From Magnetococcales bacterium (lineage in GTDB: Bacteria; Pseudomonadota; Magnetococcia; Magnetococcales; Magnetaquicoccaceae), in NCBI GenBank assembly GCA_015231755.1, contig JADGAZ010000018.1:1-64000 (forward strand): a stretch of DNA of 64,000 nt. Reading direction: 5' to 3'. The notes beneath the pieces were generated by a model. That model saw only the letters and a program-made list of their open reading frames with translations. It did not search any database and had not been told where the DNA came from. Shown here one piece after another: positions 1 through 64,000 of this stretch. The stretch's first letter is position 1; the number at the start of each line of letters is the position of its first letter. The translations under genes and the position numbers were made by a program.

Positions 1-97
1 CGGTAAAACCGAGCTTGATGAACTGCTTGACGGAATCCGGGCTGGCCGCCACCCGTCTTTCTCCCGGATAGATCTCTCTGGGAATACCGATCTGCAT
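1..97 (-). CDS. pntA: NAD(P) transhydrogenase subunit alpha, N-terminal fragment (cut by window edge)
   Basis: Only the first 32 codons lie in the window; the gene runs off the left end. They begin MQIGIPREIYPGERRVAA and continue into SPDSVKQ, the very typical N-terminus of the alpha subunit of the proton-translocating NAD(P) transhydrogenase. This subunit carries the NAD(H) site, and the complex transfers hydride from NADH to NADP+ at the cost of proton motive force. The ATG is preceded by a strong Shine-Dalgarno, AGGAGG, at 103-108 on the minus strand, which fixes the start. It lies downstream of purB on the same strand with a gap of about 160 bp, so it probably has its own promoter. Confidence 0.8.
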   Translation of the reverse strand, partial: MQIGIPREIYPGERRVAASPDSVKQFIKLGFT

Positions 98-204
98 AGA
101 AAGCCTCCTGAAACGGTGTAGAAAGGAAAGAAAACTGAATCACATCCACCCTGAATCCGTGGTATTTGAACGGCTGCGATCCCAACACATATCTGCCAAT
201 CCGA

Positions 205-233
205 ATCATGGGAGAAAAAAGGGGAGCGGTCAA
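205..233 (-). promoter_or_regulatory. Possible sigma-70 promoter for pntA
   Basis: On the minus strand TTGACC (228-233) is followed after 17 bases by CATGAT (205-210). This is a reasonable -35/-10 pair inside the purB-pntA gap and about 110 bp before the pntA start. It is seen by eye only; the -10 is imperfect. Confidence 0.3.
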
Positions 234-258
234 GTTGCCGCAATGCAATATGACAGAA

Positions 259-1692
<1,434 letters not shown>

Positions 1693-1822
1693 TCAAAAAA
1701 AAACAAAACCCACGCCAGAAAAAAATTGCCTTATATCTCCGCTTGCACACTTGGCGACCACGGAAAATCCGTTTAACCTGTAAATAGCCGTACCTCGACC
1801 GCTTCTCCAAGGAAAGACGCCC

Positions 1823-4800
1823 ATGATCGACGCAAAACCTTTCAGACGCCTTTTGATCGCCAATCGAGGCGAAATCGCCATTCGCATTATCCGGGCCGCT
1901 GCGGAAATGAATATCGCCACGGTGGCGATCTACGCCAAGGAGGACAGCTACTCCCTGCATCGCTACAAAGCGGATGAAAGCTATCAAGTGGGGGCAGGCA
2001 AACGTCCCATCGCCGCCTACCTGGATATCGCCGATATCCTGCGCATCGCCCAGGAGGTCAAGGTGGACGCGATCCATCCGGGATACGGGTTTCTCTCCGA
2101 AAATCCCGACTTCGCCGAAGCCTGCCGCCAGGCGGGCATCGTCTTCATCGGCCCCACCCCGGAAGCCATGCGTCAACTCGGAGACAAGGTTCAGGCCCGC
2201 AAGATCGCCGTGGAGGCGGGTGTGCCCGTCATGCCCGCCACCGCTACCCTCCCCGACGACCCGGCGCAAATCCGCGCCATGGCCCATGAGATCGGCTTTC
2301 CCGTGATGCTCAAGGCGATCTGGGGCGGCGGCGGACGGGGCATGCGGGTGATCGAACACCCGGATCAACTGCTCGAACAGGTCCAGACCGCCAGCCGCGA
2401 AGCGGCGTCGGCCTTCGGCAACGGCGCGGTCTATCTGGAAAAACTAGTGCGACGCGCCCGGCACGTGGAAGTGCAGATCCTGGGGGATCAACACGGCAAT
2501 CTGGTGCATCTGTTCGAGCGGGACTGCACCGTGCAACGCCGCAACCAAAAGGTGGTGGAACGCGCCCCCGCCCTCTACCTCAACGACGCCCAGCGGACCG
2601 AACTGTGCGACCATGCCCTGCGCCTCGCCCGGGCGGTCCAGTACCGCAACGCGGGCACGGTGGAATTTCTCCAGGATGTGGATACGGGAAAATTCTATTT
2701 CATCGAAGTCAATCCCCGCATTCAGGTGGAGCATACCGTCACCGAGGAGGTGACGGGCATCGATCTGGTGCAAGCCCAAATCCTGGTGGCCCAGGGCCAC
2801 GCCCTCGGCTCCCCCGGACTGCCCCGCCAGGAGAATATTTTCCTCCAGGGCCACGCGCTGCAATGCCGGGTCACCACCGAGGATCCGGAAAACAACTTCA
2901 CCCCGGACTATGGCCGCATCTCCGACTACCGCAGTGCCGCCGGCTTCGGCATCCGTTTGGACGCGGGCACCGCCTACAGCGGCGCACGCATCACGCCGTT
3001 CTACGACTCGCTGCTGGTCAAGATCACCGCCCGGGCCGCCACCTCCGACGCGGCCATCCAACGCATGGACCGGGCCTTGCAGGAATACCGCATCGTCGGC
3101 CTGAAAACCAATCTCGGCTTTTTGAGCCGGGTGGTGCGCCACGAAAAATTCCGTACCGGGGATTATGTCACCACCTTCATCGACCAGACCCCGTCGCTGC
3201 TCAACACCCCGGCCCGCAAGGACATTCACGCCCATCTGTTGCAGTACATCGCCGATGTGGTGGTCAACGGCAATCCGGAAACCAAAGGGTTGCCCAAGCC
3301 CGACAGCCACGTCAAGCCCACCATCCCGAAACACGACAGCAAATCCGACCTGGCCTTCGGCACCCGGGATCTGCTGGATGAATTGGGCCCAAAAAAATTC
3401 TCCCAATGGATGCTGGATCAAAAACGCACCCTGATCACCGATACCACCATGCGCGACGCCCACCAGTCGCTTTTGGCCACCCGCCTGCGCACCCATGATC
3501 TGCTGGCGGTGGCGCCGGCCTATGCCCGGCTGCTGCCCTCCTTGTTTTCGGTGGAGTGCTGGGGAGGCGCCACCTTTGATGTAACCATGCGTTTTCTCAA
3601 GGAATGCCCCTGGGAACGCCTCCACGATCTGCGTGAGCAGATGCCCAATCTGCTGTTGCAAATGCTGCTGCGCTCGGCCAACGGCGTGGGCTACACCAAC
3701 TATCCGGACAACGTGGTGCGCTTTTTCATCAAGCAGGCCGCAGGCCGGGGGGTGGATCTCTTCCGGGTGTTCGACTCCCTCAACTGGGTGGAAAACATGC
3801 GGGTGGCCATGGACGCGGTCATCGCCGAAGACAAACTGTGCGAAGCGGCCATCTGCTACACCGGGGACATCATGGACCCCAAGCGGGCCAAGTACTCCTT
3901 GAAATACTATGTCAACATGGCCAAGGAACTGGAAGCCGCCGGCGCCCACATTCTCGGCATCAAGGACATGGCCGGACTGCTCAAGCCCAATGCGGCCCGG
4001 GTGCTGGTGAAAGCCCTGAAAGAAGAAATTGGCCTGCCGATCCATTTCCACACCCACGACACCAGCGGCATTTCGGCGGCCAGCGTCCTGTCGGCCATCG
4101 AGGCCGGGGTGGACGCGGTGGACGCGGCCATGGACGCCATGAGCGGCGCCACCTCCCAGCCGAGTCTCGGTTCCATCGTGGAGGCGCTGCGCAACACCCC
4201 CCACGACACCGGACTCGACATCGAATCGATTCGCGCCATTTCCACCTATTGGGAGCAGGTGCGTCGCCACTACGCCGCCTTCGAGAGCCTGCAATACGCG
4301 GGAGCCTCGGAGGTCTACCTCCACGAAATGCCCGGTGGACAGTTCACCAATCTGCGCCAGCAGGCCCGTTCCCTGGGCATCGACGCCCATTGGGATCAGG
4401 TGGCCCACGCCTATGCCTGGGTCAACGAAATGTTCGGCGACATCCCCAAGGTGACCCCCAGCTCCAAGGTGGTCGGGGATATGGCCTTGATGATGGTCAC
4501 CAGCCAATTGACCCGGGAGGATGTGCTCAATCCGGAAAAAGAGATCGCCTTCCCCGAGTCGGTGGTGCAGTATTTCCGTGGGGATCTGGGTCAGCCGCCG
4601 GGAGGCTTCCCGGAAGCCCTGCAACGCAAGGTGCTGAAAAATCAAGAACCCTTGACCGTCCGTCCCGGCGCGATCCTGCCGGATACCGATCTGGAGGCCC
4701 AACGCCAGAAAATTTCCCGCCTGACCGGCGGTCTGGTGAGCGATGCCCAGGTGGCTTCGCATCTCATGTATCCCCAGGTATTCAGTGATTTCATGCGCCA

Positions 4801-5278
4801 CTGCCAGACCTATGGGGATGTGAGCCGTCTGCCTTCCCATGTCTTCTTCTACGGCATGGAACCGGGTCAGGAGATCCTGGTGGAGTCCGAACCGGGCAAG
4901 GCGTTGATCATCCACTTCATCACCACCTCCGAGCCGGACGCGGATGGCATGGTCAAGGTCTTTTTTGAAGTCAATGGCCAGCCCCGTTCGATCCAGATCC
5001 AAAACCGCTCCCAGACCGGCCAGAAACGCGCCACCCCCAAGGCCAAGGACGGAGATCCCAATCAGGTGGGGGCTCCCATTCCCGGCGCCGTGGGCGCCAT
5101 CGCGGTCATCAAGGGACAAAAGGTGGCCCGTGGGGATCGTCTGCTCTCCTTGGAGGCCATGAAAATGGAAACCGCCATCTGCGCCACCCAGGATGGCACC
5201 GTGGCGGAGATCCATGTCCAGACCGGAGACCATGTGGAGACCAAGGATCTGCTGATCACCCTGGTGACCACACCTTAA
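1823..5278 (+). CDS. pyc: Pyruvate carboxylase (biotin-dependent, single chain)
   Basis: At 1151 residues this is the normal length of the single-chain alpha4 enzyme that makes oxaloacetate from pyruvate, bicarbonate and ATP, the anaplerotic feed of the TCA cycle. Domains in order: biotin carboxylase (about 1-450, starting RLLIANRGEIAIRIIRAA, glycine loop GGGGRGMR near 170, FIEVNPRIQVEHTVTEE near 293); carboxyltransferase (about 530-800, TDTTMRDAHQS and the metal-binding HFHTHDTSG); and a C-terminal biotin carrier domain with EAMKMET, in which K1114 is the predicted biotinylated lysine. ATG at 1823 follows AAGGAAAG. It stands divergent from purB, and the next gene, an antiporter, starts 66 bp downstream. 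Confidence 0.97.
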   Translation: MIDAKPFRRLLIANRGEIAIRIIRAAAEMNIATVAIYAKEDSYSLHRYKADESYQVGAGKRPIAAYLDIADILRIAQEVKVDAIHPGYGFLSENPDFAEACRQAGIVFIGPTPEAMRQLGDKVQARKIAVEAGVPVMPATATLPDDPAQIRAMAHEIGFPVMLKAIWGGGGRGMRVIEHPDQLLEQVQTASREAASAFGNGAVYLEKLVRRARHVEVQILGDQHGNLVHLFERDCTVQRRNQKVVERAPALYLNDAQRTELCDHALRLARAVQYRNAGTVEFLQDVDTGKFYFIEVNPRIQVEHTVTEEVTGIDLVQAQILVAQGHALGSPGLPRQENIFLQGHALQCRVTTEDPENNFTPDYGRISDYRSAAGFGIRLDAGTAYSGARITPFYDSLLVKITARAATSDAAIQRMDRALQEYRIVGLKTNLGFLSRVVRHEKFRTGDYVTTFIDQTPSLLNTPARKDIHAHLLQYIADVVVNGNPETKGLPKPDSHVKPTIPKHDSKSDLAFGTRDLLDELGPKKFSQWMLDQKRTLITDTTMRDAHQSLLATRLRTHDLLAVAPAYARLLPSLFSVECWGGATFDVTMRFLKECPWERLHDLREQMPNLLLQMLLRSANGVGYTNYPDNVVRFFIKQAAGRGVDLFRVFDSLNWVENMRVAMDAVIAEDKLCEAAICYTGDIMDPKRAKYSLKYYVNMAKELEAAGAHILGIKDMAGLLKPNAARVLVKALKEEIGLPIHFHTHDTSGISAASVLSAIEAGVDAVDAAMDAMSGATSQPSLGSIVEALRNTPHDTGLDIESIRAISTYWEQVRRHYAAFESLQYAGASEVYLHEMPGGQFTNLRQQARSLGIDAHWDQVAHAYAWVNEMFGDIPKVTPSSKVVGDMALMMVTSQLTREDVLNPEKEIAFPESVVQYFRGDLGQPPGGFPEALQRKVLKNQEPLTVRPGAILPDTDLEAQRQKISRLTGGLVSDAQVASHLMYPQVFSDFMRHCQTYGDVSRLPSHVFFYGMEPGQEILVESEPGKALIIHFITTSEPDADGMVKVFFEVNGQPRSIQIQNRSQTGQKRATPKAKDGDPNQVGAPIPGAVGAIAVIKGQKVARGDRLLSLEAMKMETAICATQDGTVAEIHVQTGDHVETKDLLITLVTTP

Positions 5279-5344
5279 GATCCCCTCTCCATTGCAACAA
5301 AACCTAAGGATCGGGTACAGAATCGGGCGCCAGGGAGCCGCAGG

Positions 5345-6535
5345 ATGAGCGACAACAGCGTCTTGTTGACCTTGAGCGCCCTGTTTTTGATCGGTTTCGC
5401 CGCCGACGCCCTGGCGCGTCGCATCATTCTGCCTCGGGTCACCCTGCTGCTTTTGACCGGCATGCTGCTTGGCCCCACCATGTCCGGTCTGGTCTCCACC
5501 CAGCAGCAGGAGTGGCTGGTGGTGGTGGCCCAGGCCACCTTGTGCATGGTGGGCTTTTTGCTGGGAGGACGGATCACCCTGAATGGCCTGCAACGCTATG
5601 GCCATACGGTGCTGACCATCTCCTTGACGATTCTCACCGTCTCCGGCTGTCTGATGTTCATGGGCATGCTCTGGATCGGTGTGCCTTTGTCCGCCGCGAT
5701 CCTGCTGGCCACCATCTGCCTGACCACCGATCCCGTGGCCCCCACGGATGTGATCCACGAACTGCGGGCCGACGGCCCCTTCACCCGCATCCTGATGGGG
5801 GTGATCGCCACCAACGACGCCCTGGGCTTTGTATTGTTCACCATCGCCCTCTCCGTGGCGGCCCTGTTCCATGCCACGGCACTCCCCCGCTCGGTGGTGG
5901 AGGTGATCTGGGAGTTGGGGGGAGCCGTGGCCATCGGCGCCATTCTGGGACGCCTGCTGGCCTTCATCAGCGACCACACCCACCGTCCCGACACCCTGCT
6001 GGCCGGCACCCTGGGGCTGCTCATCTTGTGCGGTGCCCTGGCCACCCGTCTGCACACCTCGTTTTTCCTGGCGGTGATGATCATGGGCAGCGTCACGGTC
6101 AACAGCTCGCAGCGCCCCTGGAAACCCTTCCTGATCATCGAACGGTTTCTATGGCCTTTTCTGATTTTGTTTTTCCTGCTGGCCGGAGCCAATCTCAAAC
6201 CCAAAAGCCTGCTGGATATCGGTCTGATCAGCGGCCTGTATCTGGGCTGTCGCATGCTCGGCGAGGTGAGCGGTGCCTGGCTGGGGGCCACCTTGAGTCA
6301 ATCCCCGCCCCTCACCCGCCGTTGGCTCGGTCCGGCCCTGCTGCCCCAGGCGGGAGTCGCCATGAGCATGACCTTCATCGCCGTGCAACGCTTTCCGGAT
6401 CTGACCGATCTGCTGCTGCCGGTGGTGATCTCCGGCGTGATGGTTTTTGAACTGGTCGGCCCCATCATGACCCGCGTCGCCTTGATCCGCGCCGGGGAAA
6501 ACAATGCCCAGTCCGGCGGCCCGAGGTTGCGGTAG
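5345..6535 (+). CDS. Cation/proton antiporter (CPA1/NhaP-like)
   Basis: A 396-residue integral membrane protein with about a dozen hydrophobic segments spread along its length. It belongs to the sodium/proton exchanger superfamily, judged by an N-terminal ALFLIGFAADALARR, the ICLTTDPVAPTDVI stretch near residues 124-137 (an acidic membrane residue typical of the ion site) and an ATNDALGFVLF segment near 157 holding the second conserved Asp. It would exchange Na+ or K+ for H+ at the inner membrane. It lacks an obvious cytoplasmic TrkA-type tail. The start is ATG behind GGGAGCCGCAGG. Which cation is carried cannot be read from the sequence. Confidence 0.85.
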   Translation: MSDNSVLLTLSALFLIGFAADALARRIILPRVTLLLLTGMLLGPTMSGLVSTQQQEWLVVVAQATLCMVGFLLGGRITLNGLQRYGHTVLTISLTILTVSGCLMFMGMLWIGVPLSAAILLATICLTTDPVAPTDVIHELRADGPFTRILMGVIATNDALGFVLFTIALSVAALFHATALPRSVVEVIWELGGAVAIGAILGRLLAFISDHTHRPDTLLAGTLGLLILCGALATRLHTSFFLAVMIMGSVTVNSSQRPWKPFLIIERFLWPFLILFFLLAGANLKPKSLLDIGLISGLYLGCRMLGEVSGAWLGATLSQSPPLTRRWLGPALLPQAGVAMSMTFIAVQRFPDLTDLLLPVVISGVMVFELVGPIMTRVALIRAGENNAQSGGPRLR

Positions 6536-6601
6536 CAAACCTGAAGCGGTAGAATTGCTCTGTTTACCCCTCTTCTTTCTTTCAGGCTCCTCTCGGGTAT
6601 C

Positions 6602-9358
<2,757 letters not shown>

Positions 9359-9361
9359 ACC

Positions 9362-10645
9362 ATGCTGGATCTGAAAACGATTCGCGAACGGCCCGAATGG
9401 GTGGACTCACGCTTGAAAAGCCGGGGGGGACGCCATGATCTCACGGCTTTTTTCGCCCTGGAGGCGGCGCAGCGGGCCTTGCGCACGGAAACCGAACGCC
9501 TGCAAGCCCGCCGCAATGAAATTTCCCGCGCTGTTGGCCGGATGAAGGCCAATGGCGAAGACGCCTCGGCTTTGCTGGAAGAGATGGGGCAACTGGGCCC
9601 CCGCCTCAAAGAGACCGAAGCGGCGTTGCGCGTCAAGGACGAGGAGTTGCAAACCGAACTGACCCGTCTGCCCAATCTGCCGGACGAAAGCGTGCCCGAA
9701 GGTCCGGACGAAAGCGGCAACGTGGTGGTGCGTTCCTGGCCGGAAGGATTTTCCGGCGGTCCCGTCACCGAAAACCATTGGGACATCGGTGAGCGGCTGG
9801 GGATTTTGGATTTTGCCAGCGCGGCGGAGACCGTGGGGGCGCGGTTCACCTTTTTCCGGGGAGACGGGGCGCGGCTGGTGCGGGCCTTGACCGGTTTCAT
9901 GCTGGATCTGCACACCCGGGAACACGGTTACGAAGAGATTCTGCCGCCGTTTCTGGCCAACAAGGAGAGCCTGTTCGGCACCGGGCAGTTGCCCAAATTT
10001 GAAGAGGATCTGTTTTGTCTGCGGGACGATCCGTTTTACCTGATTCCCACCGCCGAGGTGCCCTTGACCAACCTCGTGCGGGGACAGATCGTGGACGAGG
10101 CCCGTCTGCCCTTGAAGTGGACCGCCTGGACCGCCTGTTTCCGCCGCGAGGCCGGAGCGGCGGGCCGGGACACCCGGGGATTGATCCGCCAGCACCAGTT
10201 CGACAAGGTGGAACTGGTGTGGATCACCCGTCCCGAAGAGAGCATGGCCGCTTTGGAAAGCCTGACCCGGCACGCCGAAGAGGTGTTGAAACGGTTGGAA
10301 CTCCCATTCCGTACCGTGGCCTTGTGTACCGGGGATCTGGGATTCGCCTCCGCCAAAACCTATGATCTGGAGGTGTGGCTGCCGGGTCAGGGCCGCTATC
10401 GGGAAATTTCCTCGTGTTCCAACACGTTGGATTTCCAGGCCCGACGCATGAAATCCCGTCTGCGGCGCACCGCCGGCAAGGCGGTGGAACCGGTACACAC
10501 CTTGAATGGTTCCGGCGTGGCCGTGGGTCGGGCCTTGGTGGCGGTGCTGGAAAATTTTGTCCAGGCCGACGGCAGCGTGGTGATCCCCGACGCCCTGCGT
10601 CCCTACATGGGCGGTCAGGCGATCATCAAACCCCCATCCGCCTGA
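9362..10645 (+). CDS. serS: Seryl-tRNA synthetase
   Basis: A 427-residue class II aminoacyl-tRNA synthetase of normal length that charges tRNA-Ser with serine. The N-terminal coiled-coil arm that grips the long variable arm of tRNA-Ser covers roughly residues 1-110 (MLDLKTIRERPEWV start). The catalytic domain shows class II motif 2 in ACFRREAGAAGRDTRGLIRQHQF (quoted in part) and motif 3 near TLNGSGVAVGRALVAVLENF (about 380-400). ATG lies 3 bp after the gyrA stop and is preceded by GGGAGCC inside gyrA, so the two are likely cotranscribed. A tRNA-Ser gene follows about 140 bp downstream. Confidence 0.97.
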   Translation: MLDLKTIRERPEWVDSRLKSRGGRHDLTAFFALEAAQRALRTETERLQARRNEISRAVGRMKANGEDASALLEEMGQLGPRLKETEAALRVKDEELQTELTRLPNLPDESVPEGPDESGNVVVRSWPEGFSGGPVTENHWDIGERLGILDFASAAETVGARFTFFRGDGARLVRALTGFMLDLHTREHGYEEILPPFLANKESLFGTGQLPKFEEDLFCLRDDPFYLIPTAEVPLTNLVRGQIVDEARLPLKWTAWTACFRREAGAAGRDTRGLIRQHQFDKVELVWITRPEESMAALESLTRHAEEVLKRLELPFRTVALCTGDLGFASAKTYDLEVWLPGQGRYREISSCSNTLDFQARRMKSRLRRTAGKAVEPVHTLNGSGVAVGRALVAVLENFVQADGSVVIPDALRPYMGGQAIIKPPSA

Positions 10646-10690
10646 TCCCCTGCTCCATCCCCGGAAGGCTTGTCACTCCCCTTTCCCCTC

Positions 10691-10724
10691 CCCCGCCAGA
10701 AGCGATTGACGCCTTCTGGCGGGG
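10691..10724 (+). terminator. Strong hairpin after serS
   Basis: A perfect 12 bp inverted repeat (10691-10702 pairing with 10713-10724, arms CCCCGCCAGAAG and CTTCTGGCGGGG) with a 10-base loop, 45 bp after the serS stop. There is no T-run behind it, so it is either a weak intrinsic terminator or an RNA-stabilising 3' end. Confidence 0.5.
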
Positions 10725-10788
10725 ACGAGTCAAGACTTGCCATCATCTGCCCCATTCGCTAAAATCAAACCGGTAGACGATTTTGTCT

Positions 10789-10876
10789 GGAAGGGTGGCA
10801 GAGCGGTTGAATGCAACGGTCTTGAAAACCGTCGATGGGCGACCATCCGTGGGTTCAAATCCCACCCCTTCCGCCA
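10789..10876 (+). tRNA. tRNA-Ser (anticodon TGA)
   Basis: An 88-base cloverleaf with encoded CCA. The acceptor stem pairs GGAAGGG (10789-10795) with CCCTTCC (10866-10872), followed by G and CCA. The anticodon loop reads TCTTGAAAACC, giving anticodon TGA for UCA/UCN serine codons. The long variable arm typical of serine tRNAs (GATGGGCGACCATC region) and the GTTCAAATC T-loop are visible. It lies just downstream of serS, whose product would charge it. Confidence 0.95.
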
Positions 10877-11587
10877 ATTTCTTTGCATCCATTTGACAGA
10901 TTCGCAACAAACTGTCACCCCTCATCGTTACCCCCCCTTTACAACGAACCCCACTCCTGAACAGCCCCCTGCTTAACGCCGCCCGCGAGGAGCAGGAACG
11001 CTGAATCCTGCAAACCGAATGATGGCCATGCGTTCTCGTTTGCGCTGGATGACGTGCCCCGAAGGGGGTACCCGATGGACATGCTGGCTTCTGCCAGACT
11101 GGCCGTTGCATCTTTGGAGGGAACCGACAAGACGAATCTTGTCACGAATGTGCGCACACAGGATGCGGTGTATCAAAATATTCACACACATCAATCCTCT
11201 CCCAAAGAATCGGATCGCAACGACACACAATGGGTGCAACTTTCAACAAATCCAGACCAGACAGTACGGTGTTGGCAAAACAGCCCTTTCGGCCTCTGGG
11301 GACGCCAGAAAACGGCCTTTTGAAGAAGATTCAAGAAAACCGCATCAGAAACAAGACAAAAAAACGCTCTCACCATCCGCCGTTATCCGATCCAGGCCGG
11401 ATCAATACACGCCCGTGTCACACCAGGCCGATACAGAAAGGGGTTGCACAACCCCAGACAATGCCAGATAATGCCACATGGTGGGAATTTAAAGATACGC
11501 GCCATGACACAGCCGACGATGAAGACGGATTCTTCTGTTTGATTACACTATCATATGCAGTCAACCTATAACAAATGGAGCATGATC
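10877..11587. other. About 700 bp without a supportable gene
   Basis: Several overlapping open frames on both strands cross this stretch, but none has a recognisable domain, a good ribosome-binding site or protein-like composition. Base composition is lower in GC than in the flanking genes. I see no RNA gene; in particular there is no tmRNA-type start. It could be the remains of a lost gene, or a regulatory/3'-end region. Just before 11588 it carries GGAG, the ribosome-binding site of the next gene. Confidence 0.5.
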
Positions 11588-11878
11588 ATGAAGTCTGAAA
11601 TGAAAAATATTTCCGCCGTTGTCGTTTCTCTGTTCGCGGGCATGGCCCTTGCTGGCTGTAGTGGTGGAGTGGATAACAAAGCCGCCGAAGCCTGCAAAAA
11701 GACCGCCACCGAAATGAAATTGACCGGTGCCGCCGCCGATGAGTTCATCAAGCTCTGTGTCAACCCTGCCGAAGCGTGCAAAAAGTCGGTTGCAGAAATG
11801 AAATTGACCGGTCCGGCCGCTGACGATTTCGTCAAGCAGTGCGTTGAAGCCGCCAAAACCGGCAAACCGGCCAAATAA
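11588..11878 (+). CDS. Small lipoprotein with two PsiF-like Cys repeats
   Basis: A 96-residue protein with a lipoprotein signal (hydrophobic segment then LAGC lipobox), so probably anchored in the periplasmic face of a membrane. The mature part is essentially two tandem copies of a 28-residue unit: AEACKKTATEMKLTGAAAD... and AEACKKSVAEMKLTGPAAD..., each with one Cys near the start and one near the end. The pattern resembles the PsiF repeat, a family of unknown function. The start is the ATG at 11588, chosen because GGAG at 11577-11580 sits 7 bases upstream; earlier in-frame ATGs at 11555 and 11582 have no such site. Confidence 0.65.
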   Translation: MKSEMKNISAVVVSLFAGMALAGCSGGVDNKAAEACKKTATEMKLTGAAADEFIKLCVNPAEACKKSVAEMKLTGPAADDFVKQCVEAAKTGKPAK

Positions 11879-12087
11879 CCGTCACAATCGGTTGAATGTC
11901 ATCGCTGACCACAAGCTGAAACCAGTGGCAAGCCGTTGAAAGGACGGCAAACCCAAACCACCCGCTCAAAGGTGGTCACGCCTTGTAAACCAAAACAAAC
12001 ATCCTCATTCTTGATCTGAAACGATCTCTCCTGGCAGCCCGTCAACACGGCGTCGCTTCTGTTAAAGAGTCGCGCATTGAAACCCCT

Positions 12088-13200
12088 ATGAAACCTTCCG
12101 CATCTCCGGCCCGGTTTGGTGTCACAGCCCTGCTGGCGTTCCTGGGCATCCTCGGCTGGCAGGGTTCCTGGCCGATAGCGGTACCGGTCCATCTGCTGCT
12201 GGCCGTGGGAGGATTGCCTCTGATCCTGTCCGTCATGATCTATTTCACCCCGGTCCTGACCCGGAGTGGATCCATTCCCGTGTGGGTCAATCGGCTGCCC
12301 CTGCTGGCCATGATGGCAGGAATCCTGGGATGTATGGCGATCTTGCAGGAATGGTGGCTGGTGGGCGTGGCCGCCCCCCTGGCTTGGCTGAGCGCCGGGG
12401 TGACATTGGGATGGATGCGTCATCGGGCCGCCCGCTCTTTGGGATCACCACATCCGGGCCTGCTTTGGTATCAAGCGGCGTTGGTCTGTTTGATGCTGGG
12501 ATTGATGTCCATTCTGGCCACCCTGGCCTGGCCGGAACACTGGCAGCTCTTGCGCAGCACGCACCGCCATCTCAACCTGTTGGGTTTTGTCGGCCTGACC
12601 GCGATCGGTACCCTTCAGGTATTGTTGCCCACCGTGGGTGGTTACGCCGATCCCATGGCCGGTCAGCGGTTACAGCTCGATTTGAAATATGCGCTGCTTG
12701 GTGTCGCGCTGATGACTGGCGGCGCCACCTTCTGGCCGGGATTGAGCGGATTGGGGCTGGTGGCGTGGGGATGGGTGCTGATCCGTCTTTTGCTTCCGAT
12801 ATATGGCCATGTCATCCCCATCCTGCGGACCCATGGCGCGGCGGCATCCCTGCTGGGCGGGCTGTTCGGCTTCTGGTTTTCGCTGGGCAGCGCCCTGTGG
12901 CAACAGGGGCATGTGATCCTGCCTCTTTTCCTGACGCTGTTTCTGTTTCCCTTGGTCACCGGGGCGTTGTCGCATCTGTTGCCCATGTGGTGGTGGCCCG
13001 GCTTGGCCACGCCCCAACGTGACCAGGCACAACAACTCCTGGGCCGGTTTGCCCTGCTGCGGGTCGGCGCCTTCTGGTTGGGCGGCGTGGCCATCGTGGT
13101 TGGGGCCTCCTGGGGAATCCATCTGGTGGGCATCACACTGCTGCTGTTTCTGGGACAGGTGGGATGGCTGGGCCGTAAACGCCAATCACAACACCCTTGA
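12088..13200 (+). CDS. Polytopic membrane protein of unknown function
   Basis: 370 residues, nearly all hydrophobic, with about ten predicted membrane segments. A conserved-looking polar motif, THRHLNLLGFVGLTAIGTLQ, lies at about residues 174-193, and GHVIPIL with GALSHLLPMWWW lies further on; several in-membrane histidines suggest a metal or haem environment, as in NnrS-like or heme-copper-oxidase-like membrane proteins. That resemblance is inference, and I do not recognise the family for certain. ATG at 12088 has no strong Shine-Dalgarno. It stands alone, followed by a G+C-rich hairpin. Confidence 0.6.
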   Translation: MKPSASPARFGVTALLAFLGILGWQGSWPIAVPVHLLLAVGGLPLILSVMIYFTPVLTRSGSIPVWVNRLPLLAMMAGILGCMAILQEWWLVGVAAPLAWLSAGVTLGWMRHRAARSLGSPHPGLLWYQAALVCLMLGLMSILATLAWPEHWQLLRSTHRHLNLLGFVGLTAIGTLQVLLPTVGGYADPMAGQRLQLDLKYALLGVALMTGGATFWPGLSGLGLVAWGWVLIRLLLPIYGHVIPILRTHGAAASLLGGLFGFWFSLGSALWQQGHVILPLFLTLFLFPLVTGALSHLLPMWWWPGLATPQRDQAQQLLGRFALLRVGAFWLGGVAIVVGASWGIHLVGITLLLFLGQVGWLGRKRQSQHP

Positions 13201-13203
13201 CCC

Positions 13204-13237
13204 TTGCCCCCCGTAGCGATTTTGATCCGGGGGGCAA
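13204..13237 (+). terminator. Hairpin after the membrane protein gene
   Basis: TTGCCCCCC (13204-13212) pairs perfectly with GGGGGGCAA (13229-13237) across a 16-base loop, immediately after the stop at 13200. The T-run is weak, so this is only a probable terminator. Confidence 0.45.
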
Positions 13238-13338
13238 ACCCTTTACTTGGACGCCATTCGGGCCTTTACTGAAATGATGCATGCATCGACCTCCCAAGCA
13301 CCATCAAAAACACCTATCCTCTTAACAGGAGCGCCCCC

Positions 13339-13920
13339 ATGACCACACCCGATCCCGCTCTCCATGAACTGATCCGCCTGCGTTGGTCTCCACGCGCCTT
13401 CGATCCCCGTCGGGTGGAACGGGAAACCGTAAAGCTACTGCTGGAAGCCGCCCGTTGGGCACCATCCTGCTACAACACCCAGCCATGGCGTTATCTTGTG
13501 GCCTTTCGGGACGATGAAGCGGGGTTCAACCGATTGTTGAGCTGTCTGGTGGAGGCCAACCGCCTCTGGGCCCGGAATGCCCCTGTACTCATGATCTCTC
13601 TGGCCTACACACGGCACGATCACAATGGCAAACCCAACCGTTGGGCCTGGCACGACGTTGGCGCGGCCAATGCCCAATTGACCGCCCAGGCCACGGCCAT
13701 GGGATTGGCCGTGCATCAGATGGCGGGATACGATCCCGATGCGGTGCGCCGCCTGTATGCCCTGGATGACCTCTTTGAACCGGTCACGGTCCTGGCCTTG
13801 GGTTATCCCGGATCCCCGGAGCTGCTGGATGCCACGTTGCGCGAACGGGAAACAGCCCCCAGACAACGCAAACCCCTGGAGGCCATCGCCTTCGACGGCG
13901 CCTGGGGAACCCCTCTGTAA
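13339..13920 (+). CDS. Nitroreductase-family oxidoreductase
   Basis: A 193-residue FMN-dependent nitroreductase-fold protein. The N-terminal LIRLRWSPRAFDPRRV and the AARWAPSCYNTQPWRYLV segment (about residues 35-53) are the classic flavin-binding start of the family. AWHDVGAANAQLTAQATAMGLAVHQMAGYD in the middle (quoted in part as HDVGAANAQL) supplies the second flavin contact. Such enzymes reduce quinones, nitro compounds or flavins with NAD(P)H in the cytoplasm; the natural substrate cannot be told. ATG follows CAGGAGCGCCCCC. The SUI1 gene starts 28 bp downstream. Confidence 0.85.
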   Translation: MTTPDPALHELIRLRWSPRAFDPRRVERETVKLLLEAARWAPSCYNTQPWRYLVAFRDDEAGFNRLLSCLVEANRLWARNAPVLMISLAYTRHDHNGKPNRWAWHDVGAANAQLTAQATAMGLAVHQMAGYDPDAVRRLYALDDLFEPVTVLALGYPGSPELLDATLRERETAPRQRKPLEAIAFDGAWGTPL

Positions 13921-13948
13921 AGAACTGGCATTGAAATCCGGAAAAAAC

Positions 13949-14296
13949 ATGGCCGACAGCGTGGTTTATTCAACCGAACAAGGCAGGATGTGTCCCGATT
14001 GTCATCAACCCCTCGCCGGATGCGCGTGCCATCGGAAGGGATTGCCCGTGGCATCCGACGGCACCGTGCGGGTTTCCAGAGAGACCAAAGGCCGCAACGG
14101 CAAAAGCGTGACGGTGATTCGAGGGGTTGCGCTGGATTCCGGATCCCTGGAGCAACTGGGAAAAACACTCCGAACCTTGTGCGGGACCGGAGGTACGGTG
14201 AAAGAAGGGGTGATTGAATTGCAAGGGGATCACGTGACCAAGATCATCGGGCCGTTGAACCAACGGGGTTGGGTGGTCAAACGGGTCGGAGGCTAA
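13949..14296 (+). CDS. SUI1/YciH-type translation factor
   Basis: A 115-residue protein with a short N-terminal Cys-rich segment (CPDCHQPLAGCACH, four Cys, possibly metal-binding) followed by a SUI1/eIF1-like domain: VRVSRETKGRNGKSVTVIRGV and GTGGTVKEGVIELQGDH (quoted in two pieces), ending with IIGPLNQRGWVVKRVGG. Bacterial members (YciH) are proposed to influence start-site fidelity on the 30S subunit. Start: ATG at 13949, which is the first Met that keeps the family N-terminus; the same frame is open further upstream inside the nitroreductase gene but that part is a shadow. Confidence 0.85.
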   Translation: MADSVVYSTEQGRMCPDCHQPLAGCACHRKGLPVASDGTVRVSRETKGRNGKSVTVIRGVALDSGSLEQLGKTLRTLCGTGGTVKEGVIELQGDHVTKIIGPLNQRGWVVKRVGG

Positions 14297-14463
14297 AAAA
14301 GACAAACCCGCGATGTGGATTTGCCCGTGACTTTGGCCGCAACTTTGGCTATCCATTCAAGGGGGTGCGTGTCGCCTCCCGGAGAATGGCGCACCGTTTC
14401 ATGGTCGCAATACTCTTGATCTCACAGGCCACCTATCGACTTCAAACCGTGACGAACCATCCC

Positions 14464-15306
14464 ATGACTGACCATCCCATGACTGACTGGACCATCGTGG
14501 ATGTCGGGGTTGAGCGTTTCAACAACGATCACCAACGACTGCTCTTTTATGTGATCGAGTTGGATCGTCTTGCCCAGCGTTTCCAGCAACGGGAGCCGTT
14601 TGAAGACGAATGGGATCAGGTGGATCTCCTGTTTCCCCGCCTGGACAAATACACCCAGGAGCATTTCCAGGCCGAAGAGGCGCTCATGCGCCAATACGCC
14701 TACAGCCACCTGGACGAACATATCATCCAGCACAACCAGTTGATCCAGCATCTGGACCGTCTCCGGGAGGATGTGGCGCTGCGGCGCTCCGGTTCCATCG
14801 CCCACCTGGAAACGTTTCTGCTGGATTGGCTGCGCAACCACATCAACCGCAACGACCGGAAATATCGGGGCTGTTTCCAGTGGGCGGAAAACCGGGATAT
14901 CCTCGAAAAAGCCCTGTTCAACGAAATGATTTCCGCCGCGCAATTGCAGCGGATCATCGACATGGCCCCCCCGGAAGTGGTGCTGTTGGATCTGCGCACC
15001 GAAACGGAACATCGGGAAGGCATCATCTCCGGTTCCCGCCTCTACCCCTGTGATCACAATCTCATCGACCGCCAAGATACGGAACCCTTCCGACGCTCCT
15101 TCGAGGCCACCTTCTCCCCGGAGCAGTTCAATCCCGATCATTGGTATGTCCTGATCTGTCGTTCCGGTCCCCGAGCGGCCATTGCCCTGGAGATCATGCA
15201 GCAGCACGACTTGAAGACCTGTGAACTGGTGGGCGGCATCCAGGAATGGACCCGCCAGGGTTTCCCGCTGGTGGCCATGGACGCTCCTCCCCTTTCCGAT
15301 CCGTAA
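14464..15306 (+). CDS. Hemerythrin-rhodanese fusion protein
   Basis: About 280 residues in two domains. The first (about 1-140) is a bacteriohemerythrin: NDHQRLL, EHFQAEEALM, HLDEHIIQHNQL and WLRNHINRNDRKY supply the His/Glu/Asp ligands of a di-iron O2-binding site. The second (about 160-275) is a rhodanese-like domain with VVLLDLRTETEHREG, a persulfide-forming cysteine in CRSGPRAA, and the closing LVGGIQEWTRQGFPLV. O2 or redox sensing coupled to sulfur transfer is inferred. The start is uncertain: ATGs at 14464 and 14479 follow two near-identical CATCCCATGACTGA units, and an ATG at 14401 is also in frame; none has a clear Shine-Dalgarno. Confidence 0.8.
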   Translation: MTDHPMTDWTIVDVGVERFNNDHQRLLFYVIELDRLAQRFQQREPFEDEWDQVDLLFPRLDKYTQEHFQAEEALMRQYAYSHLDEHIIQHNQLIQHLDRLREDVALRRSGSIAHLETFLLDWLRNHINRNDRKYRGCFQWAENRDILEKALFNEMISAAQLQRIIDMAPPEVVLLDLRTETEHREGIISGSRLYPCDHNLIDRQDTEPFRRSFEATFSPEQFNPDHWYVLICRSGPRAAIALEIMQQHDLKTCELVGGIQEWTRQGFPLVAMDAPPLSDP

Positions 15307-15342
15307 ACAACCCAACCGTGCCGCACCGCTCGCCGCGCTACC

Positions 15343-15367
15343 GGACGGTCTTTCCCCAAGACCGTCC
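15343..15367 (+). terminator. Hairpin after the hemerythrin-rhodanese gene
   Basis: A perfect 10 bp stem, GGACGGTCTT (15343-15352) with AAGACCGTCC (15358-15367), and a 5-base loop. It lies 36 bp after the stop at 15306. No T-run follows directly. Confidence 0.5.
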
Positions 15368-15453
15368 CGACCGCCCCGCCCCAAAAACAATTTTCCCACA
15401 CCCCGGGATTTCGTGTTACTCTTCCCCGATCCAACCACCCCCCGGTGTCAAAA

Positions 15454-16494
15454 ATGCCTATGAGAACCGCATCCACGCCTGCGCTGCGACTGTCCACATG
15501 GTTTGTCATCATGCCATGGCTGCTGCTCGCGGCAGGGATCCCCCTCGCCTGGAGCGACGGCGGATCCATGGCATTCGGGCTGCCGGTCCAATGCGTCATG
15601 GGAGAGCGGTGCTGGATCCAGAATTATCCGGACCATGATCCGGGCCCGGGCGCGGTGGATTATCATCAAGGATCCCTCACCTACGACGGTCACCGGGGTG
15701 TGGACTTCCGGGTGCAAACCCTGACACAGATGCGCCAGGGGGTGGCGGTGATCGCGGCGGCGGATGGACGGGTCAAGGCGATCCGGGATGGCATGCCGGA
15801 TGGTCCCGCCTCGGGCCGTATCGACCAGGAGTCCATCGGTCAGCGACTGGCAGGCAACGGCGTGGTGATCGATCACGGTAACGGGTGGGAGAGTCAATAC
15901 GCGCATCTGCGCCAGGGGAGCGTCAGGGTGACTCCCGGACAACGGGTCCGGGCCGGAGACCCCCTGGGATGGATCGGACAGTCGGGAATGGCGCAATTTC
16001 CCCATGTCCATTTCGAGGTGCGTCGGAACGGCCAATTCCTGGATCCCTTCGCGGCTGAGGATCCCGACGATCCGCAAGGGGAAGCACATCCGCTGTGGAA
16101 CGCCGCCGCCTTGCAACACTTGACCTATCGCCCGGCGGGGGAGTTGTCCGCGGGATTTTCCGCCACGGTTCCGGATGATCTGCGGGTCGCGGATCCCCCA
16201 ACCGAAACCCTGGAGGGTCGGGCGGAAAAATTGATCTTCTGGGTCAACCTGTTCGGCGCCCGCGTCGGGGATCAGGAGACCATGGAACTGACGGCCCCAT
16301 CCGGATCCATTCTGGCCCGACACGAAACCCGACACGAACGCAATCGGGCGCGGGTCATGCGTTACCTCGGCAAGCCGCGTCCGCCAACACTGGACTCCTG
16401 GCCCCCGGGGCGCTACACCGGCTCTTATACGTTGACACGACCGGGTGAGGCCAAACCTCTGGTGCAGATCACCCGTCATCTGGACATCCCTTGA
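15454..16494 (+). CDS. M23-family (LytM-type) metallopeptidase, exported
   Basis: About 346 residues with an N-terminal signal segment (WFVIMPWLLLAAGIPLAW). The peptidase domain (about 80-200) has the zinc motif H-R-G-V-D in YDGHRGVDFR, the GNGVVIDHGNG strand and the second motif HVHFEVRRNGQFLDPF, all typical of M23/lysostaphin-like peptidoglycan endopeptidases. About 145 further residues without a known domain follow. It would act on peptidoglycan cross-links in the periplasm or be a LytM regulator; the zinc ligands look intact, so activity is likely. Start choice: ATG at 15454 or 15460; a GTG at 15445 is also possible and none has a clear ribosome site. The next gene begins 30 bp downstream. 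Confidence 0.85.
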   Translation: MPMRTASTPALRLSTWFVIMPWLLLAAGIPLAWSDGGSMAFGLPVQCVMGERCWIQNYPDHDPGPGAVDYHQGSLTYDGHRGVDFRVQTLTQMRQGVAVIAAADGRVKAIRDGMPDGPASGRIDQESIGQRLAGNGVVIDHGNGWESQYAHLRQGSVRVTPGQRVRAGDPLGWIGQSGMAQFPHVHFEVRRNGQFLDPFAAEDPDDPQGEAHPLWNAAALQHLTYRPAGELSAGFSATVPDDLRVADPPTETLEGRAEKLIFWVNLFGARVGDQETMELTAPSGSILARHETRHERNRARVMRYLGKPRPPTLDSWPPGRYTGSYTLTRPGEAKPLVQITRHLDIP

Positions 16495-16524
16495 CACCCG
16501 ACCGCTTGCAGGGAGCCTTGGTAT

Positions 16525-19500
16525 ATGACCCTCCTTTCTAAAATGGCGCTTGTGCTGGCTCTGATCCCACTCCTGATGACCGGCCAGGGAGAGGCGGCGG
16601 TGACCACCGAACAGCTCCCGGAGCCTCTGAAGCCCTGGGTCAACTGGGTGCTGCACGGCCACGAGCAGAACCTGTGTCCCATGGCCCACGACAACGCCTC
16701 CTCCCGCTGGTGCAGTTGGTCTTCCCGGTTGTCCCTGACGCTGGAGAAGAATCAAGGCCGTTTCGGATTGCAGGCGCGTGTGGTGGGCCATGTCTGGCTG
16801 CCTTTGCCCGGCGATGGGGAACGGTGGCCCCGGGAGGTGAAGGTGAACGACAAACCCGCCATCGTGACGGTGCAAGAGGGGATTCCGGGGGTATGGTTGA
16901 GTGCCGGCAGCCATGCCGTAAGCGGCGAGTGGCGTTATGCCACCCTGCCCGAATTCCTGAAGGTGCCTGGAGAGGTGGGTCTGATCACCCTGAGCGTGGA
17001 AGGCCGGGGGATTCCTTTTGCCGCCCCGGACAACGAAGGCCGATTGTGGCTGCACCCCAAAAACCAGACCAAACGGGATGAAGACCGACTGGAGATGTCG
17101 GTGCAACGTCTGTTGCGCGACGGCGTGCCGGTGACCCTGGAGACCCGCATCGAACTACGGGTTTCGGGCAAGCAGCGTGAAATCCTGCTGGGTCCATCCC
17201 TGGGCGCGGAGTGGATTCCCACCGACGTGAACGCCCCGCTGCCGATCCGGATCGAGCCGGATGGAGGGATAAAAATTCAGGTCAAGGCCGGGGTATGGCC
17301 CATCATCCTGGAGCAACGCCTTCCCGGACCGGTCACCACCATCGAACGTCCCAAGTCTCCCCCCTCCCCCTGGCCCGAAGAGGAGGCCTGGGCCTTCGCG
17401 GCCAATCCCCGCATGCGCATGGTGACGGTGGGAGGCGTGGATGCGGTGGATCCCCGTCAAACCGGATTGCCCCAGGAGTGGCACAACCATCCGGCCTATC
17501 GGATGCGCCCCGGAGACCGGATGCAACTGGTGGAAAAAAAACGGGGCGAGAGTGATCCGATCACCGAACGTCTGAACCTGACCCGTACCTTGTGGCTGGA
17601 TTTCTCCGGAGCGGGGTGGACCATCCAGGATCAGATCCAGGGAACCGGCATGGGTTCCTGGCGTCTGGAGATGAATCCCCCCATGAACCTGGGACGGGTG
17701 CTGATCGACGGGGAGAATCAATTCATCACCCACCTGCCCGGTTCGGCCCTGAGCGGCGTGGAACTCCGGGAAAAACAGGTGAAAGTCAGCGCGGAAAGCC
17801 GTCTGCCCCTGAATACCGGGGTGATTCCGGCCACCGGTTGGAATCAGGATTTCCAGAAGGTCTCCGCCACGGCCCATCTCCCCCCGGGATGGCGTCTGCT
17901 GCACGCCAGGGGGGTGGACCGGGCCGACGCAACCTGGATCGGCCAATGGACCTTGCTGGACTTCTTCCTGACCCTGGTGGTGGCTCTGGCCACCGGACGG
18001 TTGTGGGGCAGGCTCTGGGGTGGGGTGGCCCTGATGGCCATGGGATTGATCCATCCGGAACAACCCGCGCTGGCCTGGAGCCTGCTGGCGATCATGGGGG
18101 CCGTGGCGGCGCTGCGGGTGGTGCCGGCAAAAGGATGGCCCGCACGGCTGCTGGGCACCTGGCGGCTGATCTCCCTGCTGACGCTGGCGGCCACCCTGTT
18201 GCCGTTTCTCATCGATCAAGCCCGCCAGGGGATCCATCCCCAACTGGAAATGGAAAGTGGCATCCTGCTGTCTGCCCCCGGTGGATCCATGGGGGTGCGG
18301 CGTGCGGCGGTGGCAACGCCCATGATGGCGAAAGAGGCCATGCAGGCGCCGGCTCCAGCCGCCGTTCCTCCGCCAGCCAGGGAACAGGCCCGGAATGAAG
18401 ACCACTCCGGAAACAAGGCCAAAAAAGCCCAAACCTCCAGCGCCGGCAGGCCCGACGCCCCACCCCCGCCGCCTCGGCCCAGGCTGACCGGACTGGATCC
18501 CAAAGCCGTGGCCCAAACCGGTCCAGGTATTCCCCAATGGCAATGGCATACGGTCTCATTGCACTGGAACGGTCCGGTGACGCGGGATCAGGAGTGGCGT
18601 CTGTATCTGCTGCCCCCCTGGGCAAACCGGCTGGTGATTCTGGCCCGGATCCTGTTGGCTTTGGCCCTGGTGGTACGGATGCTGGAGATGGCCGCCATCC
18701 GACGGCCGGGAAAACAGACCGGTGTGACCGCCTCCGTTATGCTGCTGCTTCTCGGGCTGACGGGGAGTGGCTGGGCCGGGGAGATCCCGGACCAAAAAAT
18801 GCTCGACACCTTGAGCAACCGGCTGCTGGAGCCTCCGGACTGTCTGCCCGCCTGCGCCAATCTGAACCGTCTGCGTCTGGAGGCGGATACGGAACGGCTG
18901 CGACTGCATCTGGAAATGCACGCCCAAAATGAAGTCGCCATCCCCTTGCCGGGTCAGTCGGGACACTGGCTCCCGGCGGAAGTGTGGCTGGACGGCAAGC
19001 CTGCGGTGGATCTCAAACGTCTCGATCAACCGGCGGACCATCCCGGCACCCTTTGGATGGTGATTCCAGCAGGCATTCACGCGGTGATGCTGGAAGGTCC
19101 GCTGCCGACCCGGGAGAATGTCCAGCTCTCCTTGCCCCTGGGGCCACGTCTGGCGGTGGCCGAAAGCCAAAGCTGGAAGGTGGAAGGAATCCACGACAAC
19201 GGCACCATCGACTCCACCTTGCAGTTGCGCCGCATCCACTCCGACACACCCGGTGTCGGGGAGTCCCGGGAGAGTTGGCCGGATGTGGTCTCCCTGCCTC
19301 CGTTTCTGGAGGTGGAACGGCGCATCACCCTGGGTCTCACCTGGGAGGTGGAAACCCAGGTGCGTCGGGTGACCCGCGGGGAGAGCGCGGTGGGATTGGC
19401 ACTCCCCCTGCTGGCCGGAGAGTCCATCACCACCCAGGGCATCCGGGTGGCGGAGGGCAAAGCCCAGGTGCGCCTCGCGCCCGAACAGCAGCACATCCAC

Positions 19501-20685
19501 TGGCGTTCCACCCTGGAAAGCCGGGAACTTCTGACTCTGACCGCCCCGAAAGAGACCCTGTGGCACGAAATCTGGCAGTTAAGGGCCGCGCCTTTATGGC
19601 ATGTGAGCCTGGAGGGCATCCCGGTCACCGCCATGACCGACGAATCCGGCGGTCATCAACCGGAATGGCGTCCCTGGCCCGGTGAGGAGGCCCGCATCCG
19701 GATCATTCGGCCCCAGGGGGTGGAGGGTCCGACCCTCACCCTGGAACGGTCGGATCTGTCCATCACCCCCGGTGAACGCACCACGGATGTCACTTTGACC
19801 ATGACCATGCAGGCCAGTCATGGGGGTCAGCATGGGATACGGTTGCCGGAATCGGCCCGATTGCTGTCCGCCCACATCGCCGGTCGGGAGGAGTCTTTGC
19901 GTCAGGACGGACGCCAGATCATCCTGCCGGTGGCTCCCGGCACCCGCGAGGTGCGTCTGAGCTGGCGACAATCCGAAGGCATGAACTGGCGACTGGCCAT
20001 GCCCCGGCCCGACCTGGGCATGGAGGGGGTGAACGCCACCTCCCGGATCACCCTGCCTCCGGATCGCTGGATCCTGTGGGTGCAAGGGCCCACCATGGGA
20101 CCGGCGGTGCTGTACTGGGGGGCGCTGGTGGTCATTTTACTGGTGGCCGTGGGGCTGGGACGGATTCCCTGGCTGCCCCTCAAAACCCGTCACTGGGGCG
20201 TGCTGGGACTGGGATTGAGTACCGTGAATACCTTGCCCGCCATGATCCTGGTGGGATGGTTTCTGCTCATGGGATGGCGCGGCGCCCATCCGGAAAGCGC
20301 CAGCCGTGGCCGCTTCAACGCACGGCAGATTTTTCTGCTGCTTTGGACCGTGGCGGCAGTGGCCGCTCTGGAAGAGATTTTCCGGCATGGTCTGCTGGGC
20401 TTTCCGGATATGCAGGTGACTGGCAATTTATCCACCCCCCGGATGCTGCAATGGTTCCAGGATCGGATCGGTCCCGAGTGGCCCGCCATGCAGGTGATCT
20501 CCCTGCCCCTGTTCGCCTATCGACTGCTGATGCTGTTGTGGTCGTTGTGGCTGGCCGCGGCCCTGCTGGGCTGGATCCGCTGGGGCTGGAACTGTCTGAG
20601 CCGCGATGGCCTGTGGCGTCCCAAGGTGAAACCCGACACCATCCCCCCAACACCAGCAGGGACAATTCCGGATGACGTGAAGTAA
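16525..20685 (+). CDS. Very large exported/membrane protein, unknown, with internal duplication
   Basis: 1386 residues with an N-terminal signal segment (MALVLALIPLLMTGQGEAA), long beta-rich polar stretches and two groups of membrane segments: about 475-570 and 720-755 in the middle, and about 1190-1370 at the C-terminus. The first and second exported parts look alike: WLPLPGDGERWPREVKVNDKPA (quoted in part, near residue 90) resembles IPLPGQSGHWLPAEVWLDGKPA near 806, each followed by a Trp/Ala-Gly-Xaa-His-Ala strand (SAGSHAV, PAGIHAV). A Pro/Ala-rich linker lies near 600-650. I do not recognise the family. GGGAG nine bases before ATG supports the start. It lies between an M23 peptidase and an FGE-like gene, suggesting envelope work. 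Confidence 0.75.
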   Translation: MTLLSKMALVLALIPLLMTGQGEAAVTTEQLPEPLKPWVNWVLHGHEQNLCPMAHDNASSRWCSWSSRLSLTLEKNQGRFGLQARVVGHVWLPLPGDGERWPREVKVNDKPAIVTVQEGIPGVWLSAGSHAVSGEWRYATLPEFLKVPGEVGLITLSVEGRGIPFAAPDNEGRLWLHPKNQTKRDEDRLEMSVQRLLRDGVPVTLETRIELRVSGKQREILLGPSLGAEWIPTDVNAPLPIRIEPDGGIKIQVKAGVWPIILEQRLPGPVTTIERPKSPPSPWPEEEAWAFAANPRMRMVTVGGVDAVDPRQTGLPQEWHNHPAYRMRPGDRMQLVEKKRGESDPITERLNLTRTLWLDFSGAGWTIQDQIQGTGMGSWRLEMNPPMNLGRVLIDGENQFITHLPGSALSGVELREKQVKVSAESRLPLNTGVIPATGWNQDFQKVSATAHLPPGWRLLHARGVDRADATWIGQWTLLDFFLTLVVALATGRLWGRLWGGVALMAMGLIHPEQPALAWSLLAIMGAVAALRVVPAKGWPARLLGTWRLISLLTLAATLLPFLIDQARQGIHPQLEMESGILLSAPGGSMGVRRAAVATPMMAKEAMQAPAPAAVPPPAREQARNEDHSGNKAKKAQTSSAGRPDAPPPPPRPRLTGLDPKAVAQTGPGIPQWQWHTVSLHWNGPVTRDQEWRLYLLPPWANRLVILARILLALALVVRMLEMAAIRRPGKQTGVTASVMLLLLGLTGSGWAGEIPDQKMLDTLSNRLLEPPDCLPACANLNRLRLEADTERLRLHLEMHAQNEVAIPLPGQSGHWLPAEVWLDGKPAVDLKRLDQPADHPGTLWMVIPAGIHAVMLEGPLPTRENVQLSLPLGPRLAVAESQSWKVEGIHDNGTIDSTLQLRRIHSDTPGVGESRESWPDVVSLPPFLEVERRITLGLTWEVETQVRRVTRGESAVGLALPLLAGESITTQGIRVAEGKAQVRLAPEQQHIHWRSTLESRELLTLTAPKETLWHEIWQLRAAPLWHVSLEGIPVTAMTDESGGHQPEWRPWPGEEARIRIIRPQGVEGPTLTLERSDLSITPGERTTDVTLTMTMQASHGGQHGIRLPESARLLSAHIAGREESLRQDGRQIILPVAPGTREVRLSWRQSEGMNWRLAMPRPDLGMEGVNATSRITLPPDRWILWVQGPTMGPAVLYWGALVVILLVAVGLGRIPWLPLKTRHWGVLGLGLSTVNTLPAMILVGWFLLMGWRGAHPESASRGRFNARQIFLLLWTVAAVAALEEIFRHGLLGFPDMQVTGNLSTPRMLQWFQDRIGPEWPAMQVISLPLFAYRLLMLLWSLWLAAALLGWIRWGWNCLSRDGLWRPKVKPDTIPPTPAGTIPDDVK

Positions 20686-20761
20686 TCCAGGGTGTATAAT
20701 CACCCACGCATCATCCATCCACGCATGACCAAACATCCAGCTCACAGGGGGGGATCGAGCC

Positions 20762-21709
20762 ATGGAGTGTCCCAAATGCCGACGGGTTCATCCCGATGAC
20801 GCCTACTTCTGCGCCCGGTGCGGCGTCGTCCTCCCCTGCCCGGATGCGGAAGAAGACCAGGAGGATCCGAACGGCCAATACTGCTTGCGGTGCCGTCAGT
20901 CCCGATCCATGGACCACCCCACCTTCAAACCCCGGCCTCCGGACCAGACCGGCCCATCCAAGGTGCGCAAACCCCTGCTGTGGTTTCTGGCGGTCACGGT
21001 GGTGGTCTGGCTGGGGGTCATGGCTTGGCACTTCTTGAGCGAAGACAAATATCTGAACATGAAATTCGTCATCGTTCCCCAGGGATGTTTCCAGATGGGA
21101 TCCGACGACTCCCCCCGCACCGCTCCCAAACACGAAGTGTGCGTGGACTGGTTCTACATGAGCCAGTTTGAAGTCACCCAAAGCCAGTGGGAGTCGGTGA
21201 TGGGACACAACCCCTCATCCCTGAACGCCTGCGGGGAAAACTGTCCGGTAAACGGCATCACCTGGGAACAGGTGCAGGTGTTCATCAACAAGCTCAACGC
21301 CCGGGGAGGCGACAAGTTCCGCCTGCCCACCGAGGCGGAGTGGGAATACGCCTGCCGGGGAGGCGCCAGACAACGCTACTGCGGCAGCGACGACGCGGAT
21401 CTGGTGGCCTGGCACAGCGGCAACGCCCGGGGAGACATCCATCCGGTGGGACAAAAAGCCCCCAACGGCTTTCGACTCTTCGACATGAGCGGCAATGTCT
21501 GGGAATGGGTGACGGATCACTACGACGAACGCTACTACGCCATCTCCCCCAAAAGCAATCCCAAAGGCTCCAACACTGGCGCCCTGCGGATCTTCCGGGG
21601 AGGCAGCATCAAAAGCAGTCCCGAATTCATCCAACCCACGCAACGCAACAGCGGCGACGCCAAGAGCAATTTCGGCGATCTGGGCTTCCGGCTGGTACGC
21701 ATTCCCTGA
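20762..21709 (+). CDS. Zinc-ribbon, membrane-anchored FGE-sulfatase-domain protein
   Basis: 315 residues. The N-terminal MECPKCRRVHPDDAYFCARCG is a double CxxC zinc ribbon, with a further YCLRC pair near 41-45. One membrane segment covers about 70-90 (LLWFLAVTVVVWLGVMAW). The rest (96-315) is an FGE-sulfatase/SUMF1-like domain: MKFVIVPQGCFQMGS start, YMSQFEVTQSQWE, RLPTEAEWEYACRGG, and the closing FDMSGNVWEWV, FRGGS and GFRLVR. Most bacterial proteins with this fold are not formylglycine-generating enzymes; some are iron or peptide-modifying enzymes. GGGGGGGATCGAGCC precedes ATG. It follows the 1386-residue gene at 76 bp. Confidence 0.88.
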   Translation: MECPKCRRVHPDDAYFCARCGVVLPCPDAEEDQEDPNGQYCLRCRQSRSMDHPTFKPRPPDQTGPSKVRKPLLWFLAVTVVVWLGVMAWHFLSEDKYLNMKFVIVPQGCFQMGSDDSPRTAPKHEVCVDWFYMSQFEVTQSQWESVMGHNPSSLNACGENCPVNGITWEQVQVFINKLNARGGDKFRLPTEAEWEYACRGGARQRYCGSDDADLVAWHSGNARGDIHPVGQKAPNGFRLFDMSGNVWEWVTDHYDERYYAISPKSNPKGSNTGALRIFRGGSIKSSPEFIQPTQRNSGDAKSNFGDLGFRLVRIP

Positions 21710-21739
21710 TGCCCGAATCCGCCGACGCCCTCGACTCCC

Positions 21740-22672
21740 TCATAACGCCTTGCGCAGCCGTCGCAACTCTTCGAGCTTGCGCACCTCGTAGGAGGTGAGT
21801 CCCTGGGCGTTTTCCGGGGTCGGTTCGTGATAATACTGACGCAACACCCGCAACCGTTCCACCTCCGTCGAGGTAAGGGGAGGTTCCCAGGGGTGAATGA
21901 CCAGCCAGTCGGCGGCGATGCGCACCAGTTTCTCCTGAAGCGGAAACTGTCGATAGGAGATCACCCGCAAAGCGCCACTCGGCATGCCGGCAAACACCCC
22001 CCGTGGCGGAGTCGGCCCCGGCGCGCCTCCGGATCCCCCCTGATCCCGCACCACATATCCGCCATCCCAGGCGGCCCAGACCACATCCCGCCCCCGGTCC
22101 CGATAATCATCCAGCAGCACCAGCCGTCCCCCCGGCGTGCGATTGGGGGAGTCAAGCACATAAATTTTCTCTTGCAACCAAGCGATCAAAATCACATGAT
22201 GCACCCAGGCAGGCGCTGACGGGGCCAACGTGACCACACGCATCTGTTTTTCCGGAAAGCCACTCTCTTTAAGCAACAACATCTTGGCGAACGCATAATC
22301 CTCGCAATCACCACCGGTGCGGTAGGCGTCGATGGGGGTCTTCCAGATGTTTTCCGGATCATCCTGATAGACGATCCGCCGGTTGACCTGTTCCTGCACG
22401 GCTTGCAGACGGGTCAAAAACGGCAACTCCCGGATTGCGGCCAGATCGCTTTCCCATTCCGGGGAGCGGCGTTTGGCGTGATCGGCCATGAGGCGTCCCC
22501 ATTTGTCGCCACGGCCCGACGAATCCTGAGGGCTGAAAGCGACCTCGAACAGCCGGGAGATGGGCAGAGGATCCACAGCGTGGGCCAAGTCGCAAGCCCC
22601 CACCATCCATATCGCCAACAGCAAAACCGGACCCAATCCGCCAGTTGTCCACCTATGAAAGGAGATCACCAT
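21740..22672 (-). CDS. LapG-like periplasmic cysteine protease (bacterial transglutaminase-like)
   Basis: About 310 residues with a signal peptide (VLLLAIWMVGACDLAHA). The middle shows the BTLCP/LapG pattern: VNRRIVYQDDPENIWKTP, the catalytic Cys in GGDCEDYAFAKMLLL, the His in WVHHVILIAWL and the Asp in IYVLDSPN. LapG cuts large surface adhesins to release cells from biofilms and is controlled by c-di-GMP through LapD; no LapD or adhesin lies in the window, so the substrate is unknown. The C-terminal 100 residues carry no known motif. The start used is the ATG at 22672, directly before the signal peptide; an ATG at 22732 with GGGAG upstream is an alternative. Its 5' end overlaps that of the divergent gene. 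Confidence 0.75.
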   Translation of the reverse strand: MVISFHRWTTGGLGPVLLLAIWMVGACDLAHAVDPLPISRLFEVAFSPQDSSGRGDKWGRLMADHAKRRSPEWESDLAAIRELPFLTRLQAVQEQVNRRIVYQDDPENIWKTPIDAYRTGGDCEDYAFAKMLLLKESGFPEKQMRVVTLAPSAPAWVHHVILIAWLQEKIYVLDSPNRTPGGRLVLLDDYRDRGRDVVWAAWDGGYVVRDQGGSGGAPGPTPPRGVFAGMPSGALRVISYRQFPLQEKLVRIAADWLVIHPWEPPLTSTEVERLRVLRQYYHEPTPENAQGLTSYEVRKLEELRRLRKAL

Positions 22673-23075
22673 GCACCCGTCCAGCGAATCAGAGGGCCGC
22701 AATCCCGTGAGCCCGGAACGGACTGGCAGCATCGGCTACACCGTCTCCCTTGAATTTGAAACCGTTTCCCTGCCACCATTCCGCGATATCCTTGTGCTGG
22801 CTAAAAAATGTCCGGTGGGCATGACCGGCATCAGCACCTGCATGGGACTGATGACCCCGGACGGCTACGAACTGGTCGAAGTGGAGGATCCGGTGGTGGA
22901 AGCCCTGCTGATACACAAGCAAATCATCAAGCGACTCCCCCTGTCAACGCTCCTCGACATTCTGCGGGTCCGGGTCTTTCCCCACATTTCCCGGGGAGAG
23001 ATCGTACGGATCAATCTGCAAGTGCGCATTCATCACGACCGGATCGAAGGAACGCTCCCGCCCCATGACCATTGA
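22671..23075 (+). CDS. Small unknown protein heading the kinase operon
   Basis: 134 residues, no domain that I recognise. The core (about 22-120) alternates beta and alpha patterns: YTVSLEFETVSLPPFRDILVLAKKC, then a Gly/Met-rich turn (PVGMTGISTCMGLM) and LLDILRVRVFPHISRGEIVRINLQVRI. It ends in a His-rich tail. ATG at 22671 has an excellent ribosome site (AAAGGAG, 6-7 bases upstream). Its stop overlaps the start of the hybrid histidine kinase by 11 bp, so they are translated together, and a partner or ligand-sensing role is inferred from that. Its start codon overlaps the start of the divergent LapG-like gene. Confidence 0.65.
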   Translation: MHPSSESEGRNPVSPERTGSIGYTVSLEFETVSLPPFRDILVLAKKCPVGMTGISTCMGLMTPDGYELVEVEDPVVEALLIHKQIIKRLPLSTLLDILRVRVFPHISRGEIVRINLQVRIHHDRIEGTLPPHDH

Positions 23076-25098
23076 TACCTTGATCCGCCATTCTTGCCCC
23101 ACCGTGGATGCCCTGACCGGCATTCACGCCGTGGAGGATCTGCTGCTGGAACAAGGTTTTCTGGTGGTCACCCGGGTCGGAAGATTTCTGGGGGTGCTGG
23201 TGGCCGACGACATTCTGGATCGGGGTCACACCCTGGTGGCCGACTGTCTGCGCCCCAAACCCACCATCGCGCGCCATGAGCCCATCAAACGGGTCTTCGG
23301 CCTCATGAAAACCCATCGACTGCCGGTGCTGGCGGTGGTGGAGGCGGATCGTTTTGTGGGGGTGGTGACCCAGACCGCCATCCTCGAACATCTGGCGGAA
23401 CAAGGCGAAACCTTTGAAAAAACCATCGCCGCCCATGCCCATGAACTCTGGCTCCTCAACCAATCCCTCCAGACCCAGATCGCGGAACGCAAACGGGCCG
23501 AAGCCCGCGCCACCGCGGCCAATCTGGCCAAAAGCCGTTTTCTGGCCAATTTCAGCCACGAAATCCGCACACCATTGCACATCATTCTCGGTTTGAGCCA
23601 AATCCTGAGCGAACAACTGGAGGATCTGAGCCGGGAACGCCTCACCGACCGTCTCAACCGCATCCGCGCCGCCGGACATCACCTGTTGGGACTGGTGGAA
23701 GAGATGTTGGATCTGGCCCGGATCGAGGCGGGTCACGGTCAGACCCGACCGGTGCCCATGGAACCGGATCGGCTGCTGCGGGACGTGGTGGCTTGGTTTC
23801 AAGAAGAGGCATCCAAACGGGGCAATCGGGTCGAAGCCTTGGTGGATGACACCATCGGCACCGTGTTGGCCGATCCGCTGCGTCTGCGGCAGATCCTGTT
23901 GAACCTGTTGGCCAATGCCAACCGCTTCACCGAAAACGGAGAGATCATCGCCCACATCCAGCGACTGTCAAGCGAACCCGGACAAAACAGACTGCTGTTT
24001 TCGGTGGAAGATACCGGTATCGGCATCTCTGAGGAGGTGATGCAAACCCTGTTCGACCCCTTCATTCTCGGGGAACATCCCGACACGGAGAACGCCTGCG
24101 GAGCCGGACTGGGTCTGGCCATCTGCAAGACCCTGGTGGACATGATGGGGGGGTCGCTTCAGGTGGAGAGCCGTCCCCTGGAAGGGAGTCGTTTCGAGTT
24201 CACCCTCACCTGTCCGACGGCTCCCGGCCTGCGTCCCACGGAAACGGTGGCCTCCCTGCTGCCTCCGCAACGGGCCCTGTCGATCCTGCTGGTGGAAGAC
24301 GACGCCCTGAGTCAGGCGTTGCTCACGGAATTCCTGATGGGAGATGGCCATCGGGTGATCACGCCAGATCCGTCGCAAGACCCTCTGCCAATCCTTCAGG
24401 AAGAAACGGTGGATCTGCTGCTGACGGATCTGCGACTACCCGACCGGGACGGAATCGACATCATTCGTGCGGTGCGGGCCCTGCCCGATCCCCGGCTCGC
24501 GGGTCTGCCGATTGTGGTACTCACAGCCGACGCGGCCCCGGAACGGCTGCAAGCCGCCCTGGCTGCGGGAGCCAATACCCTGTTGACCAAACCGGTGGAT
24601 CTGAATCATCTGCGTCGCGCCCTGACCTGCCCCGCACGCCATGCCCCGAATGACGACGCCCTTCTCCAACCCGCTGCCGACCATACCCTGGAACGGATGC
24701 CCCCCCTCCACACCGAAATCCTGGAACGCGGCGCCCTTTCCCTGGGTCGTGACCGTTTCCGGGAGATCTGCCGGAAGTTTCACGCGGTCGAAGCCGAGGC
24801 GCTCCGGGAGATGACGCAAGCCTGCCTCAACGGGGATCACGTAACCTTGTCCCATGTGGCGCACCGCATTTCCGGGAGCGCCGCCCATCTGGGCATGACC
24901 CCCCTGTCCCAGTTGGCCGAAAGCCTGGCCAACGAGGCGCAAGCCGCCTTGCCGGAACGGTGCGCGAGCCGCGTGCAGGATTTCGCCCACGCGGCCCGTC
25001 TGGCGCGGGAGGCTTTGGATCAATGGATGCGCACCATGGGGGATGAAAACGCGCCCCTTCCCGGGAGGTCTTCATGGAAAAAAGAGTCTATTTTCTGA
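23065..25098 (+). CDS. CBS-domain hybrid histidine kinase (HisKA-HATPase-REC-HPt)
   Basis: 677 residues, soluble. Order: a pair of CBS domains (about 1-125; CBS pairs usually bind adenosine nucleotides); a short coiled coil (125-160); HisKA with phospho-acceptor H165 in NFSHEIRTP; HATPase with N-box NANRFTENG, G1 VEDTGIGIS and G2 CGAGLGLAICK; receiver domain (about 408-525) with D455 in LLLTDLRLPDRDG; and a C-terminal HPt domain with H600 in VAHRISGSAAHLG. This is a complete His-Asp-His phosphorelay in one chain, lacking its own membrane sensor. The output regulator is not in the window. It overlaps the gene before (11 bp) and after (25 bp). Confidence 0.92.
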   Translation: MTIDTLIRHSCPTVDALTGIHAVEDLLLEQGFLVVTRVGRFLGVLVADDILDRGHTLVADCLRPKPTIARHEPIKRVFGLMKTHRLPVLAVVEADRFVGVVTQTAILEHLAEQGETFEKTIAAHAHELWLLNQSLQTQIAERKRAEARATAANLAKSRFLANFSHEIRTPLHIILGLSQILSEQLEDLSRERLTDRLNRIRAAGHHLLGLVEEMLDLARIEAGHGQTRPVPMEPDRLLRDVVAWFQEEASKRGNRVEALVDDTIGTVLADPLRLRQILLNLLANANRFTENGEIIAHIQRLSSEPGQNRLLFSVEDTGIGISEEVMQTLFDPFILGEHPDTENACGAGLGLAICKTLVDMMGGSLQVESRPLEGSRFEFTLTCPTAPGLRPTETVASLLPPQRALSILLVEDDALSQALLTEFLMGDGHRVITPDPSQDPLPILQEETVDLLLTDLRLPDRDGIDIIRAVRALPDPRLAGLPIVVLTADAAPERLQAALAAGANTLLTKPVDLNHLRRALTCPARHAPNDDALLQPAADHTLERMPPLHTEILERGALSLGRDRFREICRKFHAVEAEALREMTQACLNGDHVTLSHVAHRISGSAAHLGMTPLSQLAESLANEAQAALPERCASRVQDFAHAARLAREALDQWMRTMGDENAPLPGRSSWKKESIF

Positions 25099-25442
25099 TC
25101 GGCGACTGGCTGGCCTGCGGGATCCTCTCCGCGTTGGCAGCCTGGGTGGCCCGACTGCTGCCCGCCACCTGGCCCATGGGGGTGGAAATGATGGCGGGCA
25201 TGGTGGTGGGCATGCTGGTGACGATGGTGGCCATGCTGCCGTTTCTGGTGCTGTTCGGGGCCCTGGAGGTGATGGTGCCGGTGATGCTGGGCAGCATGAT
25301 CAGCAGCATGTTGCCCAGCATGGTGCATGGCTTGCGGCAGGAGACCGGTCCCTTGCTGGCCTGGGGAGCCGGATGTGGGCTGCTGGCCTGGGGATTCACC
25401 TGGATGGCGGATCGGCGGTTGCGCCGGGAACGTGCCGCATGA
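25074..25442 (+). CDS. Small methionine-rich membrane protein
   Basis: 122 residues with three or four hydrophobic segments and an unusual run of methionines: about 20 Met, mostly in residues 35-85 (for example EMMAGMVVGMLVTMVAML and VMVPVMLGSMISSMLPSM). Such Met-rich helices can bind copper or simply pack with glycines; the function is unknown. ATG follows GGGAGG directly and lies inside the 3' end of the kinase gene. The stop overlaps the start of the methyltransferase as ATGA. It may be the membrane partner of the soluble CBS kinase (inferred from position only). Confidence 0.7.
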   Translation: MEKRVYFLIGDWLACGILSALAAWVARLLPATWPMGVEMMAGMVVGMLVTMVAMLPFLVLFGALEVMVPVMLGSMISSMLPSMVHGLRQETGPLLAWGAGCGLLAWGFTWMADRRLRRERAA

Positions 25443-26062
25443 ACGAACCCTCACCGCCCCCCAGCCGTTGGGACAGCACCGCCCGTTTTTACGATATACT
25501 GGCCTATGGCGCGGAAAAACGCTGGGAACCGGCCAAAAAAGCCTTGTTCGCCCGTATGGCACCGGGAAAACGCATCCTGTTCGCCGCCCTGGGCACAGGA
25601 TTGGACATCGCGTTCTTTCCGCCGGAGCGCGATATTGTGGCCATCGACATCAGTTCCGCCATGCTCGCCCGGGCCGCGCCACGGGTGGCGGCCTATCCGG
25701 GCCGGATCGAGACCCGGCTCATGGACATCACCGCCTTGGCATATCCGGATGGCTGGTTCGATCAGGTATTCACCGCCTGCACCTTTTGTTCGGTGCCGGA
25801 TCCCATGGCCGGATTGGCGTCGCTGCGGCGGGTGATGAAGCCGGGGGCGGAACTGGCCATGTTCGAGCATACCGGCAGCCATTATTTTCCATTCAACTGG
25901 ATTCTGGACCTGTGCAACCCCATCTGCCGCCACATCGGCCCGGAGATGAACCGGGATACCGTGGCCAACGTGATCCGGGCCGGATTCCGCCTGGAAGCGG
26001 TCAACCCGCTTTTTCTGGATGTGGTCAAAACCATCCGGGCGGTCAAACCGGCGTCGGATTGA
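25439..26062 (+). CDS. Class I SAM-dependent methyltransferase
   Basis: 207 residues of the UbiE/Methyltransf_11 type. The start WDSTARFYDILAYGAEKRW resembles methyltransferases acting on lipids or quinones. The SAM-binding motif is FAALGTGLDIAFFPP (motif I, glycine loop) followed by the acidic strand end VAIDISSAML; post-I and motif III regions (RLMDITALAYPDGWFDQVF, LRRVMKPGAELAMFEH) fit. The substrate is not evident. ATGA overlap with the upstream membrane-protein gene makes this the last gene of the signalling operon. Confidence 0.85.
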   Translation: MNEPSPPPSRWDSTARFYDILAYGAEKRWEPAKKALFARMAPGKRILFAALGTGLDIAFFPPERDIVAIDISSAMLARAAPRVAAYPGRIETRLMDITALAYPDGWFDQVFTACTFCSVPDPMAGLASLRRVMKPGAELAMFEHTGSHYFPFNWILDLCNPICRHIGPEMNRDTVANVIRAGFRLEAVNPLFLDVVKTIRAVKPASD

Positions 26063-26208
26063 AGAAAAGGGGAGATGGCGCAAAGAAAGCAAACCGCATC
26101 GGAAACAACCGAAAACGACGACACACTCAAATTGTGGGGCGGGGACTGTATCGGATGAGGCCAAAGGAACAGACATGGCCGGGGATGAACGCCTTGTCTT
26201 TTTTTAAA

Positions 26209-26283
26209 TGGCTGGGCCGCCAGGATTCGAACCTGGGGGTGCCGGAATCAAAATCCGGGGCCTTACCGCTTGGCGACGGCCCA
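26209..26283 (-). tRNA. tRNA-Gln (anticodon TTG)
   Basis: A 75-base cloverleaf on the minus strand with encoded CCA. The acceptor stem is TGGGCCG paired with CGGCCCA; the anticodon loop reads ATTTTGATT, giving TTG for glutamine CAA/CAG; the T-arm has GGTTCGAATCC. It lies just downstream of ispE in the same direction, an arrangement common in proteobacteria. Confidence 0.95.
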
Positions 26284-26409
26284 CCATGGACAATCATGCT
26301 ACACGATTTCGCAGCGGCTGAAAAGGGTGGATGTTGATCCGATGGACACATGATGCGGATCAACGGCCAGCAGCCCAAAACGCCCTTCCACCCCCCATCG
26401 GGGTAGTGC

Positions 26410-27294
26410 TCACACGAAAAACGGATGGCGGTTCAAGATTTCGCCAGCAAACACACGCCAGGAGGCCTGCGACTCCGCCAGATGGCGCGCGGCCCCCCTG
26501 GCACTCGCCCCATCCGGGAAAATACCAAACACGGTGGAGCCACTCCCGGTCATCAAGGCGGCCCTGGCTCCCGCCTCCAGCAAGGCCCGGCGGGCCTGAC
26601 CGATCACGGGCAACAACTCCAGGGCGGGAAGTTCCAGATCGTTTTCCAGCCAGTCAGCCGGATCCGCGTCGGCCCCCGGCAGGCCCAGGGATTGATCCCG
26701 CTGGGGATAACGCCCGGACAACGCCTGAAACACCTGTCGCGTGGCCACCCCCTGGCCGGGAAACACCAGCACCATGGCCCCGGACAGCGGATGCGGACAA
26801 GGGGTCAACCGCTCCCCCACTCCCCCCACCAAAGCGGAACGGCCCCCGAGGAAAAACGGAATGTCTGCCCCGAGGGCAACCCCCAGTTCGATCAACGCCT
26901 CCAACCCCAGATTCAGGCCCCACAGGCGATTCAAGGCCAACAGGGTCAAGGCCGCGTCGGAGGATCCTCCCCCGAGTCCCGCCCCGTCCGGGATCCGTTT
27001 CAGCAGCTTCAACCGCGCCCCGTGGCCGACCCCGGTGGTCCGGGCCAGCAGGCGGGCGGCGCGCAGCACCAGATTCTCTTCCGCACAGCCGGTCACCGCC
27101 GGCTGGCAATCCAGTTCCAGATCGCCGCCAGCAAGCGGGGTGATCTCCAGTTGATCATACAAGGGAAAAAAAACCATCAGCGATTCCAGCCGATGGTAAC
27201 CATCCTCCCGCCGTCCCACCACCCGCAAGGCCAGATTCACCTTGGCCGGGGCCAGCCAGATCGTGGATGCCCCCGGGGATGAGGCCGCGTTCAC
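26410..27294 (-). CDS. ispE: 4-diphosphocytidyl-2-C-methyl-D-erythritol kinase
   Basis: 294 residues. GHMP-family kinase that phosphorylates CDP-methylerythritol in the non-mevalonate isoprenoid pathway. Visible marks: LAPAKVNLALRVVGRREDGYH near the start, the ATP-binding loop GAGLGGGSSDAALTL at about 100-114, and the third GHMP motif in ALMTGSGSTVFGIF near 255. It starts with GTG, overlapping the stop of the LolB-like gene as GTGA, so translation is coupled. tRNA-Gln follows about 125 bp after it. Confidence 0.95.
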   Translation of the reverse strand: MNAASSPGASTIWLAPAKVNLALRVVGRREDGYHRLESLMVFFPLYDQLEITPLAGGDLELDCQPAVTGCAEENLVLRAARLLARTTGVGHGARLKLLKRIPDGAGLGGGSSDAALTLLALNRLWGLNLGLEALIELGVALGADIPFFLGGRSALVGGVGERLTPCPHPLSGAMVLVFPGQGVATRQVFQALSGRYPQRDQSLGLPGADADPADWLENDLELPALELLPVIGQARRALLEAGARAALMTGSGSTVFGIFPDGASARGAARHLAESQASWRVFAGEILNRHPFFV

Positions 27295-28127
27295 GGTCCC
27301 GGTTCCAAAGGACGGGAGAGAGAGAAACCAGACCGGGTGGCCTGATCAAAAGCCCCTTCCGCCAGACCGTTGGCAGGAAAACGCCACGTATTCAAAATGA
27401 ATTCCAACCGGACTTTGGGTTTTTCCAGGGTGATGAGGATCCGCTCGGGCATGATCACCCCATCCCCCTCCCCATCCCCCTTGGGGGAAGAGTCGGGCCA
27501 GGTGTAGACCACCCGGTACGGGGTGCCGGAGCCGGCCTTGCCGATCCGTTCCAGCAATCGTCCCTGGGTGGGATCGAGGCGCAACTGTTCGCGGTCACGG
27601 GTCTTGACAATCACGGCACCGGACGGATCCAGGGGAAACGGTCCGGTGGAAGCCAGCCGGGAGGCCCGGGCCATGATCACCTGAAAAAGCCGTTCCGGTG
27701 GAATCGGCACCCCGATCAGATGATCCAACCCCGCCGCGCTGGCGGGAACTTCGATCACGGCATGTTTTTCCGGATCCACCCAGCGGACCCGATCACCACG
27801 GGCGAGCAGTTCACCCGCCACCTGCCGGAACGGCCCATAAACCCGCAGCCGCACCCGTTCCCAGCCACTGCCCAGCAGATCGATGCGGTTGCGCCGTTCC
27901 TGCTCCGGGGTCTCCAGATCCAGCACCCCATCCACCGCCCAATGCAACGGCCCCTGACGCCGGGCCTTCTGATCCGCCAGATAACGCTCGACGATCACCG
28001 CGCCGGAAACGGTCTGTTCGTCCTGGACCGGGTTGGTCGGCAGGGAACAAGAGACCAGGGACAAACCCACCATGCCCAAGGCCAGCATCCAGGCCAACGG
28101 ATGACGACGCCGGTGGAGCCTGTTCAA
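27291..28127 (-). CDS. LolB-like outer-membrane lipoprotein
   Basis: About 278 residues with a lipoprotein signal peptide ending in a lipobox-like VSC at about residue 27 and a mature part that reads like the LolB/DUF4292 lipoprotein-carrier fold: WAVDGVLDLETPEQERRNRIDLLGSGWERVRLRVYG (quoted in pieces), then a mid VIEVPASAAGLDHLIGVPIP. LolB accepts lipoproteins from LolA at the outer membrane and in many proteobacteria lies next to ispE, which supports the call; LolB identity is not certain. The likely start is TTG at 28127, which overlaps the TPR gene stop as TTGA and supplies an Arg-rich n-region (NRLHRRRH); ATG at 28088 is the alternative. Confidence 0.6.
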   Translation of the reverse strand: MNRLHRRRHPLAWMLALGMVGLSLVSCSLPTNPVQDEQTVSGAVIVERYLADQKARRQGPLHWAVDGVLDLETPEQERRNRIDLLGSGWERVRLRVYGPFRQVAGELLARGDRVRWVDPEKHAVIEVPASAAGLDHLIGVPIPPERLFQVIMARASRLASTGPFPLDPSGAVIVKTRDREQLRLDPTQGRLLERIGKAGSGTPYRVVYTWPDSSPKGDGEGDGVIMPERILITLEKPKVRLEFILNTWRFPANGLAEGAFDQATRSGFSLSRPLEPGP

Positions 28128-30022
28128 CGGGACTCGGCTCCGCTGGGAGTCCCACCCTTGTCGCCGCTTTTTTCGCCCGGACTCCGGACGTTGGGGCTTT
28201 TGGCACCCCCGTCCCCGGATTGGGAGGTACGTTCGATCTTGACCCGCAACGCCTCGTTGTTGAGATTCATTTCCAGGGCCTGACGCCAGATGACCAACGC
28301 ATCCTTGATGCGTCCGGAAGCGGCCAGCACATCCCCCAAATGTTCCCGGATGGTGGGATCCTTCGGCTCCATACGCACCGCTTCCCGCATGCGGGTCAAC
28401 GACTCTTCCAACCGGTTCATCCGGAACAGCACCCATCCCAGACTGTCGAGGATGAAGCCATCCCCCGGCGCCAGTTGGGTGGCCTTGAAAATCAGCTTGT
28501 GGGCATCTTCGAGTTTTTCGTTACGCTCGGCCCAGGTGTATCCCAGATAATTGAGGGCGTGGGCGTCTTCCGGATTCTTTTCGATATACAGACGCAAATC
28601 CTGCTCCGCCTCGGGCCACCGTTGCAGTTTGTCCAGGGCCATGGCCCGGTTGAACAGAAAACGGCTCTGTTCCGGGGCGAGCGTCAATCCCTTGGAAGCG
28701 GCCTCCAGCACGGCGTCATACTGCTCTTCTTGCAATAAGATCACGGTCAAGGCCAACAGCACCTCGACCCGATCCGGATGGGCGGCATTCAACTCCCGCA
28801 GGCGGGTGATCGCCTCTTTGCCTTTCTTTTCGTAGGCGTCCAGAAAGGCGATCCGGACCTGGGCTTCCAGATAATACGGCTCGTCGCGTTTGATGGGTTC
28901 ATAGGCGGCCCGGGCATCCTTGACCCGATCCAGACCTTCCAGGGTTTGACCGATGTAATAGGCCACGCCGCTGTTGCCGGGACGAGCCGCTTCCGCCAGA
29001 CGCAACTCCTGCAAAGCGTCTTCGTAGCTGCGCTGACTCATCAGGATCAACGCCGAGGTCAACCGGGCCTGCACGCTGCCCGGAGAGAGGCGGGCAATGG
29101 TGCGGAACTCCTGCAACGCGGCGGAGCGGTCCTCCTGGGTCAACAGCAACCGGCCCAGACGGCTGTGAATGGTCTCGCTTTCCGGATTGTGCGCCAGAAA
29201 ATCCCGATAGATGGCCTCGGCCTCCTTGGGACGTTCCAGCTCCTGCAACGCGGCCCCCAACGCCAGCACCGGTTCCAGTTGATCCGGAGCCTGCTTGCGG
29301 GCCTTGCGGAAGTATTCCAAAGATTTTTTGAGATCCGGTACATAGACATAGGCGCGCCCCAGGGCCAGATTGGCCTTCCAGGCCAGTTCCGGCCTGCCGA
29401 ACAGGGGGGCCAGAGCGTTTTTGGCCTTGACCGGATCTTTCAGGCGGCCATGGATCTGGGCCAGCATCAGGCGGGCGGAAAGATGATCCGGTTGTTTCTT
29501 GAGGAGCAATTCATACTGGGTGGCGGCCTCGGGAAATTTTTCCAAGGCGTTAAGCAGTCCGGCCAGCAGCAGACGGGCCTTGGTATTTTCCGGATCCAGG
29601 GCAACCACCTCCCGGGCGTGGGTGACCGCCAGGGCCAGATCACCCCGTTGGGTGGCCAGATGGGAGACGATCAGGCGGGCCTCCACGGATTTGGGATCCC
29701 CTTCGGCCACCCGCAAAAAGGCTTTTTCCGCCTCTTCCCAACGCCGATCCCCCATCATCATGTGGCCCAGCACGTAATAATAATAAACCCCATCCGCCTG
29801 GGGTTTATCCGTGGCGCTGCCCTCCGGGGGGGTGGCCTTCGCGGTTTGTTCGTTTGGGGCCTGGGGTGGAGTTCCCGAATCCGCGCCCGGGGCGGAGGCG
29901 ACCGAATCCGGAGTCACCGGGCCCAGGGCCACGCATCCGGCCAGAGCCAGACCGATCACCGGTCCCAACCATCCCAAACGGACCCATTCCATGCGCCCGC
30001 ACCCATCCAACCATGGTTTCAT
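28124..30022 (-). CDS. TPR-repeat lipoprotein
   Basis: 632 residues. The N-terminal hydrophobic stretch LGPVIGLALAGC gives a lipobox, so the protein is probably tethered in the periplasm. A Pro/Ala/Thr linker follows, then from about residue 75 to 610 an almost continuous array of tetratricopeptide repeats (patterns such as AEKAFLRVAEGDPKSVEARL, EYFRKARKQAPDQLEPVLALG, AEQDLRLYIEKNPEDAHALN). Such superhelices are protein-interaction scaffolds; partner unknown. ATG at 30022 is backed by GGAGG nine bases upstream, which excludes the longer frame. It is the first gene of a coupled operon with the LolB-like gene and ispE. Confidence 0.85.
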   Translation of the reverse strand: MKPWLDGCGRMEWVRLGWLGPVIGLALAGCVALGPVTPDSVASAPGADSGTPPQAPNEQTAKATPPEGSATDKPQADGVYYYYVLGHMMMGDRRWEEAEKAFLRVAEGDPKSVEARLIVSHLATQRGDLALAVTHAREVVALDPENTKARLLLAGLLNALEKFPEAATQYELLLKKQPDHLSARLMLAQIHGRLKDPVKAKNALAPLFGRPELAWKANLALGRAYVYVPDLKKSLEYFRKARKQAPDQLEPVLALGAALQELERPKEAEAIYRDFLAHNPESETIHSRLGRLLLTQEDRSAALQEFRTIARLSPGSVQARLTSALILMSQRSYEDALQELRLAEAARPGNSGVAYYIGQTLEGLDRVKDARAAYEPIKRDEPYYLEAQVRIAFLDAYEKKGKEAITRLRELNAAHPDRVEVLLALTVILLQEEQYDAVLEAASKGLTLAPEQSRFLFNRAMALDKLQRWPEAEQDLRLYIEKNPEDAHALNYLGYTWAERNEKLEDAHKLIFKATQLAPGDGFILDSLGWVLFRMNRLEESLTRMREAVRMEPKDPTIREHLGDVLAASGRIKDALVIWRQALEMNLNNEALRVKIERTSQSGDGGAKSPNVRSPGEKSGDKGGTPSGAESR

Positions 30023-30311
30023 CACCCAATGCCTCCGCACTGGCGACCCGGATGCAATCGCCAGAAATCCACGATCCACCCCCAAGGCGCAACCCATCCC
30101 CATCCCGACGACGCGCAACCGCACGAACGCTTGGGACAAAGAACCTTGCGCACTCGGGATCAATCCGAAATTTTAATTAATGATTTCAAGGTAAACGCCG
30201 TGAAATGACCGCCATGGACACCCTGCGGGAAAATCCTTCTGCGACCCACCAAAATCAGTCTAGCACACTTCCGGATTCCTTTCCAGAGGCTCTTTCAAGA
30301 AGCGCGAAAAA

Positions 30312-30527
30312 TCATCCCGCGCTGTTTCCATCCCCATCCAGGCTGTTGATCTGGGCGATCAACGCATTCAGGTCCAGGTCATACATGCGCCCCACATCCG
30401 CCAGGGTATCCACCTCGGATGCCAGACACTCGCCACAATCGATCCCCTTCACCGCCAAAAGCCTCGCCAGACCCGGGTGCTCTCGCATCAATTGGGCCAT
30501 GCTTTTTTCCACGTCGATGACACCCAT
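30312..30527 (-). CDS. DUF1858-type small redox-disulfide protein
   Basis: 71 residues, starting MGVIDVEKSMAQLMREHPG. The motif KGIDCGECLASEVDTLADVG with a CxxC (C-G-E-C) is typical of the DUF1858 family, often called the hybrid-cluster-protein-associated disulfide domain; its role is undefined but a thiol-redox or metal site is likely. The ATG at 30527 is selected by a near-perfect AGGAGG seven bases upstream. It diverges from the rpmB gene and stands ahead of the TPR operon on the same strand. Confidence 0.75.
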   Translation of the reverse strand: MGVIDVEKSMAQLMREHPGLARLLAVKGIDCGECLASEVDTLADVGRMYDLDLNALIAQINSLDGDGNSAG

Positions 30528-30779
30528 GCCCCTTCCTCCTCGCCAAATCCGACGGATCACAACCCCTCGACCAACCCCCTCACGCCCCCCAGGTCTTTTC
30601 CAACCTTTGTAAAGACCCATTGTGCCACCGATGCGGGAGTCAAGGCAACGTTAATCACCACTCTTTGCAAAATCATGGAACCAGTCCTTGCATCGCAGCA
30701 GCATTTGTGCGATGCTTCTCTTTTTAATGGTCCATTCCGGAACTTCAACCCTCTTCGCCATCTCTCGGGAGAGTATTTC

Positions 30780-31076
30780 GTGAGAAAATTGACTCTGGGG
30801 GGAAAAGCCCCGCAAACTGGTTACAAAGTCTCCCATTCCCATCGGAGAACCAAACACGCTTGGTTGCCCAACATCCAAAAGCGTGCGCTGTTCAGCATGG
30901 CCCTGGGCCAAAGCTTCTGCATCAGTGTCCCCACCGAAATCCTCCGCTCCGTGGACAAGGCCGGTGGTCTGGACAACTTCCTGCTGCAAACCGCTCAGGA
31001 CACCCTCAATGAGCCCATGCGTCGCCTGCAAGCCCGCATCCGGACTCAGGTGGCCCGCACTCCCGAAGCCGAATAA
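30780..31076 (+). CDS. rpmB: 50S ribosomal protein bL28
   Basis: 98 residues. The core matches bL28: LGGKAPQTGYKVSHSHRRTK followed by HAWLPNIQKRALF and the C-terminal VPTEILRSVDKAGGLDNFLL. The protein sits on the 50S subunit near the L1/E-site region. The start is GTG at 30780, chosen because GGGAGAG (30767-30773) lies six bases upstream and the resulting N-terminus aligns with the family; the frame is open far upstream but that part is non-coding. It is a divergent version: the usual N-terminal Cys of the zinc-binding forms is absent. It is transcribed alone, without rpmG. Confidence 0.85.
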   Translation: MRKLTLGGKAPQTGYKVSHSHRRTKHAWLPNIQKRALFSMALGQSFCISVPTEILRSVDKAGGLDNFLLQTAQDTLNEPMRRLQARIRTQVARTPEAE

Positions 31077-31114
31077 TCCTGTTCGGATCCGCGCCTCGGA
31101 CCCAGCCTGAAAAC

Positions 31115-31153
31115 ATCACCACACGCTCTCCAATCGGCAGGGCGTGTGGTGAT
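31115..31153 (+). terminator. Hairpin after rpmB
   Basis: ATCACCACACGC (31115-31126) pairs perfectly with GCGTGTGGTGAT (31142-31153), and three further base pairs can close the 15-base loop. It starts 38 bp after the rpmB stop. There is no T-run, so the termination mechanism is uncertain. Confidence 0.5.
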
Positions 31154-31362
31154 CGTAACCAGACTTCTTCCCCGCTTCCTGCACATTCAAAAATCAATCT
31201 CAACAGTCGGGTTTGATATCTGCTATCAGCCACGGGTTGCTTTGCGTGCGCTGCGCCTCTTTTCTCCTGCGGAGCAACGCATTAAAAGAAAGGAAAGGAA
31301 AAAGTCCTGGGGAATGAATTCCCCTGAACCCCTTCTTTTTTTAATAGTGACGGATAGATGGC

Positions 31363-31394
31363 AAAAAAAATCCTGGAGGGTTGAGGCTCCAGGA
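31363..31394 (-). terminator. Rho-independent terminator of apgM
   Basis: Read on the minus strand, TCCTGGAG (31394-31387) pairs with CTCCAGGA (31378-31371) across an 8-base loop and is followed by eight T residues (31370-31363). It lies 28 bp after the apgM stop, a textbook intrinsic terminator. Confidence 0.88.
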
Positions 31395-31422
31395 GTTCTT
31401 GATCCAGACAGAAACGATCGCC

Positions 31423-32619
31423 TCACACCCCGTGTCGCAGAAAATAGGGCATCAGATCGATCCCCGGCGCGAAAGTCAACGATCCGGTTTGCAACAATCC
31501 CTCATCATAGGCCACGTTGCCATCCGGCACGATGCCGTGACCACACAAGGCAAACGGCACCGGACCCGGATCATGGGTCTTGGTCACCAACGGCGTGGGG
31601 TGATCCGGCAAGGCCACCGCGCGAAACGGTCCCCCCGCCGCCAAGGCCTCCAACACCGGCCCCACCAGACGGGCATCAAAATCCTCGATGGCCTGAAGTT
31701 TGTAATCCAAACGCCCCGCATGTCCGGCCTCGTCCGGAGACTCCACATGCACAAACATCAAGTCCCGCTCTTCCAATCCCTTCAGACAGGCCTGAGCCTT
31801 GCCCTCGTAATCCGTATCGATCCACCCGGTGGCACCCGGCACATGCAACACATCAAACCCGATGTGAGCCGCAATGCCCCGCATCAAATCCACCGCCGAA
31901 ATAATCCCGCCACTCTTGCCGAACCGCTCCCGGAAGGGTGGCAGAAATGGCTTGCGCCCCTGACCCCACAACCAAATGGAATTGGCCGGTCGCTTGCCAC
32001 TGGCCACCCGTTCCCGGTTGACCGGATGATCCGACAAAAAAGTCCAGGAGGCCCGCATCAACGCTTCGATGGGTTGGGCGTCCAATCCTTCGGGAAGCGC
32101 GCCGGCAATGGGCCGATCGGTGATGTCATGGGGAGGCCGACTGTTGAGTCGATCCCCACCGTCCCGCCAAACCAGCAGATGACGATAGCTCACCCCCGGA
32201 TAAAACCGGAAACGGTCCGAACCGAGCCGTTCGTTCAAGGTGTCGATGATCCGGGCAGCCTCCGCCGACGAGATATGCTCGGCGGAAAAATCCTCCATCA
32301 CGGAGAAATCGCTGCCCAGGGTCACCAGATTGCAACGGAAAGCCACGTCATTCGGCCCCAGATCGACCCCCATGGCCGCAGCCTCCAAAGGACTGCGTCC
32401 GGTGTAGCTTTGGGTCACATCGTATCCCAACACCCCCAGATTGGCCACGTCACTGCCCGGATAGTATCCATCCGGCGTGTTGAGCGTCCATCCCCCCACC
32501 CCTTCCCGGACCATGCGATCCAGGTTGGGCGTGCGGGCGGCCATCAGGGGAGTGCGACCTTCCAGGGCCTCCAGGGGGCGATCACTCATGCCGTCCCCCA
32601 GAAAAATGACGTATTTCAT
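31423..32619 (-). CDS. apgM: Cofactor-independent phosphoglycerate mutase, archaeal type
   Basis: 398 residues, the length of the ApgM family (distinct from the 510-residue GpmI). It interconverts 3- and 2-phosphoglycerate. Alkaline-phosphatase-superfamily metal ligands are visible: IFLGDGMSDRPL at the start, PGSDVANLGVLGYD with the catalytic serine near residue 55, and HVESPDEAGHAGR and KTHDPGPVPFALCG near the end. The ATG at 32619 begins the family N-terminus MKYVIFLGDG and has GGGAG upstream; the longer frame is not supported. mdh lies 55 bp upstream on the same strand. Confidence 0.9.
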   Translation of the reverse strand: MKYVIFLGDGMSDRPLEALEGRTPLMAARTPNLDRMVREGVGGWTLNTPDGYYPGSDVANLGVLGYDVTQSYTGRSPLEAAAMGVDLGPNDVAFRCNLVTLGSDFSVMEDFSAEHISSAEAARIIDTLNERLGSDRFRFYPGVSYRHLLVWRDGGDRLNSRPPHDITDRPIAGALPEGLDAQPIEALMRASWTFLSDHPVNRERVASGKRPANSIWLWGQGRKPFLPPFRERFGKSGGIISAVDLMRGIAAHIGFDVLHVPGATGWIDTDYEGKAQACLKGLEERDLMFVHVESPDEAGHAGRLDYKLQAIEDFDARLVGPVLEALAAGGPFRAVALPDHPTPLVTKTHDPGPVPFALCGHGIVPDGNVAYDEGLLQTGSLTFAPGIDLMPYFLRHGV

Positions 32620-32674
32620 TGCCTGCTCCCGTTCATGCTGAACCGACACAAAGGGGGGATGAACCAATCAAGGA

Positions 32675-33649
32675 TTACAACAAATCCTTGACCACTTCCC
32701 GCTCCTGACGCAACTCGTCAAGCACCTTGTTGAACTTGGCCTGTCCCCAGTCGGACAGGGTGAGACCATCCACCACTTCCCATTGATCGCCCTTGAGGCG
32801 CAGGGGATAACCGAAGATCAGGCCCGGATCCACTCCATATTGACCCTCGGAAAGCACCGCCGCCACGAACCAATCCCCCTCGGGGGTGGGTTGACGGAAG
32901 GAGAGCAGATGATCCAACGCCGCGATGGCGCCGGAAGCCGCGCTGGAGGAGCCTCTGGCCTTGATGACCACGGCGCCCCGGGTCTGCACATCCGGAACGA
33001 AGGTATTCTTGAGCCAATCCTCGTCGGTGATCACCTCGGACAGGGGCCGACCCTGGATGCGGGCGTTCTCGAAGTCCGGATATTGATTGTTGGAATGGTT
33101 GCCCCACACCGCCAGATTGGTGACCGCAGTCACCGGCACATTGGCCTTCTTGGCGAGCATGGTCTTGGCACGGTTGTAGTCCAGACGCATCATGGCGGAA
33201 AAGCGATCCTTGGGCACATCGCTGTTGCGCATGGCGATCAGACAGTTGGTGTTGCAGGGATTGCCCACCACCACCACCCGCAGATCCGCAGCCGCCCGGT
33301 TGAGAGCCTTGCCCTGACCGACGAAAATCGGTCCATTGACCCGGATCAGATCGGCACGTTCCATGCCCGGTCCACGGGGACGGGAACCGATCAACAACGC
33401 CGCGTTGACCCCGTCGAAAGCTTGGTCGGCCTGATCGCTGGCGTCCATTCCGACCAGAGTGGGGAAAGCGGAGTCATCCAGTTCCATCATGACCGCTTCC
33501 AACACTTTCATGGCAGGGGTAATTTCAAGAAAACTCAAATGAACCGGTTGGTCCGGGCCAAATACGGCTCCCGAGGCCAAACGAAAAATCGCACTGTAGG
33601 CAATTTGACCAGCGGCTCCGGTCACTGCCACACGAATCGGCTCTGCCAT
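32675..33649 (-). CDS. mdh: Malate dehydrogenase
   Basis: 324 residues of the bacterial/cytosolic-type NAD malate dehydrogenase family (the type starting VAVTGAAGQIAYS). It oxidises malate to oxaloacetate in the TCA cycle. The nucleotide loop is GAAGQIAYS (residues 10-18); GSRPRGPGMERADL carries the substrate-binding arginines; VVVGNPCNTNCL and the catalytic His in WGNHSNNQYPDF follow. The ATG at 33649 is preceded by GGGAGG nine bases upstream. Together with pyc in this window it covers two oxaloacetate-producing reactions. Confidence 0.95.
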   Translation of the reverse strand: MAEPIRVAVTGAAGQIAYSAIFRLASGAVFGPDQPVHLSFLEITPAMKVLEAVMMELDDSAFPTLVGMDASDQADQAFDGVNAALLIGSRPRGPGMERADLIRVNGPIFVGQGKALNRAAADLRVVVVGNPCNTNCLIAMRNSDVPKDRFSAMMRLDYNRAKTMLAKKANVPVTAVTNLAVWGNHSNNQYPDFENARIQGRPLSEVITDEDWLKNTFVPDVQTRGAVVIKARGSSSAASGAIAALDHLLSFRQPTPEGDWFVAAVLSEGQYGVDPGLIFGYPLRLKGDQWEVVDGLTLSDWGQAKFNKVLDELRQEREVVKDLL

Positions 33650-33767
33650 GATTGAATCCTCCCTAATCGCGATGGTGAAATACGAACCAGTCAACCTAGA
33701 CTTCCCCTTAAGATGACGCAAGGCGCATGCGGGTGCAACCCTTGCCAAACGCCGGAGATGAAAAGGT

Positions 33768-34970
33768 CTATCGGGAGACATCCAGGGCCGCGTCCAGGTC
33801 GTTCAAAATGTCTTCCACGTCCTCCAAACCGATAGAAAATCGCACCAGACCTTCGGTAATTCCCGCCGCCTTGCGCTCCGCGTCCGTCAGTTTGGCATGG
33901 GTGGTGGTGGCCGGATGGGTGGTCAGGGTGCGGCTGTCTCCCAGGTTGGCGGTGATAATGGCCAGCTTCAGGCCGTTCATGAACCGATGGGCCCGCTCCC
34001 GGCTTCCCAGATCCACACAGACGATGGCCCCGAAACGACGCATCTGCCGGGCGGCCAACTCCCGTTGGGGATGATCCGGCAAACCCGGATACAAAACCGC
34101 TCCCGCCAATTCAGGACGGCTCGCCAGATGGGCCGCCACCCGTTCGGCGTTGTCGCAATGCCGTTCCATGCGCAAAGGCAAGGTCTCCAGCCCCTTGAAC
34201 AGCACCCAGGCGTTGAATGGCGACAGCGACGAACCGGTGTTGCGCAACAAAGGAAAAACATGATCCATCAACAATTTGCGCCCACCCGCGACCACGCCGC
34301 CCAGGACACGGCCCTGGCCATCCATGTATTTGGTGGCGGAATGGACCACCAGGTCCACGCCCAACTCCAAAGGACGCTGCAAACAGGGGGTACACAACAC
34401 ATTGTCCACCACCACCAGGATACCCCGTTCCCGGCCCAAACGGGCCAAAGCGGCCAGATCCACCATTTCCAGAGTGGGATTGGCCGGAGTCTCCAGAAAA
34501 AACAGACGGGTGGCAGGCGTCACCGCCGCCTCCCAGGCCTCCAGGTCCGACAAAGGCACCCGGGTGACACCGATGCCCATCCGTTTCAACAGGGTGTTGG
34601 CAATGTTGGTGGTGGAACCAAACACCGAACGACTGATCACCACGTGGTCCCCGGCGGACAGAAAAGAGAGGAACACCATGGTCACCGCCGCCATGCCGCT
34701 GGCCGCCGCCACCGCGTGCTCGGCCTTTTCCAAAGCGGCGACCCGCTCTTCAAACAGGGCCACGGTGGGATTGGTGAATCGGCTGTAAAGATTGCCCTCC
34801 TCCTCCCCGGCGAACACCGCCCGGGCCTGCTCGGCAGAGTCGAACCGGAAACTCGATGTCAAAAAAAGCGGGGGACTGTTCTCCCGCTCCGGCGTGGTGT
34901 CACGACCGGTGTGCAAGGCCGTGGTGGCCACCCCGTAAACCCGCTGCGACGATTCGGCTCCGCTCGACAT
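33768..34970 (-). CDS. metZ: O-succinylhomoserine sulfhydrylase (trans-sulfuration family)
   Basis: 400 residues of the Cys/Met-metabolism PLP enzyme family. The PLP lysine is in HSATKYMDGQGRVLGG (about residue 213); YSRFTNPTV, AASGMAAVT and VDNVLCTPCLQRPL are family marks. The combination of GVATTALHTGRDTTPE near the start with that lysine motif fits MetZ, which makes homocysteine from O-succinylhomoserine and sulfide, better than cystathionine gamma-synthase; the exact substrate is inferred. ATG at 34970 follows GGGAGGAAAATTGC. Homocysteine from here would feed the metK/ahcY cycle encoded elsewhere in the window. It diverges from the DHH gene across 216 bp. Confidence 0.88.
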   Translation of the reverse strand: MSSGAESSQRVYGVATTALHTGRDTTPERENSPPLFLTSSFRFDSAEQARAVFAGEEEGNLYSRFTNPTVALFEERVAALEKAEHAVAAASGMAAVTMVFLSFLSAGDHVVISRSVFGSTTNIANTLLKRMGIGVTRVPLSDLEAWEAAVTPATRLFFLETPANPTLEMVDLAALARLGRERGILVVVDNVLCTPCLQRPLELGVDLVVHSATKYMDGQGRVLGGVVAGGRKLLMDHVFPLLRNTGSSLSPFNAWVLFKGLETLPLRMERHCDNAERVAAHLASRPELAGAVLYPGLPDHPQRELAARQMRRFGAIVCVDLGSRERAHRFMNGLKLAIITANLGDSRTLTTHPATTTHAKLTDAERKAAGITEGLVRFSIGLEDVEDILNDLDAALDVSR

Positions 34971-35132
34971 GATGCAATTTTCCTCCCGCCATCCCCTTGG
35001 TAACCCGACTGTGCGCCCCTCCTCACCTTTAGACCTCATTTTCGATGAGGCGACTCCATTCTATGCGCATCGGATCCGGCAACGAAAGGCTGAAGACCGA
35101 TTTTAGCAATGGATCGAACGAAAAAAATCCCC

Positions 35133-35138
35133 TATACT
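35133..35138 (+). promoter_or_regulatory. Possible -10 element before the DHH phosphoesterase gene
   Basis: TATACT at 35133-35138 lies 48 bp before the ATG in an A-rich stretch between metZ and the DHH gene. The bases 17 bp upstream match the -35 consensus poorly, so this is a weak call. Confidence 0.25.
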
Positions 35139-35186
35139 GCATTACGAAAATGAGGATCCACCCTCTTGGACCCAGGAGTCGCTTCA

Positions 35187-36125
35187 ATGTCTCAACCCCA
35201 AAAATACCGTCTCGTCACGCGCAGTGATTTCGATGGGCTGGTCAGTGCCATGCTGCTGCGCGAACTGGACCTCATCGACGATATCCTGTTCGTCCAACCC
35301 AAGGATATGCAGGACGGCAAGATTCCCATCACCGGGCGGGACATCATCACCAATCTTCCCTATGTGCCCGACGCCCATCTGGTGCTGGACCACCACGCCA
35401 GCGAACTGGAACGGGCCGGCAATCAGGTCAACGCCAATCACATCATCCATCCCGAAGCCTTTTCCGCGGCCCGGGTGGTCTATGACCATTTCGGCGGCAA
35501 AACCGCCTTTCCCGACATCCGCGACGACATCCTCACCGCCGTGGACAAGGCCGACTCCGGCCAGTTTGAAGAAGAAGACATTCTCAATCCCACCGGATGG
35601 ATGCTGTTGAACTTCATCATGGATCCCCGCACCGGACTGGGACGCTTCAAAGAATTTCGCATCTCCAACTACGCCCTGATGATGGACCTGATCGAATACT
35701 GCCGCCGTCACACCGTGGAAGAGGTGCTGGCCTTGCCGGATGTTCGGGAACGGACCGAATTTTATTTCGAGCAGGAAGAGTTGTTCAAAACCCAGATCCA
35801 AACCCGCACCAAAATTCACAACAATCTGGCGGTCCTGGATCTGCGCCACGACGATATCATCTTTCCCGGCAACCGATTCATGATCTATGCCCTCTATCCC
35901 CAATGCAACATCTCGTTGCACATTCTCTGGGGTCCCACGCGCAAAACCACGGTTTACGCCCTGGGCAAATCGATCTTCAATCGTACCTCAAAAACCCATA
36001 TCGGCTCCCTCTGTCTGCAATTCGGAGGCGGTGGCCATGCGGCGGCGGGCACCTGTCAAGTACCGACAAGTCAGGCGATCGAAATCCGCAAGGCCATCGA
36101 AAGCCGGATCCTGGCGGATGGATGA
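35187..36125 (+). CDS. DHH-family phosphoesterase (exopolyphosphatase-like)
   Basis: 312 residues. The DHH domain starts with RSDFDGLVSAMLL (metal Asp) and contains LVLDHHASELERAGN, the name-giving Asp-His-His near residue 67, and TAVDKADSGQFEEED. The C-terminal DHHA1-type domain ends with SLCLQFGGGGHAAAGTCQV, the Gly-rich substrate loop. Relatives cut phosphodiester or phosphoanhydride bonds (RecJ, NrnA, exopolyphosphatase, c-di-AMP phosphodiesterases); the substrate here is not decidable. The ATG at 35187 is preceded by AGGAG with an 8-base spacer. Confidence 0.85.
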   Translation: MSQPQKYRLVTRSDFDGLVSAMLLRELDLIDDILFVQPKDMQDGKIPITGRDIITNLPYVPDAHLVLDHHASELERAGNQVNANHIIHPEAFSAARVVYDHFGGKTAFPDIRDDILTAVDKADSGQFEEEDILNPTGWMLLNFIMDPRTGLGRFKEFRISNYALMMDLIEYCRRHTVEEVLALPDVRERTEFYFEQEELFKTQIQTRTKIHNNLAVLDLRHDDIIFPGNRFMIYALYPQCNISLHILWGPTRKTTVYALGKSIFNRTSKTHIGSLCLQFGGGGHAAAGTCQVPTSQAIEIRKAIESRILADG

Positions 36126-36152
36126 ACGGCTTGCAAGGATGATTGAAAACAC

Positions 36153-36575
36153 ATGACAAACATGTCGATGGCATTCCAGGCAGTCCTGCTGTGCGGCCTG
36201 CTTGTGTCCGGTTGCGTCACCACGGACACCTCTTCCGCGCAACAAAACACCCCCCCGACCCAGGAGTCCAAATCACCCCCCAGGGAGACCAAATCGGCCA
36301 CCCCGGAAACCCGGACCGGTCATCCTCCCGTGATGCCGAAACCGACTCCCCCGCTGGCCCATCCCTCCACCAGCAAACCGGAAACTCTGATCGGCTCCAC
36401 GGGCAAGGAACTCATCACCCGGTTCGGACAGCCCAACATGATCATGGATGTCACCATGAAAGGCCGTTCGGCTTCGGAAGGGTATCTGTACTATCCCAAA
36501 GACGGCAAAGGGTGCATTCACACCTTCGTGGTGCTGGAAGAAAACAACAAGGTCATCCACTACTTCTGCCAATGA
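36153..36575 (+). CDS. Small lipoprotein, BamE/SmpA-like C-terminus
   Basis: 140 residues. A signal segment ends in LVSGC (lipobox). A Pro/Thr/Ser-rich linker (about 25-75) follows, then a compact domain: STGKELITRFGQPNMIMDV, EGYLYYPKDGKGCIHTFVV and a closing VIHYFCQ. The last part resembles small outer-membrane lipoproteins of the SmpA/OmlA fold; this is a loose resemblance. The start is uncertain among three close in-frame ATGs (36153, 36162, 36168). Its 3' end overlaps the convergent aspartyl-protease gene by 23 bp. Confidence 0.6.
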   Translation: MTNMSMAFQAVLLCGLLVSGCVTTDTSSAQQNTPPTQESKSPPRETKSATPETRTGHPPVMPKPTPPLAHPSTSKPETLIGSTGKELITRFGQPNMIMDVTMKGRSASEGYLYYPKDGKGCIHTFVVLEENNKVIHYFCQ

Positions 36576-37419
36576 GCGGCACCACCTCCCCACCGGGAGG
36601 ACAAGGCGGCGCAACCAGATAGGACGTACCATCCGCCCGCCAGCACTGTCTCAGGGTCTTGCCCACTCCGGGGGCGGTACGCTCCTGGACCACCGGAGGC
36701 GGCAGTGGCGTCGGTTTGGCTTCCCCCGCAGGTTTTTTGGGGGACTTTTGGCCATTCTGGGGATTTTTCCGGCCTTCCGGGGGCGGGGAATCCTGGTTGA
36801 CCGGTTCCCGAACCGGCGCCACGGACCGGCTTCCGGCAGCCGCCTCGCTGCCGGACAAAGCGGGAATCAACAACTGACGCTTCTTGGGATCGATGCGCCA
36901 CGCCCCGAGCAACTCCAATACCGGCGTACCGAGCAGTGGCATGCCTTTGGCCGGGGTGACGGTGACCGCCACCTGCTTCAACTCCCGACTGCCGATGCGC
37001 AAACTGTCCAGTCGCGCCACGGCATGACGACCGCTGGAGCCATCCGCCAACGTCGAAACCGCCATGCCCAACCAGTCTTCGGGCCGGATCAACCCCTGGA
37101 CCGTCATCCGGTCGATGACATCCGTTGGCAAGGCCACCACATTGGCCCCGGTATCGATCAAAAATTCCACGGTGATGCGGTTGTTGACCAGAACCGGAAT
37201 CCAATACTGGCCATGGGATCCCTTGGCCAGCAGAGGAATCACCTCATCCGGCGGAGGGGGATTCCGGTCCCGTTCCCCCGGAAGGCAGGCTTCGCCCCGA
37301 AAAATGGTCCGCCCCCGGGCATCGATGCAGTGACGCAGCGCCGACTCTCCCCACACCGATCCGGCCCCGATCATCAACAGCACCATCATCATCAGCCCGC
37401 CCAGCGCGCCGTGTCCCAT
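36553..37419 (-). CDS. Retropepsin-like aspartyl protease, exported
   Basis: 288 residues. An N-terminal hydrophobic segment (LMMMVLLMIGAGSVWG) suggests export or anchoring. The catalytic motif FLIDTGANVVALPTDV lies near residue 100, and the family's closing LLGTPVLELLG near 175; this matches the TIGR02281-type clan AA proteases. A Pro/Lys-rich linker and a short C-terminal Cys-containing repeat of the N-terminal pattern follow (CIDARGRTIF... versus CWRADGTSYLV...). ATG at 37419 lies behind a G-run; a TTG at 37458 overlapping the HAD stop is also possible. It is likely cotranscribed with the HAD phosphatase upstream. Confidence 0.8.
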   Translation of the reverse strand: MGHGALGGLMMMVLLMIGAGSVWGESALRHCIDARGRTIFRGEACLPGERDRNPPPPDEVIPLLAKGSHGQYWIPVLVNNRITVEFLIDTGANVVALPTDVIDRMTVQGLIRPEDWLGMAVSTLADGSSGRHAVARLDSLRIGSRELKQVAVTVTPAKGMPLLGTPVLELLGAWRIDPKKRQLLIPALSGSEAAAGSRSVAPVREPVNQDSPPPEGRKNPQNGQKSPKKPAGEAKPTPLPPPVVQERTAPGVGKTLRQCWRADGTSYLVAPPCPPGGEVVPLIGRSSG

Positions 37420-37454
37420 GCATCCCCCCCCCCGACAGTGTTCCCCATGAACGC

Positions 37455-38141
37455 TCAAACCTCTGGAGATCCTTCCCGGATCCCGACAATCGGCAACAAC
37501 TCGGGCAATCGCTCCACCCAGTGGTCCGGGCTGGCTTCGGCCAGCGTCCGACGGTCGTGACAGCCGAAGGTGACCGCCGCGGTCCGCACCCGGGCATTGC
37601 GCCCCATTTCCAGATCGAACACCGTATCCCCGACCATCAACGACCGGTTGGCCACCGCTCCGGTGGCGGCGAGAATCTGTTCGATCATGGAAGGATGGGG
37701 TTTGCTCGGGGCGTGATCCGACGTCATCAGCACCTCGAACAGGCCTTGCAAGCGCTGCTCCCGCAAGGTGCGCTCCAACCCCCGCAACGACTTGCCCGTG
37801 GCCACCGCCAGGGTGACCCCATGCTCCCGCAGACTCTCCAGGGTGGCCCGCGCCCCGGGAAACAAAGGGGTGGTCAACTCCCCTCCATCCGCCAGACGTT
37901 GATAATGGCGCTTGTAGGCCGTCACCGCGCGTTCGTGCAACGCCGCATCCTGCTCAGGCAGCAGCACGCTCATGGCCTCGTGCAAGGAGAGTCCCACCAC
38001 CTGGGCGATCCGCTCCCGGGGCAATCCCTCCCCCATTCCCACCTCGACCAGCGCCAGATTGGCCGAGCGCACAATGCCATCCAGGCTGTCCACCAGGGTG
38101 CCGTCACAATCGAAGATGACCAGATCATACCGGGTGGACAT
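37455..38141 (-). CDS. HAD-family phosphatase, phosphoglycolate-phosphatase-like
   Basis: 228 residues. HAD motif I IFDCDGTLVDS is at the start, motif II VATGKS near 110, and motif IV MVGDTVFDLEMGRNA near 165, with an alpha-helical cap between. This is the Gph/PGMB-like subfamily that dephosphorylates small phospho-metabolites such as 2-phosphoglycolate; substrate inferred. The ATG at 38141 begins MSTRYDLVIFDCDG and has CGGAG eight bases upstream. It is 43 bp downstream of the MDR dehydrogenase and just upstream of the aspartyl-protease gene. Confidence 0.85.
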   Translation of the reverse strand: MSTRYDLVIFDCDGTLVDSLDGIVRSANLALVEVGMGEGLPRERIAQVVGLSLHEAMSVLLPEQDAALHERAVTAYKRHYQRLADGGELTTPLFPGARATLESLREHGVTLAVATGKSLRGLERTLREQRLQGLFEVLMTSDHAPSKPHPSMIEQILAATGAVANRSLMVGDTVFDLEMGRNARVRTAAVTFGCHDRRTLAEASPDHWVERLPELLPIVGIREGSPEV

Positions 38142-38184
38142 GCACAAAACTCCGCATTCAGGAATAGGGTTCAGACAAAAACAA

Positions 38185-39174
38185 TCACGGTTGAATGACA
38201 CACTTCAGCGTGCCTTTCTCCCGACTTTTCGTCAAGGCTCCCACGGCGTCATCCAGGGAAAAGACCCCCTCGATCATGGGTTCCACCGCCACCGATCCCC
38301 GTTCCAGCAGACGCAACGCCGCCGAAAAGGGACCACAACGCGACCCCAGCACCACAATCTCATCCACCACCAAAGAGGCCAGATCCATTGCCGTTGTGGC
38401 CAAATGGGTACTCTTCAACACCAGCCTTCCCCGGGAACGCACCAGACTCCGCGCCAGAGTCAACCCTTCCGGAGTGCCGGAACACTCCACCACCAGATCG
38501 GCCCGCCATCCCGCGGCCAGCCGGGACTCCTCCCGCACCCCGAGGCCCCGCGCCTCCAGCCACGGACGGGGATGGCGCCCGATCAGGGTCAGCTCACAGC
38601 CGGTCAAGGCCAACACCTGAGCCACCAGCAGCCCCAGCTTGCCATCCCCCACCACCGCCACCCGGTCCGTGGGCCGCACATGGGTCTGTTGCACAATTTC
38701 CACCGCCGCCGCCAACGGTTCGGTGAACAGGGCCTGACAATCCCCGATCCCCGCAGGCACGACGTGCAGATTGGCCAGGGGCAACACCACCCAGTCGGCG
38801 AACACCCCATCCCGATGACGAATCCCCACCACGGTACGGCTCAGACAATGGCCCGGGTTCCGATTCCGACACGAGGCGCAATGGCCGCAGGCCACGGTGA
38901 TCTCCCCCACCACCCGGCGTCCCACCCATGCGGGGTCATCCGGAGCGGACACCACCCGACCGACCCATTCATGTCCCGGAATCCCGGAAAAATCCGCGTA
39001 GCCTCGCAAAAGCGCATGATCCGTGGCGCACACCCCGGCCAGCACCACCCGGATCAAGGCCTCGCCGGGTCCGGGAACCGGCACCGGTCGGGCCCGATCC
39101 AGCCAAACCCGTCCTTTCCCGAACACCACCGCCCGCATGACGGACCCGGGAGCCTGCGGTACCGCATGCGTCAT
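38185..39174 (-). CDS. Zinc-type medium-chain alcohol dehydrogenase family protein
   Basis: 329 residues. GroES-like half with CATDHALLRGYADFSGIPGHEWVGRVV: the Cys and GHE residues are the catalytic zinc ligands. CGHCASCRNRNPGHC carries the structural zinc cysteines. The Rossmann half shows VAVVGDGKLGLLVAQVLALTG. It oxidises or reduces an alcohol/polyol with NAD(P); the substrate is unknown, with threonine- or sorbitol-dehydrogenase-like enzymes being closest in pattern. The start may be ATG 39174 or ATG 39138 (MRAVVFGKG). Confidence 0.85.
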   Translation of the reverse strand: MTHAVPQAPGSVMRAVVFGKGRVWLDRARPVPVPGPGEALIRVVLAGVCATDHALLRGYADFSGIPGHEWVGRVVSAPDDPAWVGRRVVGEITVACGHCASCRNRNPGHCLSRTVVGIRHRDGVFADWVVLPLANLHVVPAGIGDCQALFTEPLAAAVEIVQQTHVRPTDRVAVVGDGKLGLLVAQVLALTGCELTLIGRHPRPWLEARGLGVREESRLAAGWRADLVVECSGTPEGLTLARSLVRSRGRLVLKSTHLATTAMDLASLVVDEIVVLGSRCGPFSAALRLLERGSVAVEPMIEGVFSLDDAVGALTKSREKGTLKCVIQP

Positions 39175-39347
39175 GGCCGCGTACTCTCTGGCATCGTTGA
39201 AAAATTAATGGAAGTTTTCTCCAAAACCCGCCAACGGGGGGGGTGGCTTATGGAGTGGAAAAAGGCTAGAATGCGTCCCACCGGTTGACAAGGAACAATA
39301 CGTGAAAGATCAGATTCTTCAATCAACGTCGAGGTAAACGTGGACGC

Positions 39348-40034
39348 ATGAACCCCTTGATGCCAAAAATCTCCCGCCGCCAAGCCATTCTGGGTCTGCT
39401 GGGCGGAACGGGACTGGGTCTGATCGGCCTCCGGGTCCACAGCGCCCTGACCGGGGCCCAATCCGACCCCACCTTGACCATGGACCAAGACCTGGTCGGT
39501 GTGATGCTGCCCTCCCCCCGGGAACTGCAACCGTTTACCCTGACCGATCAGGAAAATCGTCCGTTCGGCCCGGAACGACTGCTAAAAAAATGGACCTTTC
39601 TGTTTTTCGGCTATACCCACTGCCCGGATGTCTGTCCGGTCTCCATGGGCATTCTGGCCGAAGTCTACGCCCTGCTGGAAAAACAACCCGGAGGCTTGTC
39701 GGCGCTGCAAGGCATTTTCGTCTCCGTGGACACGGAACGCGACACCACGGAACTGCTCAAAGCCTACGTGCCCTATTTCCATCCCGACTTTCTGGGAGTC
39801 ACCGGCACGCCGGAGGCGATCCGCGCCTTTGCCAAGCAGTTGGGAGCCTATTACCTGCTGCCCCCCAAATCGGACAACGGGGACGAGTCCCAATTGATCA
39901 GCCACTCCTCGGTTTTTTTCCTGCTGGGTCCCAAGGGACAATTTGTCGCCCTGTTTCAGCCCCAGATGCACCAACCGGCCATCATCGCCGAGTTGTTCGT
40001 CAAAATTCGCAAACATTATGGAGAATCCGCATGA
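39348..40034 (+). CDS. SCO1/SenC-type copper chaperone
   Basis: 228 residues. The N-terminus SRRQAILGLLGGTGLGLIGL looks like a Tat-style or membrane-anchor signal. The thioredoxin-like domain has the copper-binding FGYTHCPDVCPVSMG (CxxxC) and the distant His in ISHSSVFFLLGPKGQ. SCO proteins load copper into the CuA site of cytochrome c oxidase or act as thiol reductases. Its stop overlaps the start of the PCu(A)C gene as ATGA, so the two copper proteins are translationally coupled. ATG at 39360 is an alternative start. Confidence 0.93.
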   Translation: MNPLMPKISRRQAILGLLGGTGLGLIGLRVHSALTGAQSDPTLTMDQDLVGVMLPSPRELQPFTLTDQENRPFGPERLLKKWTFLFFGYTHCPDVCPVSMGILAEVYALLEKQPGGLSALQGIFVSVDTERDTTELLKAYVPYFHPDFLGVTGTPEAIRAFAKQLGAYYLLPPKSDNGDESQLISHSSVFFLLGPKGQFVALFQPQMHQPAIIAELFVKIRKHYGESA

Positions 40035-40513
40035 AAGCCCTGAACACCCTATTGGCTTCATTAATGTTGGGAACCCTGCTGGGTGCCGCCCCGGTCCGGG
40101 CGGAAGAGGCCATCCACGTGATGGATCCTTGGGTACGGGCCGCCCCGCCGGTGGCGCAGACCCAGGCCGCCTACATGACCCTGCACAACGCCGGCACCAA
40201 AAGCAAAAGCCTGGTGGGGGCCAAAAGTCCCCTGTTTTCCAAGGTCGAACTGCACGAAACCGTACAGCGCGAAGGCAAAAGCCAGATGCAGGCCAAATCC
40301 ACCGTTCCCATCGCACCGGGTGCCCAGGTCCAGTTGGCTCCGGGTGGCCTGCACATCATGCTGATCGGACCGCAAAAACCCCTGCAACCCAAAGATTGGG
40401 TTCCCATCACCCTGAAATTCGCCGACGGCACCGAATTGCCGGTCGCCGCGGAAGTCCGGGAAGCGGTCGGCGGCAACAAATCCCAAGAAAACCACGAACA
40501 TCACAATCACTGA
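40031..40513 (+). CDS. PCu(A)C copper chaperone
   Basis: 160 residues with a signal peptide (LLASLMLGTLLGAAPVRAEE). The mature domain carries the PCu(A)C pattern: DPWVRAAPPVAQTQAAYMTL, the copper ligands His in VELHETVQ and the Met/His pair in APGGLHIMLIGPQKPL, preceded by a Met in QMQAKS. A His-rich tail (ENHEHHNH) may add metal binding. It delivers Cu(I) to the oxidase CuA site together with the coupled SCO1-type protein. ATG overlaps the previous stop. Confidence 0.92.
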   Translation: MKALNTLLASLMLGTLLGAAPVRAEEAIHVMDPWVRAAPPVAQTQAAYMTLHNAGTKSKSLVGAKSPLFSKVELHETVQREGKSQMQAKSTVPIAPGAQVQLAPGGLHIMLIGPQKPLQPKDWVPITLKFADGTELPVAAEVREAVGGNKSQENHEHHNH

Positions 40514-40545
40514 GGGTTCCTCGGCACACCGCCCTTGAAGAACCC

Positions 40546-43500
40546 ATGAAACGCCTGACGTCAGGAACCGAATCAAACATGGACATGGCTTTGAATTGCC
40601 TGCGAACGAATCGAGTCATCACGCTGTGGCGGAGTCTCGCGGTTCTGCTCACCTTGACGGGATGGTTGCTGCTGATTCCAGGCGCGGTCATCGCCGGGGA
40701 AGACGATCCCAATCCTCCCCCGGAAGAAGGGGCCCAGTTCGAGCCCGAAGCCCCGACCACGCCCACTGGAGCCGGACCGGTGGGCGGCATGAGACGGGAG
40801 ACGGATCTGTTCAAACAGCTCAATTCCATACGAGACCTCCAGCAGGCGACCCCCGGCGCCCAGTTGGATCAGATGCGCACCCAGGACAGCAAAAGGCAAC
40901 CGGTCCCCGCAGGGGGAGCCAACCGGGGAGTCTCCCTGCTGGAAGCCGACTATTCCCTGCGGGCCAAAAACACCCTGTCCCAATTCGGTTACAACATGTT
41001 CCGCCAACCCAAGGACCGCACGTCGCCGGTGGTGGGATCGGCCCCGGACTCCTACATCCTGGGCGTGGGGGATGAACTGGTCATCACCTTTCGTGGACGC
41101 AACGAAAAAAACACCACGGCGCGGGTGGACATGGAAGGCCGCATCATGGTGCCATTCCTGTCCGATCCCATCACCGCCATGGGACGCCCCTTCGGGGAAT
41201 TGCGCGATGAACTGCGGGAAAAGGTGCGCACCACCCAAGTCGGCACCGAGGTGTTTGTCTCCATCGGCTCGTTTCGTTTCTTCTCGGTCTATGTCATGGG
41301 TGAAGTGACCATGCCCGGCATGCATCGGGTAACGGGTCTGTCCACCCTGCTGGATGCCTTGAGCATCGCGGGGGGGGTGCGCAAGACCGGTTCCCTGCGC
41401 TCCGTGCAACTGCATCGCAACGGTCAAGTGCAACTGGTGGATCTGTACGCGCTGCTGGACAAGGAAGGAACCGGCAAGGATCCCACCTTGAGCGTGGGGG
41501 ATCGGATCGTGGTGCCGCCCATCGGTGCGGTCATCGGAATTTCCGGTCTGGTCAAACGCCCAGGCATCTACGAGTTGCCCCACAAACAAGACGCCCTTTC
41601 CTTGAACGCTCTGCTGGAAATGGCCGGCGGCACGGTCTCGCCCCAGGGCAACCGCTTCTCCCTGCTCAAGCCGGATGCCCGGGACCGGGAATCCCTGGTG
41701 GAACTCAACACCACCAAAAAAGCCACCATCAGCAATGGCAATATCGTGCTGGTAGAGTCGAAACTGGGACCGACCCTGATGGGGGAAGTGGCCCTGGAAG
41801 GACACGTCAGCCGGGCCCACACCCGCTCGATGCACACAGCTCCCACGGTGCGCACCCTGCTCACCGATCCCGAACTGCTGCTGCCAGACCCCTATCTGCC
41901 CTTTGGCGTCATCTATCGCACCGATCCCAAAAGCCGCAGCCGCACCTTTGTTCCCATCGATCTGGGATTGATCGTCGCCCGGGAAGAGCTGGATCAGCCC
42001 CTGACCAATCACGACATTCTGATCATCTTGAGTCAGGAGGATATACGTTTCCTGTCGTCGGAACAGGTAGCGACCGTACTGAAAAACAAAACCGCCAAAA
42101 ATCAATGTATCGCCCTGACCCGACTGGAATCCATCGCCGCCTCGTCGGATCCCTTGCGCTTTGCCAATCTTTACCAATTCAAGGAGATGGGAGCCATTAC
42201 CGGCAAAGGCAGCAGCGATTCCAAACAGCCGGCCCAGGAGTCCGCCGAATCCTTGCGGCTCACCACCGCCACCCAGTTGCAGGAAAATCCGGACACCCCC
42301 TTCACCGGTCTGGCCGATCTGAAAACCGCGCCCCGACTCAAAGCGGCGGTGCCGGTCGCAGCGCCCACGGGCCGGGAGGCTCCGATCCCTTCCCCCTGTC
42401 CCGAGATCTTCAACAAATACCCGGATCTGCTGCCTTTGTTGCTGGACAACTCCGTACTCATCGAAGGCAACCAAGACCATCCCAACCTGTTTCCGGTACT
42501 GCCGGGAGCCCGCATGGCGGATCTGCTCTCCATGGCCAAAGGGGTGGTGGGCACCACCCGGTTCGACAAAAGTCTCAACTTGAAATTCCAAATCGACCGC
42601 AAACGGGGTTCGGAAGAGTCCACCCGACGCATCATCGAACTGCCCGCCCAGGATCAATCCTCCTTTGCCTTGCAGCCCGGGGATGTCTTGAGTTTCAAGA
42701 TCGGCCAGGTGCGCATGACCGGTCACGTCACCCGGGAACAACAACGCCCGTTGCAGTCGGTGCCCACAGCCCGTCACTTCCTGCTGGACACCGACATCTT
42801 GAAACCGGATCCCTATCTGCTGTTCTCCGTGGTGCGCCGGGTCGATCCCGTCAGCCACAATCTGAAGCTGGCCTCCATCAACATGGAGACGGTTATCCAA
42901 GGGGATAAAAACAACGATTTCAAACTGATGGACATGGATGAACTGATCATTCTGTCGGCCCAGGATGTCCATTTTCTCTCCAGTCCCCTGGTGCAAGGGG
43001 TACTGCTGGGCAAAAAACCCGCCCTGGATTGCAAATCCCTGAACCATTTGGGCGAACTGATGGCCTCTTCCGATGCCTTCCGTTTCTCCAGTGCCATCAA
43101 TCTCTCCATCACCGAATTCGAACAGAACAAAGGCACGGCGAAAAAGGGCACGGACAAAACCGCCACCATGCTGACAACCGACTTGGTCGCCACCGACAAA
43201 CGCGACTGTCCCGCCATCTTCGAGCGTTACCCGGAGATCCTGCCCTTCGCGCTGGAGAACGCCACCATCCTGACCGGCGAAATACGCACCCCCGGTGTGT
43301 TTCCGGTGCTTGCCGGCACCAGACTCTCCTCCCTGGTGCAATCCGGAGGCGGGATGACCAATCGGGCCGACATGAAACAGGTGGAACTCTCCCGCTCCCA
43401 TGTCCACGCCGACAAGGGGGCCAACACCACCCGGACCATCCTGGATTTCACCGCCAAGTCCCTCGACACCCTGGAACTGGCTCCGGGAGATGTGCTGCGC

Positions 43501-44271
43501 TTCAATCCGATCTTCTCCGATCGGGAGATCGGTTATGTGCGTCTGGAAGGAGAGTTCATCCGTTCCGGTCTGTACGACATCCGCCGCAACGACAAACTGT
43601 CGGATATCATCAACCGGGCCGGAGGGATCACGATACACGCCTATCCCTATGGGGCGATCTTCACCCGCACCGCCATTCAAAAAATCCAAAAGGAGAGCTT
43701 CGAGCGGGTGGCCCGGGAGCTGGAAATGGGCGTGGCCGGCTTGATGACCTCCAGTCGTGAAAAAGGGGATACAGGCGTGATCATGGAAAGCGCCCGGGGC
43801 ATCATCTCCTCCTTGCGCTCCGTGGAACCCCTGGGACGCATGGTGGTGGAGGCGGATCCCAAAAAACTCCAGATCAACCCGGAACTCGACATCTATCTGG
43901 AGGCCGGAGACCGCCTCTTCATGCCCAAGCGGCCCAGCGAAATTTCAGTGACTGGCGCGGTGCTCAATCCCGGATCGTTCCTGTTCGTGCAAAACCACTC
44001 CCCCACGGACTACATCAAGTGGGCCGGCGGATTCAAGGACAACGCGAGCAAGGGGGATACCTTCCTGGTGTTGCCGGATGGCAAAGCCCAGGCGTTGTGG
44101 AGTCTGGCCAACTGGTGGGATCAACAAGGAGCCGGTCTGGTTCCAGGGAGCACGATTGTCGTGCCCCTGGATCCAAAACCGTTTGAAATCATGGGATCCG
44201 TCAAGGATGTGACCCAGATCCTGAGTCAATGGGCCATCACCATCGCCTCCTTGTCGGTGTTGAGCAAGTAG
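40546..44271 (+). CDS. Giant SLBB-domain polysaccharide export protein
   Basis: About 1241 residues, far longer than Wza (about 380). After a signal-like segment (LAVLLTLTGWLLLIPGAVIA), an export domain begins YILGVGDELVITFRGRNE, with the usual VDMEGRIMVPFL. SLBB-like modules follow (VYVMGEVTMPGMHRVTGL, GISGLVKRPGIYELP). The middle contains two copies of a module of about 270-310 residues: HVSRAHTRSM...CPEIFNKYPDLLPLLLDN (from about 419) and HVTREQQRPL...CPAIFERYPEILPFALEN (from about 727). It closes with VTGAVLNPGSFLF and a C-terminal hydrophobic segment. It probably forms an outer-membrane conduit or periplasmic channel for exopolysaccharide. No other capsule gene is nearby. ATG at 40579 is an alternative start. 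Confidence 0.85.
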   Translation: MKRLTSGTESNMDMALNCLRTNRVITLWRSLAVLLTLTGWLLLIPGAVIAGEDDPNPPPEEGAQFEPEAPTTPTGAGPVGGMRRETDLFKQLNSIRDLQQATPGAQLDQMRTQDSKRQPVPAGGANRGVSLLEADYSLRAKNTLSQFGYNMFRQPKDRTSPVVGSAPDSYILGVGDELVITFRGRNEKNTTARVDMEGRIMVPFLSDPITAMGRPFGELRDELREKVRTTQVGTEVFVSIGSFRFFSVYVMGEVTMPGMHRVTGLSTLLDALSIAGGVRKTGSLRSVQLHRNGQVQLVDLYALLDKEGTGKDPTLSVGDRIVVPPIGAVIGISGLVKRPGIYELPHKQDALSLNALLEMAGGTVSPQGNRFSLLKPDARDRESLVELNTTKKATISNGNIVLVESKLGPTLMGEVALEGHVSRAHTRSMHTAPTVRTLLTDPELLLPDPYLPFGVIYRTDPKSRSRTFVPIDLGLIVAREELDQPLTNHDILIILSQEDIRFLSSEQVATVLKNKTAKNQCIALTRLESIAASSDPLRFANLYQFKEMGAITGKGSSDSKQPAQESAESLRLTTATQLQENPDTPFTGLADLKTAPRLKAAVPVAAPTGREAPIPSPCPEIFNKYPDLLPLLLDNSVLIEGNQDHPNLFPVLPGARMADLLSMAKGVVGTTRFDKSLNLKFQIDRKRGSEESTRRIIELPAQDQSSFALQPGDVLSFKIGQVRMTGHVTREQQRPLQSVPTARHFLLDTDILKPDPYLLFSVVRRVDPVSHNLKLASINMETVIQGDKNNDFKLMDMDELIILSAQDVHFLSSPLVQGVLLGKKPALDCKSLNHLGELMASSDAFRFSSAINLSITEFEQNKGTAKKGTDKTATMLTTDLVATDKRDCPAIFERYPEILPFALENATILTGEIRTPGVFPVLAGTRLSSLVQSGGGMTNRADMKQVELSRSHVHADKGANTTRTILDFTAKSLDTLELAPGDVLRFNPIFSDREIGYVRLEGEFIRSGLYDIRRNDKLSDIINRAGGITIHAYPYGAIFTRTAIQKIQKESFERVARELEMGVAGLMTSSREKGDTGVIMESARGIISSLRSVEPLGRMVVEADPKKLQINPELDIYLEAGDRLFMPKRPSEISVTGAVLNPGSFLFVQNHSPTDYIKWAGGFKDNASKGDTFLVLPDGKAQALWSLANWWDQQGAGLVPGSTIVVPLDPKPFEIMGSVKDVTQILSQWAITIASLSVLSK

Positions 44272-44316
44272 GATCGCCCTGCGGAAAAACCCGCAGGGGG
44301 GACAGACGAAACGGGG

Positions 44317-44754
44317 TCAGACGGAACGAGCCGGCAACTGGTCCGCCAGACGCCGGTGTTCCACCATCAGGCAGCGGTCCTGAATGGCCACCAGACCACC
44401 CTGACGGGCAATGGCCAGGGCGTCGTCGTTGATGATGCCGCTTTGCAGCCACAGGCATCCGGCCTGGATCCCGACCGCCTCTTCGGCCAAAGGCGGGGTG
44501 TCCTCGGCGCGGCGGAACAGATCGACGATATCCACATGGATCTCCTTGGGAATGGCGTCGAGGGAGGGATAACAGGGTTCGCCCAGAATCTCCTCGCCGG
44601 CGGGACGCACCGGAATGATCCGATATCCGGCCCGTTGCATGTACTCGGCCACACGGAAAGAGGCACGATCCGGTTTGGGAGAGAGACCCACCACGGCGAT
44701 CACCCGGGCCTTGGCGAGCAAAGCGATCAGATCTTGGTCTTCGATGTCGGGCAT
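44317..44754 (-). CDS. CoA-binding domain protein (YccU-like)
   Basis: 145 residues. A single Rossmann-type CoA_binding domain: VIAVVGLSPKPDRASFRVAEY near the start, GYRIIPVRPAGEEILGEPCYPSLDAIP and the closing CLWLQSGIINDDALAIARQGG with a DRCLMVEHRR end. This is the stand-alone family related to the succinyl-CoA synthetase alpha N-domain; it binds CoA or acyl-CoA, with no established reaction. GAGGAAAAACAAATC precedes the ATG at 44754. It follows the four-CBS protein gene after 34 bp. Confidence 0.85.
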   Translation of the reverse strand: MPDIEDQDLIALLAKARVIAVVGLSPKPDRASFRVAEYMQRAGYRIIPVRPAGEEILGEPCYPSLDAIPKEIHVDIVDLFRRAEDTPPLAEEAVGIQAGCLWLQSGIINDDALAIARQGGLVAIQDRCLMVEHRRLADQLPARSV

Positions 44755-44788
44755 GATTTGTTTTTCCTCGTGTTGAATGGTATGGTTT

Positions 44789-45919
44789 CTAGTGGCAGGA
44801 ATCGCGACCGTTCTCGGGAGTGGCCATGGCCCAGAAAATCCGGTCCTCACCCGCCGGGGTGTGGACCAGCTTGAAACGGCAGGAAAGGCACACCCCACTG
44901 CCCGAACCGGTACGCAAGGGAAGATTGATCTGATTGATATGGCCGCTGTTGACCAACAACGTGGCGATGGCCCCCCAAACCATCGGATCCTGGGCCAACT
45001 CGGACACCGAACGTCCCACCCATGCGGCGGGATCGATCTCCATCACCTTGGCCCCTTTCTCGTTGACGGCCAGGATGCGGTGATCCCCGTGCGGCTCGAA
45101 CCAAAGGGCCGGTTCGGCGATGTCTTCGGGGTTGAGGATCGCCTGACGGGAACGGGTGGAATGGGCCACCTGACGCAACAGATCGGTCTGGGTCAACAGC
45201 CCCACCAGACGCCCCTCGGCGGTGACCACGGGCATGCGCCGATGGCCGGTACGGGTGAACAGATCCAGGGCGTACAGCAGATCCCGTTCCGGTTCGATGC
45301 TGGCCAGCCGGGCATGGGCCAAAGAAGCGGCCAGACTGTCGGGATTCCATTCGGGGCTGATGCGGAAACGAAGAATATCCCCTTCCGTAATCATGCCCAG
45401 AAACCGATCCCCTTCCCGCACCAGGACGCAGCCCCGATGGCGCTGGGCGATCTGGCGGGCGATCTCCCAGAAGGCCACATCGGGAGTGACCGCCGGCAGA
45501 TCCGAAGCGATCATGTCGGCGACCCGGTAGTGGGCCAACAGATTGGAACGGGGAAAAGCCCGCAGGATCTGTTTCTCGGTAATGCCTCCGGAGAGCATTT
45601 CGTCTTCGTTGAGCACCGGAAAACGACGAAACCGTCGCCGGTAATAGATCTGAATGAGTTCCTGACACAAGGTGGTTTCGTGTACAATCTGGGGAAGCGA
45701 AACCGACAGATCCCCCACCCGGGCGGTTTCCGGCTGGATCCCATGAATCATCCACTTGACACAGTCGTACTCGGTGATCAACCCGGTGATGTTCATGTTT
45801 TCCAGCACCACGGCGAATCCCGCAGCCTCCCGGGTCATGCGACGGATCGCTTCGAGCAGGGTCGTGTGGGGTGAGATGGTGACGACATTGGGAAACATGC
45901 AGTCGCGGACGAATTTCAT
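44789..45919 (-). CDS. Multi-CBS-domain protein with C-terminal PAS-like domain
   Basis: 376 residues, soluble. Four CBS motifs in two pairs: MKFVRDCMFPNVVTISPHTT, YYRRRFRRFPVLNEDE, VADMIASDLPAVTPDVAF and FTRTGHRRMPVVTAEGRLVGLLTQTDLLR. The last 110 residues read like a PAS domain (EPHGDHRILAVNEKGAKVM, VGRSVSELAQDP, then a strand with a CLSCRF pair). Such proteins sense nucleotides and small ligands; no output domain is present, so it probably acts through a partner. The ATG at 45919 has GAGG six bases upstream. It diverges from kdsD across about 100 bp. Confidence 0.8.
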   Translation of the reverse strand: MKFVRDCMFPNVVTISPHTTLLEAIRRMTREAAGFAVVLENMNITGLITEYDCVKWMIHGIQPETARVGDLSVSLPQIVHETTLCQELIQIYYRRRFRRFPVLNEDEMLSGGITEKQILRAFPRSNLLAHYRVADMIASDLPAVTPDVAFWEIARQIAQRHRGCVLVREGDRFLGMITEGDILRFRISPEWNPDSLAASLAHARLASIEPERDLLYALDLFTRTGHRRMPVVTAEGRLVGLLTQTDLLRQVAHSTRSRQAILNPEDIAEPALWFEPHGDHRILAVNEKGAKVMEIDPAAWVGRSVSELAQDPMVWGAIATLLVNSGHINQINLPLRTGSGSGVCLSCRFKLVHTPAGEDRIFWAMATPENGRDSCH

Positions 45920-46023
45920 AAGTGACCTCGGAATCGTGGGGTAGTGCTCGATGGCATCGATGGCCTTCAATGGACCGGATGATATTATGCTCAATGAAAC
46001 GGTGACTTGTCGCGGTTTTTTTG

Positions 46024-47010
46024 ATGGTGGGTCGTCGTTGCGCGACGCGGCCGATGATTGAACGGGCCCGACAGGTTCTCGGCATGGAGGCGGAGGCCAT
46101 TCTGGCCATGGCCGAACGTCTGGATCAGCGCTTCCCGGAGGCGGTGGAACGACTGCACGCCTGCCGTGGCCGGGTGGTGGTGAGCGGAATCGGCAAGTCG
46201 GGGATGATCGGACGCAAAATCGCCGCCACCCTGGCCAGTACCGGCGCGCCGGCCTTTTTCCTGCATCCGGCGGAAGGCAGCCATGGGGATCTGGGCATGG
46301 TGACCCGGGCGGATGTGGTGATCCTGATTTCCAACAGCGGCGAGACCTGGGAGGTCTTGGGACTGTTGCCGGTATTCAAACGTCTCGGGGTGCCCCTGAT
46401 CGCCATGACGGGTCGTATGGACTCCACCCTGGCCCGGATGAGCGATGTGGTCCTCGATATCGGCGTAAGCCGGGAGGCCTGTCCCATGGGTCTGGCCCCC
46501 ACCAGTTCCACCACGGCGGCCCTGGCCATGGGGGATGCCCTGGCGGTCTGCCTGCTGGAAAAACGGGAGTTCGGTCCGGAGCAGTTCGCGTTTCTGCATC
46601 CCGGGGGATCCCTGGGTCGGCGACTGCTGGTGCGGGTGGCGGACCGCATGCACACCGGCACCCGGATCCCATGCGTGGGAGAGACGGATACGGTCCGGGA
46701 CGCCTTGTTCGAGATGACCGCCAAACGGTTGGGCATGACCGGCGTGGTGAACCCCCAGGGACGATTGACCGGAGTGATCACCGACGGGGATTTGCGCCGT
46801 CTGCTGGAACGGGAAGGAGAACTGCTCGGCCGGCTGGCGGGCGAGGTGATGACCCGGAATCCCAAGGTGATCGCCGGGGACGCCCTGGCCGCCGAAGCGG
46901 CCCGGGTGATGGAAACGTCCAAAATCACCGGCCTGTTCGTGGTGACGGCGGACCGGATTCCCGAGGGGGTGATTCACCTGCATGATCTGCTGGAAGCGGG
47001 GTTGATGTGA
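46024..47010 (+). CDS. kdsD: Arabinose-5-phosphate isomerase (KpsF/GutQ family)
   Basis: About 328 residues. A SIS sugar-isomerase domain (VVVSGIGKSGMIGRKIAATLA, HGDLGMVTRADVVILISNSGETWE) is followed by two CBS domains (DRMHTGTRIPCVGETDTVRDA, VMTRNPKVIAGDALAAEAAR). It converts ribulose-5-phosphate to arabinose-5-phosphate, the first step to Kdo for lipopolysaccharide. The start is uncertain: ATG 46024 or ATG 46054, neither with a clear Shine-Dalgarno. Its stop overlaps the lptC start. The usual neighbour kdsC is missing here. Confidence 0.92.
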   Translation: MVGRRCATRPMIERARQVLGMEAEAILAMAERLDQRFPEAVERLHACRGRVVVSGIGKSGMIGRKIAATLASTGAPAFFLHPAEGSHGDLGMVTRADVVILISNSGETWEVLGLLPVFKRLGVPLIAMTGRMDSTLARMSDVVLDIGVSREACPMGLAPTSSTTAALAMGDALAVCLLEKREFGPEQFAFLHPGGSLGRRLLVRVADRMHTGTRIPCVGETDTVRDALFEMTAKRLGMTGVVNPQGRLTGVITDGDLRRLLEREGELLGRLAGEVMTRNPKVIAGDALAAEAARVMETSKITGLFVVTADRIPEGVIHLHDLLEAGLM

Positions 47011-47630
47011 ATCGTTCCGGCATGAGATCACCTGCGGGCATGGGTCGTCCCGGCGTGCTGCGACGCTATGCCAAACACCTGTTTTTGGGATTTTCCCTTC
47101 TGGTGGTCACGAGCGTATACTGGTATCTGAAGCGTCCCCATGGTCTGGAGGGCACGGCACAGGCCCTGGATCTGCTGGCAGGCCATCAGGGCACCCTGGT
47201 GACCGATCTCCACGTGACGCAATTCGACAAACAACGCACCCGCTGGACCCTGGACGCCCCCAGCGCCCAGCGGGGCGAAGAAAAACGCATCATCATCCAC
47301 CATCCCCGGCTGGAGTTCTCCCTCGAAGGCCAGGAGGAAGTCGTGGTCACCGCCGAAAGCGGCGATGTGGATGGAGCCACGGGACGCATGGAATTCACGG
47401 GTCGGGTGGAGGCCGGAGATCCGGCAACGGGCCGATTGATGACGGAACAGTTGCGCTTTGATCCCGAAAAGAGGATCTTGTATACCGAGCATGCGTTTCG
47501 ACTGGAACGGGAAAACATGCGCCTGGAAGGACAGGGCTTGACCCTGGAGCAGGAGACACGGAGACTGACGGTGGAAGGACATGTCAAAATGACCTTTCCC
47601 GATGCGATTCTAACTACGGAGCAGCCATGA
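47007..47630 (+). CDS. lptC: LPS export ABC transporter periplasmic protein LptC
   Basis: 207 residues. One membrane anchor near the N-terminus (HLFLGFSLLVVTSVYWYL), then a beta-jellyroll domain with the LptC pattern (VTDLHVTQFDKQRTRWTLDAPSAQ, VTAESGDVDGATGRMEFTG, LTTEQ at the end). It links LptB2FG in the inner membrane to the LptA bridge. The start is GTG at 47007, overlapping the kdsD stop as GTGA; ATG at 47022 is possible. The lptA start overlaps its stop (ATGA). Confidence 0.88.
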   Translation: MNRSGMRSPAGMGRPGVLRRYAKHLFLGFSLLVVTSVYWYLKRPHGLEGTAQALDLLAGHQGTLVTDLHVTQFDKQRTRWTLDAPSAQRGEEKRIIIHHPRLEFSLEGQEEVVVTAESGDVDGATGRMEFTGRVEAGDPATGRLMTEQLRFDPEKRILYTEHAFRLERENMRLEGQGLTLEQETRRLTVEGHVKMTFPDAILTTEQP

Positions 47631-48436
47631 GACCTGGGATGATGGCCAGTCGGGTTGTGGCCCTGGTGATGTGGGGAGTGACGGGGATGATGGCGACCGC
47701 CATGGCCGCTCCGCCCGCCCCCTTGTCGATCACCTCGGACCGTCTGGATATGGATGACCGGAATCAGGTGGCCACCTTCATGGGTCACGTGGTGGCCGAT
47801 GACGGACGCATGCGCCTGTCGTCGGACCGGATGACGGTGCGCTACGACAAAAAGGCCAAAGGCGGTGGCGGAGTCCGCGAGGTGAAAGCCGAAGGCCAGG
47901 TGGTCATTCAGCAGGAACGGGACCGGGGCACGGCAGATGTGGTCAATTACCAGTTCGAAAAACGCACTCTGGAACTGGTGGGCAACGAACGGGAAGCGAC
48001 GATCCGTCGGGGGGATGATCAACTGACCGGTCGGCGCATCCTGGTGACCCTGGATAACGAACAACGGATCAGCAAGGTTTCGGTGCAAGGTGGAGAGAAC
48101 CGTCGGGTCAGCGCCCGGATCACCCCGTCGGGGGTGATGCAGCGCATGGACGCCCCCGGCCCGGCCACGCCCCACGGCTCCGGAGAGACGGCAGCCCCAC
48201 CGCCGCCACCGCCGGCCATGCCCGGCAACGCCTCTCCGCCCCTGACCCCCTCCCGCTCCCTGGGAAACGATTCCCGCAACGAGTCGGGGGGCAGTCGGGA
48301 GGGTGACACCCTGCGGGCCGAAACCCGCATGGCTCCGGACGGCGAACTCGCCCCCCGGGAAAACGATCCGGATGGCGCGGTACCCTACCCCGCGCCCCGG
48401 CGACGCACCACCCAGCCGTACTCCTCCCGCCGGTGA
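47627..48436 (+). CDS. lptA: LPS transport periplasmic protein LptA, long-tailed
   Basis: 269 residues against about 185 in E. coli. A signal peptide (MMATAMAAPP region) precedes the OstA-like domain: ITSDRLDMDDRNQVATFMGHVVADDG, RMTVRYDKKAKGG, VEVKAEGQVVIQ-like strands and ADVVNYQFEKRTLELVGNE. The extra C-terminal 100 residues are Pro/Ser/Arg-rich and probably disordered, ending RRRTTQPYSSRR. LptA forms the periplasmic bridge that carries lipopolysaccharide to the outer membrane. ATG overlaps the lptC stop and its own stop overlaps the lptB start as GTGA. Confidence 0.9.
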   Translation: MRPGMMASRVVALVMWGVTGMMATAMAAPPAPLSITSDRLDMDDRNQVATFMGHVVADDGRMRLSSDRMTVRYDKKAKGGGGVREVKAEGQVVIQQERDRGTADVVNYQFEKRTLELVGNEREATIRRGDDQLTGRRILVTLDNEQRISKVSVQGGENRRVSARITPSGVMQRMDAPGPATPHGSGETAAPPPPPPAMPGNASPPLTPSRSLGNDSRNESGGSREGDTLRAETRMAPDGELAPRENDPDGAVPYPAPRRRTTQPYSSRR

Positions 48437-49173
48437 ACATGGATGCCGGAGTCGAGTGTCTGGAAGCCCGGGAACTGGGTAAAAGCTATCAGGGTCGCCC
48501 GGTGGTGACCTCGGTGAGCCTGTCGGTCATCCCCGGAGAGGTGGTGGGACTGCTCGGCCCCAATGGCGCGGGCAAGTCCACGATGTTTTACATGTTCGTG
48601 GGTCTGGTGGAGCCGGATACGGGATCCATCTGGCTGGACGGAGTGCCCATCACCAGCGAACCGATTCACCGTCGGGCCCGGGCCGGTGTGGCCTATCTGC
48701 CCCAGGAACCGTCGATCTTTCGCAAAATGACGGTCCGGGATAACATCCTGGCCATTCTGGAAACCCTCCCCTTGAACCGGGGGGAACGGATGGAACGGCT
48801 GGATCGCTTGTTGAATGAATTGGGGGTCGCCCATCTGGCGGGGGCGTGGGGATATGCCCTGTCCGGCGGAGAACGCCGCCGGGTGGAGGTCGCCAGAGCC
48901 TTGGCCATCGACCCCCGCTACATCCTGCTGGATGAACCCTTCGCCGGTGTGGACCCCCTGGCGGTGGCGGAGATTCAATCCATCATCCGGCATTTGGCCA
49001 GACGGGGCATCGGAATCCTGATCACGGATCACAACGTCCGGGAAACGCTGGGTATTTGCGACCATGCCTACATTCTCAGTCAGGGGACGGTGCTGGCCAA
49101 GGGTTCTCCGGAAGAGGTCGTGAGGGATCATCAGGTGCGTACCATGTACCTGGGGAAAGATTTTCACCTGTAA
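48433..49173 (+). CDS. lptB: LPS export ABC transporter ATPase LptB
   Basis: 246 residues, a full ABC ATPase. Walker A GPNGAGKSTMFYM, Q-loop YLPQEPSIFRKMTV, signature LSGGERRRVEVARA, Walker B YILLDEPFAGVDPLAV and H-switch ITDHNVRETL are all intact and match LptB. It powers extraction of lipopolysaccharide from the inner membrane together with LptF/LptG, which are not in the window. The start is GTG at 48433 (coupled to lptA) or ATG at 48439. rpoN begins 18 bp downstream. Confidence 0.96.
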   Translation: MNMDAGVECLEARELGKSYQGRPVVTSVSLSVIPGEVVGLLGPNGAGKSTMFYMFVGLVEPDTGSIWLDGVPITSEPIHRRARAGVAYLPQEPSIFRKMTVRDNILAILETLPLNRGERMERLDRLLNELGVAHLAGAWGYALSGGERRRVEVARALAIDPRYILLDEPFAGVDPLAVAEIQSIIRHLARRGIGILITDHNVRETLGICDHAYILSQGTVLAKGSPEEVVRDHQVRTMYLGKDFHL

Positions 49174-49191
49174 AGACAACTGGGATTTTTC

Positions 49192-50658
49192 ATGGCGTAT
49201 GGTCTGGCTCAGGAACTGAAGCTTCGCATGGGCATGCAACTGGTGATGACCCCCCAGTTGCAGATGGCGATCCGTTTGTTGCAGATGTCAAGTCTGGATC
49301 TTGCTGAATATCTTCAGGAGGAACTGGACAAGAATCCTTTGCTCGAACGCGAAGAAAGCATCTCGGGAGGTCTGGAGGCGGAAGATCCCAGCGGCCCGGA
49401 AAAACTCGCCAAAAGCGATGACCTGATGGATGCGGCCTCTCCGATCATGGAGACCTCGATTTCCGACGAGTTGCCGGTGGACGCGGACTGGTCGGATGTC
49501 TACTCCGGCGACAGCTTCGGCGCGGCCCAGTTTGAATCCTCCGCCACCAGCGAAGCCCCTCCCCTGGAAAACACCCTCACCCGTGGCGATAGCCTGTTCG
49601 ATCACTTGAGCTGGCAGTTGGGGGTTTCGGCGGTCAACAACCGGGAACGGGTCTTCGGCATGGCGATCATCGACGCCATCGACGACAACGGCTATCTCGG
49701 GGCGGAACTCCAAATCCTCGCCGAAATGACCGGCGCCACCCTCGACGAAATGGAAGATGCCCTGCTGCTGGTGCAATCCTTCGATCCTCCCGGGGTGGCG
49801 GCGCGCAATCTGGCGGAATGTCTGCTGTTGCAACTCAAGGCCCGCAAACAGGCGGTCCCCCCCTACACCTCCCTGCTGGACAAACTGGAAGATCTGGGAC
49901 GCCGGGACTACCGCAAACTCAAACGGGTCTTGAAGCTCGACGACGACGAACTGGCGGATGCGGTGGATGTCATTCAATCCCTGAATCCCAAACCGGGTCT
50001 GGCCTTTGGCGCGGAGCAGACCAACTACATCATTCCGGATGTCTTCGTGCGCAAGCAGGAAGGGGAATGGGTGGTGGAGGTCAATCCCGAAACCGTTCCC
50101 AAACTGCGCATCAACCGCACCTACGAAAAGGCCATCAACGACCGCATGTCCGAACAGGACAAACGGTTCCTCACGGAAAACGCCCGCTCGGCCCAGTGGC
50201 TGATCAAAAGCCTGGAACAACGTTCCAGCACCATTTATCGGGTGGCGGAAAGCATTGTCCGGTTTCAAAAGGATTTTCTGGAATACGGCCCGGAATACCT
50301 GCGTCCCCTGATTCTCAAGGACGTGGCCGACGACATCGGCGTACACGAATCCACCGCGTCCCGGGTGACCAGCAACAAGTACATGCACACCAACCGGGGA
50401 ATCTTCGAGCTCAAGTTTTTCTTCTCCTCCTCCCTGGCCTCGGACAGCGGCGAAAACCACTCCTCGGAAGCGGTGAAGTTCAAAATCCGCAAACTGGTGG
50501 AAGGAGAGTCGCCACGGCGTCCCCTGTCGGACGAGAAATTGGCCAAGCTCTTGCAAGATCAGGGCATTGCGGTGGCCCGTCGCACGGTGGCCAAATATCG
50601 GGACGCCTTGAGCATCCCCTCCTCCTCGCGACGCAAACGCTTGGCACCTGACAAATAA
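49192..50658 (+). CDS. rpoN: RNA polymerase sigma-54 factor
   Basis: 488 residues, normal length. Region I is Gln/Leu-rich (LAQELKLRMGMQLVMTPQLQMAIRLLQMSSLDL) and binds activators; an acidic region II follows; the core-binding and DNA-binding parts end with the HTH (VADDIGVHESTASRVTSNKYM) and the RpoN box VARRTVAKYRDAL. It directs transcription from -24/-12 promoters with an AAA+ activator. The ATG at 49192 follows lptB directly, the usual order. The hpf and ptsN genes that normally follow are absent; rapZ comes next. Confidence 0.96.
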   Translation: MAYGLAQELKLRMGMQLVMTPQLQMAIRLLQMSSLDLAEYLQEELDKNPLLEREESISGGLEAEDPSGPEKLAKSDDLMDAASPIMETSISDELPVDADWSDVYSGDSFGAAQFESSATSEAPPLENTLTRGDSLFDHLSWQLGVSAVNNRERVFGMAIIDAIDDNGYLGAELQILAEMTGATLDEMEDALLLVQSFDPPGVAARNLAECLLLQLKARKQAVPPYTSLLDKLEDLGRRDYRKLKRVLKLDDDELADAVDVIQSLNPKPGLAFGAEQTNYIIPDVFVRKQEGEWVVEVNPETVPKLRINRTYEKAINDRMSEQDKRFLTENARSAQWLIKSLEQRSSTIYRVAESIVRFQKDFLEYGPEYLRPLILKDVADDIGVHESTASRVTSNKYMHTNRGIFELKFFFSSSLASDSGENHSSEAVKFKIRKLVEGESPRRPLSDEKLAKLLQDQGIAVARRTVAKYRDALSIPSSSRRKRLAPDK

Positions 50659-50686
50659 TCCACGGTCGGAGGTTCCGGAATCCCCC

Positions 50687-51577
50687 ATGCCCCTGCCACA
50701 AAAAATCCGCCATCTGATCCTGGTGACCGGCCTGTCGGGTGCCGGCAAATCCAGCGCCCTGAAATACCTGGAGGATCTGGGCTATTTCTGGGTGGACAAT
50801 CTTCCGTTTGAACTCATGCCCGCCTGTCTGAAACACTTCGCCCAGGAGGGCAATCCGGCCCATCTGGCCATCGGCATCCACATGCGGGGAGAAAGCGCCC
50901 TCTCCTGTTTTCAGGAGTGCCGCCAACAACTGAACGAACAAGCCGAAAGGGTCGAAACCATCTTCTTGGAAGCCGACGCGGATGTGTTGATCCGTCGTTA
51001 TCGGGAAACCCGTCGTCGTCACCCCCTGGCCCAGGAGTTGACGGTGGGAGAGGCGGTGAAACAGGAAATCCTGGATCTGGGACCGGTACGGGCCTCCGCC
51101 GACATGATCATCGACACCACCTCCCTGATCGTGCCCCAGCTCAAAGAACACCTGGATCTGGCGTTCCACGCGGGCATGGACGCGGATCTGATGATCTTCA
51201 TCCGCTCTTTCGGGTTCAAGTACGGGGTCAACACCGACGCGGACATGGTGCTGGATGGCCGATTTCTGCTCAATCCCCACTACGATGACCAACTGCGTCC
51301 CTTCACCGGTCTGGATGAACCGATCATCCGTTTCCTGGAACAACAAGGCGAATCCCTGCTGTTCCTGGAGCGTCTGGAATCCTTGTTCGAGTACCTGATC
51401 CCCCGCTACAAACAAGAGAAAAAACGCTATTTCACCATAGACATCGGCTGTACCGGCGGCAAACACCGCTCGGTCTATCTGGTGGAACAACTGGCGGAAC
51501 GGTTGCGGTGTCTGGGCCATCAGGTGCGGGTGCGACACCGGGATCTGAATCGCAACAAACGCAGCGGAGCGGATTGA
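50687..51577 (+). CDS. rapZ: RNase adapter protein / P-loop nucleotide-binding protein RapZ
   Basis: 296 residues. Walker A VTGLSGAGKSSALKYLEDLGYF with VDNLPFELMPA is the unmistakable YvcJ/RapZ start; the C-terminal DIGCTGGKHRSVYLVEQLAERLR is the conserved sugar-phosphate-binding part. In E. coli it senses glucosamine-6-phosphate and delivers the GlmZ sRNA to RNase E; here an rne gene is encoded about 6 kb away. CGGAGG lies 15 bases and GGAA six to eight bases before the ATG. Its 3' end forms part of the terminator stem. Confidence 0.94.
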   Translation: MPLPQKIRHLILVTGLSGAGKSSALKYLEDLGYFWVDNLPFELMPACLKHFAQEGNPAHLAIGIHMRGESALSCFQECRQQLNEQAERVETIFLEADADVLIRRYRETRRRHPLAQELTVGEAVKQEILDLGPVRASADMIIDTTSLIVPQLKEHLDLAFHAGMDADLMIFIRSFGFKYGVNTDADMVLDGRFLLNPHYDDQLRPFTGLDEPIIRFLEQQGESLLFLERLESLFEYLIPRYKQEKKRYFTIDIGCTGGKHRSVYLVEQLAERLRCLGHQVRVRHRDLNRNKRSGAD

Positions 51578-51600
51578 TTGACGCATCGCTGTTTTTTTTT
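51562..51600 (+). terminator. Rho-independent terminator of the rpoN-rapZ operon
   Basis: CAGCG/CGCTG (51562-51566 with 51587-51591) and GCG/CGC (51569-51571 with 51582-51584) form a stem with one imperfect inner pair, followed by nine T residues (51592-51600). The left arm overlaps the last codons of rapZ. Confidence 0.75.
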
Positions 51601-51716
51601 ATTGTTGCCGCATCAGAAATTCGTTAATTTATTCGATTCGATTTCAACCCGCGTCGCGCTTGCCGGACGGCGTCCCGGATGAATTCCCGAATCCCACACA
51701 TTTTGGAGTGAATGGC

Positions 51717-52892
51717 ATGGAGCGAGCGTTTCTGTTCACCTCGGAATCGGTTTCCGAAGGACATCCCGACAAAATGGCCGACCGGATCTCGGATGGTGTG
51801 CTGGATGCCATTCTGGCACAAGATCCCACCAGCCGCGTGGCCTGCGAAACCCTGATCACCACCGGCATGGTGGTGATCGCCGGAGAAATCACCACCAAAG
51901 CGGTGGTGGATTATCCCACCGTGGCCCGGGAAGCGGTCAAGGAGATCGGATACGACTCATCGTTCATGGGATTCGATCACGCCTCGTGCGCGGTGCTGGT
52001 CTCTTTGGACAAGCAGTCCCCGGATATCGCCCAGGGGGTCAACGAAGGCCAGGGACTCGACCTGGATCAAGGAGCCGGTGACCAGGGGTTGATGTTCGGC
52101 TACGCCTGCGACGAAACCCCGGCCCTCATGCCCATGCCGATCCATTACGCCCACCGTCTGATGGAACGGCAAGCCGCCGTGCGCAAATCCGGTCAGCTCT
52201 CCTGGCTGCGTCCCGACGCCAAATCCCAGGTGACGGTCCGCTACGAACAGGGACGTCCCTCCGCCATCGAGGCCGTGGTGGTCTCCACCCAACACCATCC
52301 GGACATCGCCTATGCCGATCTGCGGGAAGCGGTGATCGAAGAGATCATCAAGCCGGTCATCCCCGCCCAGCATTTGAGCCCCAACGTGGTCTATCACGTC
52401 AACCCCACGGGTCGCTTCGTGATCGGTGGTCCGGTGGGAGACTGCGGCCTGACCGGACGCAAAATCATCGTCGATACCTACGGCGGTGCCGGTCGTCACG
52501 GTGGGGGCGCCTTCTCGGGCAAGGATCCCTCCAAGGTGGATCGCTCTTCGGCCTACATGGGCCGCTACGTGGCCAAAAACATCGTGGCCGCCGGACTGGC
52601 CGCACGTTGCGAAATCCAGGTGGCCTATGCCATCGGCCTGTCGAAACCCGTCTCCTTGATGGTGCAAACCTTTGGCACCGGACGCATCCCGGATGACCAG
52701 ATCGAACGGATCGTGGCGGATATCTTTGATCTGCGTCCCAAGGCGATCACGCGGCATCTCAACCTGCTGCGTCCGATCTATGCCAAGACTGCCGCCTATG
52801 GGCACTTCGGTCGGGAACTGCCGGAGTTCACCTGGGAAAAAACCGACAAAATCGAAGCCCTGCGCGGGGCTGCCGGTCTGTCATCCCTCTAG
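51717..52892 (+). CDS. metK: S-adenosylmethionine synthetase
   Basis: 391 residues, normal for MetK, which makes SAM from methionine and ATP. The start [20 protein letters not shown], the methionine/ATP loop [12 protein letters not shown], and the P-loop-like [20 protein letters not shown] (about residues 262-281) are diagnostic. ATG at 51717 is selected by GGAG (51704-51707) nine bases upstream; the frame is open before it without support. ahcY follows 25 bp downstream, pairing SAM synthesis with SAH removal in one transcript. I see no known SAM riboswitch in the 140 bp leader. Confidence 0.97.
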
Positions 52893-52917
52893 AACGCATC
52901 ACACCAACGAGAGTCTC

Positions 52918-54231
<1,314 letters not shown>

Positions 54232-54685
54232 GCATCAAAAAAAAGCGCGGATTCCTGTGAGGGAGTCCGCGCCTACTTCTTGCAACACTCTTCTTCCTGC
54301 CATTACTCGCCATCCATCGCCTTTATTATCCCTGCCATACTGACTGACATCTGTGAATCAACGCCATCAGCCTGATCAAAGCCTGTGGAGCGTTCAATTT
54401 CGCCACAATAAATTATATTAAGTATTTTTAAAAAATATAATCATTATTTATGTTAAGATAAGAATCTAATAGCAGGATAAAAATGATAATAAATGAACCA
54501 TAAACCATGCTTAAAATAATCAATTATTCTTGAATACGGTAATTAATAACAAAGAACAATAAGACAAAAAAAATTAACACTTGCAACATATTTTTCAATC
54601 GTGATAGCCTGCATCTGCTAACAACATATAAATAATTATAATTATTAAATAACACCCCGCAATCACACACATCAGGAGGACCACC
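54232..54685. other. AT-rich intergenic region before the NTPase gene
   Basis: About 450 bp with no gene. The first 60 bp hold the ahcY hairpin; from about 54400 the sequence becomes strongly A+T-rich, with runs such as ATAAATTATATTAAG and ATAATTATAATTATT. TATAAT at 54637-54642 is a possible -10 but has no good -35. An AGGAGG at 54674-54679, six bases before ATG 54686, is a strong ribosome-binding site. No tRNA, att repeat or integrase is visible. Confidence 0.6.
54245..54272 (+). terminator. Hairpin after ahcY
   Basis: GCGCGGA (54245-54251) pairs with TCCGCGC (54266-54272), with partial pairing further in. An A-run precedes it on the plus strand (T-run on the minus strand), so it would terminate minus-strand transcription better than ahcY. 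Confidence 0.5.
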
Positions 54686-57553
54686 ATGCCCAACAAGACA
54701 GCAGAGAACATCCAGTTTTTTTTCAAAAAGCTACAATATACGGATCTAAATACTCAAAGAGATGCGATTGACAACAAAACAAACCACCTCGCAAACATCT
54801 ATTCAAAGATGCAGGATGATCTTAATCTATTCTTCTTCAATGATATCAACAGCAACGAATGGCTAAGATCCATGTATGTTGTACCCAATCACGAGAACAC
54901 ACCAGAAATTAACGACTGTTACGTTGATTATTTCAAATATTTACTACAACTCAAGAGGCTAAAAAATCCGGTCGACACATTCACAAACATGATCACCTCA
55001 CCGTTATTGTTAAACGAGAAGATCATCATGGCAGGATGCCCAGGAACCGGAAAATCATCACTGATCAATCATCTTTCAAGGACTTTAAATATAGAATCAA
55101 CCATCATTTCATCGTCGAACTTCGATAATTTTAACTCCACCAATAAAAATGAAATAATGGATCGCATTCTCAACGAGATCGAATCGGAAACAGAAACAAA
55201 ATCTCAAGGAAACATCCATAACAGAATCAGACAACTACAAAAGATAAAAGACAAGAAAATAATCCTACATTTTATTGATAATATAGACAGAACCAGAAAC
55301 ACTCCAGTTGAACAACTCGTCTTTGAGACAGCTTTCAATCTACATGATTCTTTGATTCAGAAAGATACAATCAATAGTACAAAGTGGATCTTCGTTATTT
55401 CATTAAGAAGAAGCACACTGTTTCAACTCTTTGTTGACCAGAAATCTGAATTTGTACGCAAGGCCCATAAAATTTTTCTACTCCCTCCACCTCCTCTTGC
55501 GGAAGTCTTTGAGAAACGCCTGGCAGCTATGGAGATTTATGCGCACAAGTTCATTCACAACAATCCAGTTATCGCGAAAGTAAGAATTGAACACGAAGGA
55601 AGGGAATACCATGTTGAGATAACAAGAAAAGACGCTTTCTTACTTCTGAAACAGTTCATGAACAATCTCGATGAAGAAGCTTACGCCTATTTGCATAATA
55701 TTACTCTTGGAGGAGTCAGATCACAACTCAGAATATTCCCAGAAATCCTGAAAACAAAATCCTTCTCAGAATCCAGAATCTCTATTGCAATCATAGGGCT
55801 AATTAAAGATGTTTATTGTAAAACAAAAACTTATGACAATCAAATAAACGAAAAAATAACCCAGAAAGATATTATCTATGCGCTTGATGGATTCCCATTC
55901 GCCATTCTTGATAACAATCTTGATTTCATTTGCGATCAGAATCTGTTCGACAACCTTCAATCCAATGACCACAATGACGACTTCTCAAACACGATCCACA
56001 CAAAAAATGAGAAATACAAAACACGTCCCAGATGGCAAAACTTCCTTGTAAAGATAAGGATACTTCAATATCTGACAATCAAATACTCAAGACTCATTGA
56101 CGAAGATTCTGGCGAATGCCTCACTTCCATACTGTATCAGTTCCAAAAGATCGGATACGATGAAAAAGATATAACTTTAGCTCTTATCTCTTTAATCAAT
56201 TCACGACTGGTTTTGAGTACGGATCTGAGAGGAAAAAATATTCGCTATAACAAGTTGGAACATATCGTCGTATCCCCCCTCGGCACCTATTATATGGAAA
56301 AGGTTCTCGACTCTTTTGCCTATTACGAAACTATAGTCGCCCATTGCCCCGTCAATTTCCAAATTCTGGGCAACTTTGGAACCAAAAGAAGATATTCATC
56401 TTATCATGTTGCAGAAATGATTAGAATAATTCAATTGGCTGAAACGACTGAAGAGTTCTATGCTACCAGAAACGAAGGCATCCACCTGCTAAACATGATT
56501 CGCAAAGAATATTTATGGAAAGAAATGAAAAATTTATGGTATACTGTCTCCAAAGGATTCTATCGTGACAACGAATCCGACAACAAGGGGCGAGAAATCT
56601 TAAAGAAACTTCCAATAATGGGTTATGATTTCGATACATCTTACAAAGTGGATGAGCAATGCAAAAAATGCTTGTCCTTGCTATTAAGAACAGATCCTGC
56701 ACGATTCAGGAATCCCTATCATTGCGACTCCTGGAGAAAAGAAAATATCAATCTCATCAAACCAGAACAGGAACAAACAATAGGTTACGAACTGTTTTTC
56801 ATGCTGAAAATCGGAGACACGAAACCCCTTCTCGACGGTTATCCAGACTGTGAGAATACTTTCTGTTCAGCAGGCAGCATTATCGAAAAAATCAGATTTC
56901 TTGGAGGGGAACGCTTCAATGGCACTTCTGTGGCGAACAATTTACTGAACCTTGACAAAATATTCATTAAAACACTGTTCAAAACGGCAGAAAAATTATG
57001 TTCAGAAAATAATCATATCAGATTCCTCTCCATCAACCTGGCTCAAGAAACATTTGAAAGCCAAAAGAATATAGAAATAACTCTCAACCAATTAACAAAT
57101 GAAACTTCATGCAGAAAAATTATCTTTGAGATACCTGAAGAACATAATCCCAGTCAATTCGTTCATTCAATATCAAAGATAATATCAATTTTTCACGAGG
57201 ACCAAACACTCAAAATCGGAAAGGATGATATCCTATCCAAAAAAGCAACAGCCACCGAACATTATTATACAAAAGACATTATGAGACATGTCGCCTTTGA
57301 GAAACTGGACTGGGAAACCTTTCAACAGATGCACGACGACCTGGAAATGCATAAAAGACTCGCTGATGTCATCCTAGGCAGGTGCAAAGCGATGCAAGAG
57401 CATGGTGGATATTTTGTTGTGGAGGGGGTACAGGAGAGACATATGGAATTCATCTTGAATCTGTTCAATATCCCTCCTGCCAATAGTGAGATCCCACCTT
57501 ACAGACCGAATAATCTATGCATTCAGTCCAACAAACTGGCCTTCAAGAATTGA
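54686..57553 (+). CDS. P-loop NTPase with C-terminal degenerate EAL-like domain (unknown system)
   Basis: 955 residues, soluble. Residues 1-100: no match seen. NTPase module: Walker A AGCPGTGKSS (116-125), Walker B IILHFIDNIDR (192-202), a sensor-like WIFVISLRRS (234-243); the order fits STAND/AAA-type ATPases. Residues about 450-545 look like a winged helix (ILYQFQKIGYDEKDITLAL then NKLEHIVVSPLGTYYMEKV). The C-terminus (about 690-930) aligns by eye with EAL domains: TIGYELFF (E702), LSINLAQ (N784), IFEIPEE (E815), GKDDIL (D847, D848), FEKLDWETF (K873), FVVEGVQERH (E913); the usual QGY glutamine is missing. Codons rich in A/T (AGA, ATA, TTA) unlike the neighbours. AGGAGG six bases before ATG. 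Function unknown. Confidence 0.8.
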   Translation: MPNKTAENIQFFFKKLQYTDLNTQRDAIDNKTNHLANIYSKMQDDLNLFFFNDINSNEWLRSMYVVPNHENTPEINDCYVDYFKYLLQLKRLKNPVDTFTNMITSPLLLNEKIIMAGCPGTGKSSLINHLSRTLNIESTIISSSNFDNFNSTNKNEIMDRILNEIESETETKSQGNIHNRIRQLQKIKDKKIILHFIDNIDRTRNTPVEQLVFETAFNLHDSLIQKDTINSTKWIFVISLRRSTLFQLFVDQKSEFVRKAHKIFLLPPPPLAEVFEKRLAAMEIYAHKFIHNNPVIAKVRIEHEGREYHVEITRKDAFLLLKQFMNNLDEEAYAYLHNITLGGVRSQLRIFPEILKTKSFSESRISIAIIGLIKDVYCKTKTYDNQINEKITQKDIIYALDGFPFAILDNNLDFICDQNLFDNLQSNDHNDDFSNTIHTKNEKYKTRPRWQNFLVKIRILQYLTIKYSRLIDEDSGECLTSILYQFQKIGYDEKDITLALISLINSRLVLSTDLRGKNIRYNKLEHIVVSPLGTYYMEKVLDSFAYYETIVAHCPVNFQILGNFGTKRRYSSYHVAEMIRIIQLAETTEEFYATRNEGIHLLNMIRKEYLWKEMKNLWYTVSKGFYRDNESDNKGREILKKLPIMGYDFDTSYKVDEQCKKCLSLLLRTDPARFRNPYHCDSWRKENINLIKPEQEQTIGYELFFMLKIGDTKPLLDGYPDCENTFCSAGSIIEKIRFLGGERFNGTSVANNLLNLDKIFIKTLFKTAEKLCSENNHIRFLSINLAQETFESQKNIEITLNQLTNETSCRKIIFEIPEEHNPSQFVHSISKIISIFHEDQTLKIGKDDILSKKATATEHYYTKDIMRHVAFEKLDWETFQQMHDDLEMHKRLADVILGRCKAMQEHGGYFVVEGVQERHMEFILNLFNIPPANSEIPPYRPNNLCIQSNKLAFKN

Positions 57554-57592
57554 ACTACAGGATTTCCAACAGATCATCATAAAACAAACAAA

Positions 57593-57628
57593 GGGGTGGT
57601 TTATGTCCTCTTCAACATAAACCACCCC
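57593..57628. terminator. Bidirectional terminator between the NTPase gene and rne
   Basis: A perfect 14 bp stem, GGGGTGGTTTATGT (57593-57606) with ACATAAACCACCCC (57615-57628), and an 8-base loop. It separates the convergent NTPase gene and rne. On the minus strand it is followed by the T-rich TTTGTTTGTTTT, fitting rne termination best. Confidence 0.75.
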
Positions 57629-57644
57629 CATTCATCTAACCCGC

Positions 57645-60600
57645 TCACTCCTCCCAGGGAGGAGAAAGATCTTCGGATCGGATTGCCAATTCCGCTTTGG
57701 GCTTGGGCTCCGGCTTAGGTTCGGGCTTGGGCTCCGGCTTAGGTTCGGGCTTGGGCTCCGGCTTAGGTTCGGGCTTGGCCTCTGGCGCGGAATCGGATTT
57801 CGATTCCGCTTTGGGCTTGGGTTCCGCCTTGGGCCGGGGTTGGGATTTGGGGGTCTGATCCGGCTCCGCAGCAGGACTCACCTCCCCGTCTGCGGGGGGT
57901 GCCTCCCCTGATGAAGCAGCGGACTCTTCCCCTTCGACGGCGCCAGCGGCTCGACGGGAGGCGGCGGTGGAACGACGGCGCCGTCTCCGACGGGGGGCCC
58001 GGGTCTTGCCTTCCGAGGTGACGGCTGACTCCTCCTCGCCGCCACTCTCCTCCTCCGGTGCCTCGGTGGTGTCCGGCTCTTCGGATACGACAGGACGGGG
58101 AGGCGTGGCCTTTTTCACCGATCGGGGTGCCTTGGTGACCTCGGGTTGGGCCAGGATGAACAGCCCTGGGGCGGCTTCCATGGCCTGCACCCCCGGAATC
58201 ACGGGTGTGGACTCCTCCTCTTCCTCATCGTCGCCTTCGTCGCCGGACTCGATATCGGCCTGCAACTCACCGGGACGCAACGCGACCGAGGATTGAGCCG
58301 ACTTGCGACGACGACGACGACGACGTTTCTTCTTTTCCACCGTCTCCGTGGGAGCGGCGGTTTCCTGCTCCCCCTCTTCCCCGGGAGCAGTGGTCATGGC
58401 GGGCTGAGCGGTCGGCTTGGGGGTGGACTGCGGCTTGACTTCGGCCTTGGCGCGCACCGGTTCCTGAACCGAGGCCGGCGGGGCGGAAGACGCGCCGTTC
58501 CGGGCCGAACGGGATGAACCACCCGCGTTTTTGTTGCCCTTCTGCTCGGCCAACTCTTCCGGCGTGGGGGCGACCTTGGGACGCTCGGCCCGCTCCACCC
58601 GGTATTCCGGAGTTTGCAGGGTTTCGTCCCCCTGAATCAAAAGCGGTACCTGACTCTCCCCCTCCAGGGCGGCCAACTGGGCGCGCTTGTGGTTGAGCAG
58701 ATAGTTGGCCACATCCAGGGAGGTGCGATACACGATGCGCGTATAACGGTTCTTAGAGACATCCTCTTCCAGCATGCGGAACAGATGAATGGCCGTGGAC
58801 TCCACGGAACGGATCGTACCCAACCCCTTGCAGCGGGGACACTCCATGCGATTGGTTTCGCTGAAGGTGGGTTTCATGCGCTGACGGGACAACTCCAACA
58901 GGCCGAACTGGGAAATCTTGCCCAGTTGAATCTTGGCGCGATCCAATTTCAAGGCTTCGCGCATCTGGCGTTCCACCTCCAGATTGTGCTTCTTGTCCTC
59001 CATGTCGATGAAATCGATCACGATCAATCCGCCCAGATCCCGCAAACGCAACTGCCGGGCAATCTCCTCGGTGGCCTGGAGATTGGTCTTGAAGGCGGTG
59101 GTCTCCACGTCCTTCTCCCGGGTGGAGCGACCGGAGTTGATGTCGATGGTCACCATGGCCTCGGTAGGCTCGATGACGATGTACCCTCCGGATTTCAGTT
59201 GAATCACCCGTTCATGCATGGACTCGATCTGATTTTCGATCTGAAAACGGGAAAAAATCGGCTGCGGTTCCTTGTAGGGCTGAACCACCTTCATGTAGCG
59301 GGGCATGAGCAGACGCATGAAATCCTTGCCGCGCCGATAGCCCTCATGACCTTCGATGAGAATTTCGGTCATGTCGGTGCTGTAGAGATCCCGGATGGTG
59401 CGCATGATGAGATCCCCCTCCTCATGGATCACCATGGGCCCTTCGGCCTGGGCGGCATTATCGAGGATTTTCTTCCACAAGCGCAGCAGATAGTTCAGAT
59501 CCCGGATAATCTCCCGTTTGGTGCGTCCCAATCCGGCGGTGCGAATGATGAGACTCACCTGACCGGGAATGGCGATGGTCTCGATGATTTCTTTGAGTTT
59601 CTTGCGTTCCAGGCTGTCGGTGATCTTGCGGGAGATGCCTCCGCCCCCTTCGTTTTCCGGCAGAAGCACGGCATAGCGTCCAGCCAGGGACAGATTGGTG
59701 GTCAACGAGGCACCCTTGTTGCCCCGTGGCTCCTTGACCACCTGCACCAGCAGTTTCTGTCCCCGGGTGAGAATCTTCTGAATGGGCAGCCGTTGCCGGC
59801 GGGGAAAACGTTTGAAGGTGTCGAGCAACGGGGAGCCGTCGTCATCGATCTCCACCTCGTTGTCCAGATCGTCCGGGAGGGATCCGGATTCACCGCCAGA
59901 GAGGTGCCCGGACTCCTCATCACCGGCACCCGCTTCTTCGTAGAGATCTTCGCCGGACGGCTCACCACCGGCAGCATCGTCGCCGGACTCACCATCATCG
60001 CCAGACATCGCCGCGTCGGTGGACTCTTCGCCGGACTCGTCACCATCGGCAATCGCCGCGCCGGAAGCCTCTTCCCCATCCTCCACCTCTTCGAGCGGAT
60101 ATGCCGGAAAATCGGACGCCTCCACGTCGGTCTCGTGTGTTTCGGACTCCTGGCAGGACTCCAGCACGCCATCCGGATCCACGGATACGATTGCCACCGG
60201 CATCACCACTTCCGCGAAGGCTGGCGTCCGGATTGCGGCCATGACGGGTTCCGCCGCAGATTCGGGAAGATCGACCACCGGGACCGGCACCGCGGCGGAT
60301 GTGGGCGCCTGAAGCTTTACCGGTTTTTCCGGCTGCTTTTCCTCATCCTCATCGTCATAATCTTCATCGTACTCCCCTTCCTCATCGTCTTCGGGTTCCG
60401 GGAGAGGCAAAGGCAGATATTCACCCCGTTCCCCCTTGTCGTTGGTGGGGTAGTATTTGGGATGAATGTCGTTGACCGAAAGGAATCCCTGGCGTCCGCC
60501 GCCGAAGTCAATGAAAGCGGCCTGAAGAGACGGCTCGACACGGGAAACGCGAGCCAGATAGATGTTGCCTTTGATTTGCTCCCGGCTTGATGTTTCAATG

Positions 60601-60692
60601 TCCAGATCGATCAGTTTGTTGTCCTGGACGATGGCGACGCGGATCTCTTCCGGATGGGTGGCATCCACCAGCATACGCTTGGTCATGGTCAT
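57645..60692 (-). CDS. rne: Ribonuclease E
   Basis: 1015 residues. Endoribonuclease that starts mRNA decay and processes rRNA/tRNA; scaffold of the degradosome. MLVDATHPEEIRVAIV begins the RNase H-like part; the S1 domain (GNIYLARVSRVEPSLQAAFIDFG... and a later RRQRLPIQKILTRGQKLLVQV) is split by a highly acidic insertion of about 200 residues (about 90-300). Catalytic DINSGRST and VIDFIDMEDKKH, and the zinc-link CPRCKG, are intact. The C-terminal 300 residues are Pro/Glu/Lys/Arg-rich and disordered, with Arg-rich RNA-binding patches (KKKRRRRRRRKS) and a KPEP repeat. ATG 60692 has AGGAGAG 12 bases upstream; ATG 60686 is an alternative. Divergent from rluC, as in E. coli. Confidence 0.95.
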   Translation of the reverse strand: MTMTKRMLVDATHPEEIRVAIVQDNKLIDLDIETSSREQIKGNIYLARVSRVEPSLQAAFIDFGGGRQGFLSVNDIHPKYYPTNDKGERGEYLPLPLPEPEDDEEGEYDEDYDDEDEEKQPEKPVKLQAPTSAAVPVPVVDLPESAAEPVMAAIRTPAFAEVVMPVAIVSVDPDGVLESCQESETHETDVEASDFPAYPLEEVEDGEEASGAAIADGDESGEESTDAAMSGDDGESGDDAAGGEPSGEDLYEEAGAGDEESGHLSGGESGSLPDDLDNEVEIDDDGSPLLDTFKRFPRRQRLPIQKILTRGQKLLVQVVKEPRGNKGASLTTNLSLAGRYAVLLPENEGGGGISRKITDSLERKKLKEIIETIAIPGQVSLIIRTAGLGRTKREIIRDLNYLLRLWKKILDNAAQAEGPMVIHEEGDLIMRTIRDLYSTDMTEILIEGHEGYRRGKDFMRLLMPRYMKVVQPYKEPQPIFSRFQIENQIESMHERVIQLKSGGYIVIEPTEAMVTIDINSGRSTREKDVETTAFKTNLQATEEIARQLRLRDLGGLIVIDFIDMEDKKHNLEVERQMREALKLDRAKIQLGKISQFGLLELSRQRMKPTFSETNRMECPRCKGLGTIRSVESTAIHLFRMLEEDVSKNRYTRIVYRTSLDVANYLLNHKRAQLAALEGESQVPLLIQGDETLQTPEYRVERAERPKVAPTPEELAEQKGNKNAGGSSRSARNGASSAPPASVQEPVRAKAEVKPQSTPKPTAQPAMTTAPGEEGEQETAAPTETVEKKKRRRRRRRKSAQSSVALRPGELQADIESGDEGDDEEEEESTPVIPGVQAMEAAPGLFILAQPEVTKAPRSVKKATPPRPVVSEEPDTTEAPEEESGGEEESAVTSEGKTRAPRRRRRRRSTAASRRAAGAVEGEESAASSGEAPPADGEVSPAAEPDQTPKSQPRPKAEPKPKAESKSDSAPEAKPEPKPEPKPEPKPEPKPEPKPEPKPKAELAIRSEDLSPPWEE
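57699..57778 (-). repeat. 24-bp tandem repeat encoding KPEP units in rne
   Basis: Three exact 24-base copies (57699-57722, 57723-57746, 57747-57770) plus a partial fourth, each coding for eight residues of alternating Lys-Pro-Glu-Pro near the RNase E C-terminus. Length is a multiple of three, so copy-number change would keep the frame. Confidence 0.85.
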
Positions 60693-60956
60693 GGTTGGGC
60701 TTGCTCTCCTGTATGGATTGGCCTTGAGATCCGCCGCACAATCCGCGACTCGCATCGGTGGCGAGCTCCTCGGAATGCAACGGAAAACAGGCGGTTTCGG
60801 GTCATCCGGGGCCAAAGCCGCCGGGATAAAATCATCAATCGTGAATCAAGAAAAAATGGCGCGAGGTGGATGAGACGATCCACCCACGTCAAGCCGGGGC
60901 GGGGATGTCCCATCACTTCCTCAAATCAAATAATATCATTATAGGATCTTTTATCC

Positions 60957-62078
60957 ATGGAAGCAAAGCCGCTTGAAGAATATCCCACACCACGCACACC
61001 GGTACGTCGCATTCTGGTGAGCGCACAGGAGGCGGAGATGCGTCTGGACCGGTTTCTGATGGCCCACAATCCGGGAGCGCCCCCCTCTTTGGTGCAGCGC
61101 TGGCTGCGTACCGGGCAGACGCGGGTGAACGGCGGACGGGCGCAGGGCGGTCATCGCCTGACGGTGGGCGAAGAGGTCCGGGTGCCACCGTTCGAGGCCC
61201 GGGAGCCTTCCAGACGGTCGGACGAAGCGCCGGAGTGGGCCATTCAGGCCTTGGGTTCCCGGATCGTGTGGCGGGACCAGTGGCTGCTGGTGCTGGACAA
61301 GCCCCAGGGCATGCCGGTTCACGGCGGCAGCGGTCAGGAGTGGGGGGTGGTGGATGCCATGCGCACCCTGTTGCAACGGGAAGGCAAAGGGGAAATCCCG
61401 GAGTTGTGTCACCGGCTGGACAAGGAGACCTCCGGATGCCTGCTGTTCGCCCTGGACAAAAGCAGCGCGCGCCGCATGAGCGGTGCTTTCCAGTCCAAGG
61501 AAGTGGACAAGGAGTACTGGGCCTGGGTTGCCGGTGCCCCCCGGGACGAAACCGGCGTGATCGAACAGCCCTTGATCAAGGGAGCCACCCGTGGGGGGGA
61601 ACGCATGGTGGTGACCGGGAAAAATCAGGGGTTGAGCGCCCGCACCCGATACCGGGTCTTGAAACGCCATGGGGGTCTCAGTCTGGTGGCGGCCTATCCG
61701 GACACGGGACGCACCCATCAAATCCGGGTGCATCTGCAATGGCTGGGGCATCCGGTGGCCGGGGACGGAAAATACGGCAACGAACCCCTGAACCACTGGT
61801 TGCGCAGTCAAGGGGTGACCCGGATGGCCCTGCACGCCCGGAAGATCCGTCTGACCCATCCAACCACCGGGGAACGGCTGGAAATCGAAGCCCCGCTGGA
61901 CGAAGGTTTCCAGAGGCTGGAACGCTTGGCCGCCCGGGGACCGTCCCTCATTCCGCCAAATAGTGCAACAGACGCACCAGGCTTTCGGTCCCGGTCTCGA
62001 ACGAAGGAAGATGGAGATTTTCGTCCGGAGCGTGGAGACAGGCGTCCGGCAATGAAAAACCGATCAGCAAGGTCTTGA
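60957..62078 (+). CDS. rluC: RluA-family 23S rRNA pseudouridine synthase
   Basis: 373 residues. An S4 RNA-binding domain (MRLDRFLMAHNPGAPPSLVQRWLRTGQTRVNG, quoted in part) precedes the synthase domain with the catalytic Asp in LCHRLDKETSGCLLFA, the PQGMPVHGG strand and GRTHQIRVHLQWLGHPVAGD. Position divergent to rne, as in E. coli, supports RluC (pseudouridines 955, 2504 and 2580 of 23S rRNA), though target sites cannot be read from the sequence. The last 44 residues or so (after RLAARG) are a low-complexity Arg-rich extension that runs antisense through the 3' end of the dipeptidase gene (131 bp overlap). Confidence 0.92.
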   Translation: MEAKPLEEYPTPRTPVRRILVSAQEAEMRLDRFLMAHNPGAPPSLVQRWLRTGQTRVNGGRAQGGHRLTVGEEVRVPPFEAREPSRRSDEAPEWAIQALGSRIVWRDQWLLVLDKPQGMPVHGGSGQEWGVVDAMRTLLQREGKGEIPELCHRLDKETSGCLLFALDKSSARRMSGAFQSKEVDKEYWAWVAGAPRDETGVIEQPLIKGATRGGERMVVTGKNQGLSARTRYRVLKRHGGLSLVAAYPDTGRTHQIRVHLQWLGHPVAGDGKYGNEPLNHWLRSQGVTRMALHARKIRLTHPTTGERLEIEAPLDEGFQRLERLAARGPSLIPPNSATDAPGFRSRSRTKEDGDFRPERGDRRPAMKNRSARS

Positions 62079-63315
62079 GATTCAGGATCCGGTCAAAATC
62101 GGCGACCACGGGAATGGAGGCCCCCTCGCCGATGATCACCGGTTCCCGACCAAAGGATTCCCGCAGGGCGCGGCGGGCGGCGGTGATGGCGGGCAGATCC
62201 GGAGGCAATCGCCAGGGCATGCCGCCACCGGGAGCCGGTCTGATCTCCACCCGCACCCCATCCGGGGCCACGGCCCGCAGATGATCGGCCACCCGGGCCA
62301 CCACCCGTTCCGGGCGTTGATCCGGCACCAACCGCATGGAAAGCTTGGCTTGGGCCTTGGAGGGCAGCACGGTCTTGGCCCCCGGACCGGTGTATCCACC
62401 CCACAGGCCATTGATTTCGATGGTGGGACGATACCACAGCCGTTCCAGAAGGGCATATCCCGCCTCGCCCCAGCCGTGTTCCAGACCGATCTCCCCCAGA
62501 AAGGCCGCCTCGTCGAAGGGCAATTGCGCCACCTGGGCCCGCTCCTGCGGGGTGGGATCCCGCACCTCTTCCAGAAATCCCGGCACGCGGATGGTGCCGT
62601 GTTCATCCTTCAAGGTGGACAGCATGCGGACCAGGATCTCCACAGGATTGGCCACCGCGCCGCCGTAGCTGCCGGAGTGCAGATCCCGGGCCGGACCGGT
62701 CACCTCCACCTCCAGGGTGACCAGTCCCCGGAGTCCGGCGGTGATGGCCGGAATCCCCTCGGCCCACATGCCGGTATCCGAAACCATGGCCAGATCGGCA
62801 CGCAACAGCTCTTTCCGTTGGTGCAGGAAGGGGGGAAGATGAAGACCGCCAATCTCCTCTTCCCCTTCGATCAAAAAGATCACGTTCACGGGCAAACGAC
62901 CGGTGACCCGCAAAATGGCCGCCACGGCCTGCATGTGCATGAGGAGCTGTCCCTTGTCGTCCGCCGCGCCGCGGGCGAAAATCCGCTCATGGCGCACCGT
63001 GGGTTCAAAGGGCGGCGTGGTCCACAAGGCCACCGGATCCACCGGTTGCACATCGTAATGACCATAAATCAACACCGTGGGACGACCCGGCGCATGCAGC
63101 CAACTGCCGGTGACGATGGGGTGTCCGTCGGTGGGATGGATCTGAACGGATGTCAGGCCGGCACGTTCCAGAAAGGCCGCCGCCCACGCGGCGCAGCGCG
63201 CCATGTCCGGGATGTGTTCGGGATGACTGGAAATGGAGGGAAAACGCAACCAGGCGTTCAAATCCTCCAGTCGCGCCCCACGGGTGGCGCGCAGGGATTC
63301 CAGGATGGCGTGCAT
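61948..63315 (-). CDS. M20-family dipeptidase
   Basis: 455 residues of the M20 metallopeptidase family (PepV/carnosinase-type). Metal and catalytic residues: VLIYGHYDVQPVDP, FARGAADDKGQLLMHMQA, the EGEEEIGG pair, DLAMVSDTGMW, and the closing CLHAPDENLHLPSFETG. The lid domain starts near GLRGLVTLEVEVTGPARDLHSG. It hydrolyses dipeptides or N-acyl amino acids with two zinc ions in the cytoplasm. ATG at 63315 is used; an upstream TTG is in frame. The C-terminal catalytic motif is complete, so it is this gene, not rluC, that is conserved in the overlap. sixA lies 36 bp upstream. Confidence 0.92.
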   Translation of the reverse strand: MHAILESLRATRGARLEDLNAWLRFPSISSHPEHIPDMARCAAWAAAFLERAGLTSVQIHPTDGHPIVTGSWLHAPGRPTVLIYGHYDVQPVDPVALWTTPPFEPTVRHERIFARGAADDKGQLLMHMQAVAAILRVTGRLPVNVIFLIEGEEEIGGLHLPPFLHQRKELLRADLAMVSDTGMWAEGIPAITAGLRGLVTLEVEVTGPARDLHSGSYGGAVANPVEILVRMLSTLKDEHGTIRVPGFLEEVRDPTPQERAQVAQLPFDEAAFLGEIGLEHGWGEAGYALLERLWYRPTIEINGLWGGYTGPGAKTVLPSKAQAKLSMRLVPDQRPERVVARVADHLRAVAPDGVRVEIRPAPGGGMPWRLPPDLPAITAARRALRESFGREPVIIGEGASIPVVADFDRILNLKTLLIGFSLPDACLHAPDENLHLPSFETGTESLVRLLHYLAE

Positions 63316-63351
63316 GGCCTCTTGGACCCAAACCAAAAAGAAAGGAAAAAA

Positions 63352-63879
63352 TCAGGCCACCAGATCCCGGGGCGAAATCAAGGTGACCAGGGTGGCGCAA
63401 CCGGGAGAAATCTGGGTCCAGTCGCTGGGCATGTGCAGATGGGCCACCGTGGCGGTCTTGACCAGCCCCGCCTCTCCATCCAGGTCTCCGGGCAACTCCA
63501 TGGCGTGACGGGAGAGATAGGAAACCAGCATTTCCAATCCCGGATTATGCCCCACGATCATGGCGATGCGGGTCTGCTTGGGGAGTTCGGTCAACACCTC
63601 GATCAACTCTTCGGTGCCGGCCCCGTAGATGCGGGCATCCCACTGCACGGCTTTTTTCTTGATGTCGAGCACCTTGCAGACCTCCAGAATGGTCTGTTTG
63701 GCGCGCAGAGCCGGAGAACTGACAATGAAATCGGGAATCAGATCCTGATCCAGCAGCCATTGTCCCATGCGGGGGGCGTCCTGCAAGCCCCGCTTGGCCA
63801 ATGGACGATCAAAATCAGAAGCCGCATCCGTGTCCCAAGCCGATTTGGCGTGACGCATAATGATCAATTGACGAGTCAT
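63352..63879 (-). CDS. sixA: Phosphohistidine phosphatase SixA
   Basis: 175 residues of the histidine-phosphatase (RHG) superfamily. The phospho-accepting His is in LIIMRHAKSAWDT at the start; the second catalytic region is IAMIVGHNPGLEMLVSYL near residue 110; FIVSSPALRAKQT lies between. SixA removes phosphate from phosphohistidine on HPt domains or the nitrogen phosphotransfer system. The window also encodes a histidine kinase with an HPt domain, a possible but unproven target. The ATG at 63879 starts the canonical N-terminus. Confidence 0.88.
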   Translation of the reverse strand: MTRQLIIMRHAKSAWDTDAASDFDRPLAKRGLQDAPRMGQWLLDQDLIPDFIVSSPALRAKQTILEVCKVLDIKKKAVQWDARIYGAGTEELIEVLTELPKQTRIAMIVGHNPGLEMLVSYLSRHAMELPGDLDGEAGLVKTATVAHLHMPSDWTQISPGCATLVTLISPRDLVA

Positions 63880-64000
63880 GGTGAAGTCGCCTCATGCTCG
63901 GGAGTGAAGTGGAGAATCGTCGGCGATCAGCATAGATTCCCGGGCAAAGGGTGTCAAGGCGAGGGAGGGGCTTCTTCATTCGGAAATTCCCGTCAATCCA

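Follow-up and report, generated by a model that had tools for sequence, protein, structure and literature searches.

An accessory gene of Magnetococcales encodes a predicted P-loop NTPase with a very divergent EAL-type domain and an apparently retained metal centre

The window, that is, the whole 64,000-nucleotide stretch of Magnetococcales DNA analysed here, contains a gene for a 955-residue protein (P0001) that we suggest, with a probability of roughly 0.55, is an NTPase-gated, metal-dependent phosphodiesterase effector, probably directed against mobile elements and with a substrate that is likely not c-di-GMP bound in the usual mode. Judged by sequence, the N-terminal two thirds of P0001 is an AAA+/STAND-type P-loop NTPase. 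Profile comparisons make a strong case that the C-terminal domain is a very divergent relative of EAL domains, with a predicted EAL-type barrel in which the metal-binding and catalytic residues appear to be retained.

An AT-rich accessory gene between ahcY and rne

The P0001 reading frame is intact over its 955 codons, begins with ATG and is immediately preceded by an AGGAGG ribosome-binding site (Table 1). It is the sole gene between ahcY and the convergent rne, with rpoN, rapZ and metK located upstream, and it is distinct from the adjoining genes both in GC content (0.373, compared with 0.58–0.64) and in GC3 (0.41, compared with 0.71–0.78). Together with the flanking hairpin and palindrome, these features confirm the single-gene, AT-rich and terminator-bounded setting described in the first-pass annotation. 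The palindrome has a T-rich flank and is likely the joint terminator of the P0001 gene and rne, the latter of which (57645–60815, reverse strand) encodes an RNase E/G whose long C-terminal tail is of low complexity and carries EPKPEPKP repeats. No defence genes were seen in the vicinity of the P0001 gene, where the surroundings consist of housekeeping genes.

In the sister species G006, the AhcY of which is 98% identical, the ahcY–rne junction is gene-less and holds about 410 unrelated bp, and ahcY also adjoins rne in a second relative, such that the segment bearing the P0001 gene is considered to be accessory. The region following ahcY varies among genomes of the same genus, being AT-rich in G005 (L025) and containing a repeat-rich frame in G002 (L031), and the ahcY junction may represent a recurrent insertion site. 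Transposon cargo was ruled out, as no terminal repeats were found, and an RNA element was considered for the locus and rejected.

A single full-length homologue of P0001 was identified, P0003, which shares 27% identity and is encoded by an AT-rich gene at a different locus in Magnetococcales bacterium WMHbin3 (G002), a member of the same genus as the P0001 host. The P0001-type gene is therefore present in two of 48 Magnetococcales genomes, at different loci. The search also took in whole genomes of the order, the phylum and two further classes; no further full-length relatives were present in plasmids, phages, IMG/VR or GTDB contigs, leaving P0003 as the sole one, and two weak matches from other genomes, with E values of 2e-4 and 1e-3, are limited to the P-loop. 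In G002, the P0003 gene is adjoined by a gene on the reverse strand (L005:10424–12166) for an FtsK/HerA-like ATPase that matches the SspH and HerA models of PADLOC. Overall, the P0001 gene was probably acquired and is sporadic in what is a magnetotactic-type bacterium.

Table 1. Coordinates of the P0001 gene, its protein features and related elements (window positions unless a locus is named; residues are those of P0001).
Feature	Position	Strand	Details	Basis
P0001 gene	54686..57553	+	AAA+/STAND-like NTPase carrying an EAL-type domain at its C-terminus	27%-identical full-length homologue
Terminator-like hairpin past ahcY	54245..54272	+	common to sister genome G006	
Near-perfect palindrome, terminator-like, between P0001 gene and rne	57592..57629	.	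common to G006	
Segment absent from the G006 ahcY–rne junction	54307..57593 (approximate)	.	~410 unrelated bp in its place	
Walker A	55034..55060	+	GCPGTGKSS, residues 117–125	sequence, pair alignment
Walker B	55259..55288	+	IILHFIDNID, residues 192–201	sequence, pair alignment
Possible AAA+ sensor II	55709..55720	+	G-x(2-3)-R motif, G342–R345 (GGVR; GGNLR in P0003)	assigned by inspection
Putative winged-helix region	56033..56320	+	residues 450–545	W450 and LxKIRxLQYL conserved in the pair
EAL-type domain	56702..57550	+	residues 673–955	profile alignment, pair and linking-family comparison
EAL motif equivalent	56789..56803	+	E702-x-F704-x-M706 (ExLxR, Arg to Met)	alignments
QGY glutamine equivalent	57524..57526	+	Q947	alignments
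EAL–NACHT gene of L066	L066:4499-9856 (G002:C83)		WD40 repeats found in L066	

The NTPase part of P0001

The Pfam AAA_22 model matches both P0001 (E 3.3e-7) and P0003 (E 2.3e-7) above its cut-off, and P0001 additionally shows weak Pfam matches to KAP_NTPase and nSTAND3. The Walker A and Walker B motifs that the first-pass annotation had placed at residues 116–125 and 192–202 are present in the pair alignment (Table 1). Within Walker B of P0001, Asn199 occupies the position of the usual AAA+ catalytic Glu. The NACHT module (PF05729) finds no Pfam match in either P0001 or P0003, and no significantly related solved structure was found for the NTPase part of P0001.

A CxxC motif at residues 659–662 (56660–56671) lies just N-terminal of the EAL-type domain, and Cys727 (56864–56866) lies within it; both are common to P0001 and P0003 and possibly form a metal site.

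The C-terminal domain is related to EAL domains

Neither Pfam nor NCBIfam yields an EAL match in P0001, whereas P0003 matches Pfam EAL in the correct register at E 0.031, below the curated cut-off. The EAL profile search that the first-pass annotation had called for nevertheless succeeds with hhalign, where a profile of P0001 and P0003 aligns in register with 43 Magnetococcales EAL domains at a score of 41.0 (P 1.5e-4). By comparison, 300 column shuffles of the pair profile reach a maximum of 28.0 (mean 16.6), and the reversed profile scores 13.8. An AlphaFold model of the P0003 domain, built from a two-sequence alignment and of low confidence (pLDDT 42), retrieves exclusively EAL structures among its 50 best matches when searched against the PDB with Foldseek, with a best E of 3.5e-5 and TM values of 0.41–0.49. 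The model of the domain of P0001 itself (pLDDT ~42) produces non-significant Foldseek matches, most of which are TIM barrels.

In the ranking of G002 proteins by Pfam EAL, a single protein resides between the true EALs and P0003. This 1785-aa protein, with a sub-cut-off match, combines an EAL-like domain with a NACHT NTPase, pentapeptide repeats and WD40 repeats. EAL domains of this EAL–NACHT type are found in eight of the 48 Magnetococcales genomes (L066, L098, L099, L100, L101, L102, L103 and L104), and a Walker A motif follows C-terminal to the EAL domain in all eight genes. In the five proteins scanned with Pfam, the NACHT module is invariably succeeded by pentapeptide repeats and is preceded by a NACHT N-terminal helical domain (NNH6, in some of them below cut-off). 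Strong matches to this linking family within a 399-genome sample of the phylum comprise the same eight. Those weaker matches that were examined, including the ones outside Magnetococcales, were discarded as canonical EALs devoid of Walker A, with the exception of a 68-aa fragment in G037.

The comparison with the NACHT-linked domains rests on HMMER and hhalign values. The linking-family HMM detects P0003 with 21.5 bits (E 5e-9) and P0001 with 11.0 bits (best domain E 8e-6), while the canonical EAL HMM scores lower for both (8.1 bits, E 8e-5 and 6.5 bits, E 3e-4, respectively). In turn, the linking family aligns with canonical EALs at an hhalign P of 9e-7, and its L066 member matches Pfam EAL at E 3.3e-5. 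On these sequence scores, the NACHT-linked domains, which likewise lack the ExLxR Arg, are the intermediate that joins P0001 and P0003 to canonical EAL domains. The C-terminal EAL domain claimed in the first-pass annotation is thus upheld by the shuffle-controlled profile match, by the P0003 Pfam match and by the linking family.

The reaction centre appears to be conserved and the substrate site altered

The residues E702, N784, E815, D847/D848, K873 and E913, whose order had led the first-pass annotation to propose an EAL domain, are identical in P0003 and in register with the 43 EAL domains. With the addition of E818 and Q947, these become nine metal, catalytic or loop-6-stabilising positions that are identical in the pair and in seven NACHT-linked domains, where they account for 9 of the 16 invariant columns of the nine-protein alignment, and that, with at most one exception each, are shared by the 43 canonical EALs. 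The pair is 30% identical over the aligned C-terminal positions; coincidence at nine of nine would by chance be expected at ~2e-5, a figure that is no formal probability, given that the alignment favours such matches. For EAL domains, the published checklist names four residues that contact the substrate (Q, R, D and D), seven that bind metal (E, N, E, D, K, E and Q) and two further glutamates, of which one belongs to loop 6 and the other coordinates water (PMC11537037).

Two elements of the earlier description require revision. The glutamine of QGY was thought to be missing, but is present as Q947, within the sequence NLCIQSNKL in P0001, NLHIQGHML in P0003 and LYIQGHGV in the NACHT proteins. 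In addition, the term degenerate does not suit a domain in which all nine residues are kept, the losses being confined to M706, at the position of the ExLxR Arg, and to the loop-6 motif, which reads DDILSK instead of DDFGTG. P0001 further carries a Gln at the second Glu of EGVE and large insertions relative to canonical EAL domains. Since the metal and catalytic set appears to be kept while the ExLxR Arg and loop 6 are changed, selection would seem to have acted to preserve the reaction centre and to have allowed the substrate site to change. Moreover, the ExLxR motif is determinative for c-di-GMP binding (PMC10333796), such that the loss of its Arg makes binding of c-di-GMP less likely.

Proposed function and alternative explanations

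We suggest that P0001 constitutes an accessory system of Magnetococcales that consists of one acquired gene, for which we infer the catalysis, the substrate, the gating by the ATPase and the role in defence. The N-terminal two thirds would act as an AAA+/STAND-like ATPase switch with a putative sensing region (~1–95 and 320–640), and the C-terminal third would form a TIM barrel of the EAL superfamily in which the metal centre and the catalytic glutamate are intact, but the substrate contacts are changed. The trigger would probably be an invading element that alters the nucleotide state or the assembly of the ATPase, and the barrel would thereby be switched on, released or assembled so as to hydrolyse a nucleotide phosphodiester. 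The substrate would probably not be canonically bound c-di-GMP, but may be a different nucleotide, either cyclic or linear. That a cyclic dinucleotide controls the NTPase is one among several options.

A role in defence is suggested, by analogy, by the architecture, the foreign composition and the patchy presence of the gene. The architecture unites an enzyme and an NTPase switch in one accessory gene, and a related domain occurs in NLR-like NACHT proteins, a group that includes members with demonstrated anti-phage activity (PMC12169576). The defence idea of the first-pass annotation gains indirect support from the related domains in NACHT–WD40 proteins, but none from the neighbouring housekeeping genes or from PADLOC, which matches neither P0001 nor P0003. 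Counting against an effector are also the silence of Pfam and NCBIfam on P0001, the low confidence of the models, the Asn in Walker B, the small number of known members, only two, and the fact that changes in loop 6 and in the ExLxR Arg occur in inactive EAL proteins as well.

The barrel could instead be a non-catalytic sensor that has c-di-GMP or some other nucleotide as its ligand and regulates the ATPase together with the winged-helix part in a manner resembling FimX or LapD, which we regard as unlikely, but not far-fetched. Inactive EAL receptors have usually lost metal or catalytic residues, whereas here the nine residues are kept across very divergent proteins. As all metal and catalytic positions tested are retained and the changes fall on substrate contacts, an enzyme with altered specificity is likelier than a dead c-di-GMP sensor. 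A sensor would be in keeping with the loss of the ExLxR Arg and of loop 6, with the common occurrence of inactive EAL receptors and the lower activity of EAL domains with a degenerate loop 6 (PMC10333796), and with c-di-GMP signalling in the host order, which has 6–28 ordinary EAL proteins per genome; for c-di-GMP in particular, however, the missing Arg belongs to the very motif that determines binding. An NTPase-regulated c-di-GMP phosphodiesterase that serves ordinary signalling in motility, biofilm formation or magnetotaxis, rather than defence, appears improbable. The metal centre is complete and c-di-GMP enzymes are present in 48 of 48 genomes, but such a role is difficult to reconcile with the sporadic presence (2/48), foreign composition and different loci of the gene, as well as with the missing c-di-GMP contact Arg.

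The two remaining explanations carry far less weight. That an unrelated fold came to resemble EAL by convergence, or merely by chance, would be consistent with the missing Pfam EAL match in P0001 and the non-significant matches of its own domain model, yet the shuffle-controlled profile match, the Foldseek result for P0003 and the NACHT-linked intermediates render it very improbable, and we reject it. A decaying or non-functional foreign gene, as the AT-richness and rarity might imply, is scarcely credible in light of 955 open codons, a ribosome-binding site and motif residues that are conserved at 27% identity.

Relationship to known systems

P0001 shares the predicted barrel order and all metal and catalytic positions with the EAL c-di-GMP phosphodiesterases (PF00563), such as RocR, DosP, BifA and YahA, but differs from them in falling below the Pfam cut-off, in M706, DDILSK, the Gln in EGVE and the large insertions, and in being fused to an NTPase rather than to GGDEF, PAS or REC domains. 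The altered loop 6 and substrate motif are reminiscent of the degenerate EAL receptors FimX, LapD and CsrD, in contrast to which P0001 retains the metal and catalytic residues. As in bNACHT and Avs proteins, an NTPase switch and an enzymatic domain are combined in one accessory gene, and it is the EAL–NACHT–pentapeptide/WD40 proteins of sister species that carry the EAL domain closest to that of P0001. Compared with bNACHT, however, the NTPase of P0001 is AAA_22-like, the order is reversed with the effector at the C-terminus, and the C-terminal sensor repeats are absent, the EAL-type domain itself reaching the C-terminus. With Orc1/Cdc6-clade AAA+ and KAP/nSTAND proteins, P0001 has in common Walker A and B, a likely sensor II and lid and a possible winged helix, but it is distinguished by the Asn for Glu in Walker B.

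The first-pass annotation knew of no named system with this layout, and none fits in PADLOC or NCBIfam. Likewise, no description of EAL fused to NACHT or STAND modules, or of EAL in phage defence, was found in the open-licence literature, where absence is no proof, and neither of two large surveys devoted to NTPase conflict systems mentions EAL. Both the fold and the principle of the switch are already known; as far as could be checked, what is new is their combination, along with the altered active site.

More tentatively, and at somewhat less than even odds, the Arg-less EAL phosphodiesterase may represent an undescribed class of NTPase-gated effector in Magnetococcales that became joined to different ATPase switches on two or more occasions, namely C-terminal to an AAA+ module and N-terminal to a NACHT-type module (eight genomes), and that would act against phages by eliminating a signalling nucleotide or a nucleotide pool. 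EAL domains are c-di-GMP enzymes under the control of sensory domains. If our proposal is correct, the EAL fold would be found to act on a new substrate and to take part in biological conflicts, and the NLR-related proteins of bacteria would gain an effector type that is undescribed in the literature searched. The NACHT-linked relatives in sister species suggest an unrecognised kind of nucleotide-cleaving effector.
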